A DNA stretch of 64,000 nucleotides from the NCBI RefSeq assembly GCF_033954835.1, contig NZ_CP121471.1, positions 2,102,501-2,166,500 of the forward strand. Reading direction: 5' to 3'. The notes under the pieces were generated by a model that made no database searches, had not been told where the DNA came from, and was given only the letters and a program-made list of their open reading frames with translations. The translations under genes were made by a program, and so were the position numbers. This DNA is from Thiorhodovibrio frisius (GTDB taxonomy: Bacteria > Pseudomonadota > Gammaproteobacteria > Chromatiales > Chromatiaceae). Shown here piece after piece: positions 1 through 64,000 of the stretch; within the stretch, counting starts at the first letter, position 1; each line of letters opens with the position of its first letter.

Positions 1-1
1 T

Positions 2-460
2 GCTGACATGCTGTTGGTGGCGGTGCTGATCACGCTTTTTAGTCTGGTGTTCCCAACGCTGAAAACTCTCGCAAGTCTGCTGTACTACCGCGCTCCAGTG
101 GGCACAGAGGGCGGCGCCTGGCGGTCAATTGTGCGCTTCTTTGCCCTGCGCTCGGGCAAATGGTCGATGGCGGATGTGCTGGTGGTGGCTGTCTTTATGG
201 CCTTTATTGGCTTTGACGGGCTGATCGACAGTCAACTCCTGACTCTGGCCGGCGGTCAAACTGCCCCGGCCAGCCTTGATGTGCTAACCACCAACGGCAC
301 GCGACTTTCGATTGGCTTTTTCATGTTTTTGAGCTTTGTGTTGGGCAGTCTCACCATCTCGACCCTGCTGGAAGCCGACCGCGCGCCGTCCAGTTCCAAG
401 TTAAATCCGGAACCAAACCGGGCGCCAAACCCCGAGCGAACCCGGGAGCCGGGCGCATGA
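2..460 (+). CDS. PqiA-like integral membrane protein, 5' end missing
   Basis: The reading frame is open to the window edge, so the N-terminus is missing; the first visible Met is at position 8. What remains has three hydrophobic segments and a motif of the form GKWSMxDVxVVAVxxA that is typical of paraquat-inducible protein A (PqiA/YebS) membrane domains. PqiA proteins sit in the inner membrane and work with MCE-domain proteins in envelope lipid transport. The last 25 residues are a Pro/Asn/Glu-rich hydrophilic tail. The stop codon overlaps the start of the next gene (ATGA), which suggests translational coupling. The family call rests on this motif and topology only. Confidence 0.6.
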
Positions 461-1131
461 AAGCCATGATCCTGGCCGCCGGGCGCGGAAACCGCATGTG
501 TCCGCTGACCGATACCACGCCCAAGCCGCTGCTACCGGTGGCCGGCAAACCCCTGATTCAGTATCAGATCGAGCGGCTCGTGCGCGCGGGATTTCGCGAT
601 CTGGTCATCAACCACGCCCACCTTGGCGTCCAGATCGAGCAGGCGCTTGGCGATGGCCAGCGTTTTGGCGCGCGTATTTGCTATTCGCCCGAGGGTGAGG
701 GCAGAGCGCTCGAGACCGGCGGCGGAATTTTCAAAGCCCTGCCGCTGCTCGGCCCTGAGCCTTTCCTGGTCACCAATGGCGATATTTTTTCCAACATCGA
801 CTATAGCGCGCTGCGCCTCGCCGCTGGCGATCTGGTCACCCTGGTGCTGGTTGATAACCCGCCCCAGCATCCGCAAGGAGATTTCGTCCTTGGCGATCAT
901 GGCAAGCTGTTGAGCGAGGGCGAACGACGGCTGACCTTTGCTGGAGTCGGTCTCTATGACCCGGCGCTCTTTGCCAGCTGTCAGCCCGGCGCCTTCCCGC
1001 TCGCGCCCCTGCTCCGCCAGGCGATCAGTCAGGGGCGCGCCAGTGGTTACCATGACAAAGGGCAGTGGATGGACATAGGCACGCCCGAGCGTCTGGGGCA
1101 GCTTGAGAAAATCCTGAAATCCGATGTTTGA
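457..1131 (+). CDS. murU: Nucleotidyltransferase, MurU-like (N-acetylmuramate-1-phosphate uridylyltransferase family)
   Basis: 224-residue sugar-nucleotide transferase. The N-terminal loop [15 protein letters not shown] followed by [14 protein letters not shown] is the nucleotide-binding signature of the family, and [14 protein letters not shown] carries the metal-binding Asp. The size and the [14 protein letters not shown] segment fit MurU, which makes UDP-MurNAc from MurNAc-1-phosphate in cell-wall recycling; a related mannose-1-phosphate guanylyltransferase is the alternative. The ATG overlaps the stop of the PqiA-like gene. In many gammaproteobacteria murU lies next to the sugar kinase amgK, which is not visible here. 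Confidence 0.8.
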
Positions 1132-1167
1132 ATGCCAGCCACAGCCTAGCGCGCGCTGACTAACCCC

Positions 1168-2589
1168 ATGGGAAAAGAGATCACCGACAGCCGCTTTCAG
1201 TCGTCTGATTTCACCGAGTTTCAGCAGCGCCTGGAGCAGGAGACCGAGAGCCTTGCGCGTCTCTTTGCCGAGGATGGATTGGCTGTTGGCCCGCGAGAGG
1301 TGGGCGTTGAACTCGAAACCTACCTGATCGACCGCCATGGCGCGCCGGCGGATGCCATTGAGTCCGTGCTGGCCGCGCTTGATGATCCGCTGGTGGTGCC
1401 TGAACTGGCGCGCTTTAATCTGGAGCTCAACACCACGCCGCGCCGTCTCGAGGGCAATGCTTTCAGTCAGCTTGCCGCAGAACTCGATGCCCGTCTGGCC
1501 CGTTGTCGCCAGGCATCAGCGGCGGCCGGGGCGCGGGTGGTCGCCATCGGTATTCTGCCCACCCTGCGTCCTGATCACTTGGTGCTCGCGCGCATGACCG
1601 AGCGTCAGCGTTTCCAGGCGCTGAACGAGCAAATTTTTTCTTTGCGCCGCGACCGGCCAATCCGCATCGACATCAGCGGTGAGGAGCAAGTCCAGCTGTT
1701 GCAGCCCAATGTGATGCTGGAGGCTGCCGCGACGGCCTTTCAGATTCACCTCAAGATGACGGCGGCGGAATCGGCACGCTACTACAATGCCGCTAAAATT
1801 TTGTCCGCGCCCATGGTGGCGGTGGGGGCGAATTCGCCCCTGCTGTTCGGGCGCGAACTTTGGGCTGAAAGCCGTATTCCGCTGTTTGAGCAGGCGGTGT
1901 CTGTTGGTGGCCCGGCGCTGCGGGAACGTTTTGGCTTTGGTGTGCGTTATGCCAAGGGCTCGGTGATGGAATGTTTTCGCGCCAATGTCAGTCGCTACTC
2001 GGTGCTGCTGCCGGAGCTGAGCGATACCCCGCCCGAAGCCCTGGCGCATCTGTGTTTGCACAATGGTACCATCTGGCGCTGGAATCGCCCGCTGATCGGC
2101 TTTGAGCCCGATGGCAGGCCCCATTTGCGCCTGGAGCATCGGGTGCTGTCAGCCGGGCCGACGGTCGCCGACAATCTGGCCAATGCGGCATTCTTTATCG
2201 GCGCCTTGCACGGGCTTGCCATCGCCGAGCAACCAGCGGAGGAACGCCTGCGGTTCTGGCAGGCCAAGCGCAATTTCTATCGCGCCGCCCAGTATGGTCT
2301 CCAGGCGCGACTGGTCTGGCGCGACGGTGCTGAAGTTCCAGTCGCGCGGCTGATCGAGGACGAACTGGTCCCCTTAGCGCGCGAGGGTCTGACTCACCTT
2401 GGCATCGACCGCGATGAAATTCGCCACTGGCTCGACATTATTGCTGCGCGTGCCCGCCTTGGTCGCACCGGTTCGGCCTGGCAATGCGCTTGGGCCGCGC
2501 GTCACGGCACCCGCTGGGACGAGCTGACCCAAGCCTATTTGGCCAAACAGGAAAGCGGCCGTCCGGTGCACGAGTGGACGCTGGACTAA
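1168..2589 (+). CDS. Glutamate-cysteine ligase family 2 (GCS2)-type carboxylate-amine ligase
   Basis: 473 residues. The VGVELETYLID segment (about residues 35-45) with Glu residues for ATP/Mg binding, NLELNTTPRR, and the central region IHLKMTAAESARYYNAAKILSAPMVAVGANSPLLFG are typical of the GCS2 family, which joins the gamma-carboxylate of glutamate or a similar acid to an amine using ATP. Members range from true glutamate-cysteine ligases to ligases of unknown substrate, so the exact reaction cannot be assigned. The stop overlaps the start of the next gene (TAATG); that neighbour is a zinc amidohydrolase-like protein, so the pair may make and break, or trim, the same amide. Confidence 0.75.
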   Translation: MGKEITDSRFQSSDFTEFQQRLEQETESLARLFAEDGLAVGPREVGVELETYLIDRHGAPADAIESVLAALDDPLVVPELARFNLELNTTPRRLEGNAFSQLAAELDARLARCRQASAAAGARVVAIGILPTLRPDHLVLARMTERQRFQALNEQIFSLRRDRPIRIDISGEEQVQLLQPNVMLEAAATAFQIHLKMTAAESARYYNAAKILSAPMVAVGANSPLLFGRELWAESRIPLFEQAVSVGGPALRERFGFGVRYAKGSVMECFRANVSRYSVLLPELSDTPPEALAHLCLHNGTIWRWNRPLIGFEPDGRPHLRLEHRVLSAGPTVADNLANAAFFIGALHGLAIAEQPAEERLRFWQAKRNFYRAAQYGLQARLVWRDGAEVPVARLIEDELVPLAREGLTHLGIDRDEIRHWLDIIAARARLGRTGSAWQCAWAARHGTRWDELTQAYLAKQESGRPVHEWTLD

Positions 2590-3632
2590 TGGCGCCCCCA
2601 AAGCTGTCACTCATCGAGCTCAACCAGCTCCCTCCCGGTCTGCTCGATTGCGACAGCCAGTCGCTTGCGTCCATTCTCGGTGGCCCGGCCTTGATCCACC
2701 TCTCAGGTGAGCGCAAGCCAGCGCTTTTTGTCTCAGTGCTGATGCATGGCAATGAAAGCGTCGGCTGGGATGCCATGCGCCTGGTGTTGCGCGAGCGTCT
2801 TGGAAAAGACGGGGCAGGGCGGCTACCACGGGCGCTCAGTCTGTTCATCGGTAATCCAGCTGCGGCGGCAGTTGGTCTGCGCCACCTGCCAGAGCAGCCG
2901 GACTTTAACCGCGTCTGGCCCGGTAGCGAGCTTGCGCCGACGACACCGGAGCATGCCATCATGGCGCGCGTGGTCGAGCGGATGTCGGCGCGCGGCTGCT
3001 TTGCCAGCATCGATTTGCACAACAATACTGGCAACAACCCGCACTATGGCTGTCTCAATCGCATTGAGCCGCCTTTTTTGCAGCTTGCCGCGCTCTTTTC
3101 GCGTACTGTGGTGTATTTCATCCGCCCGCGCGGGGTGCAGTCCCAGGCCTTTGCCGAACTCTGCCCGGCGGTGACACTCGAATGCGGCAAAGCCGGCCAG
3201 CAGTATGGCATTGAGCATGCGCGCAATTACATTGACAGCTGTCTGGACTTGGACTCACTGAGCGACCAGCCGCCACCCGCGCAGGATATCGATCTTTTCC
3301 ACACCGTGGCCCAGGTTAAGATCGCCACCGGACTGGAGTTCGGCTTTCCTCCCCGCGCGGCCGAGCTGCTGCTGTCGCCTGAACTGGAACAGTTTAACTT
3401 CCGCGAGCTTGCCGCCGGCACGCCCTTCGCTCGCTTGGATTCGGCCAAGGAGGCCGCGTTCGATGTGCGCGATGAAAACGGCCAGGATGTTGGCGCGCGC
3501 TTCTTTGAACTCAAGGAACGCGAACTGCGCCTGCGCATCCCTGCCATGCCCTCAATGCTTACCCGCGATGAGCGGGTCATTCGTCAGGACTGCCTGTGCT
3601 ACCTGATGGAACGCTACAAGATCGGCGCTTGA
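2589..3632 (+). CDS. Aspartoacylase / succinylglutamate desuccinylase-like zinc hydrolase (M14 superfamily)
   Basis: 347 residues when started at the ATG at 2589, which overlaps the upstream stop (TAATG); a longer frame opens at 2484 inside the upstream gene and is unlikely. HGNE (zinc ligands His and Glu), FNRVWPG, IDLHNNTGNNP (third zinc ligand His) and TLECGKAG (catalytic Glu region) are the AstE/ASPA signature. The family cleaves N-acyl amino acids such as N-acetylaspartate or N-succinylglutamate in the cytoplasm. No ast genes are nearby, so arginine catabolism is unlikely. Coupling to the GCS2-type ligase is the main clue to its job. Confidence 0.75.
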   Translation: MAPPKLSLIELNQLPPGLLDCDSQSLASILGGPALIHLSGERKPALFVSVLMHGNESVGWDAMRLVLRERLGKDGAGRLPRALSLFIGNPAAAAVGLRHLPEQPDFNRVWPGSELAPTTPEHAIMARVVERMSARGCFASIDLHNNTGNNPHYGCLNRIEPPFLQLAALFSRTVVYFIRPRGVQSQAFAELCPAVTLECGKAGQQYGIEHARNYIDSCLDLDSLSDQPPPAQDIDLFHTVAQVKIATGLEFGFPPRAAELLLSPELEQFNFRELAAGTPFARLDSAKEAAFDVRDENGQDVGARFFELKERELRLRIPAMPSMLTRDERVIRQDCLCYLMERYKIGA

Positions 3633-3745
3633 TCGTCTCGCTCGCCGCCGGCTTTGAAGCCAGCTTGAAGCCAGCTTGAATCGGGCGCAAAACCCGCATA
3701 ATGGGCGCAAACAGATAAAGCCCAAACACTCAGGAAATCCGCTGT

Positions 3746-5101
3746 ATGGAACCCGAGAGCAATCCTCTGACCGACCGCATTGATGCCCTGCATGCCGTGC
3801 TCGAGTCCGGCTCGGTCAAAAAAGCCCAGCGCATGCTTAATGCGCTGCATCCGGCCGAGATTGGCCATGTGATTGAGTCCCTGCCGCCGCCGCAGCGTCA
3901 GCTCCTGTGGGAGCTGCTTGACCCGAACATCGAGGGTGAAGCGCTGCTCTATCTGCACGACGATGTGCGCGACGACATCTTAAGCCGCATGAGCTCGGAC
4001 CGCATTCTGGCTGCGGCCGAAAGCCTGGACTCCGACGACCTGGCCGCCCTGATCCGCGATCTGCCGAGCACCATCACTTGGGAGGTGCTAAACAGCCTGG
4101 ACCAGCAACGTCGCGAGCGTCTGGAAATCTCCCTGGCTTATCCGGAGGATAGCGCCGGCGCTCTGGTCAACAGCGACACCGTCAGCGTGCGCCCGGAGGT
4201 GACGCTCGACGTGGTGATGCGCTTTCTACGCCGTTACAAAGACGGGCTGCCAAACCTGACCGACAATCTCATCGTCGTCAATCGGGCTGGCCGTTATCTC
4301 GGCGTTCTTTACTTGAGTGATCTGCTTACGCACGATCCCGACGAATCTGTCGCCGAGGCTATGACCCTGGATGTGCAGCCCATTCTCGCGACCACCAACG
4401 CCCGCGAGGTGGCCAGTCGTTTCGAGGCGCACGATCTGGTATCGGCCCCGGTCATCGACGATCAGGGGCAGGTGCTCGGGCGCATTACTGTCGATGACGT
4501 GATGGACCTGATCCGCGAGGAAGCCGAGCACCAGTTCATGGGGCAGGCGGGTTTGAGCGAGACCGAGGACATGTTCGCTCCGGTGTTGCTCAGCGCTCGC
4601 CGTCGCGCGCTCTGGCTGGGGGTGAATTTGCTCACGGCTTTTTTGGCTGCCTGGGTGATTGGCCGCTTCGAGGCCACCATTCAGCAGATCGTCGCCCTGG
4701 CGGTGCTGATGCCGGTGGTCGCCAGCATGGGCGGCATCGCCGGCACCCAGACACTCACGCTTGCCATCCGTGGCATCGCCATCGGCCAGCTCTCGGTGAA
4801 AAATATCCGATGGCTGCTCGGCAAGGAAATGGCCGTGGCACTGCTCAATAGCCTCATTTGGTCGCTGGTGGTGGCCGGAATTGCGTTTTTGTGGTTCGGC
4901 AGTCGCGACATCGCACTCATCATCGCGGTGGCCATCGCGCTAAACCTGCTCGTCGCCACCTTTACCGGTGCGCTCTTGCCGCTACTGCTGCGCCGCCTCG
5001 GCATCGACCCGGCGCTGGCTGGCGGTGTCATTCTCACCACGGTGACCGACGTGGTGGGCTTTATGGCGTTTCTTGGTCTGGCGACCCTGTTTTTGCTGTG
5101 A
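3746..5101 (+). CDS. mgtE: Magnesium transporter MgtE
   Basis: 451 residues, the usual MgtE length. The order is an N-terminal helical MgtE_N domain (about 10-125), paired CBS domains (about 130-255, including RYLGVLYLSDLL and DQGQVLGRITVDDVMDLI), a connecting helix, and five membrane helices (about 285-450) with the pore segment PVVASMGGIAGTQTLTLAIRG. MgtE is a dimeric inner-membrane Mg2+ channel whose cytosolic domains close the pore when Mg2+ is high. The start ATG is preceded by CAGGAAA. The leader is short, with no visible Mg riboswitch. Confidence 0.93.
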   Translation: MEPESNPLTDRIDALHAVLESGSVKKAQRMLNALHPAEIGHVIESLPPPQRQLLWELLDPNIEGEALLYLHDDVRDDILSRMSSDRILAAAESLDSDDLAALIRDLPSTITWEVLNSLDQQRRERLEISLAYPEDSAGALVNSDTVSVRPEVTLDVVMRFLRRYKDGLPNLTDNLIVVNRAGRYLGVLYLSDLLTHDPDESVAEAMTLDVQPILATTNAREVASRFEAHDLVSAPVIDDQGQVLGRITVDDVMDLIREEAEHQFMGQAGLSETEDMFAPVLLSARRRALWLGVNLLTAFLAAWVIGRFEATIQQIVALAVLMPVVASMGGIAGTQTLTLAIRGIAIGQLSVKNIRWLLGKEMAVALLNSLIWSLVVAGIAFLWFGSRDIALIIAVAIALNLLVATFTGALLPLLLRRLGIDPALAGGVILTTVTDVVGFMAFLGLATLFLL

Positions 5102-5528
5102 GCGCATCGGTATCCCAATTGCAAACTCGTTTTCGATTGTGGGCTGGGTGACGGACGCTTAAGACGCTTAAGTTTAGAAAGCAAGCAATGGACGCTGCCG
5201 TGTATTTCGAGACCATTGTCGGCGGATTTCGCGCGTAGTCTAGGTATTCTTACGCATAGGCATTTCTGCCAAGACCGCCTAGAGTCTTTCCGGGTTGCGT
5301 CGTGTCGCGGGCTGAAGTTCCATTACGAAGGCTCCAAATCCTAACGCTCATGGTCCCGATCACCCTGGATAATGAATCCCTGTGATTCACATGAGGGTTC
5401 CAGTCCTTCCTACTCCATTCAGACTTCAGCCTGAGTGCGTCGCTTCATCCTTTCGATCCTTTATTGATTCGGCCTCCCACCGGCTTCCCAGCGGAGGCGA
5501 ATTCCCTACGATCCAAAAGGTAATGCTT
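5102..5528. other. Intergenic region with dispersed repeat copy
   Basis: 427 bases between mgtE and the arylsulfatase. Positions 5108-5155 match, with changes, one arm of the large palindrome at 27.2-27.4 kb (GGTAT-CCCAATTGCAAACT followed by a CTGGGTGACGG segment). A direct repeat GACGCTTAA occurs at about 5154-5172. The rest probably holds the sulfatase promoter and leader, but I see no convincing -35/-10 pair or operator. Confidence 0.45.
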
Positions 5529-7358
5529 ATGTCTGTTGATCCATACCACAATGGCGGGCCGATGCTCGCAAAACCCGATGCTTTGCGCCATCGACTGACG
5601 GCCCCGCTTGCCGTCGCCCTGACCTTAAACTTTGCGCTGCCCTACGCGGCGGCGGCCCCGGATGCAGAATCCGCCAACCCGCGCGGCGCAACCACAGGCC
5701 CAACCTCGGCCAAGGGGTATGACTTTCCTGGGCATTTCATTCATCTCAAGGCCGAGAAGCCGGCCGACAACATGTATCCGGTCATCGCCCATCCGGAGCA
5801 AGAGAACGCCGCGCGCGAGAAGCTCGCCGAATTGGAGAAGAAAACCGGCAAGAAGCCCAATGTGCTGATCTTCCTGCTCGACGACGTGGGCTGGATGGAT
5901 CCCGGCTTCAACGGCGGTGGCGTGGCCGTCGGTAATGCCACGCCCAACATGGATGAGCTGGCGCAAGACGGGTTGCTGCTGACCTCGGCCTACTCGACGC
6001 CGTCCTGCTCACCGAGTCGCGCGACCATTCACACCGGTCAGAATCCGCTGCATCACGGCATCCTGCGCCCGCCGATGTATGGCGAGCCGGGCGGCCTTGA
6101 CGGTGCCATCACCTTGCCCAAGCTGCTCAAGAAACACGGCTATGTCACCCAGGGCGTTGGCAAGTGGCACATGGGTGAGAACAAGGGCTCGTTGCCACAG
6201 AATGTCGGCTATGACGACTATGTCGGCTTTCTGGGCGTCTCGGATATGTATACCGAATGGCGCGATCTCTATTTTAACCCCGAGGTCGCTCTCTCGCCGG
6301 CGCGCTTCAAGATGATGCAGGAGGATGGCTTTGACCACCACGAGGTCCATTGCACCGCCGATGACACCGAGCAATGCAAGGACGGCAAGCTGATCGACCT
6401 CGACTACATCAAAGACCTTGACACCCACTGGAAGGACGTCAGCCTAGCCTTTCTCGACAAAATGAAGGACAGCGACGAGCCGTTCTTCCTCTATCACGCC
6501 ACCCGTGGTTGCCATTTCGACAACTATCCGCCCGATGAATACCTGGGCAAATCGGCCGCGCATACCGTCTATAGTGATTGCATCGTGCAGATGGATGATA
6601 TCTTCGGGGCCTTGGTCGACAAGCTTGAAGAAACCGGCCAGCTTGAGAACACCTTGATCCTGCTCACCTCCGACAATGGGCCGGAATGTGAAATCCCGCC
6701 GCATGGTCGCACCCCATTCCGCGGCTGTAAGGGGTCGAGCTGGGAAGGCGGTGTGCGCGTGCCGACCTTCGCCTATTGGAAAGGCATGATCCCGTCACGT
6801 CGCTCCGATGGCCTGTTCGACTTTGCCGATATTCTGCCCACCGTGATGTCAATGACCGGCGTTTCCGGGGCCGACCTGGCTGGAGAGTTCTCCGACGTTA
6901 CCTACATCGACGGCGTCGATCAGCTGCCCTTCCTGCTGGCCGATGATGGTCTGTCAAGCCGGCGCAGTCGTCCCTACACCATCAACCAGTACTTCGGTGG
7001 CATTCGGATCGATGAGTTCAAATTGGTCTGGACCGGGGAGATTGAGAACGGGGTGGTGCAAAAAGGCGATTTTGGCGGCTTCAGCGGTTCGGTCTTCACC
7101 GAAAGTGGCGGCGCTATTATGTTTAATCTCTACACTAACCCACAGGAAGACGTGAGCATCGGTGTTCGCCATATTCCAATGTACGTTCCGCTCGAGGGAG
7201 CGGCTGGCGCCTATATGGCCGACCTGATGAAGTATCCGCCGCAGTTCAAGATCGGCTTTATCAGCAACAACCCGCCGATGTATGACCTTGCGCCGAAAGA
7301 GCAAAAGGCCGTGCAGAAGATGCTTGATGAGCGAGGTATGGGGCGTCCAACCCCCTGA
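5529..7358 (+). CDS. Exported arylsulfatase (type I, formylglycine-dependent)
   Basis: 609 residues from the ATG at 5529, which has AAAGG 8 bases upstream; the frame opens earlier at 5382 but without such a site. A signal peptide follows (hydrophobic run APLAVALTLNFALPYAAAA). NVLIFLLDDVGWMDPG supplies metal ligands, and SCSPSRATIHTG carries the CxPSR motif in which the Cys (residue 160) is converted to formylglycine. GVGKWHMG and TSDNGPE complete the active site. It should hydrolyse sulfate esters in the periplasm. Activity needs a formylglycine-generating enzyme, not found in this window. A terminator follows, so the phosphatase downstream is separately transcribed. Confidence 0.9.
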   Translation: MSVDPYHNGGPMLAKPDALRHRLTAPLAVALTLNFALPYAAAAPDAESANPRGATTGPTSAKGYDFPGHFIHLKAEKPADNMYPVIAHPEQENAAREKLAELEKKTGKKPNVLIFLLDDVGWMDPGFNGGGVAVGNATPNMDELAQDGLLLTSAYSTPSCSPSRATIHTGQNPLHHGILRPPMYGEPGGLDGAITLPKLLKKHGYVTQGVGKWHMGENKGSLPQNVGYDDYVGFLGVSDMYTEWRDLYFNPEVALSPARFKMMQEDGFDHHEVHCTADDTEQCKDGKLIDLDYIKDLDTHWKDVSLAFLDKMKDSDEPFFLYHATRGCHFDNYPPDEYLGKSAAHTVYSDCIVQMDDIFGALVDKLEETGQLENTLILLTSDNGPECEIPPHGRTPFRGCKGSSWEGGVRVPTFAYWKGMIPSRRSDGLFDFADILPTVMSMTGVSGADLAGEFSDVTYIDGVDQLPFLLADDGLSSRRSRPYTINQYFGGIRIDEFKLVWTGEIENGVVQKGDFGGFSGSVFTESGGAIMFNLYTNPQEDVSIGVRHIPMYVPLEGAAGAYMADLMKYPPQFKIGFISNNPPMYDLAPKEQKAVQKMLDERGMGRPTP

Positions 7359-7377
7359 TCCGCGTGTTTTGAACTGT

Positions 7378-7449
7378 CCCGGCGCATGACGCCGGGCAAC
7401 CCATGACGCATGATCCTGGTCATCCCGGATCATGCGTCTTTATGTTTTG
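7378..7449 (+). terminator. Double-hairpin rho-independent terminator
   Basis: A first hairpin CCCGGCG/CGCCGGG (7378-7396) is followed by a perfect 12-bp stem, GACGCATGATCC at 7405-7416 paired with GGATCATGCGTC at 7427-7438, and then TTTATGTTTT. It lies 20 bases after the arylsulfatase stop. Confidence 0.85.
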
Positions 7450-7619
7450 CGCGAAGTTTGCTAGAAGCTATTTCGCTCCATCGAACACTGTGCATGCGGC
7501 TAAGCCGCTTGGCTGTGCCTTGCATGCTTTCTCTATACAGCAGTACCTGATCGGCTTTCCCTGCGGGCGCACCAGAAGTGCCCGCAACATCTGCGACCCT
7601 AACCAAAGGTGATACCCAA

Positions 7620-8663
7620 ATGCATACCAAAATCAAAGGTAACCGCAAGCCGCTGAGCCTGTTGTGGCCTGCGGCGCTGGTGCTTGCTGGCCTCGGCGCG
7701 ACCGGCGCGCTCTTTGCCGCAGACACTGACCCACTAGCGTCTTGGACGACTGGTGACAGCAAACAGGCGATCATCGAGTTTGTGGACAAGGTCACCACGC
7801 CAGGCTCGCCCGACTTCGTGCCGCCTGAGGACCGCATTGCCACCTTCGACAACGACGGCACACTCTGGCCGTCGCACCCCATTTACACCCAGCTCGCCTT
7901 TGCCCTGGACCGGGTGAAGGCGCTGGCTCCCCAGCACCCGGAGTGGAAGACGACAGAGCCCTTCAAGTCGGTGCTTGCCAACGATCTGGCCGGCATTGCG
8001 GCGAGCGGAGAAAAGGGCATTCTTGAGCTGGTCATGGCGACCCATGCCGGCATGAGCACGGCCGAGTTTGAACAGATCGTGACCGACTGGTTCAAGACCG
8101 CCAAGCATCCGAAGTTCGACCGGCGCTACACCGAGCTAGCCTACCAGCCGATGCTCGAACTGCTCGACTACCTGCGCGACAATGGCTTCACCACCTACAT
8201 CGTCTCCGGCGGCGGCATCGAGTTCATGCGGCCGATGACCATGGAGGTCTACGGCATACCCGCACAGCAGGTGATCGGTTCATCGATCAAGACCGAGTAC
8301 AAGGTGGTCGACGGCAAGCCCGAGCTGATACGTAAACCCGAGGTGAACTTCATCGACGACAAAACGGGCAAGCCGGTCGGCATCAATCAGTTCATCGGCA
8401 AGCGTCCCATCGCCGCCTTCGGCAATTCCGATGGCGACCGGCAGATGCTCGAATGGACTGGCGCAGGCGCGGGCGCGCGCTTGATGATGCTGGTTTTCCA
8501 CGACGACGCGAAGCGCGAATACGCCTACGGCCCCGCCGAGGGGCTGCCCGACACCAAGTTCGGCACCTTCAGCCAGGACCTGATGGACGAGGCCAAGGCT
8601 AAGGGCTGGTCCGTGATCAGCATAAAGGACGATTGGAAGCGCATCTTCGCTCCTGATCAATGA
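7620..8663 (+). CDS. Exported HAD-superfamily phosphatase
   Basis: 347 residues from the ATG at 7620, preceded by AAAGGTGA at good spacing; the upstream in-frame start at 7578 lacks one. The N-terminus is a signal peptide (basic start, then LLWPAALVLAGLGATGALFA). Motif I is IATFDNDGTLWP (DxDGT, catalytic Asp), motif II is YIVSGGGIEFMRP, and motif IV is AAFGNSDGDRQMLEW. This matches the exported HAD-IB-like phosphoserine-phosphatase relatives. The substrate is unknown; the neighbouring exported sulfatase suggests scavenging of phosphate or sulfate esters, but that is inference. Confidence 0.85.
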   Translation: MHTKIKGNRKPLSLLWPAALVLAGLGATGALFAADTDPLASWTTGDSKQAIIEFVDKVTTPGSPDFVPPEDRIATFDNDGTLWPSHPIYTQLAFALDRVKALAPQHPEWKTTEPFKSVLANDLAGIAASGEKGILELVMATHAGMSTAEFEQIVTDWFKTAKHPKFDRRYTELAYQPMLELLDYLRDNGFTTYIVSGGGIEFMRPMTMEVYGIPAQQVIGSSIKTEYKVVDGKPELIRKPEVNFIDDKTGKPVGINQFIGKRPIAAFGNSDGDRQMLEWTGAGAGARLMMLVFHDDAKREYAYGPAEGLPDTKFGTFSQDLMDEAKAKGWSVISIKDDWKRIFAPDQ

Positions 8664-8702
8664 GCGCCAGGACGCAACCCGCTGACGAGCGATCCAACAA
8701 TT

Positions 8703-8727
8703 GACCAATTTCCGATTGGTATAAACA
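8703..8727. repeat. Short palindrome related to dispersed element
   Basis: ACCAAT-TTCCG-ATTGGT followed by ATAAAC, just before the gene at 8731. The core resembles TTTGCGATTGGTATA in the elements at 27.38 and 55.87 kb. It could be an operator or a small fragment of that repeat family. Confidence 0.35.
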
Positions 8728-8730
8728 GAG

Positions 8731-9525
8731 ATGACCTCCTTTTTTTATCAAATTCCGATTTGGGGCGTGGTTCTGCTGTTTTTCGTCCTCGTGATGATCG
8801 CGATCGAGATCGGTTATCGCGCCGGGCATCGCACCAAGGAATTTTGGGAGAGCGCGGAGGCCGGTGGGGGCAATGTCGTTCTCTCGTCGATGTTGCTGCT
8901 GCTTGGGCTGATCCTGGCGCTGACCTTCTCAGCCAGTGTGGGCAATCACCAGTCCCGGCAGAAGGCCGTGATCACTGACGCGAATGCGATCGGCAAGGTG
9001 TTTCTGCTGGCCGATCTGGTCGCCAAACCTGAGGATCAGAAATTAAAGAAGGCGCTGCTTGAGTACGCGCGCACTCAGGTCATTACGAGAAGTGACGCAC
9101 TCAGTTCCCAAAAGCTCCAGGATTTGATCCAGGAGTCGACGCGCGCGGCAGCCGCGATCTGGCAGCTTACCGAAGAGATTGTGCAAGAGAAGGAGGCTGG
9201 TGCGTTCGATGTGTCTCTCGGCTTGGCGGTGACGGATCTTTTTGGTTCGCACCGCCTGCGCAATTGGAATGTTTTTTACCGACTACCGGGCATTGTGCTC
9301 GCCATTTTGGTGATCATCGCCACAGCTTCTCTGGCAATCGGCGGCTTTAACGCCGGCATTTCAGGGAGAATCAGCCGTTCGCGGATGACGGCTCTCGCCC
9401 TGGTTCTGTCCGGTGTCATGCTGCTGCTTGTGGATATTGACCACCCAGTGTCCGGCTTTATCCAGGTGGACCAGGAGGTTATCCAGACGCTCATTGACCA
9501 AATACAGCAGGACCTTGGGCAGTAG
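8731..9525 (+). CDS. DUF4239/bestrophin-like membrane protein
   Basis: 264 residues with two membrane helices near the N-terminus (about 9-29 and 50-70) and two near the C-terminus (about 192-212 and 220-240), separated by a soluble helical part. The first pair with GHRTKEFWESAE and LTFSASVGNHQSRQKAVITDANAIG is the pattern of the DUF4239 bestrophin-like family, for which no function is established. The start ATG has only a weak AGAG upstream. It faces the convergent response-regulator gene with 8 bases between stops. Confidence 0.6.
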   Translation: MTSFFYQIPIWGVVLLFFVLVMIAIEIGYRAGHRTKEFWESAEAGGGNVVLSSMLLLLGLILALTFSASVGNHQSRQKAVITDANAIGKVFLLADLVAKPEDQKLKKALLEYARTQVITRSDALSSQKLQDLIQESTRAAAAIWQLTEEIVQEKEAGAFDVSLGLAVTDLFGSHRLRNWNVFYRLPGIVLAILVIIATASLAIGGFNAGISGRISRSRMTALALVLSGVMLLLVDIDHPVSGFIQVDQEVIQTLIDQIQQDLGQ

Positions 9526-9533
9526 CTGCTGTT

Positions 9534-10175
9534 TTACGCTAAGGGTTCGCTTTGAGCCGCAGCGTCTTTCGGTGGTACAAAAAGGGACAGTAACGCCTTG
9601 GTCGAACGGACCTTGAACTTGCGCAGCACACTACGTCGATGCGCTTCACCCGTGCGCGGGCTGATGCCAAGCGCCAGGGCAATCTCTTTGGTCGATTTAC
9701 CGGCCAGCAGATGATCAAAGACTTCACGCTCTCGCGCAGTTAGCGTATTGGAGCACTGATCGATATGGTCCTGGGTCTCCCGCGAGTTCTTGCGGCGGCC
9801 GTCAACGGCTAGCGCGGCCTGGATGCTGTCAAGCAGTGCCTGCTCGCGGTAGGGCTTCTGGACGAAATCGATGGCGCCGGCTTTCATGGCAGCGACGGCC
9901 ATGGGCACATCACCGTGGCTGGTTAACAGGATCACCGGCAGGGGTGAACCCTGCGCCTGGAGTCGCTGAAGTAGCGTCAAGCCGCTCATCTCGGGCATGC
10001 GCACGTCAAGCACCAGACAGCAGGGGGGCTGGGGCGCATAGGCGACGAGAAAGGACGGCCCGGAGGGATAGAGTTCGGCCCGCATCCCGACCGACTCCAC
10101 CAACTCGGCGATCGAGTCCCGCATCGCGGCATCGTCATCGACCACGTAGACTGTCGGGATTGTGTTGTTATTCAT
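9534..10175 (-). CDS. FixJ-type two-component response regulator
   Basis: 213 residues. The receiver domain (about 8-120) has VYVVDDDAAMRD, the phosphoacceptor Asp57 in LVLDVRMPEMSG, Thr in LLTSHGD and Lys in FVQKPY. A LuxR-type helix-turn-helix follows (about 145-205; LTAREREVFDHLLAGKSTKEIALALGIS). It is a DNA-binding regulator whose start overlaps the stop of the histidine kinase by 4 bases (ATGA), so that kinase is very likely its partner. It is the last gene of the four-gene signalling operon. Its targets are unknown. Confidence 0.9.
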   Translation of the reverse strand: MNNNTIPTVYVVDDDAAMRDSIAELVESVGMRAELYPSGPSFLVAYAPQPPCCLVLDVRMPEMSGLTLLQRLQAQGSPLPVILLTSHGDVPMAVAAMKAGAIDFVQKPYREQALLDSIQAALAVDGRRKNSRETQDHIDQCSNTLTAREREVFDHLLAGKSTKEIALALGISPRTGEAHRRSVLRKFKVRSTKALLSLFVPPKDAAAQSEPLA

Positions 10176-12226
10176 CTCGCAGTTGCTCGCAGTGTAAAGC
10201 GAAAGATCGCACCGCCGGTCGGGTTCGGCTCGTGCCAGATCTTGCCGCCGTGAGCCTCGACGATGGTTCGGGCGATTGATAGCCCCATGCCCATACCACC
10301 GCGCTTCTCTGAGTAAAAGTGTTCAAAGATGTCGCCGACGCGCTCCGGCGGCACGCCCGGCCCATGATCCGTCACGCTCACCTCGACTTGATCCTTGCCT
10401 GCGTAGCCTAGGTCAACCGAGACCTCTTTATCGGCTCCAGTGTCAGTGTCATCAGCCAGGCTCTGGGTGGCGTTTTGTATCAGGTTGACCAGTACGAGCT
10501 GCACCTGCAAGGGATCGGCGAGCACCGTCGGCGCCTCGCCGGTCAGGCTACAACGGATGTGGCAGCTGCGGCTTTCAATCTCGGGCTCGATCATCCGGAT
10601 TACCGCTTCGAGCAGCGGATAGAGGGGAACAGGCTCTAGCTGCGGCTCGCCGCTGCTCACCAAGGAGCGGACCCGCTGCGTGATGCTACCGGCGCGTTCC
10701 GCTTGTCCTTCGATCTTCCCGAGTAACTCAATGCTCTTTGCCTTACTCTCGCGATCGCCCTGCAATCTGCGCTTGGTCGCCTGCGCATAGTTCAGGATGG
10801 CGGTAATTGGCTGATCGATTTCGTGAACAATCGCCGCAGCCATGGTGCCGAGGCCGCGCTCCTTGCTGACGCGGGCCAGTCGGCCTCGCAACTGCGCTGC
10901 GAGGCTCTCGGCTGTTTTGCGTCGTTTGCATTCTGCCTCCAGCCCCGCTTGCGTTTTGCGCAGCCGCCGCTGGTTTCGCATCAGTGCCAGGATCCATCCA
11001 GCCTGGGCCAGGATCACGCCCAGCACCAGGAGAATCTGCTGACGGTACTGATCCCAGACCCCAAGTTCACGAAACCGAATCTCGCAGCCTTCGGGCAGCA
11101 GGTCCGGGTCGATGTCCCAACGGCGCAATTGCCGCCAGTCGGCCATACAGCTTGGCGCCACCGGCGGTTGTATGCCGATTGCCGCCGGGTCTTCCCCATT
11201 GAGCACCCGAGCAACCATTTGGCCGGTTTTTCGCCCCTGCACGCCGAAGCTGGCAATCGAGCCGGCGAGAATACCGTGCCCCAGGTAGGTCTCGAAGACC
11301 CCGAAGATGGGTACCGGAGAGACCTTGCTGAGCCGCTCCAGCATCACGCGGGGTACCTGAGGTTGGCCGTCAAGATCGCGATAGATCGCCAGATAGAGCA
11401 CGATGGCATCGGGAGGCAGCGCTTCAACGGCGGCAAGGGTTTCGGCCGTACTCAGGCCAATGATCAATTGCGTGTCGACCCGCGCCTCCAGGCGCTTGAT
11501 TGCCGCGCGCGCAGGTGCCAGAAACTCGCAGCAAGCGCGAGGGATGTCGCCGACGATGGCAATCGTTTGTGTTTGCGGCCTGAGTCGCAGCGCAAGATCG
11601 AGCGTTTCCACGAACTCGAGACGGTGCGGAAGGCCGATGACATCGGGCGCAAGGTTGCGTTCATCGAGCAACTTGGGCGAAATGATATTGAACACGATGT
11701 CTGCACCGGGCCAGGTCTCATCGCGATAGCGCAGAGCGAAGTCAAGCGCAACCGGCGCGATGGTGACGACCACATCGATCTTCAGGTCGTGGTATTTCCG
11801 TTTCAGCAGCCTGGCGATATCCTTTTCGAGCAGCGCGTGCGGAAAACGGTGCATATCCAGCGTCTCACCGTATAGCTCGACAGGGCTTGCGCTGTTTGAC
11901 ACGATCGCCGCCCGCAGGGCGCGCTCAAACACCTGGAAGGCGGGCAGGTAGGGATCGGTTGCATTGAGAATGACAACGCGCTGAGGTGTCTCGGAGCCAT
12001 CCGAGTCAGTCGCCAGCGCGGCGTTCGGCGCAAGCAAGACGGCGACCAGGATGACGCATCCCGTGATGGTAGCGATCCTGAGCCAGGAATGCGCCTCGTC
12101 AAAGCGGCGCAGTGCGACCTCGGCAAGGAAATAAAGGAGTGCAGTTCGAGCCACAATTGCCTGTTGGCGTTCTTCTTGAAAGACCGGTTGGTTGCATTCA
12201 GACACTTCCGTCTTCAAGACGGGCAT
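10172..12226 (-). CDS. Histidine kinase with ABC-type periplasmic substrate-binding sensor domain
   Basis: 684 residues. An N-terminal helix (about 45-70) is followed by a periplasmic ABC_sub_bind-type domain (about 80-360; RVVILNATDPYLPAFQVFERALR, AIVGDIPR), a second membrane helix (about 385-408), a coiled coil, a HisKA region with phospho-His about 468 in VHEIDQPITAILNYA, and a HATPase domain (N box LIQNATQSL, DHGPGVP, GMGMGLSIAR). It presumably senses a small solute and phosphorylates the FixJ-type regulator with which it overlaps. It starts 15 bases after the diguanylate cyclase stop, so all four genes probably share a transcript. There is no strong ribosome-binding site. Confidence 0.88.
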   Translation of the reverse strand: MPVLKTEVSECNQPVFQEERQQAIVARTALLYFLAEVALRRFDEAHSWLRIATITGCVILVAVLLAPNAALATDSDGSETPQRVVILNATDPYLPAFQVFERALRAAIVSNSASPVELYGETLDMHRFPHALLEKDIARLLKRKYHDLKIDVVVTIAPVALDFALRYRDETWPGADIVFNIISPKLLDERNLAPDVIGLPHRLEFVETLDLALRLRPQTQTIAIVGDIPRACCEFLAPARAAIKRLEARVDTQLIIGLSTAETLAAVEALPPDAIVLYLAIYRDLDGQPQVPRVMLERLSKVSPVPIFGVFETYLGHGILAGSIASFGVQGRKTGQMVARVLNGEDPAAIGIQPPVAPSCMADWRQLRRWDIDPDLLPEGCEIRFRELGVWDQYRQQILLVLGVILAQAGWILALMRNQRRLRKTQAGLEAECKRRKTAESLAAQLRGRLARVSKERGLGTMAAAIVHEIDQPITAILNYAQATKRRLQGDRESKAKSIELLGKIEGQAERAGSITQRVRSLVSSGEPQLEPVPLYPLLEAVIRMIEPEIESRSCHIRCSLTGEAPTVLADPLQVQLVLVNLIQNATQSLADDTDTGADKEVSVDLGYAGKDQVEVSVTDHGPGVPPERVGDIFEHFYSEKRGGMGMGLSIARTIVEAHGGKIWHEPNPTGGAIFRFTLRATAR

Positions 12227-12241
12227 TGGCCAGCGCCACGA

Positions 12242-13165
12242 CTAATTTGCGGTGACGACTACGCAATTGCGGCCGGCTTTCTTGGCCGCATAGAGCGCTT
12301 GGTCGCTGCGAGCCAGCAATAGATTTGCATTGTCGCCGTCCTGCAAAATTGCCAGGCCGATGCTCACGGTAACCCGATGCGGTTCACCGAGCGGGCGTAG
12401 CTTCGCCGTTGCGATGCGAGTCCGCTCGGCGACCTTCCGCCCCTTCTCGACGTTAGTGTTCGGCAACATGAGCACGAATTCCTCGCCGCCCAGGCGCCCG
12501 GACAGATCACCGGCGCGACTGCCCTCGCGCAGCAAATCGGCGAAAGCTTTGAGCACCGCGTCGCCGCCGGCGTGTCCGAACCGATCATTGATCTGTTTGA
12601 AGTGGTCCAAATCCATCATCAGCAATGCGACGGGCTGGCCTTGCCTTTGCGCGCTCAGCAGGGTCAGGTCCAGGCGCTCCAGAAAGCAGCGGCGGTTCGC
12701 CAAGCCGGTCAAGCCGTCGGTGTGGGCGAGTTCCATGACGCGACGGTTCGCATGACGCAATTCTCGCACCAAGTTCGCCATTTCGGTGGTCATACGCGAG
12801 AGGCTCTGCGTGGCCTGGGATTCGTCCGGGCTGGTCACGGAACCAATGAGGAGTGCGTGCTGATCGGGTAACGGGTAGGCGTACATCAGAATGTCCTGAT
12901 CCGTCCAAGAGTTCAGCACATAGGGCACGGGTGTGCCGTTCGGAAGCCCTGGGACGATCTCTGGCCGCTCGTTTCCGTTGTTACGCAGAAATTCGCTGAG
13001 CGCCTTTCCCCGTGCCTCGCCGGTGGGTCGCAAGGCGATAGTGAAGCCGTTGTTGTGATCGACGATCAGCCCATCCGCATCCAACTCGACCATGATCAGG
13101 TAACCGGATGCAAGGGCGAAATCGAACAGCGCGGCTTGAAACTCAGGCGTCTCGGTGTAGGACAT
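12242..13165 (-). CDS. PAS-GGDEF diguanylate cyclase with inhibitory site
   Basis: 307 residues from the ATG at 13165 (a GTG at 13174 is possible). The N-terminal 100 residues look like a PAS sensor (GYLIMVELDADGLIVDHNNGF). After a short coiled linker comes the GGDEF domain with HTDGLTGLANRR, DLDHFKQINDRFGHAGGD and the active site GGEEF. An RxxD inhibitory site (RAGD) lies exactly five residues before GGEEF. It should make cyclic di-GMP and be product-inhibited. The start lies inside the end of the B12-binding gene (23-base overlap), so the two proteins are translationally coupled and probably act together. Confidence 0.9.
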   Translation of the reverse strand: MSYTETPEFQAALFDFALASGYLIMVELDADGLIVDHNNGFTIALRPTGEARGKALSEFLRNNGNERPEIVPGLPNGTPVPYVLNSWTDQDILMYAYPLPDQHALLIGSVTSPDESQATQSLSRMTTEMANLVRELRHANRRVMELAHTDGLTGLANRRCFLERLDLTLLSAQRQGQPVALLMMDLDHFKQINDRFGHAGGDAVLKAFADLLREGSRAGDLSGRLGGEEFVLMLPNTNVEKGRKVAERTRIATAKLRPLGEPHRVTVSIGLAILQDGDNANLLLARSDQALYAAKKAGRNCVVVTAN

Positions 13166-14291
13166 CGTTCGCACTGGGGAGACAATGGGCGCGCGCCCAG
13201 GTAACGGCGTCCAGACAATTGTGCAGACAGGCGTCGGCGCCGATGTCCGTTCCGAGCGAGCTCAGGAACTGGAACACCTGGCCACCTACCACGACCTTGG
13301 TCGCCGGTAGATGCGAGCGCAACGCCGCAACCGCTGCCCGGGCGGCACGCAGATTGAATGGCATAGAGATGGACAGCGCGACCAAATCGGGCCGCTGATC
13401 TAATGCCTTGTGCAACAGGACATCGTTTGGAACATTGGCGCCAAGATAGATCACGTCCCAACCATCCAACTCCAGACAGGTGGCCACCATCCAGGCGCCC
13501 AGCTCATGGAACTCGTTCACGCTGGCGGCGACCAGCGCGCGGCCCCGCACCGGCTCGGGGAACGCCTGCTCGTAGTACAGCGAGGACAGTACCCGGTTGA
13601 TGATCGCGGTGGCCTGGTGCTCGCCCGTGATCGAGAGCTTGCCATCTTCCCAGAGCAGGCCGACCAGATTCATCGCTGGCACCACCAGGCCCTGCAGCAG
13701 GGTCGGTAGAGCCATACCGGCGTCCCGCAACTCGCGGCACAACTGGAGCAGGCGTTCATCGTCGGCCTCAAGCAGGGCTTCGGTGAATGCAGCGAAGGCA
13801 TCGGCTAGACTTGAATCGACGGTGAGTGACGTCTTGGCGCGCTGTTCGGCCAGTTCAATAACCTGCTGGTGCTGCGCCAGCATCCAGTCGTATACGCGGA
13901 TGATCTCCGCAGCAGGCTCTGCCGGCAGCGCTGCGACTATGGCTTCCTTCCAAAGGCCAAGTTCGATGGCGAAATAGTCGTAGTGGACGCCCTGCGCATG
14001 GTAGGCGTGATAGACCCAGGGCAGGGTCACCGCGAGCAAGTCGTATTGCGCGCTCTGGAACACCTCGTCCATAAACTGGGCGTGATATCGATGGTTGTCC
14101 GCGAACAGCGTCGGCGGGTTGCCGCCGATCAGTTCCGGGTAACGCGAATGGGCTGCAATACGGTCCGTAACTTCCGCCGCCAACAACTGCATAACCGATT
14201 GGTAGGCCTGCACGGCCACGGCGGACACTGCGGGCAGGCTGGCGGCGCCCTGTGCGATCAGGTCAGAGCGCTGTGCGGCATTGCGCGTCAT
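13143..14291 (-). CDS. B12-binding protein with CarH/AerR-type Wx9EH light-sensor motif
   Basis: 382 residues, start supported by AGAGG 8 bases upstream. Residues about 1-150 form a helical region I cannot assign (Trp/His-rich LPWVYHAYHAQGVHYDYF). Residues about 160-245 are a B12-binding four-helix cap, and about 250-370 the Rossmann B12 domain. In the cap, Trp214 is followed after nine residues by Glu224-His225 (Wx9EH), the signature of adenosylcobalamin photoreceptors such as CarH and of AerR. The Rossmann part has ExHxxG (Glu260, His262, Gly265), the lower-ligand motif. No DNA-binding domain is present. Overlap with the cyclase gene suggests light- or B12-dependent control of c-di-GMP (inference). 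Confidence 0.8.
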   Translation of the reverse strand: MTRNAAQRSDLIAQGAASLPAVSAVAVQAYQSVMQLLAAEVTDRIAAHSRYPELIGGNPPTLFADNHRYHAQFMDEVFQSAQYDLLAVTLPWVYHAYHAQGVHYDYFAIELGLWKEAIVAALPAEPAAEIIRVYDWMLAQHQQVIELAEQRAKTSLTVDSSLADAFAAFTEALLEADDERLLQLCRELRDAGMALPTLLQGLVVPAMNLVGLLWEDGKLSITGEHQATAIINRVLSSLYYEQAFPEPVRGRALVAASVNEFHELGAWMVATCLELDGWDVIYLGANVPNDVLLHKALDQRPDLVALSISMPFNLRAARAAVAALRSHLPATKVVVGGQVFQFLSSLGTDIGADACLHNCLDAVTWARAHCLPSANDVLHRDA

Positions 14292-14434
14292 GCCGGCGGC
14301 CTCTTAACCGTGCCCAGTTCAGGATGCCCACAATTACAGGCCGGTAGCGGTCTCGAAAAACTGACACCTGTCATTCTGGATGGACCAGTTCCGATGTGCC
14401 GCTGGATTCGATGTTCATGATTCCAATTCCCCGG

Positions 14435-14650
14435 TCAGGTTGACACCTTGCACATCACCTCAACGCTGCTCATGTCCGGCATGTGCAGGTCGAAAAAGAT
14501 CGGATCGGGCCGTTGCGCCCGCACCCGCGCGATGCCCTCGGTGCCTTTGGCTGCGAGCACGAGATTTTAGTCCATCAGACGGCTCAGCGCGAGAACGAAG
14601 GCATCGCGAATACCTTCTTTGTCGTCCCCGTCTCGCACCCGGTCTTGCAG
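14435..14650 (-). pseudogene. Decayed response-regulator receiver fragment
   Basis: Read on the minus strand, one frame gives a helical stretch ending SRLMD, an in-frame TAA, then LVLAAKGTEGIARVRAQ, PDPIFFDLHMPDMS and a stop. The last part is the core of a receiver domain (beta-3 strand with phosphoacceptor Asp, then the MPDM turn). There is no start, no C-terminal half, and stops on both sides. It is likely the remains of a regulator or hybrid kinase that once headed the signalling operon. Confidence 0.6.
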
Positions 14651-14696
14651 TCAAGATGACAACAGCGGCGGATGGGATGTCGCAAAGGGCGCAAAT

Positions 14697-14711
14697 TGGC
14701 CTGCGGCATGC
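14697..14711 (+). promoter_or_regulatory. Candidate sigma-54 promoter for nifV operon
   Basis: TGGCCTGCGGCATGC has the GG and GC doublets 10 bases apart as in the -24/-12 element (TGGCACN5TTGC), about 175 bases before nifV. The match is partial, and I found no clear NifA site (TGT-N10-ACA) upstream. Confidence 0.35.
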
Positions 14712-14884
14712 GATATCACCCTTGATGTATTGCCTTTTTCTATTTAGGCATGCCCTTTGCTTTAGATTGCCCTGCCAGAGGTGTTTCGGCTCCTCTGGGG
14801 TGGGTGTCGCGTGCGGTCGATGAAATGACTGCCGGCGGCGCTGACGCGACATCGGTATTCAGGGCTCTATTGGAGGGCTTGCGC

Positions 14885-16075
14885 ATGACTAGGACTCCGC
14901 CCGAGATTATTCCGCCGAGCATCGCACCCGGTGCGGTCTGCATCAACGACACGACGCTGCGCGATGGCGAACAATCTGCCGGGGTGGCCTTTTCGCTGGA
15001 CGAAAAGCTTGCCATTGCGCGCGGGCTCGACGCCCTTGGCGTGCCGGAGTTGGAAATCGGCATTCCGGCGATGGGCGAGGAGGAACGCGCATCCATCGCT
15101 GCGGTCGCGGCCTTGGGACTGAATGCGCGCCTAATGGTCTGGGCGCGCATGGTCGAGCAGGATATTGCCGCCAGTCGTGACCTACCGGTGGATCTAATCG
15201 ACCTGTCGATTCCGGTGTCCGATCAGCAAATTTCCGGGAAGCTCGGGCGTGATCGCACCTGGGTGCTCAAACAGATTCGCATCCAGGTGCCACGGGCACT
15301 GGAGGCGGGCTTTCAGGTTGGCGTTGGCTTTGAGGACGCCTCGCGCGCTGATGCGGATTTTCTGCGCCAGGTCGTGGAGGTGGCACAAGCCTCGGGCGCT
15401 AGGCGCGTGCGCTATGCCGACACCCTTGGGGTGTTGGACCCCTTCGGCGTGTTTGCCGCCATCAGCGATCTGCGCGCCCATTGTGACTGCGAGATTGAAA
15501 TGCACGCCCATGACGACCTCGGCATGGCCACGGCCAATACTCTGGCGGCGGTGCGCGGCGGGGCCACTCATGTGAATACCACGGTGCACGGGCTGGGGGA
15601 ACGCGCTGGTAATGCGGCACTCGAAGAGGTGGCAATTGGCCTGAAGCACGTCCATGGTTGCGCAACTGGCATTGATCTCACCCATTTCGAGAGTCTGTCC
15701 GAGTTGGTTGCAACCGCATCGGGCCGGCCAGTGGCCTGGCAGAAGAGCCTGATCGGCGCCGGGGCTTTTACCCACGAGGCTGGCATCCACGTCGATGGAC
15801 TGATGAAAGATCCGCGCAATTATCAGGGTGTCGATCCGGCCGAGCTTGGCCGCACTCACCGCTTGGTGCTGGGCAAGCATTCCGGCCGCCATGCCCTGTG
15901 TCGCGCCTATGCCGAGCAGCTCAATACCTCACTGAGTGCTGAGCAGGCTGCCTGTCTGCTCACGCGTGTGCGCAGCTTCGTGACCGAGCACAAGCGCTCG
16001 CCTGAGCTGGGTGATCTGCGCGGTTTCCTCTCGGAGATTGATCTTAGCGCCGGCGGTAGTCTGCGCTTGCAATAG
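14885..16075 (+). CDS. nifV: Homocitrate synthase NifV
   Basis: 396 residues from the ATG at 14885, with GGAGG 8 bases upstream; the frame opens at 14750 but that part has no family match. [18 protein letters not shown] is the metal/2-oxoglutarate site of the isopropylmalate/homocitrate synthase family, and [22 protein letters not shown] carries the His ligands. It condenses acetyl-CoA with 2-oxoglutarate to homocitrate, the organic ligand of the nitrogenase FeMo cofactor. It leads a nif maturation operon, which separates it from leuA-type homologues. Confidence 0.92.
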
Positions 16076-16110
16076 CCAGCAACCATCGCCAAGCAATTTG
16101 TGGGATAGCA

Positions 16111-16665
16111 TTGGATTTACTCGACTTCACCGGCCAGGAGATGTACTTCGACGCCCCGCTGCCGGCGGAGGTGGACGCGCTCATACAGGATGCTGCGAGC
16201 GACTATGGAAGCGAAGGCGGCGCGAGCGCTGAGTTGGCTTTGCTGCGGGCTTACTTTCTGGCGCCCGAGCAGCTATCGGTGCTGGTCGCGCTCTATCGCT
16301 ACTATTACTATCAGCACCGGCTGGAGGATGCGCTGATTGTGGCCGAGCGTGCGCTGGCGCTGAGTGCCCGCGACCTGGGATTGGACGGCGGCTGGCGGGA
16401 ACTCGATGAGGCCCGGCTGCATGAATTAAGCCAGCATGCCATGCCCTTGACCCGCTTTCTGCTGCTGGCGCTCAAAGGCGCTGGCTATCTGGAGTTGCGT
16501 TTGGAGCGCGCCACCGAGGCGCTCGAACGTCTTGAGACCCTTGCGCGGCTCGATACCGAGGGGCGTCTGGGCATCGACAGCCTGCTGCGCCTGGCGCGCA
16601 GTCTGGTGACCGAGCAACAGATTCAGGGTGCTGGGGATAACCTGCATGTTTTGCGGCGTCGCTGA
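16111..16665 (+). CDS. TPR-like helical protein of nif operon
   Basis: 184 residues, start at TTG 16111 (GTGGGA upstream); an ATG at 16141 has AGGAG directly against it and is less likely. Entirely helical, with two TPR-like units (LALLRAYFLAPEQLSVLVALYRYYYYQHRLEDALIVAERALALS and GAGYLELRLERATEALERLETLARLD). I do not recognise a named gene. Its place between nifV and nifW, with short gaps, suggests a scaffolding role in nitrogenase maturation. There is no signal peptide, so it is cytoplasmic. Confidence 0.65.
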   Translation: MDLLDFTGQEMYFDAPLPAEVDALIQDAASDYGSEGGASAELALLRAYFLAPEQLSVLVALYRYYYYQHRLEDALIVAERALALSARDLGLDGGWRELDEARLHELSQHAMPLTRFLLLALKGAGYLELRLERATEALERLETLARLDTEGRLGIDSLLRLARSLVTEQQIQGAGDNLHVLRRR

Positions 16666-16752
16666 CGCAAAATTTGGCGAATGAATTCGCCTGACCGACG
16701 CGGCGAATCTATTCGCCATTAGGCCTTGACCATCAACTAAAAGGTGCCTGCC

Positions 16753-17100
16753 ATGTCCGATGTAACACAGACGATCGAGGAACTGGACCTCGATGAACTC
16801 GAAAGTGCCGAAGATTTCCTGACCTACTTCGGTATTGCTTTTGACCCTGCCGTGGTTCATGTGAACCGTTTGCACATTTTGCAACGCTTTCATGATTATC
16901 TCGCCGAGGTCGAGACCTTGCCAGAGGATGCCCAGGCACAGTTTGAGTTACACCGGGATCTGCTCGAAGGCGCCTATGGAGATTTTGTGAATTCGGATGC
17001 GCGCACCGAGAAAGTCTTTCGCGTCTTTAAGCAAGGGCAGCCGGTGAACGTGGGGTTGGATTCGCTGCTTGGTCAGTTGCATCATGCGCCCAGCGTATGA
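16753..17100 (+). CDS. nifW: Nitrogenase-stabilising protein NifW
   Basis: 115 residues from the ATG at 16753 (AAAAGG 8 bases upstream; a GTG at 16744 is less likely). ELESAEDFLTYFGIAFDPAVVHVNRLHILQRFHDYL and FKQGQPVNVGL are typical of NifW, a small acidic protein that protects the MoFe protein from oxygen or aids its maturation. It overlaps nifZ by 17 bases. Confidence 0.9.
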   Translation: MSDVTQTIEELDLDELESAEDFLTYFGIAFDPAVVHVNRLHILQRFHDYLAEVETLPEDAQAQFELHRDLLEGAYGDFVNSDARTEKVFRVFKQGQPVNVGLDSLLGQLHHAPSV

Positions 17101-17590
17101 CTACGGCGATGAGGTGCGCGTTATCCGCCACCTGCGCAACGACGGGACATTTCCCGGTCGGGATCGCGGTGCGCTGCTGATTCGTCGCGGCAGCACGGGC
17201 TATGTGCGCGATGTTGGGACCTTTTTGCAGGACCAGATCATCTACAGCGTGCATTTTGTCGACCAGGATCTCGTCGTTGGCTGTCGCGAGCAGGAATTGC
17301 AGGCGGCAAGTGACTTTTGGGTCGAAAGTCGCTTCGATACCCGCGACCGGGTGCGCGCCACCCTGACCCTGGCCAGCGGCGGTCGCTTGCTGGTGGAGGA
17401 GGGCAGCATCGGGGAAGTGGTCAAGGTCCTACGCGGCGAGCGCGAACTGCTTGGCTACCATGTCCAGTTTCCTGGCGCCAATCTGCTACAGGTGCCAGAG
17501 TCCGCGCTTGAAGCCACTGAATGGGTGCAAGAGCCAGCGGCGAATGATCAGGCGAGCGCGCCCTCAGCACCGTCGGAGCCAGGCGCATGA
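17084..17590 (+). CDS. nifZ: Nitrogenase maturation protein NifZ
   Basis: 168 residues, start at the ATG at 17084 inside the end of nifW. YDYGDEVRVIRHLRNDGTFPGRDRGALLIRRGSTGYVRDVGTFLQDQIIYSVHF is the conserved NifZ N-terminal core, a small beta-barrel needed for formation of the second P-cluster of the MoFe protein. A related motif pattern recurs at about residues 85-140 (TRDRVRATLTL to GYHVQFPGANLLQVPES), so the protein looks like two copies of the barrel. The end overlaps nifM (ATGA). Confidence 0.88.
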   Translation: MRPAYDYGDEVRVIRHLRNDGTFPGRDRGALLIRRGSTGYVRDVGTFLQDQIIYSVHFVDQDLVVGCREQELQAASDFWVESRFDTRDRVRATLTLASGGRLLVEEGSIGEVVKVLRGERELLGYHVQFPGANLLQVPESALEATEWVQEPAANDQASAPSAPSEPGA

Positions 17591-18522
17591 CCAATCGTAT
17601 GACCAATGGTATGAATGGTACCGCGCGAGCGTCCCAACAGAGCGCAGGCTTAGCAGCGAATGCTCAACACGACTCGCAACCAGCGGAATACCGCTACCAC
17701 TTGCTGCGTGCGGCGGCGGACAAATTTTCCTGCGGACTTGCCGCCTTAGCCGATGACCAATGGCCGCAGGTCGAGGCGCGCGCGAGGCAGAGCTTTTGCC
17801 TCGAGAACCTGGTGCTGAATGCACCGGAAGCTCAGGCTGTCTGCATCCCGGAGGACCAGATCGAACAGGCACTGGTGGAGGTGCGCTCGCGCTACGCCGA
17901 CGAAGCGCAATTTCGCGACGAACTGGCGCTAAATGGGCTTGATCTGGCAGCGCTGCGCCGTGCCCTCCAACGCGAGCTAACCTTCGATGCCGTCATCCGT
18001 ACCGTCGGCGCCCGTCATGCGCCGGTGACCGAAGCCGACGAGCAACTCTTCTACGAACTCCATGCCAAGCGCTTTCGCCAGCCGGAGACCCGCAGCGCCC
18101 GCCATCTGCTGATCACAGTCAACGAGGAATTCGCCGAGAATTCCCGCGCCACCGCCCGTGCGCGCCTGGAGGCTTTGGCTGAACAGATCAAACCCGGCGA
18201 TGCTGCTACCTTCGGCGAGCTTGCGCGCAACCACTCGGAGTGTCCGAGCGCACTGCAAGATGGCCAACTCGGCACACTGACCAGCGGCCAACTTTACCCG
18301 GCGCTGGATAACGCGCTCTTTGAAATGGTCGAAGGCGCTATCAGCGAAGTGCTCGAATCCCCGCTCGGCTTCCACCTGCTCTACTGCGAAGCCATCAGTC
18401 CTGCCAAAACCGTCCCCTTCGAGCAGGCACGCGAGCGCATCCGCCAAGCGCTCACCGAGCGCCGCCAAGGCGAAATGCAAAAAGCCTGGATAGCAGAATT
18501 GCGCGCGCAGACGGGCAAATAA
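17587..18522 (+). CDS. nifM: NifM, PpiC-type peptidyl-prolyl isomerase
   Basis: 311 residues. The N-terminal helical part (about 35-165) resembles the SurA-type chaperone domain; the C-terminal parvulin domain (about 170-285) has TRSARHLLITVNEEFAENS, FGELARNHSECPSALQDGQLGTLTSGQL and SPLGFHLLYCE. NifM is needed for correct folding of the nitrogenase Fe protein NifH. The first residues are a threefold Met-Thr-Asn-like repeat, so translation could begin at any of three ATGs. There is no signal peptide, which argues against a periplasmic isomerase. Confidence 0.9.
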   Translation: MTNRMTNGMNGTARASQQSAGLAANAQHDSQPAEYRYHLLRAAADKFSCGLAALADDQWPQVEARARQSFCLENLVLNAPEAQAVCIPEDQIEQALVEVRSRYADEAQFRDELALNGLDLAALRRALQRELTFDAVIRTVGARHAPVTEADEQLFYELHAKRFRQPETRSARHLLITVNEEFAENSRATARARLEALAEQIKPGDAATFGELARNHSECPSALQDGQLGTLTSGQLYPALDNALFEMVEGAISEVLESPLGFHLLYCEAISPAKTVPFEQARERIRQALTERRQGEMQKAWIAELRAQTGK

Positions 18523-18650
18523 GCGCGAATTCCGTGGCTTGATGTTGAAAAACTGGTGATCCCCTGCCTGTCGGCAGCACCAGCATTGCATAATAGGCGC
18601 TTTTCCAGATTCCCCCGACCGGCGCGTGCCGGCCCGGCTGAGCATCTGGA

Positions 18651-21600
18651 ATGTCGAATGCCCTGGTCAATGACGCAATGGACGGATCTCCGACCTCAAC
18701 CGCACTGCCAACGCAAGCCGATCTCGCCTCCTGCCTGTTACGCGACCGTCACCGTCTGCGCCGACGCTTGAAGAGTCTCCTTGGGCGTGATTCCCGCCCG
18801 CCAGAGGAGTCGGCCCTTGCCGATCTCAAGCAATGCATTGCGCGCTCCCAGGCATTGGTCGAGCAGCGTCGCCAGCTTTGCCCGGCTGTCATTCATTATC
18901 CGCCCGAGTTGCCGGTAAGCGAGCGCCGCGAGGAGGTTGCGGCGCTGATTGAACAGCATCAGGTCATTGTGCTGTGCGGCGAGACTGGCTCGGGTAAGTC
19001 GACCCAGTTGCCGAAGATCTGCCTGGAGCTTGGGCGCGGGCTGTTTGGACGCATTGGCCATACCCAGCCGCGACGCATTGCTGCTCGCTCGCTGGCCAGT
19101 CGTGTCGGTGCCGAATTGGACACGGAATTGGGCGGGCTGGTCGGCTACAAGGTGCGCTTTCATGATCGGGTGCGGCCTGAGAGCCGTATCAAGCTGCTGA
19201 CCGACGGCATGCTGCTGGCCGAGATTCAGCAGGATCGCTGGCTCAATGAATATGACACCCTGATCATCGACGAGGCCCATGAGCGCAGCCTGAACATCGA
19301 TTTTTTGCTCGGAGTGCTCAAGCAGCTTCTGCCCAAGCGCCCTGAGTTGAAAGTCATTGTCACTTCGGCGACCATCGACCCACAGCGGTTCGCACGCCAT
19401 TTTGCTGATCGCCATGGCCAGCCGGCGCCGATTATCGAAATCTCCGGGCGCACCTATCCAGTCGAAACCCGCTATCGCCCGCCCGCAGAAGAGCATGCCG
19501 GCGAGCGCGACGAGGCCATGCAGACCGCCATCTCTGAGGCGGTGGCTGAACTGGCGCGCGAAGGGCGCGGCGATGTGCTGGTGTTTCTGTCCGGCGAGCG
19601 CGAGATTCGCGAGACCGCCGAGACGCTGCGCAAGCATCATCCGCCGGCGACCGAGATCCTGCCGCTTTATGCCCGTCAGGGGCCGGCCGAGCAGGCGCGC
19701 GTCTTTCAGCCCCATGGTGCTCGCCGCGTGGTACTGGCGACCAATGTCGCTGAGACCTCGCTGACGGTGCCTGGCATTCACTATGTGATCGACCCTGGCT
19801 TTGCGCGTATCAGCCGCTACAGCTATCGCACCAAGGTGCAGCGCCTGCCGGTAGAGCGGATTTCGCAGGCCTCGGCCAATCAGCGCCAGGGTCGCTGCGG
19901 GCGTATTGCCAACGGCATTTGCATCCGGCTCTACGACGAGGACGCCTTCCAGGCGCGCGCCGAGTTCACCGAGCCCGAGATCCAGCGTACCAATCTGGCC
20001 GCCGTCATCCTGCAGATGAAGCTGCTTGGCTTCGGCGCCATCGAAGGCTTTCCGTTCATTGATGCGCCTGACAGCCGTCTGATTAAGGACGGTTATCGCA
20101 CTCTGGAGGAACTGGCCGCGCTTGATGCCGAGGGCCAGTTGACACCTCTTGGCAAACAGCTCGCACGGTTGCCGGTCGACCCGCGAATCGGTCGCCTGCT
20201 GCTCGCGGGTGCCGAGCACCATTGCCTGCGCGAGTTGCTGATCATTGCGGCTGCTTTGAGTGTGCAGGACCCGCGCGAGCGCCCGCTGGAAAAGCAGCAA
20301 GCAGCGGATGAAGTGCATGCCACTTTCCGCCATGAAGACTCAGATTTTCTCGCCTTTGTGAATCTGTGGAATTTTCTCGAATCTGAGCGGCGCAAGCTCT
20401 CCAGGCGCAAATTCCAGAACCTGTGCCGGCTGCACTTCCTGTCCTGGACTCGGGTGCAGGAATGGCGCGACATTCATGCCCAGTTGCGCGAGCAGTTGAC
20501 TGAGATGGGCCTGGTTCCCAAGCTTGAACCTGTGAACCGGCCAGCGGATGGCAGCTATGAAGAAATCCATCGCGCGCTTCTGACCGGTCTGCTGAGCAAC
20601 ATTGGCGTCAAAGACGAACAGCGTGAGTATTTAGGCGCGCGCAATAGCCGCTTCTATATTCATCCCGGCTCCGGCCTGGCTTCAAGACTTCAGCGTGGGA
20701 GCCAGCCCCAGGCTGAGAACCAAAAGGCGCCGAAATGGATTCTGGTCGCCGAGCGGGTGGAGACGACCCGGCACTATGGCCGCACCGTTGCCAAAATCCA
20801 GCCAGCCTGGATCGAAGCCGCCGGTGCCCATCTCATCCAGCGCAGCTATTTTGAGCCGCACTGGCAGGCGCGCGCCGGACAGGTGGCGGCCTTTGAGAAA
20901 GTAACCCTCTATGGGCTCACCCTGGTACCCAAACGGCGGATCAATTACGGGCCCAACAACCCGACCGAGGCACGGGAGATATTTCTGCGCTTTGCGTTGA
21001 CCGAAGGCGACTTTGACACCCGCGCTCCTTTCTGGCGCCACAATGCCGAGTTGATCGACTACGTGCGCCATCTGGAGGCCAAATCACGTCGCCACGACAT
21101 TCTGGTCGATGATGAGGCCATCTATGCCTTCTACGACCAGCGCGTGCCGAGCGGCATTTATTCCAAGCCGCAATTCGAGCAATGGCTGCGCCGAGCGCTG
21201 AAGAAGCAGCCGAAACTGCTGCATATGAGCATGCAGGATGTGATGCACCCTGATTACAATCGGGAGGCCGTCGGCATCATCGCCGAGGCTTTTCCGGATG
21301 CCTTGCGGGTCGGCGCCACCGAACTGCCACTGGAATATCATTTCGATCCCGGCAATCAGGCCGATGGCGTCACCCTGGTGTTGCCGCTGCCGCTGATCAA
21401 CCAGCTCGCGCCCGAGCAGCTCGAATGGCTGGTGCCGGGGCTGTTGGAAGAACGCATCACCGCGCTGCTGCGTGGCCTGCCCAAACCTATCCGCAAGGCG
21501 CTGGTGCCCATCCCTGATACAGCGGCGAAGATTGCCGCGGGCTTGTCGCCCAGCGAGCGACCGCTGATCCAGGCGCTGAACGAAGAGATCAAATCCTTGA

Positions 21601-22676
21601 CCAGCCAGATCATTCCGGAGGATGCCTGGGATGAATCCGTCATCCCGGAGCATCTGCGTATGAAGGTGCGGCTCATCGATCAGGACGGTCGTGCCGTGGC
21701 GAGCGGGGAGGATCTGATCGCGCTTAAACGCCAATATGGCCAGGCCGGTGGCGCGCGCTTTGCTGAAATCCCGAGCGCCGGGCTGGAGCGCGAGGGGCTG
21801 ACCCGCTGGGACTTCGGCGACCTGCCCGCGCAGATTGATCTCACTCGCGGCGGCATCCGCTTGCGCGGCTATCCGGCGTTGGTCGACGAGGGCAAGACGG
21901 TGGCCGTGCGGGTGCTGGATTCCGAAGCCAGTGCCGCGCAAGCCATGCGCGCCGGGCTGCGGCGGCTGATCATGCTACAGCTGGCGACTGACATGCGCGC
22001 ACTGCGCCGGCAGCTGCCGGGGTTGGATCGGATGCGATTGCAGTATGCCAAGGCGCCGGTCGATGCGACATCCCGTCGCGCTCAGCCCGCTGATCTGGCC
22101 GATGAACTCATCGCCCTGATCCTGGATCTCGCCTTTCTCGAGGATCAGCCGACCCCATACAGCCAGAGCGCATTTGAGCAGTGCCTGACCGCCGGCAAGC
22201 CGCGTCTGTTTCCAACCGCGAACGAGGTCTGTGCCCTGGCCGCTGAGATACTCGGCAATTATCAAAGCCTGCGCAAGCAACTGGGCGGCATTACCCAGAT
22301 CAACTGGCTCGAGGCGGTGAGCGACATGCGCGAACAGCTCGATGCCCTGGTGTTTAAAGGTTTCCTGCAGCAGATGCCATTCGGTCAGCTCAAGCAGTAT
22401 CCGCGCTATCTGAAAGCCATTGGGCAGCGAGCCGAGAAGCTTTTCCACGCCGGCGGACGTGATCGTGCGCTTATGGTGGAAATCAGGCCGCTGCTGGAGC
22501 AATGGGGGGAGCGCCAGACGGCCGCTGACAAGGCGGGACGCGCGGACCCGAGACTGGCTGAAATCCGCTGGATGCTGGAGGAGCTGCGGGTGTCATTTTT
22601 TGCCCAGCAACTGGGGACGGCCTATCCTGTTTCAGTCAAGAGAGTGAAGGCGCGTTGGCGGGAGTTGGGGCTTTGA
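18651..22676 (+). CDS. hrpA: ATP-dependent RNA helicase HrpA
   Basis: 1341 residues, close to the usual HrpA length of about 1300. Walker A is CGETGSGKST, motif II DEAH is in LIIDEAHERSLNIDFLLG, motif III SAT is in VIVTSATIDPQRF, and motif VI is QRQGRCGRI. An OB-fold region and the long HrpA-specific C-terminal domain follow. HrpA is a DEAH-box helicase that rescues stalled or collided ribosomes on mRNA. The gene stands alone, convergent with the next one. Confidence 0.95.
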   Translation: MSNALVNDAMDGSPTSTALPTQADLASCLLRDRHRLRRRLKSLLGRDSRPPEESALADLKQCIARSQALVEQRRQLCPAVIHYPPELPVSERREEVAALIEQHQVIVLCGETGSGKSTQLPKICLELGRGLFGRIGHTQPRRIAARSLASRVGAELDTELGGLVGYKVRFHDRVRPESRIKLLTDGMLLAEIQQDRWLNEYDTLIIDEAHERSLNIDFLLGVLKQLLPKRPELKVIVTSATIDPQRFARHFADRHGQPAPIIEISGRTYPVETRYRPPAEEHAGERDEAMQTAISEAVAELAREGRGDVLVFLSGEREIRETAETLRKHHPPATEILPLYARQGPAEQARVFQPHGARRVVLATNVAETSLTVPGIHYVIDPGFARISRYSYRTKVQRLPVERISQASANQRQGRCGRIANGICIRLYDEDAFQARAEFTEPEIQRTNLAAVILQMKLLGFGAIEGFPFIDAPDSRLIKDGYRTLEELAALDAEGQLTPLGKQLARLPVDPRIGRLLLAGAEHHCLRELLIIAAALSVQDPRERPLEKQQAADEVHATFRHEDSDFLAFVNLWNFLESERRKLSRRKFQNLCRLHFLSWTRVQEWRDIHAQLREQLTEMGLVPKLEPVNRPADGSYEEIHRALLTGLLSNIGVKDEQREYLGARNSRFYIHPGSGLASRLQRGSQPQAENQKAPKWILVAERVETTRHYGRTVAKIQPAWIEAAGAHLIQRSYFEPHWQARAGQVAAFEKVTLYGLTLVPKRRINYGPNNPTEAREIFLRFALTEGDFDTRAPFWRHNAELIDYVRHLEAKSRRHDILVDDEAIYAFYDQRVPSGIYSKPQFEQWLRRALKKQPKLLHMSMQDVMHPDYNREAVGIIAEAFPDALRVGATELPLEYHFDPGNQADGVTLVLPLPLINQLAPEQLEWLVPGLLEERITALLRGLPKPIRKALVPIPDTAAKIAAGLSPSERPLIQALNEEIKSLTSQIIPEDAWDESVIPEHLRMKVRLIDQDGRAVASGEDLIALKRQYGQAGGARFAEIPSAGLEREGLTRWDFGDLPAQIDLTRGGIRLRGYPALVDEGKTVAVRVLDSEASAAQAMRAGLRRLIMLQLATDMRALRRQLPGLDRMRLQYAKAPVDATSRRAQPADLADELIALILDLAFLEDQPTPYSQSAFEQCLTAGKPRLFPTANEVCALAAEILGNYQSLRKQLGGITQINWLEAVSDMREQLDALVFKGFLQQMPFGQLKQYPRYLKAIGQRAEKLFHAGGRDRALMVEIRPLLEQWGERQTAADKAGRADPRLAEIRWMLEELRVSFFAQQLGTAYPVSVKRVKARWRELGL

Positions 22677-22783
22677 CCTGGTCGCGACTGGATAACTGAA
22701 GGTCTCCGGGCCGCGAGTCTCATGGATTCATGCTTTGGGATGTCGCTCCAACATAAACCGTGGACCAGGAATCAGGCGGGAAG

Positions 22784-22812
22784 GCCGCCCGGACGCGAGC
22801 GGTCCGGGCGGC
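22784..22812. terminator. Hairpin between convergent genes
   Basis: A perfect 11-bp stem, GCCGCCCGGAC paired with GTCCGGGCGGC around the loop GCGAGCG, lies between the convergent hrpA and the exported Pro/Met-rich protein gene. Neither side has a good T run, so it may serve as a bidirectional, non-canonical terminator. Confidence 0.55.
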
Positions 22813-22832
22813 GAGGGAGCCTGCTTCAGCCT

Positions 22833-23606
22833 TTAATTGGCAGGAGCCGGAGTGGGTTGTGCGGGCGCTTCAGCGGCCGGCGGCGGCATCATGCCGGGAG
22901 CACCCATGGGAACCGGGTAACCGGGACGCGGATGATTGCATGGCTTGCTGCCATGGGGGCAGCGGCTTTGGCCATGCCAGCCAGGACCCATGCCACCGGG
23001 GCGGCTTGGCATGGTGCCGAATTCCGGCATTTCGCCAAAGTCCGGCATCTCGCCGATCACCTGCTCAATGGCTTGGCGCTGTTCTTGGTTCAGGGCGTCC
23101 ATGGTCTCGCGAAACTTGTCGAAGCGCGCTTTCATTTCCTTGCGACGTTCTTCAGCGGCTTTCCAAGGGGGCATTTCGGGCAGCTCGATTCCATGCTCGG
23201 CAGCGCGGGTGCGGGTTTCCTGCCAACGTTTCTCGCGCAGGGCATTGCGCTCCTCGGGCGTGATCCAGGGAGCGTAATCGGGCGATGGCATGCCGGCGCG
23301 TTCGCCTGGCTCCCAAGGTGGCATCTCGGGCATCTCAAAGCCCAGCTGGCTAGCGCGGTTGCGCAATTCTTCGTATCGGCGCTCGCGCTCCTCAGCCATT
23401 TGTTTGTGGCGCGCTTCCATGCGGGCGATGATCGCATCGGGAGATTCCGGAGCGCTCATCGGGGCAGGGGCCGCCGGGGGTGCGGGCGGAGCCGGTGGGG
23501 TGGCTGCTGCGGGCGCGGTGGCGTCGGTAGCAAAGGCGCCCTGAGATAGGCCCAGGGCTGCGGCCGCAATACTTGCGACCAGGATCGAGGTGGATTGTCG
23601 GCTCAT
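22833..23606 (-). CDS. Exported Pro/Met-rich protein with internal repeats, function unknown
   Basis: 257 residues; start supported by CGGAG 7 bases upstream. A signal peptide with likely cleavage after AFA is followed by an Ala/Pro linker. The central part holds two copies of a unit of about 55 residues (YEELRNRASQLGFEMPEMPPWEPG and WQETRTRAAEHGIELPEMPPWKAA) whose charged helices end in the motif MPEMPPW. A helical segment with EMPDFGEMPEFG follows, then a CPHGSKPCNHP cluster (two Cys, two His) and a second Pro/Ala tail. I do not recognise the family. The composition suggests a periplasmic metal-binding or structural protein; a sulfur-globule-type envelope role is possible in this group of bacteria but is speculation. 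Confidence 0.65.
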   Translation of the reverse strand: MSRQSTSILVASIAAAALGLSQGAFATDATAPAAATPPAPPAPPAAPAPMSAPESPDAIIARMEARHKQMAEERERRYEELRNRASQLGFEMPEMPPWEPGERAGMPSPDYAPWITPEERNALREKRWQETRTRAAEHGIELPEMPPWKAAEERRKEMKARFDKFRETMDALNQEQRQAIEQVIGEMPDFGEMPEFGTMPSRPGGMGPGWHGQSRCPHGSKPCNHPRPGYPVPMGAPGMMPPPAAEAPAQPTPAPAN

Positions 23607-23963
23607 TGTGTCACTCCGTCAGTTGGTTCTTGTTTCGGTGGTAACTTTAGGCTGTTTCTGTTGCCGGGCGCTCGGGCATCGGTCATCCGTTATGTTAATG
23701 CGCGGTTTTGCCGTTACCGCAGGATGCGTGGATCGATGCCGTCAGCCGGATACCCGACAGGCACGACCATAGCATGGTTCCGTCTTGTATTGAATCAAGA
23801 ACCTGAGCGCGCTTGGGTCATCTGAGACGGTGGGAGACTGATGGGTCGGCCGCGACAGGCGCGCGCGCGCCTCAGTTGGTAAAATCGTGCCTTTGGTGCA
23901 GCGGGTCAGCCGGCGGAAGATTTCCGGAAAGAAACAGAGAAAGATAAGGAGTGGCAGAAAGGC
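23607..23963. other. Divergent intergenic region
   Basis: 357 bases between the minus-strand exported protein gene and the plus-strand phosphomutase. It must hold both promoters, but I see no convincing promoter, operator or RNA structure. An alternating run GCGCGCGCGC lies at about 23860. Confidence 0.3.
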
Positions 23964-25445
23964 ATGCAGATCGGCGACTTGATGATGACCTCGGGCGTGA
24001 AGTTCGGCACCAGCGGTGCGCGTGGGCGGGTGGCGGACATGACCGATGCGGTCTGCTACAGCTATGCCAGCGGGTTCCTGAGCTACCTCAGCGAGACTGG
24101 TAGGCTGGAGACCGGAGCCCCCGTGGCGCTGGCTGGTGATTACCGGGAGAGTACCGGGCGCATTCTGGCAGCCTGTGCCCAGGCGGTGCGCGATGCCGGC
24201 TGCGAGCCGCGCTATTTCGGGCGCATCCCGGCGCCAGCGCTGGCGACCTTTAGTTTCGCTGCTGGCATGCCAAGCATGATGGTTACCGGCAGCCACATCC
24301 CGGAGGATCGCAACGGGATTAAGTTTAATTTGCCAGCAGGGGAAATACTCAAAGACGACGAGGCCGGTATCGCGCATCAACGCGTGGTGCTGCCGCCCGA
24401 TCTTTTCGATGAGGCGGGGAGCTTTCGTGCCGGTTCTCCCGCACTGCCGGCGCAGACCGATGCTGCCCGCGAGGCCTATCAGCGGCGCTTTTTGGACTTC
24501 TTCCCGCGCGATTGCCTTGCCGGTCTGCGCATTGGCCTTTACGAGCACTCGACAGTTGCGCGTGATCCGTTGTTCGAGATTCTGAGCGGACTGGGGGCGG
24601 ATGTCACCCGGCTCGGCTTCTCCGCCACCTTTGTGCCGGTGGATACCGAGGCCATCCGCGCCGAAGACCGGGACCTGGCCCGCGATTGGTGCGCCGGAGG
24701 CGACTTCGACGCCCTGGTCTCGGCCGATGGCGATGGCGACCGCCCGCTGCTGGCCGATGCAAGCGGGCGCTGGCTGCGCGGCGACGTGGCTGGCATCCTG
24801 TGCGCGCGGGCGCTGGGGGCTGCGGCCATTGCAACGCCAGTGAGCTGCAACACGGCCGTTGATCGCTTGGGCGAGTTTTCCAGGGTGTATCGCACCCGCA
24901 TTGGCTCGCCCTATGTGATCGCTGGCATGAAAACCCTGATTGATGACGGGCATCGGCCTGTGGTCGGCTATGAGGCCAATGGTGGCTTTCTGATTGCCTC
25001 GTGCATTGAGCGCCAGGGCCGTCTGCTGCCGGCTCTGCCGACGCGCGATGCGGCCATCGTTGCGGTGGCGGTGCTGGCCGACGCCAAAGCACGCGGACTG
25101 TCCCTGGTTGAACTCTGCGCTGGCTTACCGCCGCGCTTCACCGACAGTGACCGCATCAAGGACTTCCCCGTCGACCTCAGTCGCGAACGACTCGGTGCCT
25201 TTAATACCAGCGACCCGAGTGCCGATTGCCAGGCATTTGCTGCCGCCTTTGGCGATGTCTTTGCCCCCGTTGTTGCGATTGACCATACCGACGGCGTGCG
25301 TGCCACTCTGAGTAATGGGGAAATCCTGCATCTGCGACCATCAGGCAATGCGCCGGAATTGCGCGCCTACACCGAGGCCGACACGCCAGAGCGCGCGAAC
25401 GAGATGAATCGGCAGTGCATGCGGGTGTTGCAGGATTGGCGCTGA
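23964..25445 (+). CDS. Phosphohexomutase (phosphomannomutase/phosphoglucomutase family)
   Basis: 493 residues. SGVKFGTSGARGRV is the N-terminal substrate loop, MVTGSHIPEDRNGIKFN holds the catalytic phosphoserine (TGSHxPxxxNG), ADGDGDRP is the Mg loop, GYEANGGF the sugar-specificity loop, and LRPSGNAPELRAYTEA the phosphate-binding loop. It interconverts hexose 6- and 1-phosphates for polysaccharide or LPS precursors. The start at 23964 has AAGGAG 11 bases upstream; the family would also allow starts at 23982 or 23985. The exact sugar cannot be read from the sequence. Confidence 0.88.
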   Translation: MQIGDLMMTSGVKFGTSGARGRVADMTDAVCYSYASGFLSYLSETGRLETGAPVALAGDYRESTGRILAACAQAVRDAGCEPRYFGRIPAPALATFSFAAGMPSMMVTGSHIPEDRNGIKFNLPAGEILKDDEAGIAHQRVVLPPDLFDEAGSFRAGSPALPAQTDAAREAYQRRFLDFFPRDCLAGLRIGLYEHSTVARDPLFEILSGLGADVTRLGFSATFVPVDTEAIRAEDRDLARDWCAGGDFDALVSADGDGDRPLLADASGRWLRGDVAGILCARALGAAAIATPVSCNTAVDRLGEFSRVYRTRIGSPYVIAGMKTLIDDGHRPVVGYEANGGFLIASCIERQGRLLPALPTRDAAIVAVAVLADAKARGLSLVELCAGLPPRFTDSDRIKDFPVDLSRERLGAFNTSDPSADCQAFAAAFGDVFAPVVAIDHTDGVRATLSNGEILHLRPSGNAPELRAYTEADTPERANEMNRQCMRVLQDWR

Positions 25446-25479
25446 CAGAGCGGCTCTGGCCTGAGCGCAAAACACACTG

Positions 25480-26223
25480 ATGGAATGGTTGGAAGTCGCA
25501 CCGCTGCTGGTGGTCTTGGCGTTTGTCAGCGGTGCCATCGATGCCATTGCCGGCGGTGGCGGATTGCTGACCATTCCAGCGCTGCTCTGGGCTGGGCTGC
25601 CGCCGGTTGCGGTGTTAGCCACCAATAAGGCTCAGGCTGTTTTCGGCAGCTTTGCTGCCACGGTGCATTTTGCGCGTCGGGGCATGGTCAAACCGCTGCA
25701 TGCCTGGCGTGCCGTGCTGGCGACCTTTATCGGAGCCGGCGCCGGTGCGCTTTTGGTGCAGTATTTGGCCAGCGATCTGCTAGAGCAACTGATCCCGGTG
25801 CTGCTGATCGGTTTCGCGCTCTACTTTGGTCTCTCGCCCCGGGTGGCTGATATCGACTCGCGGCAGCGCCTCGGCGCCACAGCCTTTGCCTTGCTAATTG
25901 GGCTGGGCGTCGGCTTCTACGACGGTTTTTTCGGCCCAGGCACGGGGACCTTCTTCGCCGCTGCCTATGTTGCCTTGCTTGGCTACAACCTGCGTCGCGC
26001 CACGGCGCACGCAAAGTTGCTCAACTTCACCAGCAACCTGGCGGCACTGCTATTTTTTGCCGCTGGTGGCCATGTGGTCTGGACGCTTGGACTGCTGATG
26101 GCTGGCGGTCAACTCCTCGGCGGCTGGCTCGGCGCCCACCTGGTGTTGCGCCATGGTGCCCGACTGGTGCGGCCGGTGCTGGTAGCGGTATCGCTTGTGA
26201 TTTCAGTGAAGCTGCTGTTCTGA
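25480..26223 (+). CDS. TauE/SafE (YfcA)-type membrane permease
   Basis: 247 residues with about eight hydrophobic helices. SGAIDAIAGGGGLLTIPALLWAGLPPVAVLATNKAQAVFGS in the first half and GFYDGFFGPGTGTFFAAAYVALLGYNLRRATAHAKLLNFTSNLAALL in the second are the paired signatures of the family. Members export or import sulfite, sulfoacetate or related anions across the inner membrane. Sulfur-anion transport would suit a sulfur oxidiser, but no substrate is shown here. It starts 34 bases after the phosphomutase stop and may be cotranscribed. Confidence 0.85.
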   Translation: MEWLEVAPLLVVLAFVSGAIDAIAGGGGLLTIPALLWAGLPPVAVLATNKAQAVFGSFAATVHFARRGMVKPLHAWRAVLATFIGAGAGALLVQYLASDLLEQLIPVLLIGFALYFGLSPRVADIDSRQRLGATAFALLIGLGVGFYDGFFGPGTGTFFAAAYVALLGYNLRRATAHAKLLNFTSNLAALLFFAAGGHVVWTLGLLMAGGQLLGGWLGAHLVLRHGARLVRPVLVAVSLVISVKLLF

Positions 26224-26318
26224 GCGCTGCCCGCCGGCTGCGCTTTTTCAAATTCTGTGTACTATCAACAGCCTTCTGTTGCTCTCCACTTTGGGTCGGA
26301 TAGAGTCGCGAAACGGGA

Positions 26319-27065
26319 ATGAAAAAATCCACGAAACGGTTTGTGATCTTGTTGGCGATCGGCGCGTTAGCCATTGGTGCTGCGAAGATTTTCCAAGCGG
26401 AGATGCATGCACTGATCGATCAGTTGTACGTCAAGCTGCAGCCGTATTTGTATGAGGTGCCTAAAGAGGCAAGCACGCGATCTCGACCGATCAACAAAAC
26501 CCGAGAGGACATGAGCACTGCCAATGCTTACGGCATTCCAGCTGACTATGGTTATTCGGATGCGGCGTTTCAGCGCTATCGTTCCTGGATTGATCAAGCG
26601 ATTCAGGGCTCAGGGGATAAACCTGCCATCATCATCGATAAATTGGCGCGTACCTTGGAGCTATGGATTGATGGGAAGAAAGAAGCGTCTTTCCCCGTTG
26701 ATCTTGGTCGCGACCCCATTAGGGACAAAATTCTTGAAGGGGATGGCGCGACACCGGAGGGCTTTTATCGGGTGACATGGGTTCGGGACCATGGTCAGAC
26801 ACGTTATTACCGCGCCTATCTGCTGGATTATCCAAATCAGACGGACTTGAATGAGTTGAGAGACTTGCAGGCGAGAAACCTGGTCAAATCTACCGCAAGA
26901 CCTGGCGGTCATATTGAGATCCATGGCGAGGGCGGCATGGGCATTGATTGGACGCTCGGGTGTATCGCCCTGTCGAATGAGGACATGGACAAGCTCTTTT
27001 CTTATGATCTCAAGGAGGGGACTCCGGTGACTATCGTCAGGTATGGCACCAAGGAAGGCTACTGA
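26319..27065 (+). CDS. L,D-transpeptidase (YkuD family)
   Basis: 248 residues. A signal anchor (VILLAIGALAIGAAKIF) precedes the catalytic domain (about 110-245). GHIEIHGEGGMGIDWTLGCIALSNEDMDKLF contains the HxxG...SxGC(I/R) motif with the catalytic Cys, here as TLGCIAL. Such enzymes cross-link peptidoglycan 3-3 or attach proteins to it in the periplasm. The ATG at 26319 follows a GGGA site. The first 100 residues are specific to this subgroup. Confidence 0.85.
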   Translation: MKKSTKRFVILLAIGALAIGAAKIFQAEMHALIDQLYVKLQPYLYEVPKEASTRSRPINKTREDMSTANAYGIPADYGYSDAAFQRYRSWIDQAIQGSGDKPAIIIDKLARTLELWIDGKKEASFPVDLGRDPIRDKILEGDGATPEGFYRVTWVRDHGQTRYYRAYLLDYPNQTDLNELRDLQARNLVKSTARPGGHIEIHGEGGMGIDWTLGCIALSNEDMDKLFSYDLKEGTPVTIVRYGTKEGY

Positions 27066-27469
27066 TCGGAAGGCGACTGGCCGAGCCTAGCATTGCGAGT
27101 GACCTTTGGTTTCTCGCGCTGTCCAGTGCGCCATCTTTGGGCTTGCGGGCAAGGTCGCTGAATTCGTTACCGTCCTGCGGAGCTAGCGGTTCGAGAAGGG
27201 AAGATCCGCCAGGGTTAGAATGAACAATGTATACCGAAACCCTTTGAGATTTCGGCTCGTTCTGGGCCGGGTGACGGCCACGGGGGACGCCGTGAATACC
27301 TCTCTGTAGACTTTCCGGTGGCGTCCTGCCGCCGAGACCCCCGTGGCCGTCACCCGACCCAAGACCGAAAATCAGTTTGCGATTGGTATAGGCCATACGG
27401 TCTGGATTCGACTTGGTGTCGAGACCGCAACTTTGTGGCCGGTTTTCTACCCATACAAGAGGATAGCGC
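27066..27469. other. Intergenic region dominated by a large palindromic repeat
   Basis: 404 bases between the transpeptidase and protease genes. Most of it is the inverted repeat listed separately (27229-27397). The last 70 bases carry the leader of the protease gene with AAGAGGA just before its ATG. Confidence 0.5.
27229..27397. repeat. Large imperfect palindrome, dispersed repeat family
   Basis: A perfect 19-bp inverted repeat (CGGGTGACGGCCACGGGGG at 27268-27286; its complement at 27338-27356) extends outward with mismatches to ATACCGAAACCC on the left and GTTTGCGATTGGTAT on the right, for arms of about 55-60 bases. Related arms occur at 5108-5155, 55841-55888 and 57989-58012. It looks like a non-coding mobile repeat (REP/MITE-like) or a conserved RNA hairpin. 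Confidence 0.65.
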
Positions 27470-28708
27470 ATGGATCTGGTCTACAAAAACGAGCAGCCGC
27501 TGTTCGTGCTCTCCCTGGTGATTTCGGTTCTCTTTTGGCTGGTTTTGATTCTTGCCACCTTTGGCGGCGTTTTGTTGTGGCTGTTGCTCTTTTTTCTGAT
27601 TTATCTCTTTGCACACTCCGCCCTGATCTCCTACCTGAAAGGAACTGCGGTCAGGGTTAGTGCGGTTCAGTTTCCGGATCTGCATGCGCAAGTTTTGGCC
27701 GCTTGTGAAAAGCTCGGCATTCAACAGCCTCCCGAGACTTTCCTGCTGCATGCCGACGGGGTCTTTAACGCCTTTGCGACGCGCTTTCTCGGCCGCGACT
27801 TTGTTGTGTTGTACGCGGACGTTGTTGATGCGTTGGATGAGCAACCCGGCGCCATCTCCTTTTACATCGGGCACGAGTTAGGCCATGTGCGGCGCGGACA
27901 TCTGACCTGGGGTCCGGTCTTGTGGCCGGCGGGCATTCTGCCGCTGCTCGGAGCGGCATATTCACGGGCGCGCGAGTATAGCTGTGATCTCCACGGTTTA
28001 GCCTGTTGCCAGAATGCCGATGACGCTTTACGCGGATTGGCGGCATTGGCTGCGGGGAGCAAGCGGTGGCGAACTCTCAGCCTCGAACAATATCGGGCGC
28101 AGACGGCCGTGACCGGGGGCTTTTGGATGTCTTTTCACGAGTTGATTGGCGACTATCCCTGGCTGACCAAGCGCATGGAGTGCGTTATGGCGCGTGCCGA
28201 GGCCCGCGATCCGAAATTGCCTCGCAGGAGTTTTCTTGCTTGGATAGTCGCTGTATTCGTCCCCAGGCTTGGCATTGGCGCGGGTACCGGTGGCGGCTCA
28301 TTGATTGCTGTGATGATGGTGGTCGCGATCATCGGCATGCTGGCCGCCATATCAATTCCCGCTTTTCAGGAGTTCACCATGCGGGCGCGGGTGTCTGAAG
28401 GCCTGATCACCAGTCGCCAGGTCGAGCAGGAGGTGATTGACTTCGCGCGAGAGACCGGCGAATGGCCAGCCAGCAACGAGGATATTGGCTGGGACGCGAA
28501 TCGGGATGCGGAGAATTCGGCTGTGCGTTCCGTGGTCGTCACCGACGGCGGCGTCATCATTGTGACCTACGCCGGACCGCCAACCCAACTCGAAGGCAAG
28601 ACAGTGATCATCGTGCCTGTGGTGGAGGACGGAAATGTTCTTTGGGATTGCACCAACGGCTCGCTCGAATCCAGGTACCGGCCAGTGAGGTGCCGAAAAC
28701 AGGAGTGA
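27470..28708 (+). CDS. M48 metalloprotease fused to a type IV pilin-like domain
   Basis: 412 residues. Two membrane helices lie at about 10-50. A zinc protease domain (about 65-245) follows, with HELGH at 135-139 (two His ligands and catalytic Glu) and Glu about 169 in SRAREYSCD as the probable third ligand, as in HtpX/Ste24 proteases. At about 278-300 there is a pilin-type helix (VVAIIGMLAAISIPAFQEF) followed by a globular part with LWDCTNGSLESRYRPVRC, the Cys pair at the C-terminus of PilA-type pilins. No prepilin peptidase site with a free N-terminus is possible in this position. The start has AAGAGGA upstream. The joint function is unknown. Confidence 0.8.
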   Translation: MDLVYKNEQPLFVLSLVISVLFWLVLILATFGGVLLWLLLFFLIYLFAHSALISYLKGTAVRVSAVQFPDLHAQVLAACEKLGIQQPPETFLLHADGVFNAFATRFLGRDFVVLYADVVDALDEQPGAISFYIGHELGHVRRGHLTWGPVLWPAGILPLLGAAYSRAREYSCDLHGLACCQNADDALRGLAALAAGSKRWRTLSLEQYRAQTAVTGGFWMSFHELIGDYPWLTKRMECVMARAEARDPKLPRRSFLAWIVAVFVPRLGIGAGTGGGSLIAVMMVVAIIGMLAAISIPAFQEFTMRARVSEGLITSRQVEQEVIDFARETGEWPASNEDIGWDANRDAENSAVRSVVVTDGGVIIVTYAGPPTQLEGKTVIIVPVVEDGNVLWDCTNGSLESRYRPVRCRKQE

Positions 28709-28763
28709 TCGGAACGCTGTGAGCGTTACCGTAACAGCAGCTTCATCGACCAGGGTAGAGCAC

Positions 28764-30208
28764 CAATGCCGTCAACTTTAGACGACCCGCTTGTACGGGA
28801 TATGGTATCCCGCCTTGCGCTGCCCGGGATTGTGGCGCGGGAAACTCCGCCCCGGGCGCACTTGCTCAGTGGTTTGTGACAAGCGTTGGATGATCCGTGT
28901 GATCAGTTCCGCGCAACCGATTGGTGAAGCGTAGAGGAGATGAAACAACTGATCGCTCAGGTGGGACAAGGCGCTGGTCATGCGCACCTTGTAGTCAAAC
29001 CGGCGTGCCTCGTACAGGCGCTTTGCCACCAACTGGGCCACCGCGCGCAGCATGGCCGCGAGATTCATCGCCAGCACCTTCGCATGCATGTCCTGGCGCA
29101 CCGCCAGCGACGTGCGCCCGGAGAGATTCTCCATCTCCGCGCGCACCTTAGTGACCTTATAGCCCCCTTCTTCCACTCCCCAACGCCGGTGGTAGAGGTC
29201 TTTGAACAACCGTGCCGGCAGCCGCGTCTCCTCCAGTACTGTGGTGGCCAACACCTCGGTTTCGCCGCCTTTGAGCTTCACCCGCACCAGGCGCAAGGTG
29301 ATCGGATCGGGTTCGGCCCCCTGGTCGCGGCACGCGCGCGCTTGTTCCGCGCAGGGATGCAAGGTGATCAGCGCACTGGGCGCATCACTGTGCCAAAACG
29401 GCTCGGCTTCCTTGAACTGTTTGCGCGGCAAACGCATCACGCAGTCGACCCCCAAGGTCCGGTGCAAAGCAAACAGCCAAAGCGCCGGATACCCGCGATC
29501 ATAAATGACCAAATCCCCCGGCGCGGTCGCCTTGAGATGATCGACCGCCAGTTCACGTTCGCTGACACAGTAGGCCGCCACGGCGAAGTCCAGAACCATC
29601 TCCAGGTCCAGGTCATAGAGCAGCGAACCGCGCGCCAGCACCGGTCCGCTGGGTTGAGCGCCGAAAGACCGTTCAATGCCCTCGCCATCGGGCAGGCGAA
29701 AGGTCGTCCCATCCACCGCCCGCAGGCGGAACCCATGCCAGGTTGGACGCCCGAAACCGGAGAAAAACCTCGCCAAGGCTTGGCGGTTGAGCGCCTCGAA
29801 CACCGACGCGGCCAGCCCCTTGCGCGCCTTACTCACCGCCGAGCGCGTCGGCACCTCCGAGGCCACGGCTTCGCCCTCAATCGCGGCGAAAAAACTCGCC
29901 AGTTCGGTTTCGGTGCTGCGCGCGCGGGGTTTCATCAGGAAGGACACCAAGCGCTCGAAGGGCAAATCACGTTGGCGGGTGAAGGCGCGCTCATTCAGAC
30001 GATGTTCAGCGGCAAAATCGGCGTTGGAAAGTGAGCCATTAATCGCGTTGTACACATTTTGGAATACACTTTGTATGCGCTACTTCCGCCGGCTTCAGTT
30101 CGATTTGTGTGTGGCGCTTCATTGGTTGTACTCCATTGGGTGAAAATCGGGAATCGAGGCGATAATTTTAGCAAAATCAGCGCGATGGCGCTTAAGTCAA
30201 CGACATTG
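28764..30208 (-). mobile_element. IS4-family insertion sequence, apparently complete
   Basis: 1445 bases bounded by imperfect terminal inverted repeats: CAATGCCGTCAACTTTAG at the left end, and CAATGTCGTTGACTTAAG read inward from the right end. It contains one transposase gene. The sequence just outside the left end (GGGTAGAGCAC) does not match that outside the right end, so a simple target duplication is missing. A 106-bp copy of the right end lies at 39116-39221. Confidence 0.8.
28778..30055 (-). CDS. IS4-family transposase
   Basis: 425 residues, GTG start at 30055. DDE residues appear in LRAVDGTTFRLPDGEG (first Asp), GDLVIYDRGYPALWLFAL (second Asp) and YHRRWGVEEGGYKVTK (Glu, the Y-R-W-x-x-E motif of the IS4 group). 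The frame is intact from the N-terminus to the end near the left terminal repeat, so the element may be active. Base composition is like the host, suggesting the element comes from related bacteria. Confidence 0.88.
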   Translation of the reverse strand: MYNAINGSLSNADFAAEHRLNERAFTRQRDLPFERLVSFLMKPRARSTETELASFFAAIEGEAVASEVPTRSAVSKARKGLAASVFEALNRQALARFFSGFGRPTWHGFRLRAVDGTTFRLPDGEGIERSFGAQPSGPVLARGSLLYDLDLEMVLDFAVAAYCVSERELAVDHLKATAPGDLVIYDRGYPALWLFALHRTLGVDCVMRLPRKQFKEAEPFWHSDAPSALITLHPCAEQARACRDQGAEPDPITLRLVRVKLKGGETEVLATTVLEETRLPARLFKDLYHRRWGVEEGGYKVTKVRAEMENLSGRTSLAVRQDMHAKVLAMNLAAMLRAVAQLVAKRLYEARRFDYKVRMTSALSHLSDQLFHLLYASPIGCAELITRIIQRLSQTTEQVRPGRSFPRHNPGQRKAGYHIPYKRVV

Positions 30209-30265
30209 CGGTCTGTGGTACTCGTCCTTTTTCTTCTCTGACATAGTTCCTCCGTACGTTCTTTT

Positions 30266-30359
30266 GCCTAACGTCAAGCGCAGCCCGCCGCCAACTGGCC
30301 AGCCGCCCGCGTCAGCGGCGGCTGGCCAGTTGGCGGTCGGGCTTGCGCCCTAGTTAGGT
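30266..30359 (-). repeat. attC site A (distal end of cassette array)
   Basis: 94 bases bounded by GCCTAAC (30266-30272) and GTTAGGT (30353-30359), with a long imperfect inverted repeat between them (CCGCCAACTGGCCAGCCGCC paired with GGCGGCTGGCCAGTTGGCGG). In the minus orientation this gives RYYYAAC and GTTRRRY core sites. It lies 26 bases after the stop of the zinc-ribbon cassette gene. Confidence 0.85.
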
Positions 30360-30385
30360 GCTTGTGGCCACGCTTCCGCATGGTT

Positions 30386-31480
30386 CTAAAGCCTCCCTGG
30401 GCTAGCGCGAACGTCATGAACGACTTCCGATATCGGGTCGAGATCGCACTCGTATACGTAATTCTGCCATGCGCCGAAGCCGTTCTGAAAACGTATCTTA
30501 TCGCCGATATACGTGATTACTCCAGATTCTTTAGACTTCCACCTGAAGCGGCTAAACTTCGGCTCAAGGAAGCCGTCTGTCCATTCGAAAGCGTACTTGG
30601 CCAATCTTTCGACATGATTGTCGCAACGAAAGCCCGCCATAACAGTATGCTTATCACCCCAGCATTGTAGATCCTTCTTGCACGCTTCTGCCTCGGCTCG
30701 CGCTTCTGCGGCTGCGCGCAGACGTTGCGCTTCTTCATTCAAGAGCGCGAATTGCGGAAAGTCGGAGTTATTGAAGCCACTAAGAAAGGCGAAATTCCCG
30801 TTTGCGAGTTCCTCCTTGGCACTACGCAGCGCTTCCCGCTCCAACTCAACCAGTTCCTTATCTTTCAAATCAGCCCATTCCGTTGTTACCGCCAGCACAG
30901 CGCCAAAATTGCCGTCACTCAAGTTCAGTCTTGCTTCGCTCAACAACGCTTGCTTTTTTGATTCGAAATCGGCAATTCGCTCCGCTCGCCTCTTGGCATA
31001 TTCCTCCCGCCGATCTTGGCGTTCGGCCGCCTCCTTTTCTAGGCGCTCGGTTTCCTGAATGGCGTCGATTAGGTTGTTGACAGTGAGTCCGGTAATCAGT
31101 AGCCCGATAAGCGAAACTTGCACCACCGACGGCAACAGTTTGCGCGACGCAGGTAAAGCAACGATCAACGCAGGAAGCGTCAAGATGGCAAGTTTGAAAT
31201 CGCCCGCAAGCAGATTAACGATTCCCGCAAGGCCGAGAACCCAGGAGACGAGAAGCAGAAGTAAATGACTACCGCGACGAAATGCAGGCCCGGCCTTGCG
31301 GTTGATTCTGCGGGCGCCGGGTAAGTTCTTAGGAGCGCCGTCACCGGTCGCCTGGCGGGCTAGCTGCGCTTCGACCTTCTCATACACTGCTCCACAGTTT
31401 GGGCATGCATAGGCTGGAGCTGCGTCCTGTGGCTTTCTGGCATATCCGCATTTTTTGCACACCTTACCCATGCTGAGCAT
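30386..31480 (-). CDS. Integron cassette gene: zinc-ribbon membrane protein of unknown function
   Basis: 364 residues, ATG at 31480 with AGGAGG 3 bases upstream (ATG at 31471 also possible). The N-terminus is a zinc ribbon (CKKCGYARK then CPNCGAVYE). Two or three hydrophobic segments follow (about 70-145), then a long charged coiled coil (about 145-230) and a soluble C-terminal domain with several Cys (CKKDLQCWGDKH, FRCDNH, YECDLD). I do not recognise the family. The gene is flanked by attC sites A and B and faces away from IntI, as expected for a cassette. Confidence 0.75.
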   Translation of the reverse strand: MLSMGKVCKKCGYARKPQDAAPAYACPNCGAVYEKVEAQLARQATGDGAPKNLPGARRINRKAGPAFRRGSHLLLLLVSWVLGLAGIVNLLAGDFKLAILTLPALIVALPASRKLLPSVVQVSLIGLLITGLTVNNLIDAIQETERLEKEAAERQDRREEYAKRRAERIADFESKKQALLSEARLNLSDGNFGAVLAVTTEWADLKDKELVELEREALRSAKEELANGNFAFLSGFNNSDFPQFALLNEEAQRLRAAAEARAEAEACKKDLQCWGDKHTVMAGFRCDNHVERLAKYAFEWTDGFLEPKFSRFRWKSKESGVITYIGDKIRFQNGFGAWQNYVYECDLDPISEVVHDVRASPGRL

Positions 31481-31511
31481 ACTCCTCCTGGCGGGCTATG
31501 TTGATTTCTGC

Positions 31512-31583
31512 ACCTAACGCCTCGCTCAGCCGAGCCGGTTGAGCGAGAGCGAAACCGGCTTCGGCTGGAGCACCGTGTTAGGC
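31512..31583 (-). repeat. attC site B
   Basis: 72 bases between ACCTAAC (31512-31518) and GTTAGGC (31577-31583), with internal complementary arms (CGCTCAGCCGAGCCGG with CCGGCTTCGGCTGGAGC). Orientation is the same as the other sites. Confidence 0.85.
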
Positions 31584-31619
31584 GAATTAGTTGGCTTGAT
31601 TTAGCACTCAGAAATTAAA

Positions 31620-32090
31620 CCGAGCCTGGCCGTTCGCAGTAACAACAGTAAGTCTAGCGGGTTAAAGTCCCGTCCGGGGAGTTGTCCGTACACCTCGGTA
31701 GCATGAGGAAGCGGCGTCTTGGTAACAAGGGGTCGTAAGTTTCCACACAGCAAGAGAGCAGGCCGTCAGCTAAGTGAACCTAGATGTAGCCTCGTGAACA
31801 AAGGTTGGAGACGCCGACCCTGTGGTCAGAAGGGGAAGGCCGTTGGTTGGCCACTGGAAGAACGGAAGTGGTGGTCATCGTCTCTCGGGGTAGCAGGGGC
31901 GGCATGTTCTTGAAGATTTATCTGTCCAGTGCTGGAGATCCATGACGGGAGGTGGGCAAGACCACCAACGCCAGCGTATAAGGCAACGAAGTCGCTGTCG
32001 CCTATCATGGAAGTCAGAGGGGTTCCCAATTGATGGAATGGGTACCGTTTGAGACTGAGGGACAACATAACCCCGGTCGAGGCCCTCAGT
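31620..32090 (+). ncRNA. Possible group II intron 5' fragment (no reverse transcriptase)
   Basis: The stretch has no good coding potential but many short complementary arms and phrases typical of bacterial group II intron domain I (GCGGGTTAAAGTCCCGTCCGG, a run of GAACCTAGATGTAGCC type). No reverse transcriptase and no domain V hairpin are visible, so if real it is a truncated relic. It interrupts the minus-strand cassette gene that starts at 32198. The boundaries are approximate and the identification rests on recall of intron sequence style only. Confidence 0.4.
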
Positions 32091-32198
32091 GTCAGGATAG
32101 AAGTCGTCATCATATTTGTAACGAGCCCATTGGAAGCATAGATTCCAGTCTCCACTGTCACCTACGCACACCTCTTCTAGTATTTCAACATTTGCCAT
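31875..32198 (-). pseudogene. Interrupted cassette gene
   Basis: The frame starts at an ATG at 32198 and the first 35 or so residues look like a real soluble protein (acidic, with GDWNLCFQWARYKYDD). After about 32090 the frame runs through the structured intron-like sequence and becomes Arg/Trp/Cys-rich, as expected of out-of-place translation. The gene probably lost its 3' part when that sequence was inserted. Confidence 0.4.
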
Positions 32199-32315
32199 AA
32201 TCTGTTTTCATGCCTTTGATTAAATCATCTCCCCAGAGTTAATTTATTGAACTCTTCTAAGGAGATGACGTTGTGCTTAATCGGCTTTCAAATTCAAAAC
32301 CAGTTAATAGGCTTT

Positions 32316-32510
32316 TTAATCTTTGAACGAGCCGTCGTCTCGACGCTGATGCTTGCTCATTGCGTGCTTACACTGCGGGCATTTTTTTACAAACAGACCA
32401 TGGTTCCAACTGAAAGCAAGTGCATACACGATATCGGCTGGAATATGCAATATTTTTGAAATGCCGCTTCGGGTGCAAATTTCACAATCTCTACAACCTT
32501 GTCTCGCCAT
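32316..32510 (-). CDS. Integron cassette gene: small Cys-rich protein
   Basis: 64 residues from the ATG at 32510 (AGGTGA 5 bases upstream; a GTG at 32519 also fits). Two Cys clusters (GCRDCEICTRSG and KKCPQCKH) suggest one small zinc-binding fold. The start lies 26 bases from attC site C, the usual cassette arrangement. No known family. Confidence 0.55.
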   Translation of the reverse strand: MARQGCRDCEICTRSGISKILHIPADIVYALAFSWNHGLFVKKCPQCKHAMSKHQRRDDGSFKD

Positions 32511-32535
32511 TTTGCTCACCTATTTCGTTGAAGTT

Positions 32536-32625
32536 GCCTAACGCCCGGCTCACCCGCCCGCGATGGCGGCACTGAGCGAGAGCGAAGTGCCGACGGCGCG
32601 GGTCGGGTGAAGCACCGTGTTAGGC
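32536..32625 (-). repeat. attC site C
   Basis: 90 bases between GCCTAAC (32536-32542) and GTTAGGC (32619-32625), with inner arms CACCCGCCCGCG and CGCGGGTCGGGTG. Its outer end coincides with the target duplication of the MITE next to it. Confidence 0.85.
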
Positions 32626-32630
32626 GATTT

Positions 32631-32762
32631 GGCCTTGATCATAACTCCGACCACTTTCTGCTGCGGTCTCCGACGCTCCAGGCTAAGTGTCTGTTTTGAC
32701 GAGCTTGGCAGAAGCACAACCACCGGTGACGCTGGGTTTTGGGCGGACTTATGATCAAGGCC
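32631..32762. mobile_element. MITE with perfect 14-bp inverted repeats
   Basis: 132 bases bounded by GGCCTTGATCATAA (32631-32644) and its exact complement TTATGATCAAGGCC (32749-32762). It is flanked by an exact 8-bp direct repeat GGCGATTT (32623-32630 and 32763-32770), a target duplication. It has no coding capacity. No matching transposase is in the window. Confidence 0.85.
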
Positions 32763-32820
32763 GGCGATTTGATGGCTTAGATTCGGTCTTGAAAATAATA
32801 CCGAACCTGACCCGTTTAAT

Positions 32821-34254
32821 TCAATTGAATTCACTTTCGGCTGACTCATCATCACTGCAGTAAGCATAGGTTAAATCAGGTTTTCTAAATGCTTCCGCAA
32901 CATAACGCGCTTCGTCAATGGCCCCATCCTTCTCAAGCCTGATATAAGTCGAGCTAACTAATCGATAGGTCCCTCGCCCTCCAGAATACTCTGTGTCGTA
33001 GTCTGTCTTAAACCCCTTATCATTAAGAATTTCAGCCAAAGTAGGAACCACCATAAACGCATCATGTTTTATTAAAGTTGCAGCAACCCAAGCAACAAGC
33101 TCATACTTGTCTGCTTTTTCAGCTGATGGTGCATGTTCGCGTATAAAATCAAGCAGAGCTTCGTCTTCTGACTTAGCTTTTTCTGCTTCGCTTTGGAGAA
33201 GCGTTGAGACCTCAATGCGTACACTATTCTTTTCTTCAAGAATGTCATGAAACTCTCTAATGAAACCTAATGGGCCACCACGGTTCCTCATGTAGGATGG
33301 ATGACATGTATGATAAACATCCACATCAAAATTCCTGACCCTGTAGCGCAAAAATCGCTCGCCAATCTTACCTAACCCTTCAAAATCTAAACCAGCAAAA
33401 AAATCTTCTATTTCTAAGCCGCTATTAAGAATCAAGACTGTCTTAGGTTTTAACGTCAAAAGCATGTGCTCTAGTTTATTAAAATGCTTACTCGCCTCGC
33501 GCGCAGCTTCCCATGTTTCTTGAGAGGGATGTGGCAAGCCTTGTTCCTTATACTTTTCTATTGTTGCCCATACCTCGATTGCGTTTGAATTACCCCAGGC
33601 AAATGAGCCAAGCACTTTCTCATAGCCGCTTCCCCTTTTGAGTATTGTCCAATCATCGATTTCGTTTACTGAACCGAGTAACCCCATTACGAAGCCCAGA
33701 AAAGAATGGGTATTTCGACCCCAATCGCGAAACTGATACCCCTGAATCACATTTTCAAAAGCTTTATTAATACCACTGCCAGGTTCAGCTAGCTCACCGG
33801 CAATGAATTGATCAGCAGGAAACCATTGATAAGTATCCTGCCCGATTATAAGGAGCTTTTGTTGGGAGTGTTCATAGCTGTCTCCAAAAAGAGGCAAAAA
33901 TGGTTGAGAAAGTCTTTCGAGATCATCAAACTGACCCATTTTCAGCTGGCTACAAAACTTCGCTACGAGCGGAATGTAGTAATCTAAATAACTCTGCTTC
34001 ATCGAAGAAGTTTGTTTGGCACCTTTAGCCTTTTTTAACTGCCTACTATTGGAAGAACCAGCAGGCACTAGGCAATCTCTCGAGATGTATGTGAATGTCG
34101 TGTAAGGTTTGTCTTTATAAATTAGCGTCTTGGTTGAAGAATCCGGAAACTCTACAGCAACCTTGCCATTATCGTAAACCTTAAAAATCTTACCTACTCC
34201 AAATTCCCGGCGCGCTTTATGCGTGACCGTCTCTCCGATAGCTAATTCAGACAT
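32821..34254 (-). CDS. Integron cassette gene: UDG-superfamily-like protein with Tudor-like N-terminus
   Basis: 477 residues; start supported by AGGAG 6 bases upstream. Residues 1-65 (GETVTHKARREFGVGKIFKVYDNGKVAVEF) resemble the small Tudor-like barrel at the end of UvrD helicases. Residues about 130-340 look like a uracil-DNA glycosylase fold: LLIIGQDTYQW (GQD at 138-140, compare GQDPY) and YHTCHPSYM (HPS at 318-320, compare HPSPL), with FAWGNSNA between. Residues about 375-460 form a winged-helix-like tail. The gene is much richer in A and T than its surroundings. It may be a DNA-base glycosylase or a related defence enzyme; this is inference from two motifs. Confidence 0.6.
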   Translation of the reverse strand: MSELAIGETVTHKARREFGVGKIFKVYDNGKVAVEFPDSSTKTLIYKDKPYTTFTYISRDCLVPAGSSNSRQLKKAKGAKQTSSMKQSYLDYYIPLVAKFCSQLKMGQFDDLERLSQPFLPLFGDSYEHSQQKLLIIGQDTYQWFPADQFIAGELAEPGSGINKAFENVIQGYQFRDWGRNTHSFLGFVMGLLGSVNEIDDWTILKRGSGYEKVLGSFAWGNSNAIEVWATIEKYKEQGLPHPSQETWEAAREASKHFNKLEHMLLTLKPKTVLILNSGLEIEDFFAGLDFEGLGKIGERFLRYRVRNFDVDVYHTCHPSYMRNRGGPLGFIREFHDILEEKNSVRIEVSTLLQSEAEKAKSEDEALLDFIREHAPSAEKADKYELVAWVAATLIKHDAFMVVPTLAEILNDKGFKTDYDTEYSGGRGTYRLVSSTYIRLEKDGAIDEARYVAEAFRKPDLTYAYCSDDESAESEFN

Positions 34255-34395
34255 TTTATTCTCCTGAGACTTATTTATGGGGCCGGTTTTATGGGGCCGG
34301 GATCGGTTTGATTACAGCACAGGCGGCAACAATTCGATCCAGACCCCTTTGATTCCAGACCCCTTTGATTCTTCTTTGATTCTTTGATTCCATGT
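34255..34395. repeat. Short direct repeats between two cassette genes
   Basis: Contains TATGGGGCCGG twice, then CCAGACCCCTTTGATT twice followed by two more TTTGATTC units. There is no attC core pair, so the two flanking genes share one cassette or the attC between them was lost. Confidence 0.5.
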
Positions 34396-34869
34396 TCAGT
34401 TAAAGTTTGGTTCGCTCTTCCCATATCGAAATTGCTCAATGGTAATGCCGCCATCCGTCACACAAAGACGATCTCCATCTTCGCCAATACCACAATATGC
34501 CGGTTTTGCTTCCCAGTATAGACCCCATGAAGTAGGTTCCATTGTAGAAACCGGCACAGTATCTTCTTGCATCAACTGTCGGGCAACTTTTTCCATGCCA
34601 AGCGAGCATACGTCAAAAATGCCACATGAAAAATTAATATAAGTCCTGCCCGGTTGAAAATTCAGATTAATAACCGAAATATCATTTGGTCTTCTACACT
34701 GATACATTTTTAATACTGGCTGGCATTGCAACCCGCGTTCGCTTATTGTCGTCAATACTTTTTCAGGAGTCATTGTAATATTAACTCCAAAAATAGTAAT
34801 GGGCTCAGCACTAGTGCTGCTCGCTGATAGCAGCATGATCACCGAAAACAGTAAGTTCTTATGAGACAT
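34396..34869 (-). CDS. Integron cassette gene: small exported protein
   Basis: 157 residues, ATG at 34869 with GAAGG upstream. A signal peptide (LLFSVIMLLSASSTSA) precedes a secreted domain with six Cys residues that could pair (GLQCQPVLKMYQC, NFSCGIFDVC, AYCGIGEDGDRLC). No known family. It is AT-rich compared with the chromosome. The gene begins about 80 bases from attC site D. Confidence 0.65.
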   Translation of the reverse strand: MSHKNLLFSVIMLLSASSTSAEPITIFGVNITMTPEKVLTTISERGLQCQPVLKMYQCRRPNDISVINLNFQPGRTYINFSCGIFDVCSLGMEKVARQLMQEDTVPVSTMEPTSWGLYWEAKPAYCGIGEDGDRLCVTDGGITIEQFRYGKSEPNFN

Positions 34870-34951
34870 TGTAATGTACCTTCGTTGTGGAATGATGTTG
34901 TAGAATATTTGATAATTGGTAACATAACGGAGTTTAATTTTCTCCTAAGTG

Positions 34952-35015
34952 GCCTAACGCCAGCCTCAGCCGCCGCGAGCGGAGCGAGCGGTCGGACTGG
35001 AGGCGTTTGTTAGGC
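34952..35015 (-). repeat. attC site D
   Basis: 64 bases between GCCTAAC (34952-34958) and GTTAGGC (35009-35015), with inner arms CCAGCCTCAGCCG and CGGTCGGACTGG. It ends the first cassette of the array. Confidence 0.85.
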
Positions 35016-35030
35016 GATTATTTTAAGCGA

Positions 35031-35378
35031 CTACTTGCCCTCAAATCTGTGCTTGAGATGGCACTTGTTCGAATCAGAAGATTTTTTGGCATCTTCCTCA
35101 GATGACCAGCTTTTGAGTTTGCCTAATTCCTGATACGTTTCATCATCAGTAAATGAGACGCTTGGTGATTTCACTTTTTTTAGCTTTACCACACCATTTT
35201 GAATTGCCAGTACTTCCCAAACTTCATACCAAGCGCATGGTGATGATTTATCATTTTGCATTGTCCAATAGACTTGCTGGCCAGGCGTTGGATCCTCCAC
35301 TACTTTAAAATCCGCATTTGCAACTCCAAGTTGAAAAACCGAGTACATTACGAACGAGGTAATCACGACTTTTTTCAT
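35031..35378 (-). CDS. First integron cassette gene: small exported protein
   Basis: 115 residues, ATG at 35378 with AAAGGA upstream. A signal peptide (VVITSFVMYSVFQLGVANA) is followed by a hydrophilic domain with two Cys. It lies directly between the attI-like point at 35538-35544 and attC site D, so it is the most recently captured cassette. No known family. Confidence 0.65.
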   Translation of the reverse strand: MKKVVITSFVMYSVFQLGVANADFKVVEDPTPGQQVYWTMQNDKSSPCAWYEVWEVLAIQNGVVKLKKVKSPSVSFTDDETYQELGKLKSWSSEEDAKKSSDSNKCHLKHRFEGK

Positions 35379-35537
35379 TTCTTTTTTCCTTTAGCACGAT
35401 TAGTAACGTGTAAAAAATAAGTTGAACACCTCTGCAAATCGTAAGCCTTTTAGAACTTGGCCTGCGATTATAGAGAATGCACTACTTATCAATGAAACGT
35501 TACTTAATGGATACGCTAGACACTGGACGTATTGAGC

Positions 35538-35694
35538 GCCTAACAGTTTACTAGACAGAAAGTTGGTCAGGCGTGCTAGACAGAATCCGTGTAGCACCGT
35601 TAGCATAGATTCTGTCTAGCGCCGAGCCTGAAAACAATGTTTTCGCAGGCGCTCCAAATCTAACACTTCCTGTCTGTGAATTCGAGGCTAGCAC
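35538..35694. promoter_or_regulatory. attI region and intI leader with dyad
   Basis: GCCTAAC at 35538-35544 (GTTAGGC on minus) marks the crossover point at the head of the array. Between it and intI lies a perfect 13-bp inverted repeat (GCTAGACAGAATC at 35575-35587 and its complement at 35608-35620), plus a third partial copy ACTAGACAGAAAG at about 35550. These could be integrase-binding direct repeats of attI or an operator shared by intI and the cassette promoter. Confidence 0.6.
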
Positions 35695-37125
35695 ATGCCC
35701 GCGCATCGAGCAACAACAAGAGACGCCATGGATCGGTTCTGGGATCGCTTTATTGAGCGGGCGCGGACGAAAGGCGTCAAGGAGAACGCGATTCGGTGGC
35801 TTGTGCGGCGGGCGGAAGCCTACCTCAAGGCATTTGCGGGCAAGCGACTGGCGCAACACAGCGTCGATGATGTGAGCGGCTACCTGGAACACACCGGTCG
35901 GCTAGGCGGAATCAAGGACTGGCAATTTGTCCAAACTGTCGATGCTATACAGAATCTGCTGGAGACCGCGAATGCACCCTTGGTCGGGCAGGTGGATTGG
36001 GGGTTCTGGCGCGATTCTGCGCGGGCGCTGGAGACGGATCATCCCACGATCACGCGCGAGACCGAGGCATCGGGTGCCGCCAAGGTGGACGAGCAACCCC
36101 CATCAGGAATCGCCTTCAAGCCAAAGCGCAATGCGCGCTCGCCATTGGATGCGGTGAGGGAAAATCATTCCGCGCTGCTCGAGCGGATGATTGCGGAGAT
36201 TCGCCGGCGCAAGTATTCAATCCGCACCGAGCAGGCGTATGAAGCCTGGGTCTGCCGTTTCATTCTGTTCTGCGACAACCGCGACCCGACGGAGCTGGGT
36301 GCGGAACGCGTGCGTGCCTTCCTTGAGGATTTGGCGGTGCGAGGCAATGTGTCGGCCAGTACCCAGAGCCAGGCGCTGAATGGGCTGGCGTTTCTCTACC
36401 GGCAGGTGTTGGGTCGGTCCATGGACGAAATGGGCGACTTCGTCCGGGCGAAGCGGCCGAAGCGGCTGCCGGTGGTGCTGGAGCGCTCGGAGGTCGCGCT
36501 CTTGCTGACGGGCATCGAAGGTACCCAGCATTTGATGGCGGCTTTGCTCTATGGGACGGGAATGCGGCTGATGGAGTGCGTGCGCCTGCGGGTTCAGGAT
36601 ATCGATTTTGCGTACCATCAGATTGTGGTGCGCGATGGCAAGGGACAGAAGGATCGGGTGGTGCCGCTGCCGGGGCGGTTGGAGCAACCACTGCGGGAGC
36701 AGCTGGAGAAAGTCCGCGCTTTACATGAGCAGGATTTGGCCCAGGGATTTGGGGAGGTGTTTCTGCCGGACGCGCTGGCGCGCAAGTGGCCGAATGCGCC
36801 TAAGGAATGGATTTGGCAGTATGTCTTTCCAAGCGGCCGACTGTCGGTGGACCCGCGCAGCGGGAAGATGCGCCGGCATCATGTGCATGAAAATGGCTTG
36901 CAGAAGGCGGTGAAGGCGGCGGGAACGCGGGCCGGGATCGCGAAGAAGGTGAACTGCCATTGCCTGCGCCATTCGTTCGCCACCCATGTGCTGGAGTCGG
37001 GCTATGACATTCGCACGGTGCAGGAATTGCTGGGGCACGCGGATGTGTCGACTACCATGATTTACACCCATGTGCTTAATCGCGGCTGTCAGGGAGTGCG
37101 CAGTCCGTTGGATGGGTTGCTCTAA
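35695..37125 (+). CDS. intI: Integron integrase IntI (long form)
   Basis: 476 residues. A tyrosine recombinase with Arg in [29 protein letters not shown] (His-x-x-Arg), [15 protein letters not shown] (His and nucleophile Tyr). Between Arg and the His box is the insertion found only in integron integrases ([34 protein letters not shown]). About 140 extra N-terminal residues ([33 protein letters not shown]) look like a second SAM-like core-binding domain, which makes the protein longer than the usual 320-350. The start at 35695 has GAGG 7 bases upstream; 35728 is possible. It is transcribed away from the cassettes. Confidence 0.93.
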
Positions 37126-37337
37126 ATGCACATTTGCCGGCCGGCGATTTCGCATCCGTCAAATGGGCCCCGGGTAGGTAGTTCAATTTGAACTGATTCA
37201 TGGACTTTTTCGACCCGCAACATTCATGCACTGCGCCGGTCGTAAGTCATTGTTAAAATGCACAAAAAAAACGGCACCGTGACGGCGAAAAACTGCATGA
37301 GCTAGAAGACAGGGAATCCTGCCAAATTGAACTATAC

Positions 37338-38171
37338 ATGACCATGTCTGACACGGAGGAGAACCAAGCGGTCTATCCGCAGCCGAGCAGCCAGAAACCC
37401 GGCATGGGCTTTCCGATCTGCCGCATGGTGGCACTGATCTGTTTGGGCAGTGGCGCATTGCTCGATGCCGCCACTGGCCCGTGCGAAGGCCAGTGTGGAA
37501 GCAGGGGCAGCGATGAGCAGACGTTGCTGCGCGGCATGCTCGATGCGCTCGCTGCGGACGATATCCTGCTCGGCGACGCCTTCTACCCGACCTACTTTCT
37601 GCTCTGCGAATTAGTGCGCCGGGGCGTCGATGGGGTGTTCGAGCAGCACGGCGCACGCAAACGCAGCACCGACTTCAAAACCGGGGAGACGCTCGGCGCG
37701 CGTGATCATTTGCTGGTGCTGGAGAAACCAAAAAAGCGACCGGATTGGATGACGCAGGAGCAGTACGCGCAAGCTCCGGAAACGCTGAAGGTGCGCGAGT
37801 TCGCAGCCGGTGGGAAAATCATGGTCACCACCTTTCTGGATGCCAAAGCGGCCCCGAAGAACAAACTCAAGGTGCTCTACCTGCGCCGCTGGAACGTGGA
37901 GCTGGATCTGCGCAACATCAAGACCACCCTCGGCATGGCACAACTGCGCTGCAAGACCCCGGAGATGGCCATCAAGGAACTGTGGGTCTACTTACTGGCC
38001 TACAACCTGATCCGCTTGCTGATGGCCCAAGCCGCTTTGCTGGCCGACCAAGTTCCCAGGCAACTGAGCTTCAAGCACACCGCCACAAAGCTCAAAATAA
38101 AACCAAAAAAGTTCGACGGCGGGTGGTCGACCTTGAGCGATTCGCTAGGCGCTTTCTACGGTTTAACCTGA
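37338..38171 (+). pseudogene. IS4-family transposase remnant, truncated at both ends
   Basis: 277 residues in one frame. YPQPSSQKPGMGFPICRMV, DILLGDAFYPTYFLLCEL (second catalytic Asp) and LYLRRWNVELDLRNIKTTLGMAQLR (Glu region) are IS4-family signatures of a type different from the transposase at 28.8 kb. The N-terminal third with the first catalytic Asp is missing and the C-terminus runs out of homology after LSFKHTATKLK, so the gene is dead. Its end runs into the toxin gene. Confidence 0.75.
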
Positions 38172-38554
38172 AAACCTGCCTGTTTGAAGTGCTCATCAAA
38201 TGCAAACGCAATCTGAATCTGGTACTCCTGCATGAGGACAAATGACGAGCAATCGGTAAAACTCCATTCTTTATCTGCCCGTTCACGAAACAAGACTGCT
38301 GTTGCGGCAATCTGTGTCGGAGTAAGGTAAACTAGCCGAATTTTCTGACTGGTTTGCAGCATATCAAGAAACTTCACTGCATAGTTGTGACCCACACGGG
38401 ACAATAACAAAGTGACGGTTTCATCCATGACATAATCGCTTGTAATCAGCGACGATGTATTGTGTTTCAGGAAAAGCTTTGCCGCTTCGTGATCCCGATC
38501 CTTGCGAACCATTGCTGTATACCATGCGCCAGTATCAACAAAAATGCTCTGCAT
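38156..38554 (-). CDS. VapC-like PIN-domain toxin
   Basis: 132 residues. IFVDTGAWYTAM gives the first acidic residue of the PIN active site, SDYVMDETVTLLLSR the second, and SFTDCSSFVLMQE the third (TDC-x-S motif), with FAFDEHFKQAGF at the end. VapC toxins are Mg-dependent RNases that cut tRNA or rRNA. Its start overlaps the stop of the small gene upstream (TAATG), the usual antitoxin-toxin order. Low GC relative to the chromosome fits transfer. Confidence 0.8.
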   Translation of the reverse strand: MQSIFVDTGAWYTAMVRKDRDHEAAKLFLKHNTSSLITSDYVMDETVTLLLSRVGHNYAVKFLDMLQTSQKIRLVYLTPTQIAATAVLFRERADKEWSFTDCSSFVLMQEYQIQIAFAFDEHFKQAGFQVKP

Positions 38555-38778
38555 TATGAAGCACCGTACAGGTAAGCATCATGCCGCCGTGCCACGTCAC
38601 TGTCTTCTCCTTCCGCAATACCGATAATATCAAATAGAGGGTCTTGCTGACTGGCTGGTTCAGCTTGCAAGGGAACCCCGTCTTCTTTAGCCAGTTGCGT
38701 CAGAATAACCTGCATCAGTCTGAATTTATCAGTATGCGATAAAGACGTAATAATAGGGATAACTTCACTTACTGACAT
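38554..38778 (-). CDS. Antitoxin partner of the PIN toxin
   Basis: 74 residues. Helical N-terminal part (EVIPIITSLSHTDKFRLMQVILTQLAKEDG) and acidic C-terminus ending in EDSDVARRHDAYLYG, which would wrap the toxin. There is no clear ribbon-helix-helix or AbrB motif, so the antitoxin class is open. Assignment rests on its position and coupling to the toxin. Confidence 0.65.
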   Translation of the reverse strand: MSVSEVIPIITSLSHTDKFRLMQVILTQLAKEDGVPLQAEPASQQDPLFDIIGIAEGEDSDVARRHDAYLYGAS

Positions 38779-38825
38779 AAAACATACCTTTCAGTATTTA
38801 AAATGCGGGCCTAACTATTAAGCAT

Positions 38826-39080
38826 TTATCCATCGGGCGCTAAGCCGTGAGATGCGACTTTTTCGCCTTTCCGTCGAAGCTCATCGAGAGTGTCATTTAG
38901 TCGTGAAATCTTGCTTGTATCCAGAACCAGCCGAACGGCCACTCCGGAATAACTGCACTCCAGAAACTCTGAACTGGCACCGGAAAGCTTCAGCGCTTTG
39001 TCGCCGCTGCAAACAAAAATACTCCCGCCAAGCTGGCATAACGCGCTGTTCATGTGGTGGGCATCGTGGCTGATCGCCAT
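38826..39080 (-). CDS. Hypothetical small protein, possibly a fragment
   Basis: 84 residues, ATG at 39080 with no good ribosome-binding site. A His-rich start (SHDAHHMNSALCQLGG) and a C-terminal amphipathic helix (ISRLNDTLDELRRKGEKV) suggest a real soluble protein, but I recognise no family. It begins 36 bases from the IS-end remnant and may have lost its 5' part there. Confidence 0.35.
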   Translation of the reverse strand: MAISHDAHHMNSALCQLGGSIFVCSGDKALKLSGASSEFLECSYSGVAVRLVLDTSKISRLNDTLDELRRKGEKVASHGLAPDG

Positions 39081-39115
39081 GGGCTGGGCTAGATGTACTT
39101 AACTGAGCGCTTACA

Positions 39116-39221
39116 ATTTGTGTGTGGCGCTTCATTGGTTGTACTCCATTGGGTGAAAATCGGGAATCGAGGCGATAATTTCAGCAAAATCCGCGCGATG
39201 GCGCTTAAGTTAACGACATTG
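39116..39221. mobile_element. Right-end remnant of the IS4-family element
   Basis: 106 bases aligned without gaps to 30103-30208, the right end of the complete IS, with only three differences by my reading. It ends in the same CATTG terminus and has the same orientation. No transposase is attached. Confidence 0.85.
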
Positions 39222-39244
39222 GGCTAGAGCCACACGATGAGCCT

Positions 39245-40777
39245 TTAGTCAGGAAGTGGTTCGTAACTTAGCTGAAAGATCGGTGCGGCAATGATGTAAA
39301 GGTCGCTGTTGCTGTCACTGCGCACGGCCAAGTAGTCGCCGGGTTTGCCGTGCATGTAGCCGTCCGCGTACCAGGGTGTGAAAACCTTGGTGTTGCGTTC
39401 CAGTGGGCTGGCATGAATAAAGGTTTCCCCTGATGCCTTGCACGGACGTGCGTGGGGGAGCAGATCAATCGACTCATGCCGCAGCTTGTCTTTCACTGTC
39501 GGGGCGTAAAAGGCTTCGGTCATGGCCGCAGGCAGGAATGAAAAAGTCCCGTCCTCCTGGATATAGCTTCGCTCGAACTTCTGTCGGTCGATGGGGTAGG
39601 CTTCGCCCTGAACCCCAATCATCAGATAGGTATCGGCAGAGACGGTGAATGAGGCATCGCCTTCAAGGGTGCGGACAATCACTTCCGTGCCCTCGGAGTA
39701 GAGGTCGCTCAGTCGCACATAGCCTTGCTGAAGCGGCTTTTTCTTGTAGCGGGGCATGTCCGTTGTATCGGGCTGGTAGGCTCCGGAGATGATCTTGTCA
39801 TAGTTGTCGAAATACTTGGCCAGCCGGTGCGACAGAAAATCGCCAGCCCCGGTGTCTGACTCCGGCAGGCTCAGGAATCCTCCAGCCTTTTCTTTGTTTC
39901 CGCCGCCACTGCCGCGACCTTCGGTGAGGAATCCGGCCAGTTCGTTGGCCATCACTTCTGCGGTGGCACTCCTGAGCGACAGTTTGATGCCGCCGCTAAT
40001 GGGTGTGAAGCCAACAATCACATTCACATCCTGCACCTGCATTGCCAGGTCGCTGATAAAGCCAAGGATGTTTGGATCACAGGGGGGCGCCTCGAAGATC
40101 GCTGCCCCGCGTGCATCATCGTAACGGGCGCGGTGCAGGGCCTCTCCGGTGATGGTCAGTTCTTCTTTGGCCAGATTGCATCCTTTAAGCTCTTTGATGA
40201 GTTTTGCGTCGAAATCGAGATGGTCGAGCAGGTCCCGATCCATCGGATGGAAGAGCTCAGCAAAGCTGTTGGTATCGGTATACAAGCCGTAATAGAGTGC
40301 CGTAGCGACATCGGGATTGGCGGAAAAATCGAATTCGGCCTGTTGCAGCAGTTTCCAAATCACGGTGGAGCAGCTGCCGAGATAAGGCTCGATGAGTTCG
40401 AACCGGGCAAGGTCTTTTTCCTTGATGTGATGATCAATCACGCAGACAGCGTCGTTTTCGATCAACTGAACATTTCCCGCCCCATGCTGACAATCAACGG
40501 TGATAAGCAGCCGATCCGGCTCATTCGGGAATAAGCTGAGCTGATCGCGGCTGGCATCGCGAAGATAAACGAGGGGAATGTCCAGCGCCTCGACAAAGCG
40601 CGCGAGATTGGGCTTACTGATCGGGCATGGTCCGGCGTAAACCAGTTTGACCGGTGTGCCACGCTGCTCGAAGTAACGTCCTAGGGCAAAGGCCGACGCG
40701 ATGGTGTCGGCATCTGGAATGTTGTGGCATTGGATGACAACGGCCGGAAAATCGTGCAGGTCTTGTAAATGCAGCAT
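39245..40777 (-). CDS. DHH-family phosphoesterase with extra C-terminal domain
   Basis: 510 residues, ATG preceded by GAGGCG. IQCHNIPDADTIASAFALGRYF and VCVIDHHIKE are the DHH motifs with Mn ligands, and GSGGGNKEKAGGF is the DHHA1 substrate loop (His replaced by Asn-Lys in GGGxxxxAGG). Residues about 340-510 form two similar beta-rich units (YLMIGVQGEAYPIDRQKFERSYIQEDG and PGDYLAVRSDSNSDLYIIAAPIFQLSYEPL), resembling PGDYG-type domains. DHH enzymes cut nanoRNAs, pAp or cyclic dinucleotides; the substrate here is not clear. Confidence 0.8.
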   Translation of the reverse strand: MLHLQDLHDFPAVVIQCHNIPDADTIASAFALGRYFEQRGTPVKLVYAGPCPISKPNLARFVEALDIPLVYLRDASRDQLSLFPNEPDRLLITVDCQHGAGNVQLIENDAVCVIDHHIKEKDLARFELIEPYLGSCSTVIWKLLQQAEFDFSANPDVATALYYGLYTDTNSFAELFHPMDRDLLDHLDFDAKLIKELKGCNLAKEELTITGEALHRARYDDARGAAIFEAPPCDPNILGFISDLAMQVQDVNVIVGFTPISGGIKLSLRSATAEVMANELAGFLTEGRGSGGGNKEKAGGFLSLPESDTGAGDFLSHRLAKYFDNYDKIISGAYQPDTTDMPRYKKKPLQQGYVRLSDLYSEGTEVIVRTLEGDASFTVSADTYLMIGVQGEAYPIDRQKFERSYIQEDGTFSFLPAAMTEAFYAPTVKDKLRHESIDLLPHARPCKASGETFIHASPLERNTKVFTPWYADGYMHGKPGDYLAVRSDSNSDLYIIAAPIFQLSYEPLPD

Positions 40778-40975
40778 GATGCGCCTCTATCAGTCAAATT
40801 GGGTGTCTGATTCCAGCAATTCCAAATTGGCCCTGTCACCGCCCTGAGCACCTATCTTGTGGATGTCAGGCTCGCTTCGGGCGCATTGAGCATGGGCTTG
40901 AATAAGCCGTCGCAGTGAGCATAAACGATGTACTGCGTCGGTCAATCAGAGGCCGTCGCGACTGTATCAATCTCA

Positions 40976-43663
40976 TCATAGCTGCCGATAGCGCGCCAGC
41001 AGCTTCTTCAGAGCGGCAAAATCGATCGGTTTGGGCAGAAAGTCGGTCATGCCTGCGGCGATAAAGTGATCGGCGTCCTGCTCGAACGCATGCGCCGTCA
41101 GGGCGATGATGGGGATATCGCGCGGCCAGTCTGCCTGGGGATCGGTGCGGATATGGCGTGTAGCGTCGAGGCCGTCGAGCTTGGGCATCTGTACGTCCAT
41201 CAAGATCAGATCGAAGTGCCCGGCAGCTAGGGCGTCTAACGCCAACTGGCCGTTTTCGACGCAGGTCACTTGATGCCCAAGCTTAGCCAGTAACTTTTGT
41301 ACCACCAGGCGATTGGCCGGTTCGTCCTCGGCGACCAGGATGGACAGGGGAAGCTTGGCCCCGGTGCTGTTAGCTGGTTGTTTGGGCTCCGCCGAGGCGA
41401 TGCCTTGTTGGACTGCGAGGGGATCGGGCGAGGCGATATCAGGGGCTGGTGCGACGACCTCGACAGGCAGCGAGAACTGGATGCGGCAGCCGTCACCCAG
41501 TTTGGTATTAATCTGAATGTCGCCGCCGAACTGATCGATCAGTCGCTTGACGATAGATAGTCCAAGCCCTGTACCTTTGTAGCGTCGGGTATCGGAGGCA
41601 TCGGCCTGGGTGAAGGGCTCAAAGAGCTGATCCACCATTGCGGGGTCCATGCCGATGCCGGTGTCTTCAACGGTGCATTGCAGCTGGCATTGCCCAGGCA
41701 CATTCGCCGTGGGTGTGGCCTTTAGTCTGATGTCGATCCGGCCCTGATCGGTGAATTTGACGGCGTTGCCAATCAGGTTTAGCAGGATCTGACGCAGGCG
41801 ACCGGCATCGGCGCGCATCAAGCTGGGTACCTCCCGCGCAACGCTGTATTCGAGATGCACGGCTTTTGGCTTTGTCTGGAGTGCGAAAATGGCGCAGATG
41901 GCGTTCAGCAACTCGCGGGGTGCGAAGGTGCTCGGGCGCAGCTCCAGCATGCCGGCCTCGATCTTGGAGAAATCCAGAATGTCATTGATGAGCTGCAACA
42001 AGGTCTGCCCGCACTCGAGCCCGGTGGCGAGCAGGCGGCGCTGATCCTCATCCAAATGACTGTCTTCGAGCAGTTGCAGGGTGCCGAGTACGCCATTTAG
42101 CGGCGTGCGGATTTCATGGCTGATGTTGGCTAGGAACTGGCTTTTCGCGCGATTGGCCGCTTCGGCCTTGGCGGATGCTTGAGCGAGCTGGCGATTGGTG
42201 TCGAGCAGGCGTTCTTCGTCGGCTTTGCGCTCGGTGATGTCGGCGGTATAGCCGTACCAGCGCACGCGCCCGTCCGCCATTTGTTCCGGACGCGACATGC
42301 CACGCAGCCAGCGCGAACCCTTCTCGGGGATCAGCACGCGGAAATCCAACTGCCATAGGCTCAGAGTCCGCGCGGACTCCCGAATCGATTCCATAAAGGG
42401 CGCGCTGTCCTCGGGGTGAATGCGTGCGAGGGCCGGTTGCGCATCGTCATGCACGGTCTCGGGCGAGAGTCCGCAAACGTCGCGGAAGCCATCGGAGACG
42501 AATGGGATGGCCAGGCGGTCATCGGCAAGCTGTTCCATTTGAAACAAATAGCCGGGAACCATACGTGCCAGGCTGTCCAGCAGTTGATTGCTGTCGCGCA
42601 ATGCCTGCTGTTGCGCGAGTAGCTGGCGGTCTGCGCGGCGCAAGAGTGCGATGACCAGGCCAAGCAGTATCAGCAGCAAGACAAGCCCGGCGAGCAAACT
42701 GATGCCGAGTAGCCGGTAGAAGTTCGTCTCTTCGGCGCTGATGTCGCGAAAGACTACCAAGTCGCCCACCTGGATGCCCGCGACATCGCGCAACGCCAGA
42801 CGGGCATGCCACCAAACCTGGCCATCCGGGGCGCGAAAACGCTTTCCCTTGACCCCTTGGTCTTCGTTCGCCCTGAGGCGCTCGGTCTCCTGTTCGGCGG
42901 CAGTCCGGGGCTCGAGTGCGTCCAACAGCGCCGAATTGGAGACAAAGCTCGACGCCTGCTGTGGGAATCTGTCCCAGTCTGACTTGCGGCCGAGCATGCG
43001 CATGCCCTCCTGCCAGCGTGCACGGTCGAGACCGGATTTGTCGATCAGTACGGCCAATTCGATGTCAAGATGACGGCTAACGTCTGTGAGGACGTCCTCG
43101 ATCTCCTTGCCTAACTCGACATAGCCAAGTAGTCGCCCATCGGCGCGAACGGGCACCACGGCCCGCAACGTAAAGGAGCCCAGAGCGCCAAGCTCGATGC
43201 CAGCGGCCGGCTCGCCGCTGCGCTCTGCCTCGCGCGTGGTGAAGCGCTCGATCAGATCGGAATGACGTGCCGGCTGGTGCAGCCGGACCAGGCAGCGGCG
43301 GTCAGGTCCGATGACATAGAAATGGGTAACTTCATGACGCTGCTTCAGGCTTGCGAACAAGGGGCTCCATTGGGCGAGCAGCGCGGCGCGATCAAAATCG
43401 TCGAGCGCCTGTTGCAGGTCGGCATCCTGCGCGAGGACCTGCGCTGCGACCAAAAGCCCATCGGCTTGCTCCTCCAGCGAAAGCTCGACCTCGTGGCGGA
43501 CGTCAAGGGCCAGGTTTCCAAGCGATTCGTCTAGGTAGTTTCGGTGCAGGTCAATGAGCAGCCAGATGGCGCCGGCGAGAAGCAGAGTGATCAAGAGGGT
43601 GAGTGGCGGAAGCAGCCTGCCCAGTACTGGTTTGGGTACAGGTTTGGGCACCGGTTTCGGCAT
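40976..43663 (-). CDS. Hybrid sensor histidine kinase with receiver domain
   Basis: 895 residues from the ATG at 43663 (GGAG close upstream); a TTG frame opens 18 codons earlier. The N-terminus is a KPVP repeat, then a membrane helix, a large periplasmic Cache-like sensor (about 40-320), a second helix (about 320-345), a PAS/PAC domain (about 365-485), HisKA with [18 protein letters not shown], HATPase with [13 protein letters not shown] and [12 protein letters not shown], and a receiver with [13 protein letters not shown]. It senses an external ligand and starts a phosphorelay; no Hpt or output gene is adjacent. Confidence 0.9.
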
Positions 43664-44310
43664 GGACTCCGGTGTCGGCTGCGCCGGGCTTGGGGGCTGA
43701 GCGTGAGATTGGAACAATGCAATGGCTTGGGCAGAGTGGCCGCCGCTTGGGCGGGCACAGGGCTGAAGCGACCTCCATCTGTTGCAGGTTGCGGAGCCGG
43801 GAGCGACGGCGTCGAGAGCTCCCTGTCAGGGCAATGGCGTGATGGGCTCGGCAAAAAACTGAAGTCTGTCCAAACAATATAGCAGCTCGCGGAAGAACAG
43901 AGGTCTATAGATTGATCGATCTCATTGCCAATTTCGGGCCGGAAGTGGTCGGGAGATACGCTGATGCTTGTCGCTGATGACTGGGTGTGGCCCAATAGCC
44001 GTCTGATGGGCTTGGCGGCGGATTGGGCTAGAGACCATCATTGAGAAAAAGACTCGCGGGCTGGTCGGCAGGAGCCGTCAGTTTCTCTTCGCCTAAGACT
44101 GAATTGCTGGTCCTTAACGGAACGAAACTGGCGATTGGAAAGCCTACGGGAGCGGAGTCGCGCGTTAAAGAGCTCATTCCCTTGTTTCTGGGTCAAGAAG
44201 TCTGAATCTCTCTGGATCATAAGGGTAAACTAAGTTGCTTGCAGCCAGCCGAATGTTCGCCAAAAAACGGCTGCGCTTCAACGCTTAACCGTGCCGACGT
44301 CACGACCTCC
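43664..44310. other. Intergenic region, nothing recognised
   Basis: About 650 bases between the divergent hybrid kinase and the three-gene operon. Small open frames here have no family signature, no ribosome-binding sites and odd composition. I see no RNA gene or palindrome. Confidence 0.35.
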
Positions 44311-44370
44311 CTGATCTTACCCGATCTTATCCGATCTTACCCGATCTTACCCGATCTTACCCGATCTTAT
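44311..44370. repeat. Six tandem 10-bp repeats upstream of operon
   Basis: Six head-to-tail copies of CCGATCTTAC with one or two base changes (44311-44370), ending directly at the ribosome-binding site AGGAA of the gene at 44381. The unit length is close to one helical turn. Confidence 0.9.
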
Positions 44371-44380
44371 AGGAATCGCC

Positions 44381-45553
44381 ATGTCTGCCACCCCCATGCA
44401 ATACCTTGACAAGGCTATGACGCAGTTGCACGACTTAGGACTGCTGCCCGAGGAACGTGACGAGCGCGCGCCCATCATCACCCTGCTCAACCAGATCTCC
44501 GAGCTTGACGAGGGTCGCGTCGCCGCCATCGCCCGCACCCTGAGCCAGTCCTCGCTGTTCAACGACGTGGTGCGCGAGCAGGTGCAGGCCATGGAGATTG
44601 GCCAGCGCTACGAGGAGATCACCAAGGCCTTCAACAGCATTCGCGACGATGCTAAATCGATGGTCGATCAGGTCGAAGACGGCAAGATCGACACCTTCGA
44701 GCGTATGAGCAATGCCTGGATGAAGGTTACTCGCGGCGACATCGCTAGTCGCTTCGACAAAATCAAGGACACATACCTGGATGTTACCGCTTCGACCAGC
44801 GACCAGATCCAGCGCGAGCACAAGATCCTAGAAGCCTATCAGGACTTCCGTGGCGCCTTGAAGGAATCTGAGGTGCTGGCGCTTGAGGTGCTCAAGACTG
44901 CGGAGTCTCGGCTCGATGCGGCCAAGGCCGAGGTGAAGACGTCCATGGCAGCGATTGAGGGCTTTCAGGGCGAGGAGCCCGCGGAGCGTGCCAAGCTCGA
45001 ACTGGCGCGCGATGAAAAAGTCCGCGCCCTGCAAGACGAAGAGAAGCGTTACCAGATCGCCAAAGACCTGTCGGACAATCTGACCATCGCCTATAACACT
45101 TCCGAGGTGGTCATGGCTCGCCTAGTGCAGACGACCAACGCCAAGGAGCGGGTCTATGCCCAGGCTGTGAGCTTCTTCAGCACCAATGAGGTGGTCCTCA
45201 CCGCGCTGACCGCCTCCTTCACTGGGATGTTCGGGCTGCACGAAGGGACTCGCACCGTCGAGGCGATGAAAGAAGGCGTCAGCCAGTCGCTTGAGGTGCT
45301 CGCCGACATTGGCGGCAAAGTGCAGGAGGCGGCCGTCAAGGCCGGTTATGGGCCCACGGTGCGCGCCGACGCTGTCAAGAAGCTGGTCGACTCAGTGGTC
45401 GACTGGCAGACCCGCTCGCACGAGATCATTGAGGAGATGCGCGCGCAGAGCACCGCCAATGCCACCGAAATTCGCAACGCGGTCGAAGACGGCAAACGCA
45501 AGCTCGCCCGGCTGGCCGAGCAAGGTAAGGGCCTGGCGCCCCTCACCCGATGA
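44381..45553 (+). CDS. Helical cytoplasmic protein, weak TelA resemblance
   Basis: 390 residues, ATG 5 bases after AGGAA. Almost entirely helical with no membrane segment. The second half (DEKVRALQDEEKRYQIAKDLSDNLTIAYNTSEVVMARLVQT, FFSTNEVVLTALTASFTGMFGLHEGTRTVEAMKEG) is reminiscent of TelA-type toxic-anion-resistance proteins and of proteins called cell-surface protein in databases, but I cannot confirm either. Its stop overlaps the next start (ATGA), so it is the first gene of a coupled three-gene operon. Confidence 0.65.
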   Translation: MSATPMQYLDKAMTQLHDLGLLPEERDERAPIITLLNQISELDEGRVAAIARTLSQSSLFNDVVREQVQAMEIGQRYEEITKAFNSIRDDAKSMVDQVEDGKIDTFERMSNAWMKVTRGDIASRFDKIKDTYLDVTASTSDQIQREHKILEAYQDFRGALKESEVLALEVLKTAESRLDAAKAEVKTSMAAIEGFQGEEPAERAKLELARDEKVRALQDEEKRYQIAKDLSDNLTIAYNTSEVVMARLVQTTNAKERVYAQAVSFFSTNEVVLTALTASFTGMFGLHEGTRTVEAMKEGVSQSLEVLADIGGKVQEAAVKAGYGPTVRADAVKKLVDSVVDWQTRSHEIIEEMRAQSTANATEIRNAVEDGKRKLARLAEQGKGLAPLTR

Positions 45554-46455
45554 GCGCCCAGACCAGCTCGGCGGTCGCTGCGCCGCTCGACGACCTGATG
45601 CTGGCCATGGACGTGGTCGACACCCTGCGCAGGCGCGAGCGTCTGGTCAAGCGCGAGCTCGACGGCGCTGGGCGCGAGCAGGATCTCAAGGACCGGTTGC
45701 ACAAGATCTATCACGCCCAGGGTATTGAGGTTTCGGATCAGATTCTCGAGGAGGGCGTCGCGGCCCTGAAGGAAGACCGTTTCGTCTACAAGCCGCCCGT
45801 GCGCAGCCTTGCCGTTACGTTCGCGTGGGTCTATGTCAGTCGCGGGCGCTGGGGGAAATGGCTCCTTGGTGGTCTAACCGCCGTGATCGCTGCTTGGGCG
45901 CTCAACTACGTTATCTTTGTGGCACCGGATGCGGCCCTGCCGCACCAGCTCGCCGAAGTTCATGCCGAGACTATTGCAATCGCCCAGTCAGGCGAAGCGC
46001 GCGCCCGAGCGGAACAACTGCTTGAAACCGGCCAGGCCGCCGCTCGGAGCGGCGACACTGACGCTGCCCGCCAGGCACTGGCCGCTCTTGACGCCATGCA
46101 GAGCATCCTGCGTCAGGAATACAGCTTGCGGATCCTCAACCGACCGGGCGAGCAAACTGGTGTCTGGCGTATTCCGGACATCAACACCCAGGCGCGCAAC
46201 TACTACATCATCGTCGAAGCGGTCGACCTGAGCGGCGGGGTGCTCCGGGTCCCCATCACCAACGAAGAAACCGGCAAGACGGAAATGGTGACCGCCTGGG
46301 GGCTGCGCGTGGACAAGCCGGTCTTCGATGCAGTCGCCCGCGACAAGCAGGATGACGGCATTATCGAGCACAACAGCTTCGGCCAGAAAGCGCGCGGCGC
46401 GCTGACGCCCAGCTACGAGATGCGCACCACCGGCGGCGCCATTACCCAGTGGTAA
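45550..46455 (+). CDS. Single-pass membrane protein, DUF6384-like
   Basis: 301 residues. The N-terminal helical part (about 10-85; DDLMLAMDVVDTLRRRE) is cytoplasmic, a single membrane helix lies at about 98-118 (WLLGGLTAVIAAWALNYVIFV), then a helical linker and a beta-rich domain (about 195-300) rich in conserved Asn/Gln (DINTQARNYYIIVEAVDLSGGVLRVPI). The layout fits DUF6384, a family of unknown function. It would link cytoplasmic partners to the envelope. Confidence 0.65.
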   Translation: MSAQTSSAVAAPLDDLMLAMDVVDTLRRRERLVKRELDGAGREQDLKDRLHKIYHAQGIEVSDQILEEGVAALKEDRFVYKPPVRSLAVTFAWVYVSRGRWGKWLLGGLTAVIAAWALNYVIFVAPDAALPHQLAEVHAETIAIAQSGEARARAEQLLETGQAAARSGDTDAARQALAALDAMQSILRQEYSLRILNRPGEQTGVWRIPDINTQARNYYIIVEAVDLSGGVLRVPITNEETGKTEMVTAWGLRVDKPVFDAVARDKQDDGIIEHNSFGQKARGALTPSYEMRTTGGAITQW

Positions 46456-46487
46456 GGACTTGGTGAGAACCTGGTAAGGAGACGAAG

Positions 46488-47966
46488 ATGATCTCTGGGC
46501 GACAAACCCTGGCCTCCATCGACCAGGCCATGGCTGCGGAGCGCACCCGGCTTGCCGAGCTTGAGCAGCGCATCCAGGCCGCCAACACTCAAGGGTTGCA
46601 GCTCCAGCAAGCCGATGCCGAGGACTATCGCGCGCTGGCGCGGACTCGCATCGACTTGCTGACCGGCGATGACTTGCTCCGTCATATCGACCAGGCGGAG
46701 CAGCAAGTCATGGCGCTTTTGCAGGCGCGCGAGCAGGCTCTGCAAGGCCTCGACGAGCGCATGGCAGCCGCCGAGGACGAACGTGCGCGCTTGGAGTCCG
46801 AACGCATGGACCAGGCTGACGAGGTGGAGCGCGCAGCCGAGGTCGTCGATGCTGCCGAGGCCAGCACCCAGGCCCGACTCGATGCCGACCCTGACTATCG
46901 GCGTCAGCGCGAGCAGGCTAACGAAGCCGAGCGCACCGCCCTGCACGCCGAGGAAAAGGCTGTCCAGAGCGCGCAGGAAATGGAGGAGAAGGGCGCTTCT
47001 TATCGAGCGGATCCGATGTTCATGTATCTTTGGCGTCGCCACTACGGCACCTCGGCCTACAAGGCCAATCCCCTCGCACGCTGGCTCGATGGCAAGGTCG
47101 CGCGGCTTATTGGGTTTGCCGATGCCCGCGCTAATTTTGCTCGGCTGAATGAAATCCCCGAGCGCTTGGGCGAGCATGCCGAAGCGCTCAAGGCAGCGGC
47201 TGACGCCGTCATTGATGCGCTAATAAGCCTGGACACTGCCGCAGGCGAGGCCGACGGCATTCCAGCACTGCAAGCCGAGCTCGAGAAGGCACAGCTGGCA
47301 TTGAGTGCAATTGACGCTCGCATCGAAGCCGCCGAGGCGAGGCAACAGGAGCTTGGCTCGGAAAAAGCCCGCTTCGCTAGCGGCGATGATCCGCACACCA
47401 AGCAGGCGCTAGACGTTCTTGCAGCCGAGCTGCAGCGTGACGACCTGATGGCACTGCGGCGAGAAGCCTTGAAAACGCCCTTCCCGGACGACGACCTCAT
47501 TGTCGAGCGCTTGCTCGAGCGCGATGACCAGCGCCGTTTGCTCGAGGTCTCGCTCAAGAGCCTGGGCGAAACTCTCGTCCAGCAGCGCAAGCGCTCGAGC
47601 GAGCTTGAAGCCCTGCGGCTGGACGTCAAACGCAGTGGCTATGATCGCCCCGGCTCGACTTTCAAGGACGGCGCCCTGATCACACTCATGCTCGGCAATT
47701 TTCTCAATGGCATGCTTGACCGCCACGGACTCTGGCGCGTGCTCCAGGAACAGCAACGCTATCGCCCGCCGCGCAGCGATCCGAGCTTCGGCTCCGGAAG
47801 CTTCGGTCGCGGTAGCGTCTGGGCCGGCGGCATGGGCGATCTTGGCAATCTGGGCGGCGTGCTCTCTGGGAAGCCTGGCCGGACTTCAAGCAGAAGGCGC
47901 AGCGGGGCAGGACGCCCGAGCGGAGGTGGCCGAGGCGGTGGCTTTCGCACCGGGGGTGGGTTCTAA
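46488..47966 (+). CDS. Coiled-coil protein with Gly/Arg/Ser-rich tail
   Basis: 492 residues. Long coiled coils (about 5-150 and 215-400) flank a segment with MFMYLWRRHYGTSAYKANPLARWLDGKVARLIGF. The last 60 residues are rich in Gly, Ser and Arg (PGRTSSRRRSGAGRPSGGGRGGGFRTGGGF), a low-complexity tail often seen in proteins that gather on membranes or RNA. The ATG has GGAG upstream (AAGGAGACGAAG). Third gene of the operon, 32 bases after the second; no family known. Confidence 0.65.
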   Translation: MISGRQTLASIDQAMAAERTRLAELEQRIQAANTQGLQLQQADAEDYRALARTRIDLLTGDDLLRHIDQAEQQVMALLQAREQALQGLDERMAAAEDERARLESERMDQADEVERAAEVVDAAEASTQARLDADPDYRRQREQANEAERTALHAEEKAVQSAQEMEEKGASYRADPMFMYLWRRHYGTSAYKANPLARWLDGKVARLIGFADARANFARLNEIPERLGEHAEALKAAADAVIDALISLDTAAGEADGIPALQAELEKAQLALSAIDARIEAAEARQQELGSEKARFASGDDPHTKQALDVLAAELQRDDLMALRREALKTPFPDDDLIVERLLERDDQRRLLEVSLKSLGETLVQQRKRSSELEALRLDVKRSGYDRPGSTFKDGALITLMLGNFLNGMLDRHGLWRVLQEQQRYRPPRSDPSFGSGSFGRGSVWAGGMGDLGNLGGVLSGKPGRTSSRRRSGAGRPSGGGRGGGFRTGGGF

Positions 47967-48078
47967 GCAATAAAATGGTGCAGATTCGATTTCTTTACCA
48001 TCAAGGCCGTGATTGCGCACGCGAGAACCCTGGGGGCTCGAGACCCTTGCCGCAGGTGGCGGGACCGAGCATCCCAAG

Positions 48079-48330
48079 TTAACCACCGGTTACTGGAGGA
48101 AAAAAAGCCACTTCATCACCAGGCTTGATGATGGCATCAGCGCTGGCGATGGATTGATTGACGGCGGCAAGCACTGATTGAGAGAGGGCAAGCGCATCGG
48201 ACCAAGGCTGGCCGCGCATGGCGAGTTGGGCGCGCAGTTCTGCGGTTGTGATGGGGGCTTCGAGCGGATAGTCCTCGCCCTCGCAGTCCAGTGCCTCGCG
48301 CAGGCTGGCGAAATAGAGCAGGCGGATCAT
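48079..48330 (-). CDS. moaD: Molybdopterin synthase small subunit MoaD
   Basis: 83 residues with the ubiquitin-like fold and the C-terminal PPVTGG; the last Gly is thiocarboxylated and donates sulfur to form molybdopterin. It overlaps moeA by 4 bases (ATGA) and ends the minus-strand cofactor genes. The large subunit moaE is not in the window. Confidence 0.92.
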   Translation of the reverse strand: MIRLLYFASLREALDCEGEDYPLEAPITTAELRAQLAMRGQPWSDALALSQSVLAAVNQSIASADAIIKPGDEVAFFPPVTGG

Positions 48331-49607
48331 CTCAGCAGCTCGCTAAAGGGCAGGAAGTCGACCATATCCCCGCGACTGATTCGGGTGCGCTCGGGGATGA
48401 CCACCAGGCCATCAGCCCAGGTGAGCGAGGTGATGGCGGCTGAGGATCGGCTGGGGAAGACTTGAACCCGGGGCTGGCCGTCGTCGCCTGGAACCAGCCG
48501 GGCGCGCTGGTACTCTCGGCGCTTGTCTGGCTTTTTGGTCTCGAAATCGGCGCTGACGCGCCGGGGGTGGGGCAATAGGTCGCTGCTCATGCCCCGGAGC
48601 TTTCCCTGGAGTTTCAGGATCAGCGGTCGGGCAAAGAGCACGAAGGTGACGAAGAGCGACACCGGATTGCCGGGGCTGCCGAGGAAGGCGGCCTGGCCGA
48701 TGTGCCCGACCGCAATGGGCTTGCCGGGGCGCATCGCCACTCGGGCCACATCTAGCTTGCCGAGCTGCTCGACCGCCGGGCGGACATGGTCTTCCTCGCC
48801 GACCGAGACGCCGCCGCTGGCGATGACCAGATCGGCTTGGTCGGCGGCCTCGCGCAATGCCTTCAGGGTCGGCTCAAAGCGATCCGGGATCATCCCCCGG
48901 TCAATGACCTCGCAGCCTAGGGCGCGTAGCAAGCCGGCGAGCATGAAGCGGTTGGAGTTATAAATCTGTCCGGGTTGCAGGGGCTGGCCCGGCATGACCA
49001 GTTCATCGCCACTGCTCAGAATGGCAACGCGCAGGCGCCGATAGACTTGGAGCTCTGCCGCGCCGAGCGAAGCCGCGAGCGCCAGATGCTGGGGGTCGAG
49101 TTTGGTACCCGGGTCTAAAATGTGATCACCTGCGCGGATGTCCTCGCCGCGCTGGCGGATGTTGGCACCTGGTTTGATGCGCGCGAGATCCTCGGGCGCG
49201 ATGTACAGCTTATCCTTATCTTGGCTACAGATTTCCTGCACCACCACGGTGTCTGCGCCCTCTGGTACCGGTGCGCCAGTGAAGATGCGCGCGGCTGTGC
49301 CGGGGGCGAGGGGGCCGGGATGGCTGCCCGCCGGGATACGCTGGCTGACGGGCCATTCGGGCGGGTCGCGGCGCAGATCGGCATGGCGCAGCGCATAGCC
49401 GTCCATGGCGCTGTGGTCCCAGTTGGGCTGATCAATCGAGCTGACGACAGGTTTGGCCAGAATGCGCCCGAGGGCCTGATCCAGCGGCAGGTGTTCCAGC
49501 TCTAGCGGCGGATGCTCAATGGCGAGAATGCGCGCGATGGCCTCTTCAACTGTCAGTGTCGTGTTGCTGGCTGAGTCGCAGGTGTTGGAGTCGGTGGCGG
49601 TGGTCAT
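48327..49607 (-). CDS. moeA: Molybdopterin molybdenumtransferase MoeA
   Basis: 426 residues. NWDHSAMDGYALR (substrate loop), IFTGAPVPEGADTVVVQE, SGDELVMPG, and VIASGGVSVGEEDHVRPAVEQLG (MoCF active site) are MoeA signatures; FLGSPGNPVSLFVTFVLF is conserved. MoeA inserts molybdate into adenylated molybdopterin. It lies between moaB and moaD in the same orientation. The usual two-domain length is kept. Confidence 0.94.
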   Translation of the reverse strand: MTTATDSNTCDSASNTTLTVEEAIARILAIEHPPLELEHLPLDQALGRILAKPVVSSIDQPNWDHSAMDGYALRHADLRRDPPEWPVSQRIPAGSHPGPLAPGTAARIFTGAPVPEGADTVVVQEICSQDKDKLYIAPEDLARIKPGANIRQRGEDIRAGDHILDPGTKLDPQHLALAASLGAAELQVYRRLRVAILSSGDELVMPGQPLQPGQIYNSNRFMLAGLLRALGCEVIDRGMIPDRFEPTLKALREAADQADLVIASGGVSVGEEDHVRPAVEQLGKLDVARVAMRPGKPIAVGHIGQAAFLGSPGNPVSLFVTFVLFARPLILKLQGKLRGMSSDLLPHPRRVSADFETKKPDKRREYQRARLVPGDDGQPRVQVFPSRSSAAITSLTWADGLVVIPERTRISRGDMVDFLPFSELLR

Positions 49608-49633
49608 GGTCGCAAATACTCGGCAGTCAGCGC

Positions 49634-50164
49634 TTAGCGCTCGCTGAAACGTTCAATCAGCTGCGCGAAGTTGCACGGCTGGGTACGCCGGTCGAGTTGC
49701 GGGCCAAGAATGCCATCCCAGGCGGTGCGGCAGGCGCCGGTGGAGCCGGGCAGGCAGAACAGCAGGGTGGCATTGGCCATGCCGGCCAGGGTGCGCGACT
49801 GGATGGTGGAGGCGCCAATTTCGCCAAAGGACAGGGAGCGAAATAGCTCGCCGAAACCTGCGATCTCTTTGTCCAGCAAGGGCATCAGCGCCTCGGGCGT
49901 GTTGTCGCGTCCGGTTACGCCGGTGCCGCCGGTGCTGATGACCACCTGTACTTCGGCATCTGCGATCCAGTGGGAGAACACCGCCCGCAGCAGATAGCGG
50001 TTGTCGCTACAGATTTCGCGTGCCACCACCTGGTGACCGGCTGCGGTGGCGCGCTCGGCCAGCAGATCGCCGGATGCGTCGTTCTCTGCTGTGCGGCTGT
50101 CGGATACCGTCAGGATCGCGAGATTGAGTGGCAGAAAATCAAGATCTGGCGCGTGATGGGACAT
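49634..50164 (-). CDS. moaB: Molybdenum cofactor biosynthesis protein MoaB
   Basis: 176 residues of the MoaB/MogA fold. [25 protein letters not shown] and [23 protein letters not shown] carry the molybdopterin-binding loops. It adenylates molybdopterin before metal insertion by MoeA (inferred from the family). 12 bases separate it from dgkA. Confidence 0.92.
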
Positions 50165-50175
50165 GGGCTAAACCG

Positions 50176-50544
50176 CTAAATCTTTGGGAGCAGGATGAGT
50201 AGCCAGATTACCACCACAAAGGCGATGCTGGAGAAAACTGCCGCCGAGGCGATGTCCTTGGCGCGGGCGGAGAGTTCGTGACGCTCGAGTCCCACGCGAT
50301 CGACATTCGCTTCAATTGCGGAGTTGAGCAGTTCGACAGTGGGCACCAGGAGCAGGCTGCCGACCAGCATGGCGCGCTCGACAGGTGTCTCGCCTAGCCA
50401 CATGCCGAGTGGGACCAGTGGAATCAGCAAGATGACTTCCTGGCGAAAGGCTTCTTCGAGCTCGAAACAAGCCTTGAAGCCTTTCATCGAGTAGCCAAAC
50501 GCACGCAGGATGCGTTTCAGGCCGTTTTGATTTTGGTAGGCCAT
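50176..50544 (-). CDS. dgkA: Diacylglycerol kinase DgkA
   Basis: 122 residues with three membrane helices. FGYSMKGFKACFELEEAFRQE (helical entry, catalytic Glu) and VELLNSAIEANVDRVGLERHELSARAKDIASAAVF (the conserved kinase signature) are present. This small inner-membrane enzyme returns diacylglycerol to phosphatidic acid. It stands between gcvPB and moaB; a promoter could lie in the 100-base gap upstream. Confidence 0.94.
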   Translation of the reverse strand: MAYQNQNGLKRILRAFGYSMKGFKACFELEEAFRQEVILLIPLVPLGMWLGETPVERAMLVGSLLLVPTVELLNSAIEANVDRVGLERHELSARAKDIASAAVFSSIAFVVVIWLLILLPKI

Positions 50545-50646
50545 GCCGTTTAGCGTGAATGGTGCAGGCGTATGATAGGGTCTGATCGCGGCCCGAAATG
50601 GTCGACGCCGTTAAGATCAGGGCCTTTCGTGCGCCTTGCGGTCTGC

Positions 50647-52128
50647 CTAAATTGCCGTTGCATTGTTGGTTTCACTGTTGTAAGCCAAGTCGAGGTGGCG
50701 CGCGGCGCGCACGTCGTCAAGGCGTTTGACCGGTAGCGAGTGCGGTGCGGTGCGCAGCATCTCAGGATTTTGGACCGCTTCTTCGCGAATGGCGATCATG
50801 GTCTCTACAAAGGCATCGAGCGCCTCTTTGCTCTCGGTCTCGGTCGGCTCGATCAGCAGGCATTCGGGCACCAGCAGCGGAAAGTAGGTTGTGGGCGCGT
50901 GAAAGCCATAGTCGAGCAGCCGTTTGGCGAAGTCCATGGTGGTGATGCCATGGTCCTTGGCCTCGCGCTTTAGCGTGATGATGAACTCATGGCTCGCGCG
51001 CCGTTGCGGGTAGGCGGGCTGAAAGCCGGCCGCGCTCAGGCGCTTGAGCAGATAATTGGCGTTCAGTGTGGCGTATTCGCCCACCCGTTGCATGCCTTCG
51101 AGGCCGAGTAGACGGGCGTAGATATAGGCGCGCAGCAAAATGCCGATGTTGCCGCCGAAAGCGGTCAGGCGGCCGATAGTCTCGGGGCGACTGTGCTCGT
51201 CTTGCCAGACCCATTTTTCGCCCGGACCCTCACCCTCGTGCGCCACCAGCGGAATCGGCAGATAGGGCTCGAGGTGCTTGGCCACACCCACCGGGCCCGC
51301 ACCTGGTCCGCCGCCACCGTGCGGGGTGGAGAAGGTCTTGTGCAGGTTCATGTGGATGACATCAAAGCCCATGTCGCCCGGGCGGACTTTGCCGAGAATG
51401 GCGTTGAGGTTGGCGCCGTCGTAGTAGAGCAGGCCGCCGGCGGCGTGAACCTTCTTGGCGATCACCTGGATGTTGCGGTCGAAGACGCCGACGGTGCTCG
51501 GGTTGGTCAGCATGATGCCGGCGGTCTGGGGGCCAAGCGCCTGGCTTAGAGCCTCGACATCCACGTCGCCATCCGGCCCTGTTGGGATCTCGCGCACCTC
51601 GAAGCCGGCCATGATGGCCGAGGCGGGGTTGGTGCCATGCGCAGCATCGGGCACCAGAACCTCGCGTCGGGCATGGTCACCGCGCGCGTCATGATAGGCG
51701 CGAATCATCAGCACCCCGGCAAGCTCGCCCTGTGCACCGGCGGCTGGCGCGAGGGAGACCGCATGCATGCCAGTGATGGCCTTGAGCATCTCCTGTAAAT
51801 CAAACAGACAGGCCATGACACCCTGGCTGTGGCTTTCTGGCGCTGCCGGGTGGCGCGCTAGGAAGCCGGGCAGGGAGGCCAGGCTGTTACAGGCGCGCGG
51901 GTTGTACTTCATGGTACAGGAGCCGAGCGGGTAGAAGTGGGTGTCAATGGAAAAGTTCTTCTGTGACAGGCGGGTGTAGTGGCGCACCGCATCCAGCTCG
52001 GAGACTTCCGGCAGCGCTGGGCGTGTTTTGCGCCGCAGTGCCTTGGGCAGGTCGTCGCAATTGGCGAGATGAAGCGGCGCCTGGGCCGCAGCACGGCGGC
52101 CAGGATGGGAATGGTCGTGAATTAGCAT
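50647..52128 (-). CDS. gcvPB: Glycine dehydrogenase (decarboxylating) subunit 2, GcvPB
   Basis: 493 residues from the ATG at 52128; the frame opens further upstream but has no family match there. [36 protein letters not shown] and [20 protein letters not shown] (the pyridoxal phosphate Lys) are typical of the C-terminal half of P-protein. With GcvPA it decarboxylates glycine and passes the aminomethyl group to GcvH. The split form is common in some bacteria including purple sulfur bacteria. Last gcv gene of the operon. Confidence 0.94.
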
Positions 52129-52156
52129 GGCGAATGAAGGATTAATTGGCGCTGGC

Positions 52157-53545
52157 TCAGGACAGGGCGCGGCCGAGAGCGTCGCGGAAGCGGTCGATGT
52201 CGGACTCGGTGCGCGTTTCTGTGGCGCACACCAGCAGGCTGCCGTCGAGTTCGGGGTAGGAGCGACCGAGGTTGAAACCGGCAAGAATGTTCTCGGCAGC
52301 CAGCGCCTTGAGGATATCCTCGGTCGGCCGAGGTAGGCGCAGCAGTTGCTCGTGGAACACCGGGCGGTCGAAGACGGGCTCGATACCCGGGATTTCGCAC
52401 AGTCGCGCGATCAGGGCGCGCGTGTTGGCATGGCAGGCAGCCGCAACGCGCTCAAGCCCCTCGGCACCAAGCAACGACAAATGAATGGTTGCCGCCGTGA
52501 CCAGCAGGCCCTGATTGGTGCAGATGTTGGAGGTCGCCTTGGAGCGGCGAATGTGTTGCTCGCGCGCTTGCAAGGTCAGGGTGTAGCCGGGGTTGCCGTC
52601 GAGGTCGAGCGTCTTGCCGGCGATGCGCCCAGGCAGTTGCCGCACCAGCGCCTGGGTACAGCAAAGAAAACCGAGATAGGGACCGCCGGAGGCGAGTGGC
52701 ATGCCGAGTGGCTGGCCTTCGCCGCAGGCGATATCGGCACCGCCGGATTTTTCGCTCTGGGTGCCCCATTCGCCGGGTGGGCTGAGCAGCGCCAGGGCGA
52801 CGGGATTGACCAGGCCAATGACCAGGGCGTTGTGCTGGTGCGCCCAGTCAGTCAGGCTGTCGACCTCCTCGAGCACGCCGAAGACGTTTGGCTGCGGAAT
52901 GACCAGGGCCGCGAAGGGCTTGCCGGCAGCGGCCTGTTCCAGGGCGCTGATCGTGGTATGACCACCGGTTGGATCATAAGGGACCTCGACCAGCTCAATG
53001 CCCTGGTGGCGCACAATGCTGCGCACCGTCTGGCGATAGAAGGGATGCACGCTCGCCGGCATGAGCACGCGCTTGTCCTTCACCTTGCGGTTGGCGCGCA
53101 CTGCCATCAGTGCCGCCTCGGCCAGCGCGGAGGCGCCGTCGTAGAGCGAGGCGTTGGAGGCATCCAGGCCGGTCAGGGCGGTCATCATGGACTGGAATTC
53201 GTACAGCACCTGCAGGGTGCCCTGACTGGCCTCGGCCTGATAAGGGGTGTAGGCGCTGTAGAACTCACCCCGGGTGGCAAGCTGCCACACGGCGGCTGGG
53301 ATGTGATGCTCATAGGCGCCAGCGCCCAAGAAGCACAGCGGCTCGCCATCGGCGCGCGCGCGTTCCTGCATCAAGCGGGCAACGGCCATTTCCGGCTCGG
53401 GCCTCATCAGCGACTGGGCCAGGCCGGAAATGTCCCCGGCGCGCAATTCGGGCGGGATTTCGTCAAACAGCTCTTCGATGCTTGCGGCGCCAATGGTGGC
53501 CAGCATTTCCGAGGTGTCTTCAGGGGTGTGGGGAATAAAGGGCAT
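52157..53545 (-). CDS. gcvPA: Glycine dehydrogenase (decarboxylating) subunit 1, GcvPA
   Basis: 462 residues starting [19 protein letters not shown], the usual GcvPA start. [41 protein letters not shown] and [14 protein letters not shown] are conserved. It forms the other half of the pyridoxal-phosphate P-protein with GcvPB, 28 bases downstream. Confidence 0.95.
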
Positions 53546-53662
53546 GTGATGGTTTCACGTCATTGGCCCCGGCCTGCAAGCTGCCGGCCAGAGAGGGGGC
53601 GGATGTAAGACTGCGGCAACGCCAAAGGGCCGGCTAGCAAGGCGCGGCAGGCGCTGCGCGCG

Positions 53663-54052
53663 TCAGTCCTCGGCAATTAGCTCGCCGTAGGCGTCGGCGT
53701 CGAGCAAGTCATCAATTTCAGTGGGATCGGCAATCTTGAGGCGGAATATCCAACCTTCGCCATGGGCATCGCCATTGATCAGCTCCGGGGTTTCGCTGAG
53801 CAGTTCGTTGACTTCCACCACCTCGCCACTGATTGGGCTGTAGATATCAGAGGCGGCCTTGACGGATTCAACCACGGCGCACGCCTGTTTGGCGCTCAGT
53901 TCGTCGCCAACACTGGGCGTCTCGACGAACACCAGGTCGCCCAACGCCTCTTGCGCATGTTCGCTGATGCCGACGGTTGCAGTGCCGTCGCCGTTGTCCA
54001 TTAGCCACTCGTGGCTGTCGCTGTAAACTCGATCTGAGGGTACCTGGCTCAT
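53663..54052 (-). CDS. gcvH: Glycine cleavage system H protein
   Basis: 129 residues. [22 protein letters not shown] and [28 protein letters not shown] contain the lipoyl-attachment Lys in VESVKAAS. It shuttles the aminomethyl group between P and T proteins. Lipoylation genes are not in the window. Confidence 0.96.
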
Positions 54053-54180
54053 GGGGATTCTCCGGGCTGTAAAGCGGGGGTGAATGAGACCCTTTCGGGG
54101 TGGGGCGGGGCATGAGGGAAGAGTGTCGGCCTAAGGCTCATGGACCCGGGCACCCCGGAGGATGAAGCAGTCGTTTCAGG

Positions 54181-55272
54181 TCAAAGTGGGATCTTAATCT
54201 CACCATGGCGCACGAAGGGCGGTTTGACCAGACGGGCGGCGAGTCGCTTGCCGCGGATCTCGACCTGGCAATTGCCCGCGATCTCGGTCTTGACCCGCGC
54301 CAAGCCGATGGAGCGCTCTAGCGTGGGCGAGAAACCGCCGGAGGTGATCACGCCGGCGGTCTGGTCGTTGTCAATGATTAGCTGGCCATGTCGCAGCACG
54401 CCGCGCTCAAGCAGCAGCAGTCCGACAAAGCGCTCGGCTGGCGGTTCTTGGCGTTGCTTCTCCAGTGCCGCGCGACCGATAAAATCCCTCTCGGTCGGCT
54501 CCCAGGCGATGGTCCAGCCTAGGCCGCTGACCAGCGGCGAGACCTCGGGGTCCATGTCCTGTCCCGAGAGGTTCATGCCGGCTTCAAGCCGAAGTGTATC
54601 GCGCGCGCCCAGCCCGCAGGGGCGCACGCCGGCATCCAGCAGCCGCTGCCAAAGGTCTGTTACCTGCGCATTGGGCAGGATGATCTCGAAGCCATCCTCG
54701 CCGGTATAGCCGGTGCGAGCGACAAAGAATTGGTCGTGCTCGCAGGCGTTGAAGGGTTTAAGCTGTTCGAGCACTGCTTTCATATCCGCCGGCAGCAGGG
54801 GAATGGCCTTCGCGCGCGCTTCCGGACCCTGCACCGCGAGCATGGCCAGATCGTCGCGACGGGCGATGACCGGCGCGAAGGGGGCGGCTTGGGCGTTGAT
54901 CCAGTCAATGTCGCTGTCGGTGGTGGCGGCGTTCAGGACCAGACGGTAGCTGTCGGTGCTGGTTCGGTAGAGGATCAGATCGTCGATCACTCCGCCGGTG
55001 GTATTCAGCATGCAGCTATAAAGCGCTTTGCCGGGGTTTTTTATTCGGGTGATGTCGTTGGCCAGCAGGTAGCGCAGAAAATCGCTCGCGCGCGGGCCTG
55101 AGATGTCGAGGGCACGCATGTGGGAGACATCGAAGACCCCGGCGCTGCGGCGCACGCTGTGATGTTCCTCGATCTGGGAGCCGTAGTGCAGGGGCATGTC
55201 CCAGCCGCCAAAGGGCACCATGCGGGCACCGGCGGCTTGGTGCGCGGCAAAGAGGGGGGTGCGATGAGCCAT
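54181..55272 (-). CDS. gcvT: Glycine cleavage system T protein (aminomethyltransferase)
   Basis: 363 residues from the ATG at 55272, matching the family N-terminus (RTPLFAAHQAAGARMVPFGGWDMPLHYGSQIEEHHSVR); a TTG 11 codons upstream is unlikely. TGYTGEDGFEI and LGARDTLRLEAGMNLSGQDMD hold folate-binding residues. It releases ammonia and loads methylene-tetrahydrofolate. First gene of the operon, controlled by the riboswitch upstream. Confidence 0.95.
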   Translation of the reverse strand: MAHRTPLFAAHQAAGARMVPFGGWDMPLHYGSQIEEHHSVRRSAGVFDVSHMRALDISGPRASDFLRYLLANDITRIKNPGKALYSCMLNTTGGVIDDLILYRTSTDSYRLVLNAATTDSDIDWINAQAAPFAPVIARRDDLAMLAVQGPEARAKAIPLLPADMKAVLEQLKPFNACEHDQFFVARTGYTGEDGFEIILPNAQVTDLWQRLLDAGVRPCGLGARDTLRLEAGMNLSGQDMDPEVSPLVSGLGWTIAWEPTERDFIGRAALEKQRQEPPAERFVGLLLLERGVLRHGQLIIDNDQTAGVITSGGFSPTLERSIGLARVKTEIAGNCQVEIRGKRLAARLVKPPFVRHGEIKIPL

Positions 55273-55439
55273 AGATAAAGTCTCTGGTTCGGGTCTCTGG
55301 GGCAAGGTTCTTGGGGGCGTGAAGGGGCGCGTGTCTCATGGCAAACCATGACTCCTATGCGTGACACCCAGATGGCATGGGTCGCGCGGGCGACTTTTTG
55401 ACCTGGGGTGACAGCATATGGAGCTTGTCGCCGATTGTT

Positions 55440-55712
55440 GCACCGCCCCTCTGTCCTGAACCTGAGAGTTTGCCCTAGCCTGTTACGCGCAGATGATAGC
55501 GCGCGACATCTTGCTGGGCTGCCCCTTCGGTGGGTTGGTCCGCATCCGGCTCGAGCCCCTAAAAAAACCGGCAAAATCCCGGTAGGGGCAAGAGTTGGCG
55601 GACAAACCACTCTCCAGAGTCGGAGCTGTATTTCGCGGTCCTTGGTGCCTGAGCGATTCCGGGCGGAGTTGCGCCTTCGGCGTCGGCCATGGGCCGATCT
55701 CTCCCGCGACAG
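55440..55712 (-). promoter_or_regulatory. Tandem glycine riboswitch
   Basis: Read on minus, aptamer I begins GCGGGAGAGAT (about 55710), continues GACGCCGAAGGCGCAA and ends CGCTCAGG...AAGGACCGCG. Aptamer II begins CTCTGGAGAGTGG (about 55620) and has CCACCGAAGGGGCAGCCC, AACTCTCAGG and GGACAGAGGGG (about 55447). These are the conserved glycine-aptamer blocks in the right order, about 170 bases before gcvT. Aptamer II has a long variable arm with a run of seven A on plus (T on minus). It should turn the gcv operon on when glycine is high. Confidence 0.88.
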
Positions 55713-55840
55713 CTTTCCGAGTGCTAACTATAACCGTGCTCGCACCGCCTTGCCAAGACGGGGGTTGTGGTTTTCTAGAAAGAGACCGTCGGTTTCACTT
55801 ATGATTGATCCATCAAAATGACTGACAGACCGAAACTTTA

Positions 55841-55888
55841 TTGAGATTCTGGCCCAAGACCTAAGACTGTTTGCGACTGGTATAGCAG
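55841..55888. repeat. Copy of the dispersed palindromic element arm
   Basis: The sequence GGCCCAAGACC...GTTTGCGACTGGTATAG matches the right arm of the palindrome at 27.2-27.4 kb (CCCAAGACC...GTTTGCGATTGGTATAG). It lies between the riboswitch and rsfS. Confidence 0.6.
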
Positions 55889-56053
55889 ACCCTCTACCAG
55901 CAGAGATGCCGACGAGCCTGTCGGATGGGACGGGGTCAGCAGAGTTTGATTCAAGGTGCGGCTGACCCGGATGCCTCGGAACGGGTATTCTTGGCGACTG
56001 ATTAACACTGACTACTCCCGCCAAGCAGTTTGGCGTTAACAAACGGAGATTGC

Positions 56054-56431
56054 ATGCAGCTCGACCGACAGCTTCTTGTTCTGAAACAACTGGTGCTCAA
56101 CACCCTTGATGACATGAAAGCGCGCGATGTTCAGGTGATGGATGTTCGCGACAAGACTTCGGTGACGGATCTGATGATCCTGGCCTCCGGGACCTCTGAT
56201 CGGCATGTGAAGGCGATTGCCGAGACCGTGGCGTACAAGGCCAAGGAGGCCGGTGAAACACCGCTGGGAACCGAAGGCGTGACCGAAGGCGAGTGGGCGC
56301 TGGTGGACTTAAACGGCATTGTGTTGCATGTGATGCTGCCGAAGGTGCGGGATTTCTACAATCTGGAGCGGTTGTGGTCGGCGCCGACTCTGGTTAGCTC
56401 TCAGCCCGTGCGGCAACTGGCGGCGGGGTGA
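56054..56431 (+). CDS. rsfS: Ribosome silencing factor RsfS
   Basis: 125 residues from the ATG at 56054 with CGGAG 5 bases upstream (an earlier in-frame start at 56030 lacks this). VMDVRDKTSVTDLMILASGTSDRHVKAIAE and GTEGVTEGEWALVDLNGIVLHVMLPKVRDFYNLERLW are typical. It binds uL14 and keeps ribosomal subunits apart in starvation. Usually it sits with nadD and rlmH; here it overlaps folA (TGATG). Confidence 0.95.
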   Translation: MQLDRQLLVLKQLVLNTLDDMKARDVQVMDVRDKTSVTDLMILASGTSDRHVKAIAETVAYKAKEAGETPLGTEGVTEGEWALVDLNGIVLHVMLPKVRDFYNLERLWSAPTLVSSQPVRQLAAG

Positions 56432-56928
56432 TGGCGCGCGTTACCCTGATCGCTGCGCTGGCGCGCAATTTTGTCATCGGCCGCGACAATGCGCTGCCTT
56501 GGCATTTGCCCGCCGACCTGGCTCACTTTAAGGCGCTAACGCTCGATAAGCCGATTGTGATGGGGCGGCGGACCTTCGAGTCGCTGCCTGGTCTGCTGCC
56601 AAGGCGTGAGCACATTGTGGTATCGCGTGAGCGCAATGTTCAGCCTGATGGCGTGATTCTTGTTCACAGTCCGGAAGCTGCCATTGCCGCTTGTGCGGGC
56701 GCGGCGGAACTCATGGTGATTGGCGGGGCATCGCTCTATCGCGCACTGATGCCGCAGGCCGCGTGCATGTATCTCACCTGGGTTGAGGCGGATGTCGATG
56801 GCGATGTGGACTTTCCGCGCTGGAATCCGGCGCACTGGCGTGAAATCGCCAGCGAGTCGCGCCCGGCGGATGCGCGCAATGCCTATGATTTGCGCTTTGT
56901 GACCCTGGAGCGATGCGCCGATGCTTGA
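56431..56928 (+). CDS. folA: Dihydrofolate reductase
   Basis: 165 residues; ATG overlaps the rsfS stop. ALARNFVIGRDNALPWHLPADLAHFKALT (substrate site), VMGRRTFESLP and LMVIGGASLYRALMPQA (NADPH site) are diagnostic. Reduces dihydrofolate to tetrahydrofolate. A repeat TGATCCCAGGG occurs twice in the gap after the gene. Confidence 0.95.
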   Translation: MARVTLIAALARNFVIGRDNALPWHLPADLAHFKALTLDKPIVMGRRTFESLPGLLPRREHIVVSRERNVQPDGVILVHSPEAAIAACAGAAELMVIGGASLYRALMPQAACMYLTWVEADVDGDVDFPRWNPAHWREIASESRPADARNAYDLRFVTLERCADA

Positions 56929-57042
56929 GCTCCCTGGTTGCAAGTTGTGCTGGACCTTGGCGTGGCTGATCCCAGGGTGGTTGATCCCAGGGGAAGTGGC
57001 GAATCCAGCTGGGCCTTGTAAATAAAGACGGTGCCATGGCTG

Positions 57043-57879
57043 TCATTCGCCCGGCTCGGCATAACCGGGGCAGTCGATGGCGATGCGCTCGATCGTTTTC
57101 TTGCGACGGACCCGAATCGCGGTCAACTCCCCGCCCCAGAGGCAGCCGCTGTCGATGGCCCAGATGTTGTCCTCTGTGTGATAGCCAAGGGTTGACCAGT
57201 GCCCGAAGATGATGCGCTCATCACGGCTGCGGCGACCGGGCACCTGGAACCAGGGCAGGGCGCCCTCGGGTTGATTGCCTGGCAGTCCTTTCTCCTTGAG
57301 TAGCAGCGTGCCCTCAGCGTCGCAGTAGCGCAGTCGGGTCAGTGCATTGACGATGAAACGCAGGCGATCCATGCCGCGCAAGTCATCACGCCAGCGACTT
57401 GGCTCGTTGCCGTAGAGGCCCTGCAAAAATTCCTGATAACCCGTGTCGCGCAACGCGGACTCGACCTCAGTTGCCAGTTCGGCTGCTTGGGTGCAGTCCC
57501 ACTGCGGTGGCAGCCCGGCGTGGACCAAGGCGACATTCTTCTTTTTTGAGTGGAAAAACAGCGGGCGGTGGCGCAGCCAATGGAGTAATTCGTCGCGGTC
57601 GGGCGCTTGAAGTACGGCGTCCAGGGTGCTGTCGCGGGCATGTCGCTGATTGCCTGCTGCCAATGCAAGCAGGTGAAGATCGTGGTTGCCCAGGACGACC
57701 ACGGCGCACTCGCCGAGCGTTTTGAAAAACCGCAGTACCTCCAGTGACTTGGGGCCGCGGTTGACCAGGTCGCCGAGCGACCACAGACGGTCGTTGGTCG
57801 GATCAAAGGCGAGGCGCTCAAGCAGGCGCGCGAACTCGTCGCGGCAGCCCTGGATGTCGCCGATTGCGTAAGTGGCCAT
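57043..57879 (-). CDS. apaH: Diadenosine tetraphosphatase ApaH
   Basis: 278 residues. YAIGDIQGCRDEF, LGDLVNRGPKSLEVL and VVLGNHDLHLLAL are the metallophosphatase motifs (GDxxG, GDxxxRG, GNHD), and LVHAGLPPQWD follows. It splits Ap4A into two ADP. In many gammaproteobacteria it ends the surA-pdxA-rsmA-apaG-apaH cluster; here two plus-strand genes separate it from pdxA, and rsmA and apaG are missing between. Confidence 0.95.
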   Translation of the reverse strand: MATYAIGDIQGCRDEFARLLERLAFDPTNDRLWSLGDLVNRGPKSLEVLRFFKTLGECAVVVLGNHDLHLLALAAGNQRHARDSTLDAVLQAPDRDELLHWLRHRPLFFHSKKKNVALVHAGLPPQWDCTQAAELATEVESALRDTGYQEFLQGLYGNEPSRWRDDLRGMDRLRFIVNALTRLRYCDAEGTLLLKEKGLPGNQPEGALPWFQVPGRRSRDERIIFGHWSTLGYHTEDNIWAIDSGCLWGGELTAIRVRRKKTIERIAIDCPGYAEPGE

Positions 57880-58021
57880 GGCTTAATACTGTCTTTGGGT
57901 GGGCGGGGTTGGCGGTGCGGGCAGCGACCGCTGATCGATTGTTGTTGAATTTGGCCTTTTCTAAATTTCAGTCTGTTGTAAACTTAGCATACCGAAACCC
58001 TTAGATTTGCTGTCTAAGTCC

Positions 58022-58186
58022 ATGTCATACAAGCGTCGAAACAAGATAGACCTCTTTTCGCTCCTGCTGGTTGCCGTGGCCATGGGCCTCTCGCTGACCG
58101 TGGCTTATCAGTTTCACCTATTCTACGGCAATGGCGCACTGCCAGTCGCCAGCGAACTGGCCGTTGGACCGGCAAAGGATGGTTAA
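58022..58186 (+). CDS. Small single-pass membrane protein
   Basis: 54 residues: a basic start (MSYKRRNKID), one membrane helix (LFSLLLVAVAMGLSLTVAYQF) and a short tail that would face the periplasm. Short, no clear ribosome-binding site, 30 bases before the oxidoreductase gene and on the same strand. A dispersed-repeat copy lies just upstream (57989-58012). Codon choice resembles the neighbours, which supports it being real. Confidence 0.45.
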   Translation: MSYKRRNKIDLFSLLLVAVAMGLSLTVAYQFHLFYGNGALPVASELAVGPAKDG

Positions 58187-58216
58187 GCTGCGACCGTCCG
58201 GGGCAAGTGCCGCGCC

Positions 58217-59173
58217 ATGAGTATGCTACGCGTTGCGGTCATTGGCGTTGGCTATCTGGGACGATTCCATGCGCTGATCTACTCCAGGCTGGCCGCTGTA
58301 GAGCTGGTCGGGGTGGTGGATAGCGACGCCGAACGGGCGGCGGCGGTCGCGGCCGAGGCCGGTACCCGGGTTTGGGCCAGTGCTGAGGCGCTGTTCGATC
58401 AAATCGACGCGGTTAGCATTGTGGTGCCAACCAGCGCGCATCTGGCGGTGGCGCGGCCGTTTCTGGCCCGGGGTATTCATGTGCTGCTCGAGAAGCCCAT
58501 TGCGGTGAATACCGCAGAGGGGGCGGAGCTGGTCGAACTGGCCGAGCAACGCGGTGCGCTGCTGCAAATTGGCCATCTGGAACGCTTCAACGCCGGAGTC
58601 ATGGCTTTGGCCGGGCGCATCCGAGAGCCGCGCTATCTCGAAGCGCAGCGCCTGGGTGCCTTTGTCGAGCGTGCGACCGATGTCGATGTGGTCACAGATC
58701 TGATGATCCACGACATCGATATTATCTTGGCACTGGTCGATAGCGATCTGACGGAAGTTCGGGCGGTCGGCACTCCGGTGTTGACCGAGCATGTGGATAT
58801 CGCCAGCGCGCGCCTAGAGTTTGCCAATGGCGCCGTGGCAAATGTGGTGGCCAGTCGCGTCTCCGAGAAGAAAATTCGCCGCATCCGGGTGTTTCAACCG
58901 CGCAATTATCTGTCGCTGGATTTTGCCGAACAGCGCTTGGATGTGGCAACGCGTGAGGAAGTGGAAGGTCAGACGCGCCCGAGCATTTTGCGCGAGAGTA
59001 TCGCGCTGGAGGCTGTCAAGCCGCTGGATGCCGAGATCGCAGCCTTTGTCCAGGCGGTGGCGCGCGGGCAGTCGCCGCTGGTTGACGGGCGTGTTGGGCT
59101 GAGGGCGCTTGAGGTCGCGCTGCAGGTGCGTGAGCGCATGGCGGCGATGGAGCCGATGACTCTTTCGCATTGA
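58217..59173 (+). CDS. Gfo/Idh/MocA-family NAD(P)-dependent oxidoreductase
   Basis: 318 residues. AVIGVGYLGRFHA is the Rossmann motif, HVLLEKPIAVN holds the catalytic Lys (EKP), and GHLERFNAGVMAL and LMIHDIDIILAL follow. Members oxidise sugars such as UDP-GlcNAc (3-dehydrogenase, for LPS lipid A with amide-linked chains) or inositols. Closeness to lptD-surA makes an LPS sugar role plausible but not shown. Confidence 0.88.
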   Translation: MSMLRVAVIGVGYLGRFHALIYSRLAAVELVGVVDSDAERAAAVAAEAGTRVWASAEALFDQIDAVSIVVPTSAHLAVARPFLARGIHVLLEKPIAVNTAEGAELVELAEQRGALLQIGHLERFNAGVMALAGRIREPRYLEAQRLGAFVERATDVDVVTDLMIHDIDIILALVDSDLTEVRAVGTPVLTEHVDIASARLEFANGAVANVVASRVSEKKIRRIRVFQPRNYLSLDFAEQRLDVATREEVEGQTRPSILRESIALEAVKPLDAEIAAFVQAVARGQSPLVDGRVGLRALEVALQVRERMAAMEPMTLSH

Positions 59174-59253
59174 GGCTGCTCGCTCGCGGTCTTGTTTGTA
59201 CCTAGCTGATATGGAATTTCGGCCCAAAACTGATAACGTTATTTGCAATAGCT

Positions 59254-60279
59254 TTAGCCGCTGCAACGGTTTTTGCGGTGTTGCTCGACGATGGCGATGG
59301 CGCTGGCGATAGCAGCTTCAAAGCTCCCGGGATCAGCCGCGCCGCTCCCGGCCAGATCGAGCGCGGTGCCATGGTCAACCGAGGTGCGGATGATTGGCAG
59401 ACCGAGCGTGATGTTTACCGCGCGGCCAAATCCCAAGTGTTTGAGCACCGGCAGGCCTTGGTCGTGATAGAGCGCTAGCACGGCGTCTGCCTCCGCTAGG
59501 CGCTTGGGTACAAAGACCGTATCGGCCGGCAGCGGGCCTTGCAGTCGGAAGCCGCGGTTCTTGAGTGCTTGTACGGTTGGGCCGATCAGGGTCTGTTCCT
59601 CCTGTCCGAGATGTCCGCCTTCGCCGGCATGCGGATTCAGACCACAGACCAGAATGCGCGGCGCGTCCAGGCCGAAGTCCTGTTTGAGCGCGGCATCTAG
59701 CGTGATGATGACGCGCTCGAGCAATGCTGCGCTGAGGGCGTCGGGAACCTCCCTTAACGGCAAGTGGGTGGTTGCCAGCGCGACGCGCAGACCGGGGGCA
59801 GCGAGCAGCATGACCGGATGGCCGCCGCAGCGCGCGGCGAGGAATTCCGTGTGGCCCGAGAATGCAACGCCGGCCTGGTTGATCACGGCTTTGTGCACGG
59901 GTGCCGTGACCATGGCATCGAAGCGTCCATCGCGACAGCCATCGCAGGCCAGTGCCAGGGTGTCGAGCACATGGGCGGCGTTGGCGGGCTCCAGGGTGCC
60001 GGGGCGCACTGTTTTGGCCGGAGAAAGGTTCTGAAGTAGCCGCAGTTGCCCGGCTCGCTGGGGCTGTGCTGGTGCCTTGGGATCGAAGGGACGCAACGCA
60101 AGCGGCATGCCGAGTGCGGCGGCCCTTTCGCGCAGCAGCGGGCCGTCGCCGATCACCACCAGATCGGCGGGGTGGTCGCGCTGGGCAATGGCAATGCACA
60201 GGTCGGGTCCAATACCGGCCGGCTCGCCTTGCGTGATCGCCAGGCGCGGGATGGAAGCGAAGCCTGAGTCAGTTGGCAT
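59254..60279 (-). CDS. pdxA: 4-hydroxythreonine-4-phosphate dehydrogenase PdxA
   Basis: 341 residues from the ATG at 60279, which overlaps the surA stop by 11 bases; an earlier TTG is less likely. [39 protein letters not shown] (metal His) and [22 protein letters not shown] are PdxA signatures. It makes a precursor of pyridoxal phosphate. Translationally coupled to surA. Confidence 0.95.
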
Positions 60280-61636
60280 TGTCCGTGTCGTCAGGCTCCG
60301 GCTGCTCAAGGCGAACTTCTACAAAAGCCTCATCGCGCAGCCGGCGCAGCCAGATTTCGGTCGCGTCCTGGGCCTTGCGCGCGCGTATGGCTTCGACGGC
60401 CTTCATCCGCAGGAGATCCTCGCGCGTATCCTGCTTGCGGCGCTCGAGCACCTGCACGATATGCCAGCCAAAGGAGCTTTGGAACGGCTGACTGATGTCG
60501 TTGGGCGCCAGGCTATTCATGGTCTTTTCGAACTCAGGCACGGTATCGCCGGGGCCGATCCAGCCAAGGTCGCCGCCTTTGAGTGCAGAGCCGGTATCGT
60601 CCGAATTTGCCCGCGCCAGGGTCTCGAAGGAGTCGCCACCGACGATGCGCATGCGCAGTTGCGAGAGTCGGCGTTTGGCGTCAGCGTCCGAGACCAACTC
60701 GTTGGTGCGAATCAGTATATGGCGGGCATGGGTCTGGGTGATGGGCTCGGGGTCATCGCCCTTGATGTCTGTGACCTTGATCAAATGAAAGCCGCTGGGG
60801 CTGCGGATGGGGCCCGATACCTCTCCCTTGTCGAGCTGACGTGCTGGCGCGGCAACCAGAACGGGAACATCGGCCATGGCAAACCAGCCAAGGTCGCCAC
60901 CATCGGCGGCATTGCGCCCGTCGGAGTTGGCAGCGGCAATGCGAGAAAAGTCCTCTCCTGCGCGGAGCCGTTTGAGCAGGGACTGGGTTTTCTGCTCAGC
61001 GGCGCGGATGTCCTCGGGCGAGGCTTCGTCTGGTAGGGCAACAAGAATGTGCTGCAGGCGCACCTCGCGCCGTTCGAGCAGGGAGTCGGATTCGGTTGCG
61101 AGAAAACGGTCGATTTCGGGCTCGCTGACGCGGATGTTCCCGGCGACCTCCTGCGCTTGCAGACGTGAGGTCAGAATCTGCATGCGGGTGTCTTCGCGGA
61201 AGTCATTGAAGTCAACCCCGCTGGACTCCAGCGTGAGTTGCAACTCGTCAAGCGCCATGCCATTGCGCGCGGCGATGTTCTCCATGGCCTGAGTCAAAGT
61301 CGCATCGTCGACTTCGATACCGAGCATCTTTGCGCGCTGAACTTGCAGTCGCTTCAGTATCAGCCGCTCGAGTACCTGCTGTTCGAGTTCCGGGCGGGGA
61401 GGGATCGCAGCACCACTCTGCTGAAGCTGAGGCATAAGCAGATCGATTTCGTTCTCGATCTCACTTTGGACGATGACATCTTCATTGACCACAGCGACGA
61501 TGCCGTCGAGCGGCTGGATGGTTGCGGCAAGCGCCGGTGTTTGAAACAGCCCGATGGCTAGCAGCAGCAGAAACTGTCGCACGAAGGTGGGCGGCAGAAT
61601 GGGCTGTCCAAGGTTGAAAGTGCCAAATTGGTGCAT
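60269..61636 (-). CDS. surA: Periplasmic chaperone/isomerase SurA
   Basis: 455 residues. Signal peptide ([16 protein letters not shown]), N-terminal chaperone domain starting [20 protein letters not shown], then two parvulin domains (about 195-300 and 305-405; each with HILV or HILI, and GGDLGWF or GGDLGWI). It escorts outer-membrane proteins such as LptD to the Bam complex. Only 1 base after the lptD stop. Confidence 0.96.
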
Positions 61637-61637
61637 G

Positions 61638-64000
61638 TTAGTTCATCTGGTAATCGTAAATTTCGCGCGTCAGGAAGCTATCGATCGAGTTACCGATGCT
61701 GCCGAGTCCGGCAAGCTCGAGCTGCACCATGACGGAGTTGGTGCCGGTGGAGTCGGGACTGTTCTTGAAGTGGTGGCCCACCAGACGCAGTCGCCAGCAG
61801 CACTGGCCGAATTCGATTCCCGCGAAAGCCTCCATGGTGCGTTGGTGTTGTTCGGAATAGAGCCAGCGGCCGACGAGTTCAGCGCGCCCGTTGTTGATTG
61901 GCCAGCGAAAGGATACATCGGTATCTTCATAACTGGTATCCACACTGGTTCCCTCGTCGAATCGGTACGCTAGGTTAATCAGGCGGTCATTGCTTGGATG
62001 GCGATACTCCAACTCCAGGCTGCGTTTTTGCCAATTGGTGTTCTCTACTCCAGTTTCCGAATCCCACAGTACGCTGGCACGGGCATGCCAGTGGCTGAAC
62101 AGTCGTCCGGCGACTTCTCCGGCCAGGGGTGAGCCCGAGCGGGTCTCTTCCGAGCCAGCGATCTGTACCCTGCGGTCCTCAAAAAAGACTATGTGGCCGA
62201 TGCTGGCACGGAAGAGTTCCTCGCCGCTGTCGTTGCCGATGGTGCGCGAGGTCAGGCCGAGGGTGAGCTGATTGGCGTCGCCAATGCGGTCGCGACCGGT
62301 GAAGCGATTCGTGCGAAACAGGTTTGAAAAGCTGAAATTCAACTCGGAGCTGTCAAAAACCGGTGTTTCGTTCTGGTCCTCATAGGGTGTGTAGAGATAG
62401 AACAATCGTGGTTCGAGCGTTTGGATGGCGCCAGTGCCGAGCCAGTCGATGGCGCGATCGAACACTAAACGTCCGTCAAGATCGAAGGTGGGGATGATGT
62501 GGGAGGGGTCATCCGGCAAACCAGCGTCTTGGTCCACGAGTTGGTATTGGCTGAGCTGGACGCCGAGACTTGGGATCAGATGACCGTAACTGCGTCGCAG
62601 CGGCCAGCTGACGCGTGGGGAGAGGGTGAAGCGCTGGCCATGAACCAGATGCTCGTGGTCGAAGTAGTCATATTCAGCCTGAACACCCGCCTGAAGTCCG
62701 GGGCCAAAGTTAAACTGGTTGGTGGTCAGCAGAATCTGCGGCAGGCGATCATAGGGACGATTCTCGGGTGCGACATCCTGATCGACGGTCTGATAAGCCT
62801 GCATGCTGCCGATCAGGTTCCAGCCGTTGCCGAAGTAGGTCAGATCCCCGCGCTGGATCAGGTACCTGGTACTGGTGACATTTAGGCTATTGCCAAAGTC
62901 TTCCAGATATTGGTCATCTGAAACTAGGTTATAGTCGATGTAAGTTCCCCAGCGCTCCCGGAAGCGTCCGTTCTGTTCGATGTGCAGGGCACCGCGGGGG
63001 CCTGAACTTTGCTCGTAGGCTCTGTCGTGGGGAATGATCTCGCCGCTGATCGTGCCCTGGTCGCGGCGGGTCAAGTAGCGAAATTCGCCTCCCAGCATGG
63101 GGCCGCGCTTGCTCAGGAAGCGGGGATACAGGGTGGCGTCCATGTTCGGTGCCAAGTTCAGGTAATACGGCAGGGTGATGTCGATACCGGATTGATCCGA
63201 ATTGCCAATAATGGGCACGAGGAGTCCGCTTTTGCGCCTGTTATCGATTGGGAAACTCAACCAAGGGCTGTAGAGTACCGGGATGTTGCGGATGCGCAAC
63301 TGCGCGTGGCGCGCTGTTCCGCGTCCGCTCGCTTGGTCCAAGTCGAGTTCGCGTGCATGGAGTGACCAGCTTTTGTTGCCTGGTTTGCAGGAAGTGAGGT
63401 AACGGATATTTTTTAGGTGCATCAGCTCCCGGGATGCGATTTCGATCCGCTCCGCCTGGCCACGCATGTTGGTCTCGCCGCTGAAACGATAACTGGCATC
63501 GGAAACCTGGCCCTGGTCGTTGTCGAGATTCACCTGGACTTCCTCGCCGATGAGGCGGATCCCCGGATAGGCCAGGTAGGTTTTGCCGGGGGCGGTCACT
63601 TGCCCGGTATTGTGATCAAGGCTCAGTGTCTCGGTGTCGATTGCCTGCGCACCGCGCTGTAAATGGACGCCGCCCGACAACTCGGTTACCCGCGTGTCTC
63701 GATGATGGATCAGGCCGCCCGCATCGACATCGATGGGTGTCAGCGGGTCGATGGGCGGTGGCTGCCGATATGGGCCAAGCCGCACTGGCCTAGGGCCGCA
63801 GTAGTCCCAGTCGAGCCCATCATAGAGGCGCGCTGTGGTGGCTGGGACATAGAGCAGGTTCGCTTGCCGCTGTTCCGCTGCGGACTCGGTGGGGGAGAGT
63901 CCAGTCGCGTCCGTGGTCGGGGTGGCGACAGTGGTCGGCGTTTGGGATGAATCGGCCATCGCGCCCAATGCCAGTAAAAGCAGCCAGGCGGCAGCTGCGG
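61638..64000 (-). CDS. lptD: LPS assembly outer-membrane protein LptD, 5' end cut off
   Basis: At least 786 residues visible; the frame runs off the window through a signal peptide core (AAAAWLLLLALGAMA). The N-terminal beta-jellyroll (about 75-180 of the visible part; VTELSGGVHLQRGAQAIDTETLSLDHNTGQVTAPG) and the large C-terminal barrel (RNIPVLYSPWLSFPIDNRRKSGLLVP, YHLI-type strands) are present. Conserved Cys residues (YCGPRP, SCKPGNKSW, QCCW) can form the disulfides LptD needs. It inserts LPS in the outer membrane with LptE. First gene of lptD-surA-pdxA. Confidence 0.95.
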   Translation of the reverse strand, partial: AAAAWLLLLALGAMADSSQTPTTVATPTTDATGLSPTESAAEQRQANLLYVPATTARLYDGLDWDYCGPRPVRLGPYRQPPPIDPLTPIDVDAGGLIHHRDTRVTELSGGVHLQRGAQAIDTETLSLDHNTGQVTAPGKTYLAYPGIRLIGEEVQVNLDNDQGQVSDASYRFSGETNMRGQAERIEIASRELMHLKNIRYLTSCKPGNKSWSLHARELDLDQASGRGTARHAQLRIRNIPVLYSPWLSFPIDNRRKSGLLVPIIGNSDQSGIDITLPYYLNLAPNMDATLYPRFLSKRGPMLGGEFRYLTRRDQGTISGEIIPHDRAYEQSSGPRGALHIEQNGRFRERWGTYIDYNLVSDDQYLEDFGNSLNVTSTRYLIQRGDLTYFGNGWNLIGSMQAYQTVDQDVAPENRPYDRLPQILLTTNQFNFGPGLQAGVQAEYDYFDHEHLVHGQRFTLSPRVSWPLRRSYGHLIPSLGVQLSQYQLVDQDAGLPDDPSHIIPTFDLDGRLVFDRAIDWLGTGAIQTLEPRLFYLYTPYEDQNETPVFDSSELNFSFSNLFRTNRFTGRDRIGDANQLTLGLTSRTIGNDSGEELFRASIGHIVFFEDRRVQIAGSEETRSGSPLAGEVAGRLFSHWHARASVLWDSETGVENTNWQKRSLELEYRHPSNDRLINLAYRFDEGTSVDTSYEDTDVSFRWPINNGRAELVGRWLYSEQHQRTMEAFAGIEFGQCCWRLRLVGHHFKNSPDSTGTNSVMVQLELAGLGSIGNSIDSFLTREIYDYQMN

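Follow-up and report, generated by a model that had tools for sequence, protein, structure and literature searches.

Two overlapping genes in the window, which is the whole stretch of 64,000 nucleotides analysed here, appear to form a conserved functional unit in which a corrinoid sensor controls in trans a PAS-cyclase partner with an exchangeable output, and we assign a probability of roughly 0.6 to this reading. A sequence-only reading of the same DNA had drawn attention to a CarH-like B12 domain that lacks a DNA-binding domain and is paired with an I-site diguanylate cyclase (DGC), and the conservation of this pairing is supported by the comparison of genomes described below.

Organization of the locus

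The locus consists of four minus-strand genes with overlaps of 23 and 4 bases and one gap of 15 bases, which confirms the anatomy given earlier (Table 1). The gap between the partner and kinase genes depends on the predicted start of the kinase, whose relatives begin to align with it only at residues 37-81, and an alternative GTG start of the partner gene is possible at 13174. The overlapping sensor and partner genes are probably translationally coupled. In addition, a simple scan of the interval between genes 2 and 3 found no terminator-like site, and it is possible that genes 3 and 4 are cotranscribed with genes 1 and 2 in this strain.

Table 1. Positions of the genes and domains discussed in the text, numbered along the window
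Feature	Position	Strand	Description and basis
Sensor gene (gene 1), 382 aa	14291-13143	minus	Helical N-terminal domain, B12 helical cap and B12 Rossmann domain; ORF, Pfam, AlphaFold
N-terminal domain, residues 5-153	13833..14279	minus	All-helical, possibly globin-like; AlphaFold, alignment
B12-binding_2 cap, residues 168-238	13578..13790	minus	Contains GLLW, Trp214, Glu224-His225; Pfam
B12-binding Rossmann domain, residues 251-355	13227..13541	minus	Contains NEFHELG (His262) and GANVP; Pfam
Sensor/partner gene overlap, 23 bases	13143..13165	minus	Conserved junction; ORF ends
Partner gene (gene 2), 307 aa	13165-12242	minus	PAS-like domain, coiled coil and GGEEF diguanylate cyclase with RxxD I-site
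Histidine kinase gene (gene 3), 684 aa	12226-10172	minus	With a putative sensor region in the periplasm; assigned to a separate module
FixJ-type response regulator gene (gene 4), 213 aa	10175-9534	minus	Pairs with kinase; judged a separate module
Sulfatase, HAD-phosphatase and bestrophin-like genes	5382-7358, 7578-8663 and 8731-9525 (within 5382..9525)	plus	Pfam

B12 domains and motifs of the sensor

Pfam assigns B12-binding_2 and B12-binding to the sensor and no DNA-binding domain, in agreement with the earlier statement that it has no DNA-binding domain; the MerR-type DNA-binding domain of the CarH repressors gave no Pfam match, and the score with the NCBIfam model TransRegCarH (52.6 of 400 bits) is confined to the B12 region. 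Sequence and fold comparisons, the latter with an AlphaFold model of pLDDT 93.8 and pTM 0.89, show that the B12 half resembles the structures of photocobilins, CtMerR and CarH, and the best 50 Foldseek matches listed for the whole sensor all come from this half. Trp214, Glu224-His225 and E260-F-H262-E-L-G265 lie where they had been placed before, and Trp214, Glu224, His225 and His262 are invariant in 32 of 32 aligned sensors (the window and 31 of the 33 loci of the genome scan; the sensors of L078 and L081 were omitted as split into two pieces or short, and the N-terminus of L079 was trimmed). Because the scan patterns cover residues 260-267 and 271-278, the conservation seen there is in part a product of the search; Trp214 and Glu224-His225 fall outside these patterns.

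The SignatureFinder signature of light-responsive cobalamin-binding domains comprises, in the available text of PMC11796333, the elements GxxW, EH, GxxH at the lower ligand and GxxxP. The first is found as GLLW at 211-214, with G211 and W214 in all 32 sensors, and the second as E224-H225, nine residues past Trp214 and equally constant (32/32). At the lower ligand, NxxH (N259-E-F-H262) stands instead of GxxH; the His is kept in 32/32 sensors, and the position three residues ahead of it holds Asn in 29, Asp in two and Gly in one. The function of this element may survive because the Gly of CtMerR makes its contact via the main-chain carbonyl. The GxxxP element is found in the window as G284-ANV-P288 (Gly284 in 27 and Pro288 in 24 of the 32 sensors) and is lost in 9 of the 14 purple sulfur bacterial relatives; this loss and the NxxH sequence count against our preferred reading.

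The PAS-GGEEF partner

The cyclase domain of the partner was assigned by Pfam (GGDEF, 160.2 bits), and the RxxD I-site reported earlier is present as RAGD five residues ahead of GGEEF; this combination is that of cyclases with product inhibition, and both GGEE[FL] and RxxD are kept in all 17 DGC partners. The PAS domain, which had also been claimed, was missed by Pfam, but the AlphaFold model (pLDDT 89.8, pTM 0.58) shows a PAS-like order of strands and helices followed by a coiled coil. Among the best 50 Foldseek matches listed, a list driven by the GGDEF domain, the best match in the PDB is a PAS-GGDEF-EAL protein. Among the NCBIfam models, SiaD ranks first for the partner, with a score below its cut-off.

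Conservation of the pair and exchange of its output

A genome scan with the patterns [EQ][FL]HE[LIM]GAW and [TS]CLELDGW found 33 relatives of the sensor. A partner gene lies directly downstream in 31 of these loci, of which 16 encode a PAS-GGDEF protein and 15 a protein with the same PAS domain and coiled coil but with a CxxC...CxxC end instead of GGDEF. The 16 GGDEF-paired loci comprise all 14 from purple sulfur bacteria and two from Desulfuromonadaceae, and since the pairing recurs in 14/14 purple sulfur bacterial loci, it is not due to chance; the conserved co-occurrence of genes 1 and 2, for which a search of genomes had been proposed, is thereby borne out. The check for adjacency in this strain alone had two outcomes: in the loci compared, the four-gene set is restricted in this way, whereas genes 1 and 2 are conserved as neighbours. 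The two loci without a partner, both from Desulfamplus, count against our preferred reading, and L066 and L073 each have a disrupted reading frame in the partner gene. In all 28 pairs measured, the first PAS strand begins 46-120 nt from the sensor stop.

The N-terminal halves of the DGC and CxxC partners belong to one family in a comparison of profiles from 11 of the 17 DGC and 11 of the 15 CxxC partners (99.3%, E 7.1e-21), as does the Desulfuromonas partner (95.4%, E 1.9e-8). For 14 of the 16 DGC partners the PAS domain was detected with phmmer, and in L069 and L074 it was assigned by alignment, in the former also by profile; the partner alignment covered 16/16 DGC partners, 11/15 CxxC partners and the window (L062, L066, L071 and L073 omitted). 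On the sensor tree, the DGC partner state needs two changes, compared with a mean of 10.9 after shuffling, and an equally low number was reached in one of 500 shuffles. The output has therefore been exchanged at least once, and strongly supported branches alone force one change. A probable third output is encoded in a second operon of the same genome (L007), in which a B12 protein, a kinase and a separate N-domain protein are joined by 4-base overlaps. The N-terminal region of this kinase matches the partner profile over 128 columns (95.6%, E 1.1e-8), and its match to a DGC-only profile (85.7%) spans 52 columns, chiefly in the coiled coil.

Antisense frames over the pair aside, no third gene family is common to more than three of the 17 DGC loci under an imperfect ORF filter. 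In favor of longer or antisense frames, this filter discarded the sensor in L051 and L060 and the partner in L050, L053, L054 and L059, although these genes are present in the loci. A link to nitrogen fixation was considered since nifV and other nif genes adjoin the pair, and it was rejected because they are not recurring neighbours (in at least 3 of the 17 DGC loci). Sensor relatives were not found in viral contigs, and a literature search for the CxxC core string gave no match. In a sample of 112 genomes of relatives including this one, a full-length sensor was found in only 4 of the 111 others and in neither of the two congeners, which counts against the preferred reading.

Alternative explanations

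The sequence-only reading proposed that the four genes may work as a single system in which light and a solute signal together control c-di-GMP; in this view a periplasmic solute would act by way of the kinase and regulator. Their adjacency, the 15-base gap and the lack of a terminator-like site in the simple scan favor this idea, but the stretches of the 14 purple sensor loci (up to 8 kb on each side of the sensor, as the contig permits) yielded no match to the kinase or the regulator at E<=1e-12, and the kinase has orthologues in G002, G006, G011 and G025, all genomes without a full-length sensor (62 genomes searched; G045 and G050 left out). The kinase is accompanied instead by HAD-phosphatase and/or sulfatase homologues in four of the five other loci, the fifth being a 5.8-kb contig, and genes of both kinds also lie near it in the window (197.7 bits with Pfam Sulfatase; HAD and Bestrophin-like were likewise assigned by Pfam). 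As to the proteins themselves, the histidine kinase (HisKA and HATPase_c) and the response regulator (Response_reg and GerE) were recovered by Pfam, but the proposed ABC-type binding domain stays below its cut-off (16.3 versus 25.9 bits), and the NCBIfam cut-offs are missed for FixL by the kinase (168.3 of 850 bits) and for FixJ by the regulator (205.8 of 255 bits). A joint four-gene system is very improbable and was rejected, because the conserved unit consists of genes 1 and 2 only and the purple sensor stretches show no kinase or regulator at the threshold given; from its gene neighborhoods, the kinase/regulator pair is judged to be a separate module that borders on the sensor/cyclase unit.

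The other two alternatives concern the signal. It is unlikely that the sensor is a full photocobilin whose N-domain binds biliverdin and confers red-light sensitivity as in SasPcob. This genome has a heme oxygenase match, but its three PHY-domain matches could account for it, and PF01126 is matched in 11 of the 33 family genomes and not in the other 22. The N-domain is all-helical and weakly resembles the CxxD-type N-domains of other B12 proteins by profile (probability 35%, P 4e-4), but in this weak alignment the key cysteine and aspartate correspond to F63 and N66 and the RGMC-like site to QGVH. No Pfam or NCBIfam family matches the N-domain in more than one of 37 members (lowest E 0.022 and 0.034, respectively), and the search against PDB sequences gave no relative, the sole match being a designed protein (E 0.084). 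Somewhat less doubtful, but still tentative, is the view that the protein senses corrinoid status or redox rather than light, such that the supply of adenosylcobalamin or the oxidation state would set c-di-GMP. The incomplete light signature and the restriction of heme oxygenase, the biliverdin source, to a third of the family genomes agree with this view, as does the spread of the family: many members come from metagenome-assembled genomes of lineages that we take to be largely anaerobic and non-phototrophic, which also counts against the preferred reading. On the other hand, the gammaproteobacterial carriers in the scan are all named Chromatiaceae or Ectothiorhodospira, which are phototrophs, and all sensors aligned (32/32) carry Wx9EH, the motif that marks the adenosyl pocket in photoactive B12 proteins. 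Moreover, the nearest DGC fusion is activated by light (PMC10979010, available text).

Comparison with known systems

The gene order of the locus had been called undescribed, which holds within our literature search, but a fusion of a B12 photoreceptor with a DGC has been published (PMC10979010). This protein, AbDPcob (Nat Commun 2024; PDB 8j2y), is the closest known system. In our best reading, the sensor/cyclase pair would be its relative split over two genes, in which the sensor acts in trans on a PAS adaptor whose output can be exchanged. As far as the available text of that paper goes, AbDPcob is a photocobilin-DGC fusion activated more than 10-fold by light, with the domain order DGC-B12-bilin in one polypeptide. 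Both systems couple a B12 domain with a Trp...Glu-His adenosyl pocket to GGDEF (E 7.6e-12 between the B12 halves), whereas here two overlapping genes are used, the helical domain is N-terminal to B12 and a PAS domain precedes GGDEF. SasPcob (PDB 8j2w/8j2x) is the best sequence match (E 1.3e-22 to 8j2x), ranks among the best fold matches listed (33% identity), and is described in the same text as a stand-alone photocobilin acting on a separate DGC in trans. The activity of a separate DGC domain was altered by photocobilins in vitro, which speaks for control in trans. The sign of the effect differed, however, which counts against the preferred reading: when biliverdin was absent, SasPcob stimulated the cyclase in the dark, and illumination seemed to be inhibitory (PMC10979010). 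SasPcob holds biliverdin in a C-terminal globin via Asp270, in contrast to the N-terminal extra domain here, in which the weakly aligned residue is Asn66.

The light-dependent MerR regulators CarH/LitR and CtMerR share the B12 fold and adenosyl-pocket motifs, but the present sensor, devoid of their DNA-binding domain, would act via a separate PAS protein. SiaC-SiaD of Pseudomonas aeruginosa resembles the pair through the SiaD model and through PDB 7e6g, a fold match whose title names SiaC as an activator of the cyclase; SiaC is, to our knowledge, not a cobalamin protein. Operons of PYP with GGDEF/EAL genes, as presented in the available part of PMC12826048, likewise place a photoreceptor gene beside a separate c-di-GMP enzyme gene, a link made there from genome context, but with another chromophore and protein family. 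Globin-like and B12 proteins are also encoded together in the BBAG-2 and photoglobin clusters (PNAS 2023, PMC10151467); these show, in the text available, CXQD or RGMC motifs and bilin enzymes, none of which were seen in the sensor family.

Proposed mechanism and significance

In the reading that we prefer, the corrinoid bound by the sensor would most likely be adenosylcobalamin, held in a pocket of the CarH type with Trp214, Glu224-His225 and, as lower ligand, His262. When the upper ligand is lost or photolysed, the sensor would change and could then influence, in trans, the PAS domain and coiled coil of the partner and switch its cyclase, thereby changing the level of c-di-GMP. Cobalamin binding, an input by light, direct contact between sensor and partner and the sign of the effect are the steps that we infer. 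The adenosyltransferase families PF02572 and PF01923 were not found in this genome, which counts against this mechanism; CobS is present. The PAS protein would serve as a dedicated adaptor, carrying GGDEF here, the CxxC...CxxC module in other phyla and, in L007, probably a histidine kinase.

If this is true, the adaptor with its exchangeable outputs would amount to a modular B12 switch built from two proteins, with the CxxC...CxxC module as an unassigned output domain of the partners that carry it. We tentatively extend this to a family of split B12 receptors that may occur across bacteria, bilin-free and composed of a sensor with a helical and a cobalamin domain and a trans-acting PAS adaptor, with outputs that may be a DGC, a histidine kinase or the undescribed CxxC...CxxC module; anaerobes would perhaps use them to read the state of adenosylcobalamin and not light. 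The switching of a separate cyclase by photocobilins in vitro would thus gain a natural and conserved gene-pair counterpart, and the pair bears on whether purple sulfur bacteria set c-di-GMP by cobalamin.

Anatomy of the Four Genes

The four genes are arranged as the sequence-only reading described them: the overlaps measure 23 and 4 bases, and the one gap 15 bases. The sensor has two Pfam B12 domains and no Pfam DNA-binding domain, and alignment confirmed Trp214, Glu224-His225, and ExHxxG. The C-terminal part of the partner is a GGDEF domain carrying GGEEF and RxxD (Pfam, alignment), and gene 4 is a receiver-LuxR regulator (Pfam, NCBIfam). Two assignments stand only in part. Pfam is blank for the first 110 residues of the partner, where a PAS domain had been proposed, but the model is PAS-like in order with a coiled coil after it; compared as a whole with PDB folds, the partner comes closest to a PAS-GGDEF-EAL protein, and in L064, a related partner, Pfam gives PAS matches below its cut-off. 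Gene 3 is a histidine kinase, but its supposed ABC-type binding domain falls under the Pfam cut-off.

Coordinates of the features (window positions unless a locus or genome is named)
Feature	Location	Strand
Sensor (382 aa)	14291-13143	minus
Partner (307 aa)	13165-12242	minus
Histidine kinase	12226-10172	minus
Regulator	10175-9534	minus
Sulfatase, HAD phosphatase, bestrophin-like genes	5382-9525	
Short frame upstream of sensor	14480-14600	minus
nifV, nifW, nifZ, rotamase gene	14750-18522	
Second own-genome operon (604-617 kb)	L007:5497-7873	
CxxC partners, examples	L082:9104-9745; L068:9095-9739	
Multi-PAS kinases of relatives	L047:4275-6626; L048:6273-8642	
Kinase locus of a congener (L116)	G002:C1:3839000-3857000	

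Distribution of the Sensor-Partner Pair

An alignment of the sensor with four relatives, used to scan genome contigs, gave 33 sensor loci. A PAS-GGDEF gene lies directly downstream in 16, and its carriers are all 14 purple sulfur bacteria (Chromatiaceae, Ectothiorhodospira) and two Desulfuromonadaceae; the pairing of the two genes recurs across genomes. In 15/33 loci the downstream gene encodes a partner with the same N-terminal part and a C-terminal CxxC...CxxC module (204-264 residues when intact; the frame is broken in two, L066 and L073), and two Desulfamplus loci have no partner. The first PAS strand starts 46-120 nt past the sensor stop in 28/28 pairs measured. By genome-record names, the carriers span about nine phyla, with many MAGs.

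ORF clustering around 17 diguanylate cyclase loci (the window, 14 purple, two Desulfuromonadaceae) yielded two wide families, the sensors and the partners, although its ORF filter dropped some members of both; of the two smaller clusters listed, one consisted of four frames antisense to the pair and the other was a family present in three loci. The nif genes were not recurrent neighbours in this clustering. In the window they diverge from the adjoining sensor gene, and the rotamase gene at nifM's place is presumably nifM, from position only. The short frame upstream of the sensor, ending ...RPDPIFFDLHMPDMSSVEVMCKV before a stop, looks by eye like a decayed receiver domain.

The distribution of the pair is patchy. 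A search of 112 relatives' genomes, counting the own genome, found sensors of full length at 41-60% identity in four of the 111 others, each with an overlapping PAS-GGDEF gene, and in neither of the two congeners.

Exchange of the Output Module

The N-terminal halves of the two partner types match in profile comparison (99.3%, E 7.1e-21), as does the Desulfuromonas partner (95.4%), which strengthens the case for a PAS domain probably common to both. On the sensor tree of 32 rows, cyclase partners need two changes, compared with a shuffled mean of 10.9; one of 500 shuffles was as low, and strongly supported branches by themselves force one change. The output module has therefore been exchanged at least once. 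The CxxC-type C-terminus, with CxxC...CxxC in 11/11 aligned partners (L064-L082), reads PICxxCKxIRDDxGYWxxxExYIxxHSxAxFSHGxCxxC; three partners tested had no Pfam match to it above cut-off, and a literature search with its core string found no paper.

The Two-Component Pair as a Separate Module

The kinase and regulator, previously placed in one system with the sensor, appear from sequence comparison to be a distinct module. In tblastn searches (E<=1e-12), neither had a match in the 14 purple sensor stretches, and nor did the HAD phosphatase, sulfatase, or bestrophin-like protein, whose genes are convergent with the two-component pair; other kinases or receivers lie near a few purple sensor loci, such as L054. 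Kinase orthologues (39-57% identity) occur in four genomes (G002, G006, G011, G025), in none of which a full-length sensor was found. In two pair-bearing genomes, G020 and G033, the kinase search gave kinase-domain matches only, save one weak (29%) match to its sensor domain in G020.

Near the kinase, HAD homologues occur at L112 (own-genome paralogues), L114, and L116 (51-83% identity), and L115 gives a partial match. Sulfatase homologues are likewise near the kinase at L112, L115, and L116 (29-91%); L117, a contig of 5.8 kb, has neither. At L116 the kinase orthologue lies in two pieces ~7.5 kb apart, with an IstB_IS21 gene and an AAA gene between them.

Related Designs

The second own-genome operon (L007), a B12 protein, histidine kinase, and stand-alone N-domain with 4-base overlaps, follows the same design with its parts encoded separately. 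The N-terminal region of its kinase is probably related to the partners: it matches the mixed partner profile (95.6%, E 1.1e-8, 128 columns), and this link is weakened a little by the cyclase-only profile, whose match (85.7%) is limited to 52 columns around the coiled coil. Weaker matches come from the N-terminal regions of cyclases encoded next to other B12 proteins (L045, 88.8%, E 2.5e-6; L049, 73.4%, E 3e-5). Two multi-PAS kinases of relatives (L047, L048) start with the N-domain and have no Pfam B12 domain.

Cobalamin, Light, and the Proposed Mechanism

The best sequence match of the sensor's B12 half is to photocobilins (8j2x, E 1.3e-22), and CtMerR, photocobilin, and CarH are among the fold matches listed. 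Conserved Trp61, Glu71-His72, and His108 hold adenosylcobalamin in SasPcob, and their equivalents are invariant in 32/32 aligned sensors, window included.

Several points raise doubt about light as the input and about bilin binding, and others concern the supply of cofactors. In the signature published for light-responsive cobalamin-binding domains (PMC11796333), GxxH reads NxxH in the window sensor, and GxxxP is lost in 9/14 purple relatives. Heme oxygenase occurs in 11/33 family genomes; the own genome has one match, but it has three PHY-domain matches as well. The N-domain, all-helical in the structure model, is weakly linked by profile to CxxD-type N-domains (35%, P 4e-4), and bilin-contact positions are lost in that alignment. 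A search of the own genome found CobS and no CobA/CobO-type or PduO-type adenosyltransferase; possibly this enzyme was missed or is of unknown kind. CobA-type enzymes occur in 17/33 family genomes, and PF02572 in 10/38 genomes of a relatives search, including neither of two congeners.

The link between B12 photoreceptors and cyclases is already known. The literature searched, some of it in excerpt and the 2022 photoglobin paper outside it, yielded no two-gene form, PAS adaptor, or output exchange. As described in PMC10979010, cyclase turnover in the fusion AbDPcob goes up more than tenfold on illumination. A separately supplied cyclase domain also changes in activity with photocobilins; with SasPcob in the absence of biliverdin, the dark form activated it and light was apparently inhibitory. 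Because of these in-vitro results, the sign of the sensor's effect is not predictable. Anatomy, motifs, pairing, and output exchange are established, and we infer that the sensor would bind cobalamin, take light as its input, and contact its partner, with an effect of either sign. In the simplest reading, AbDPcob being a single protein, the pair would do as two proteins what the fusion does as one.
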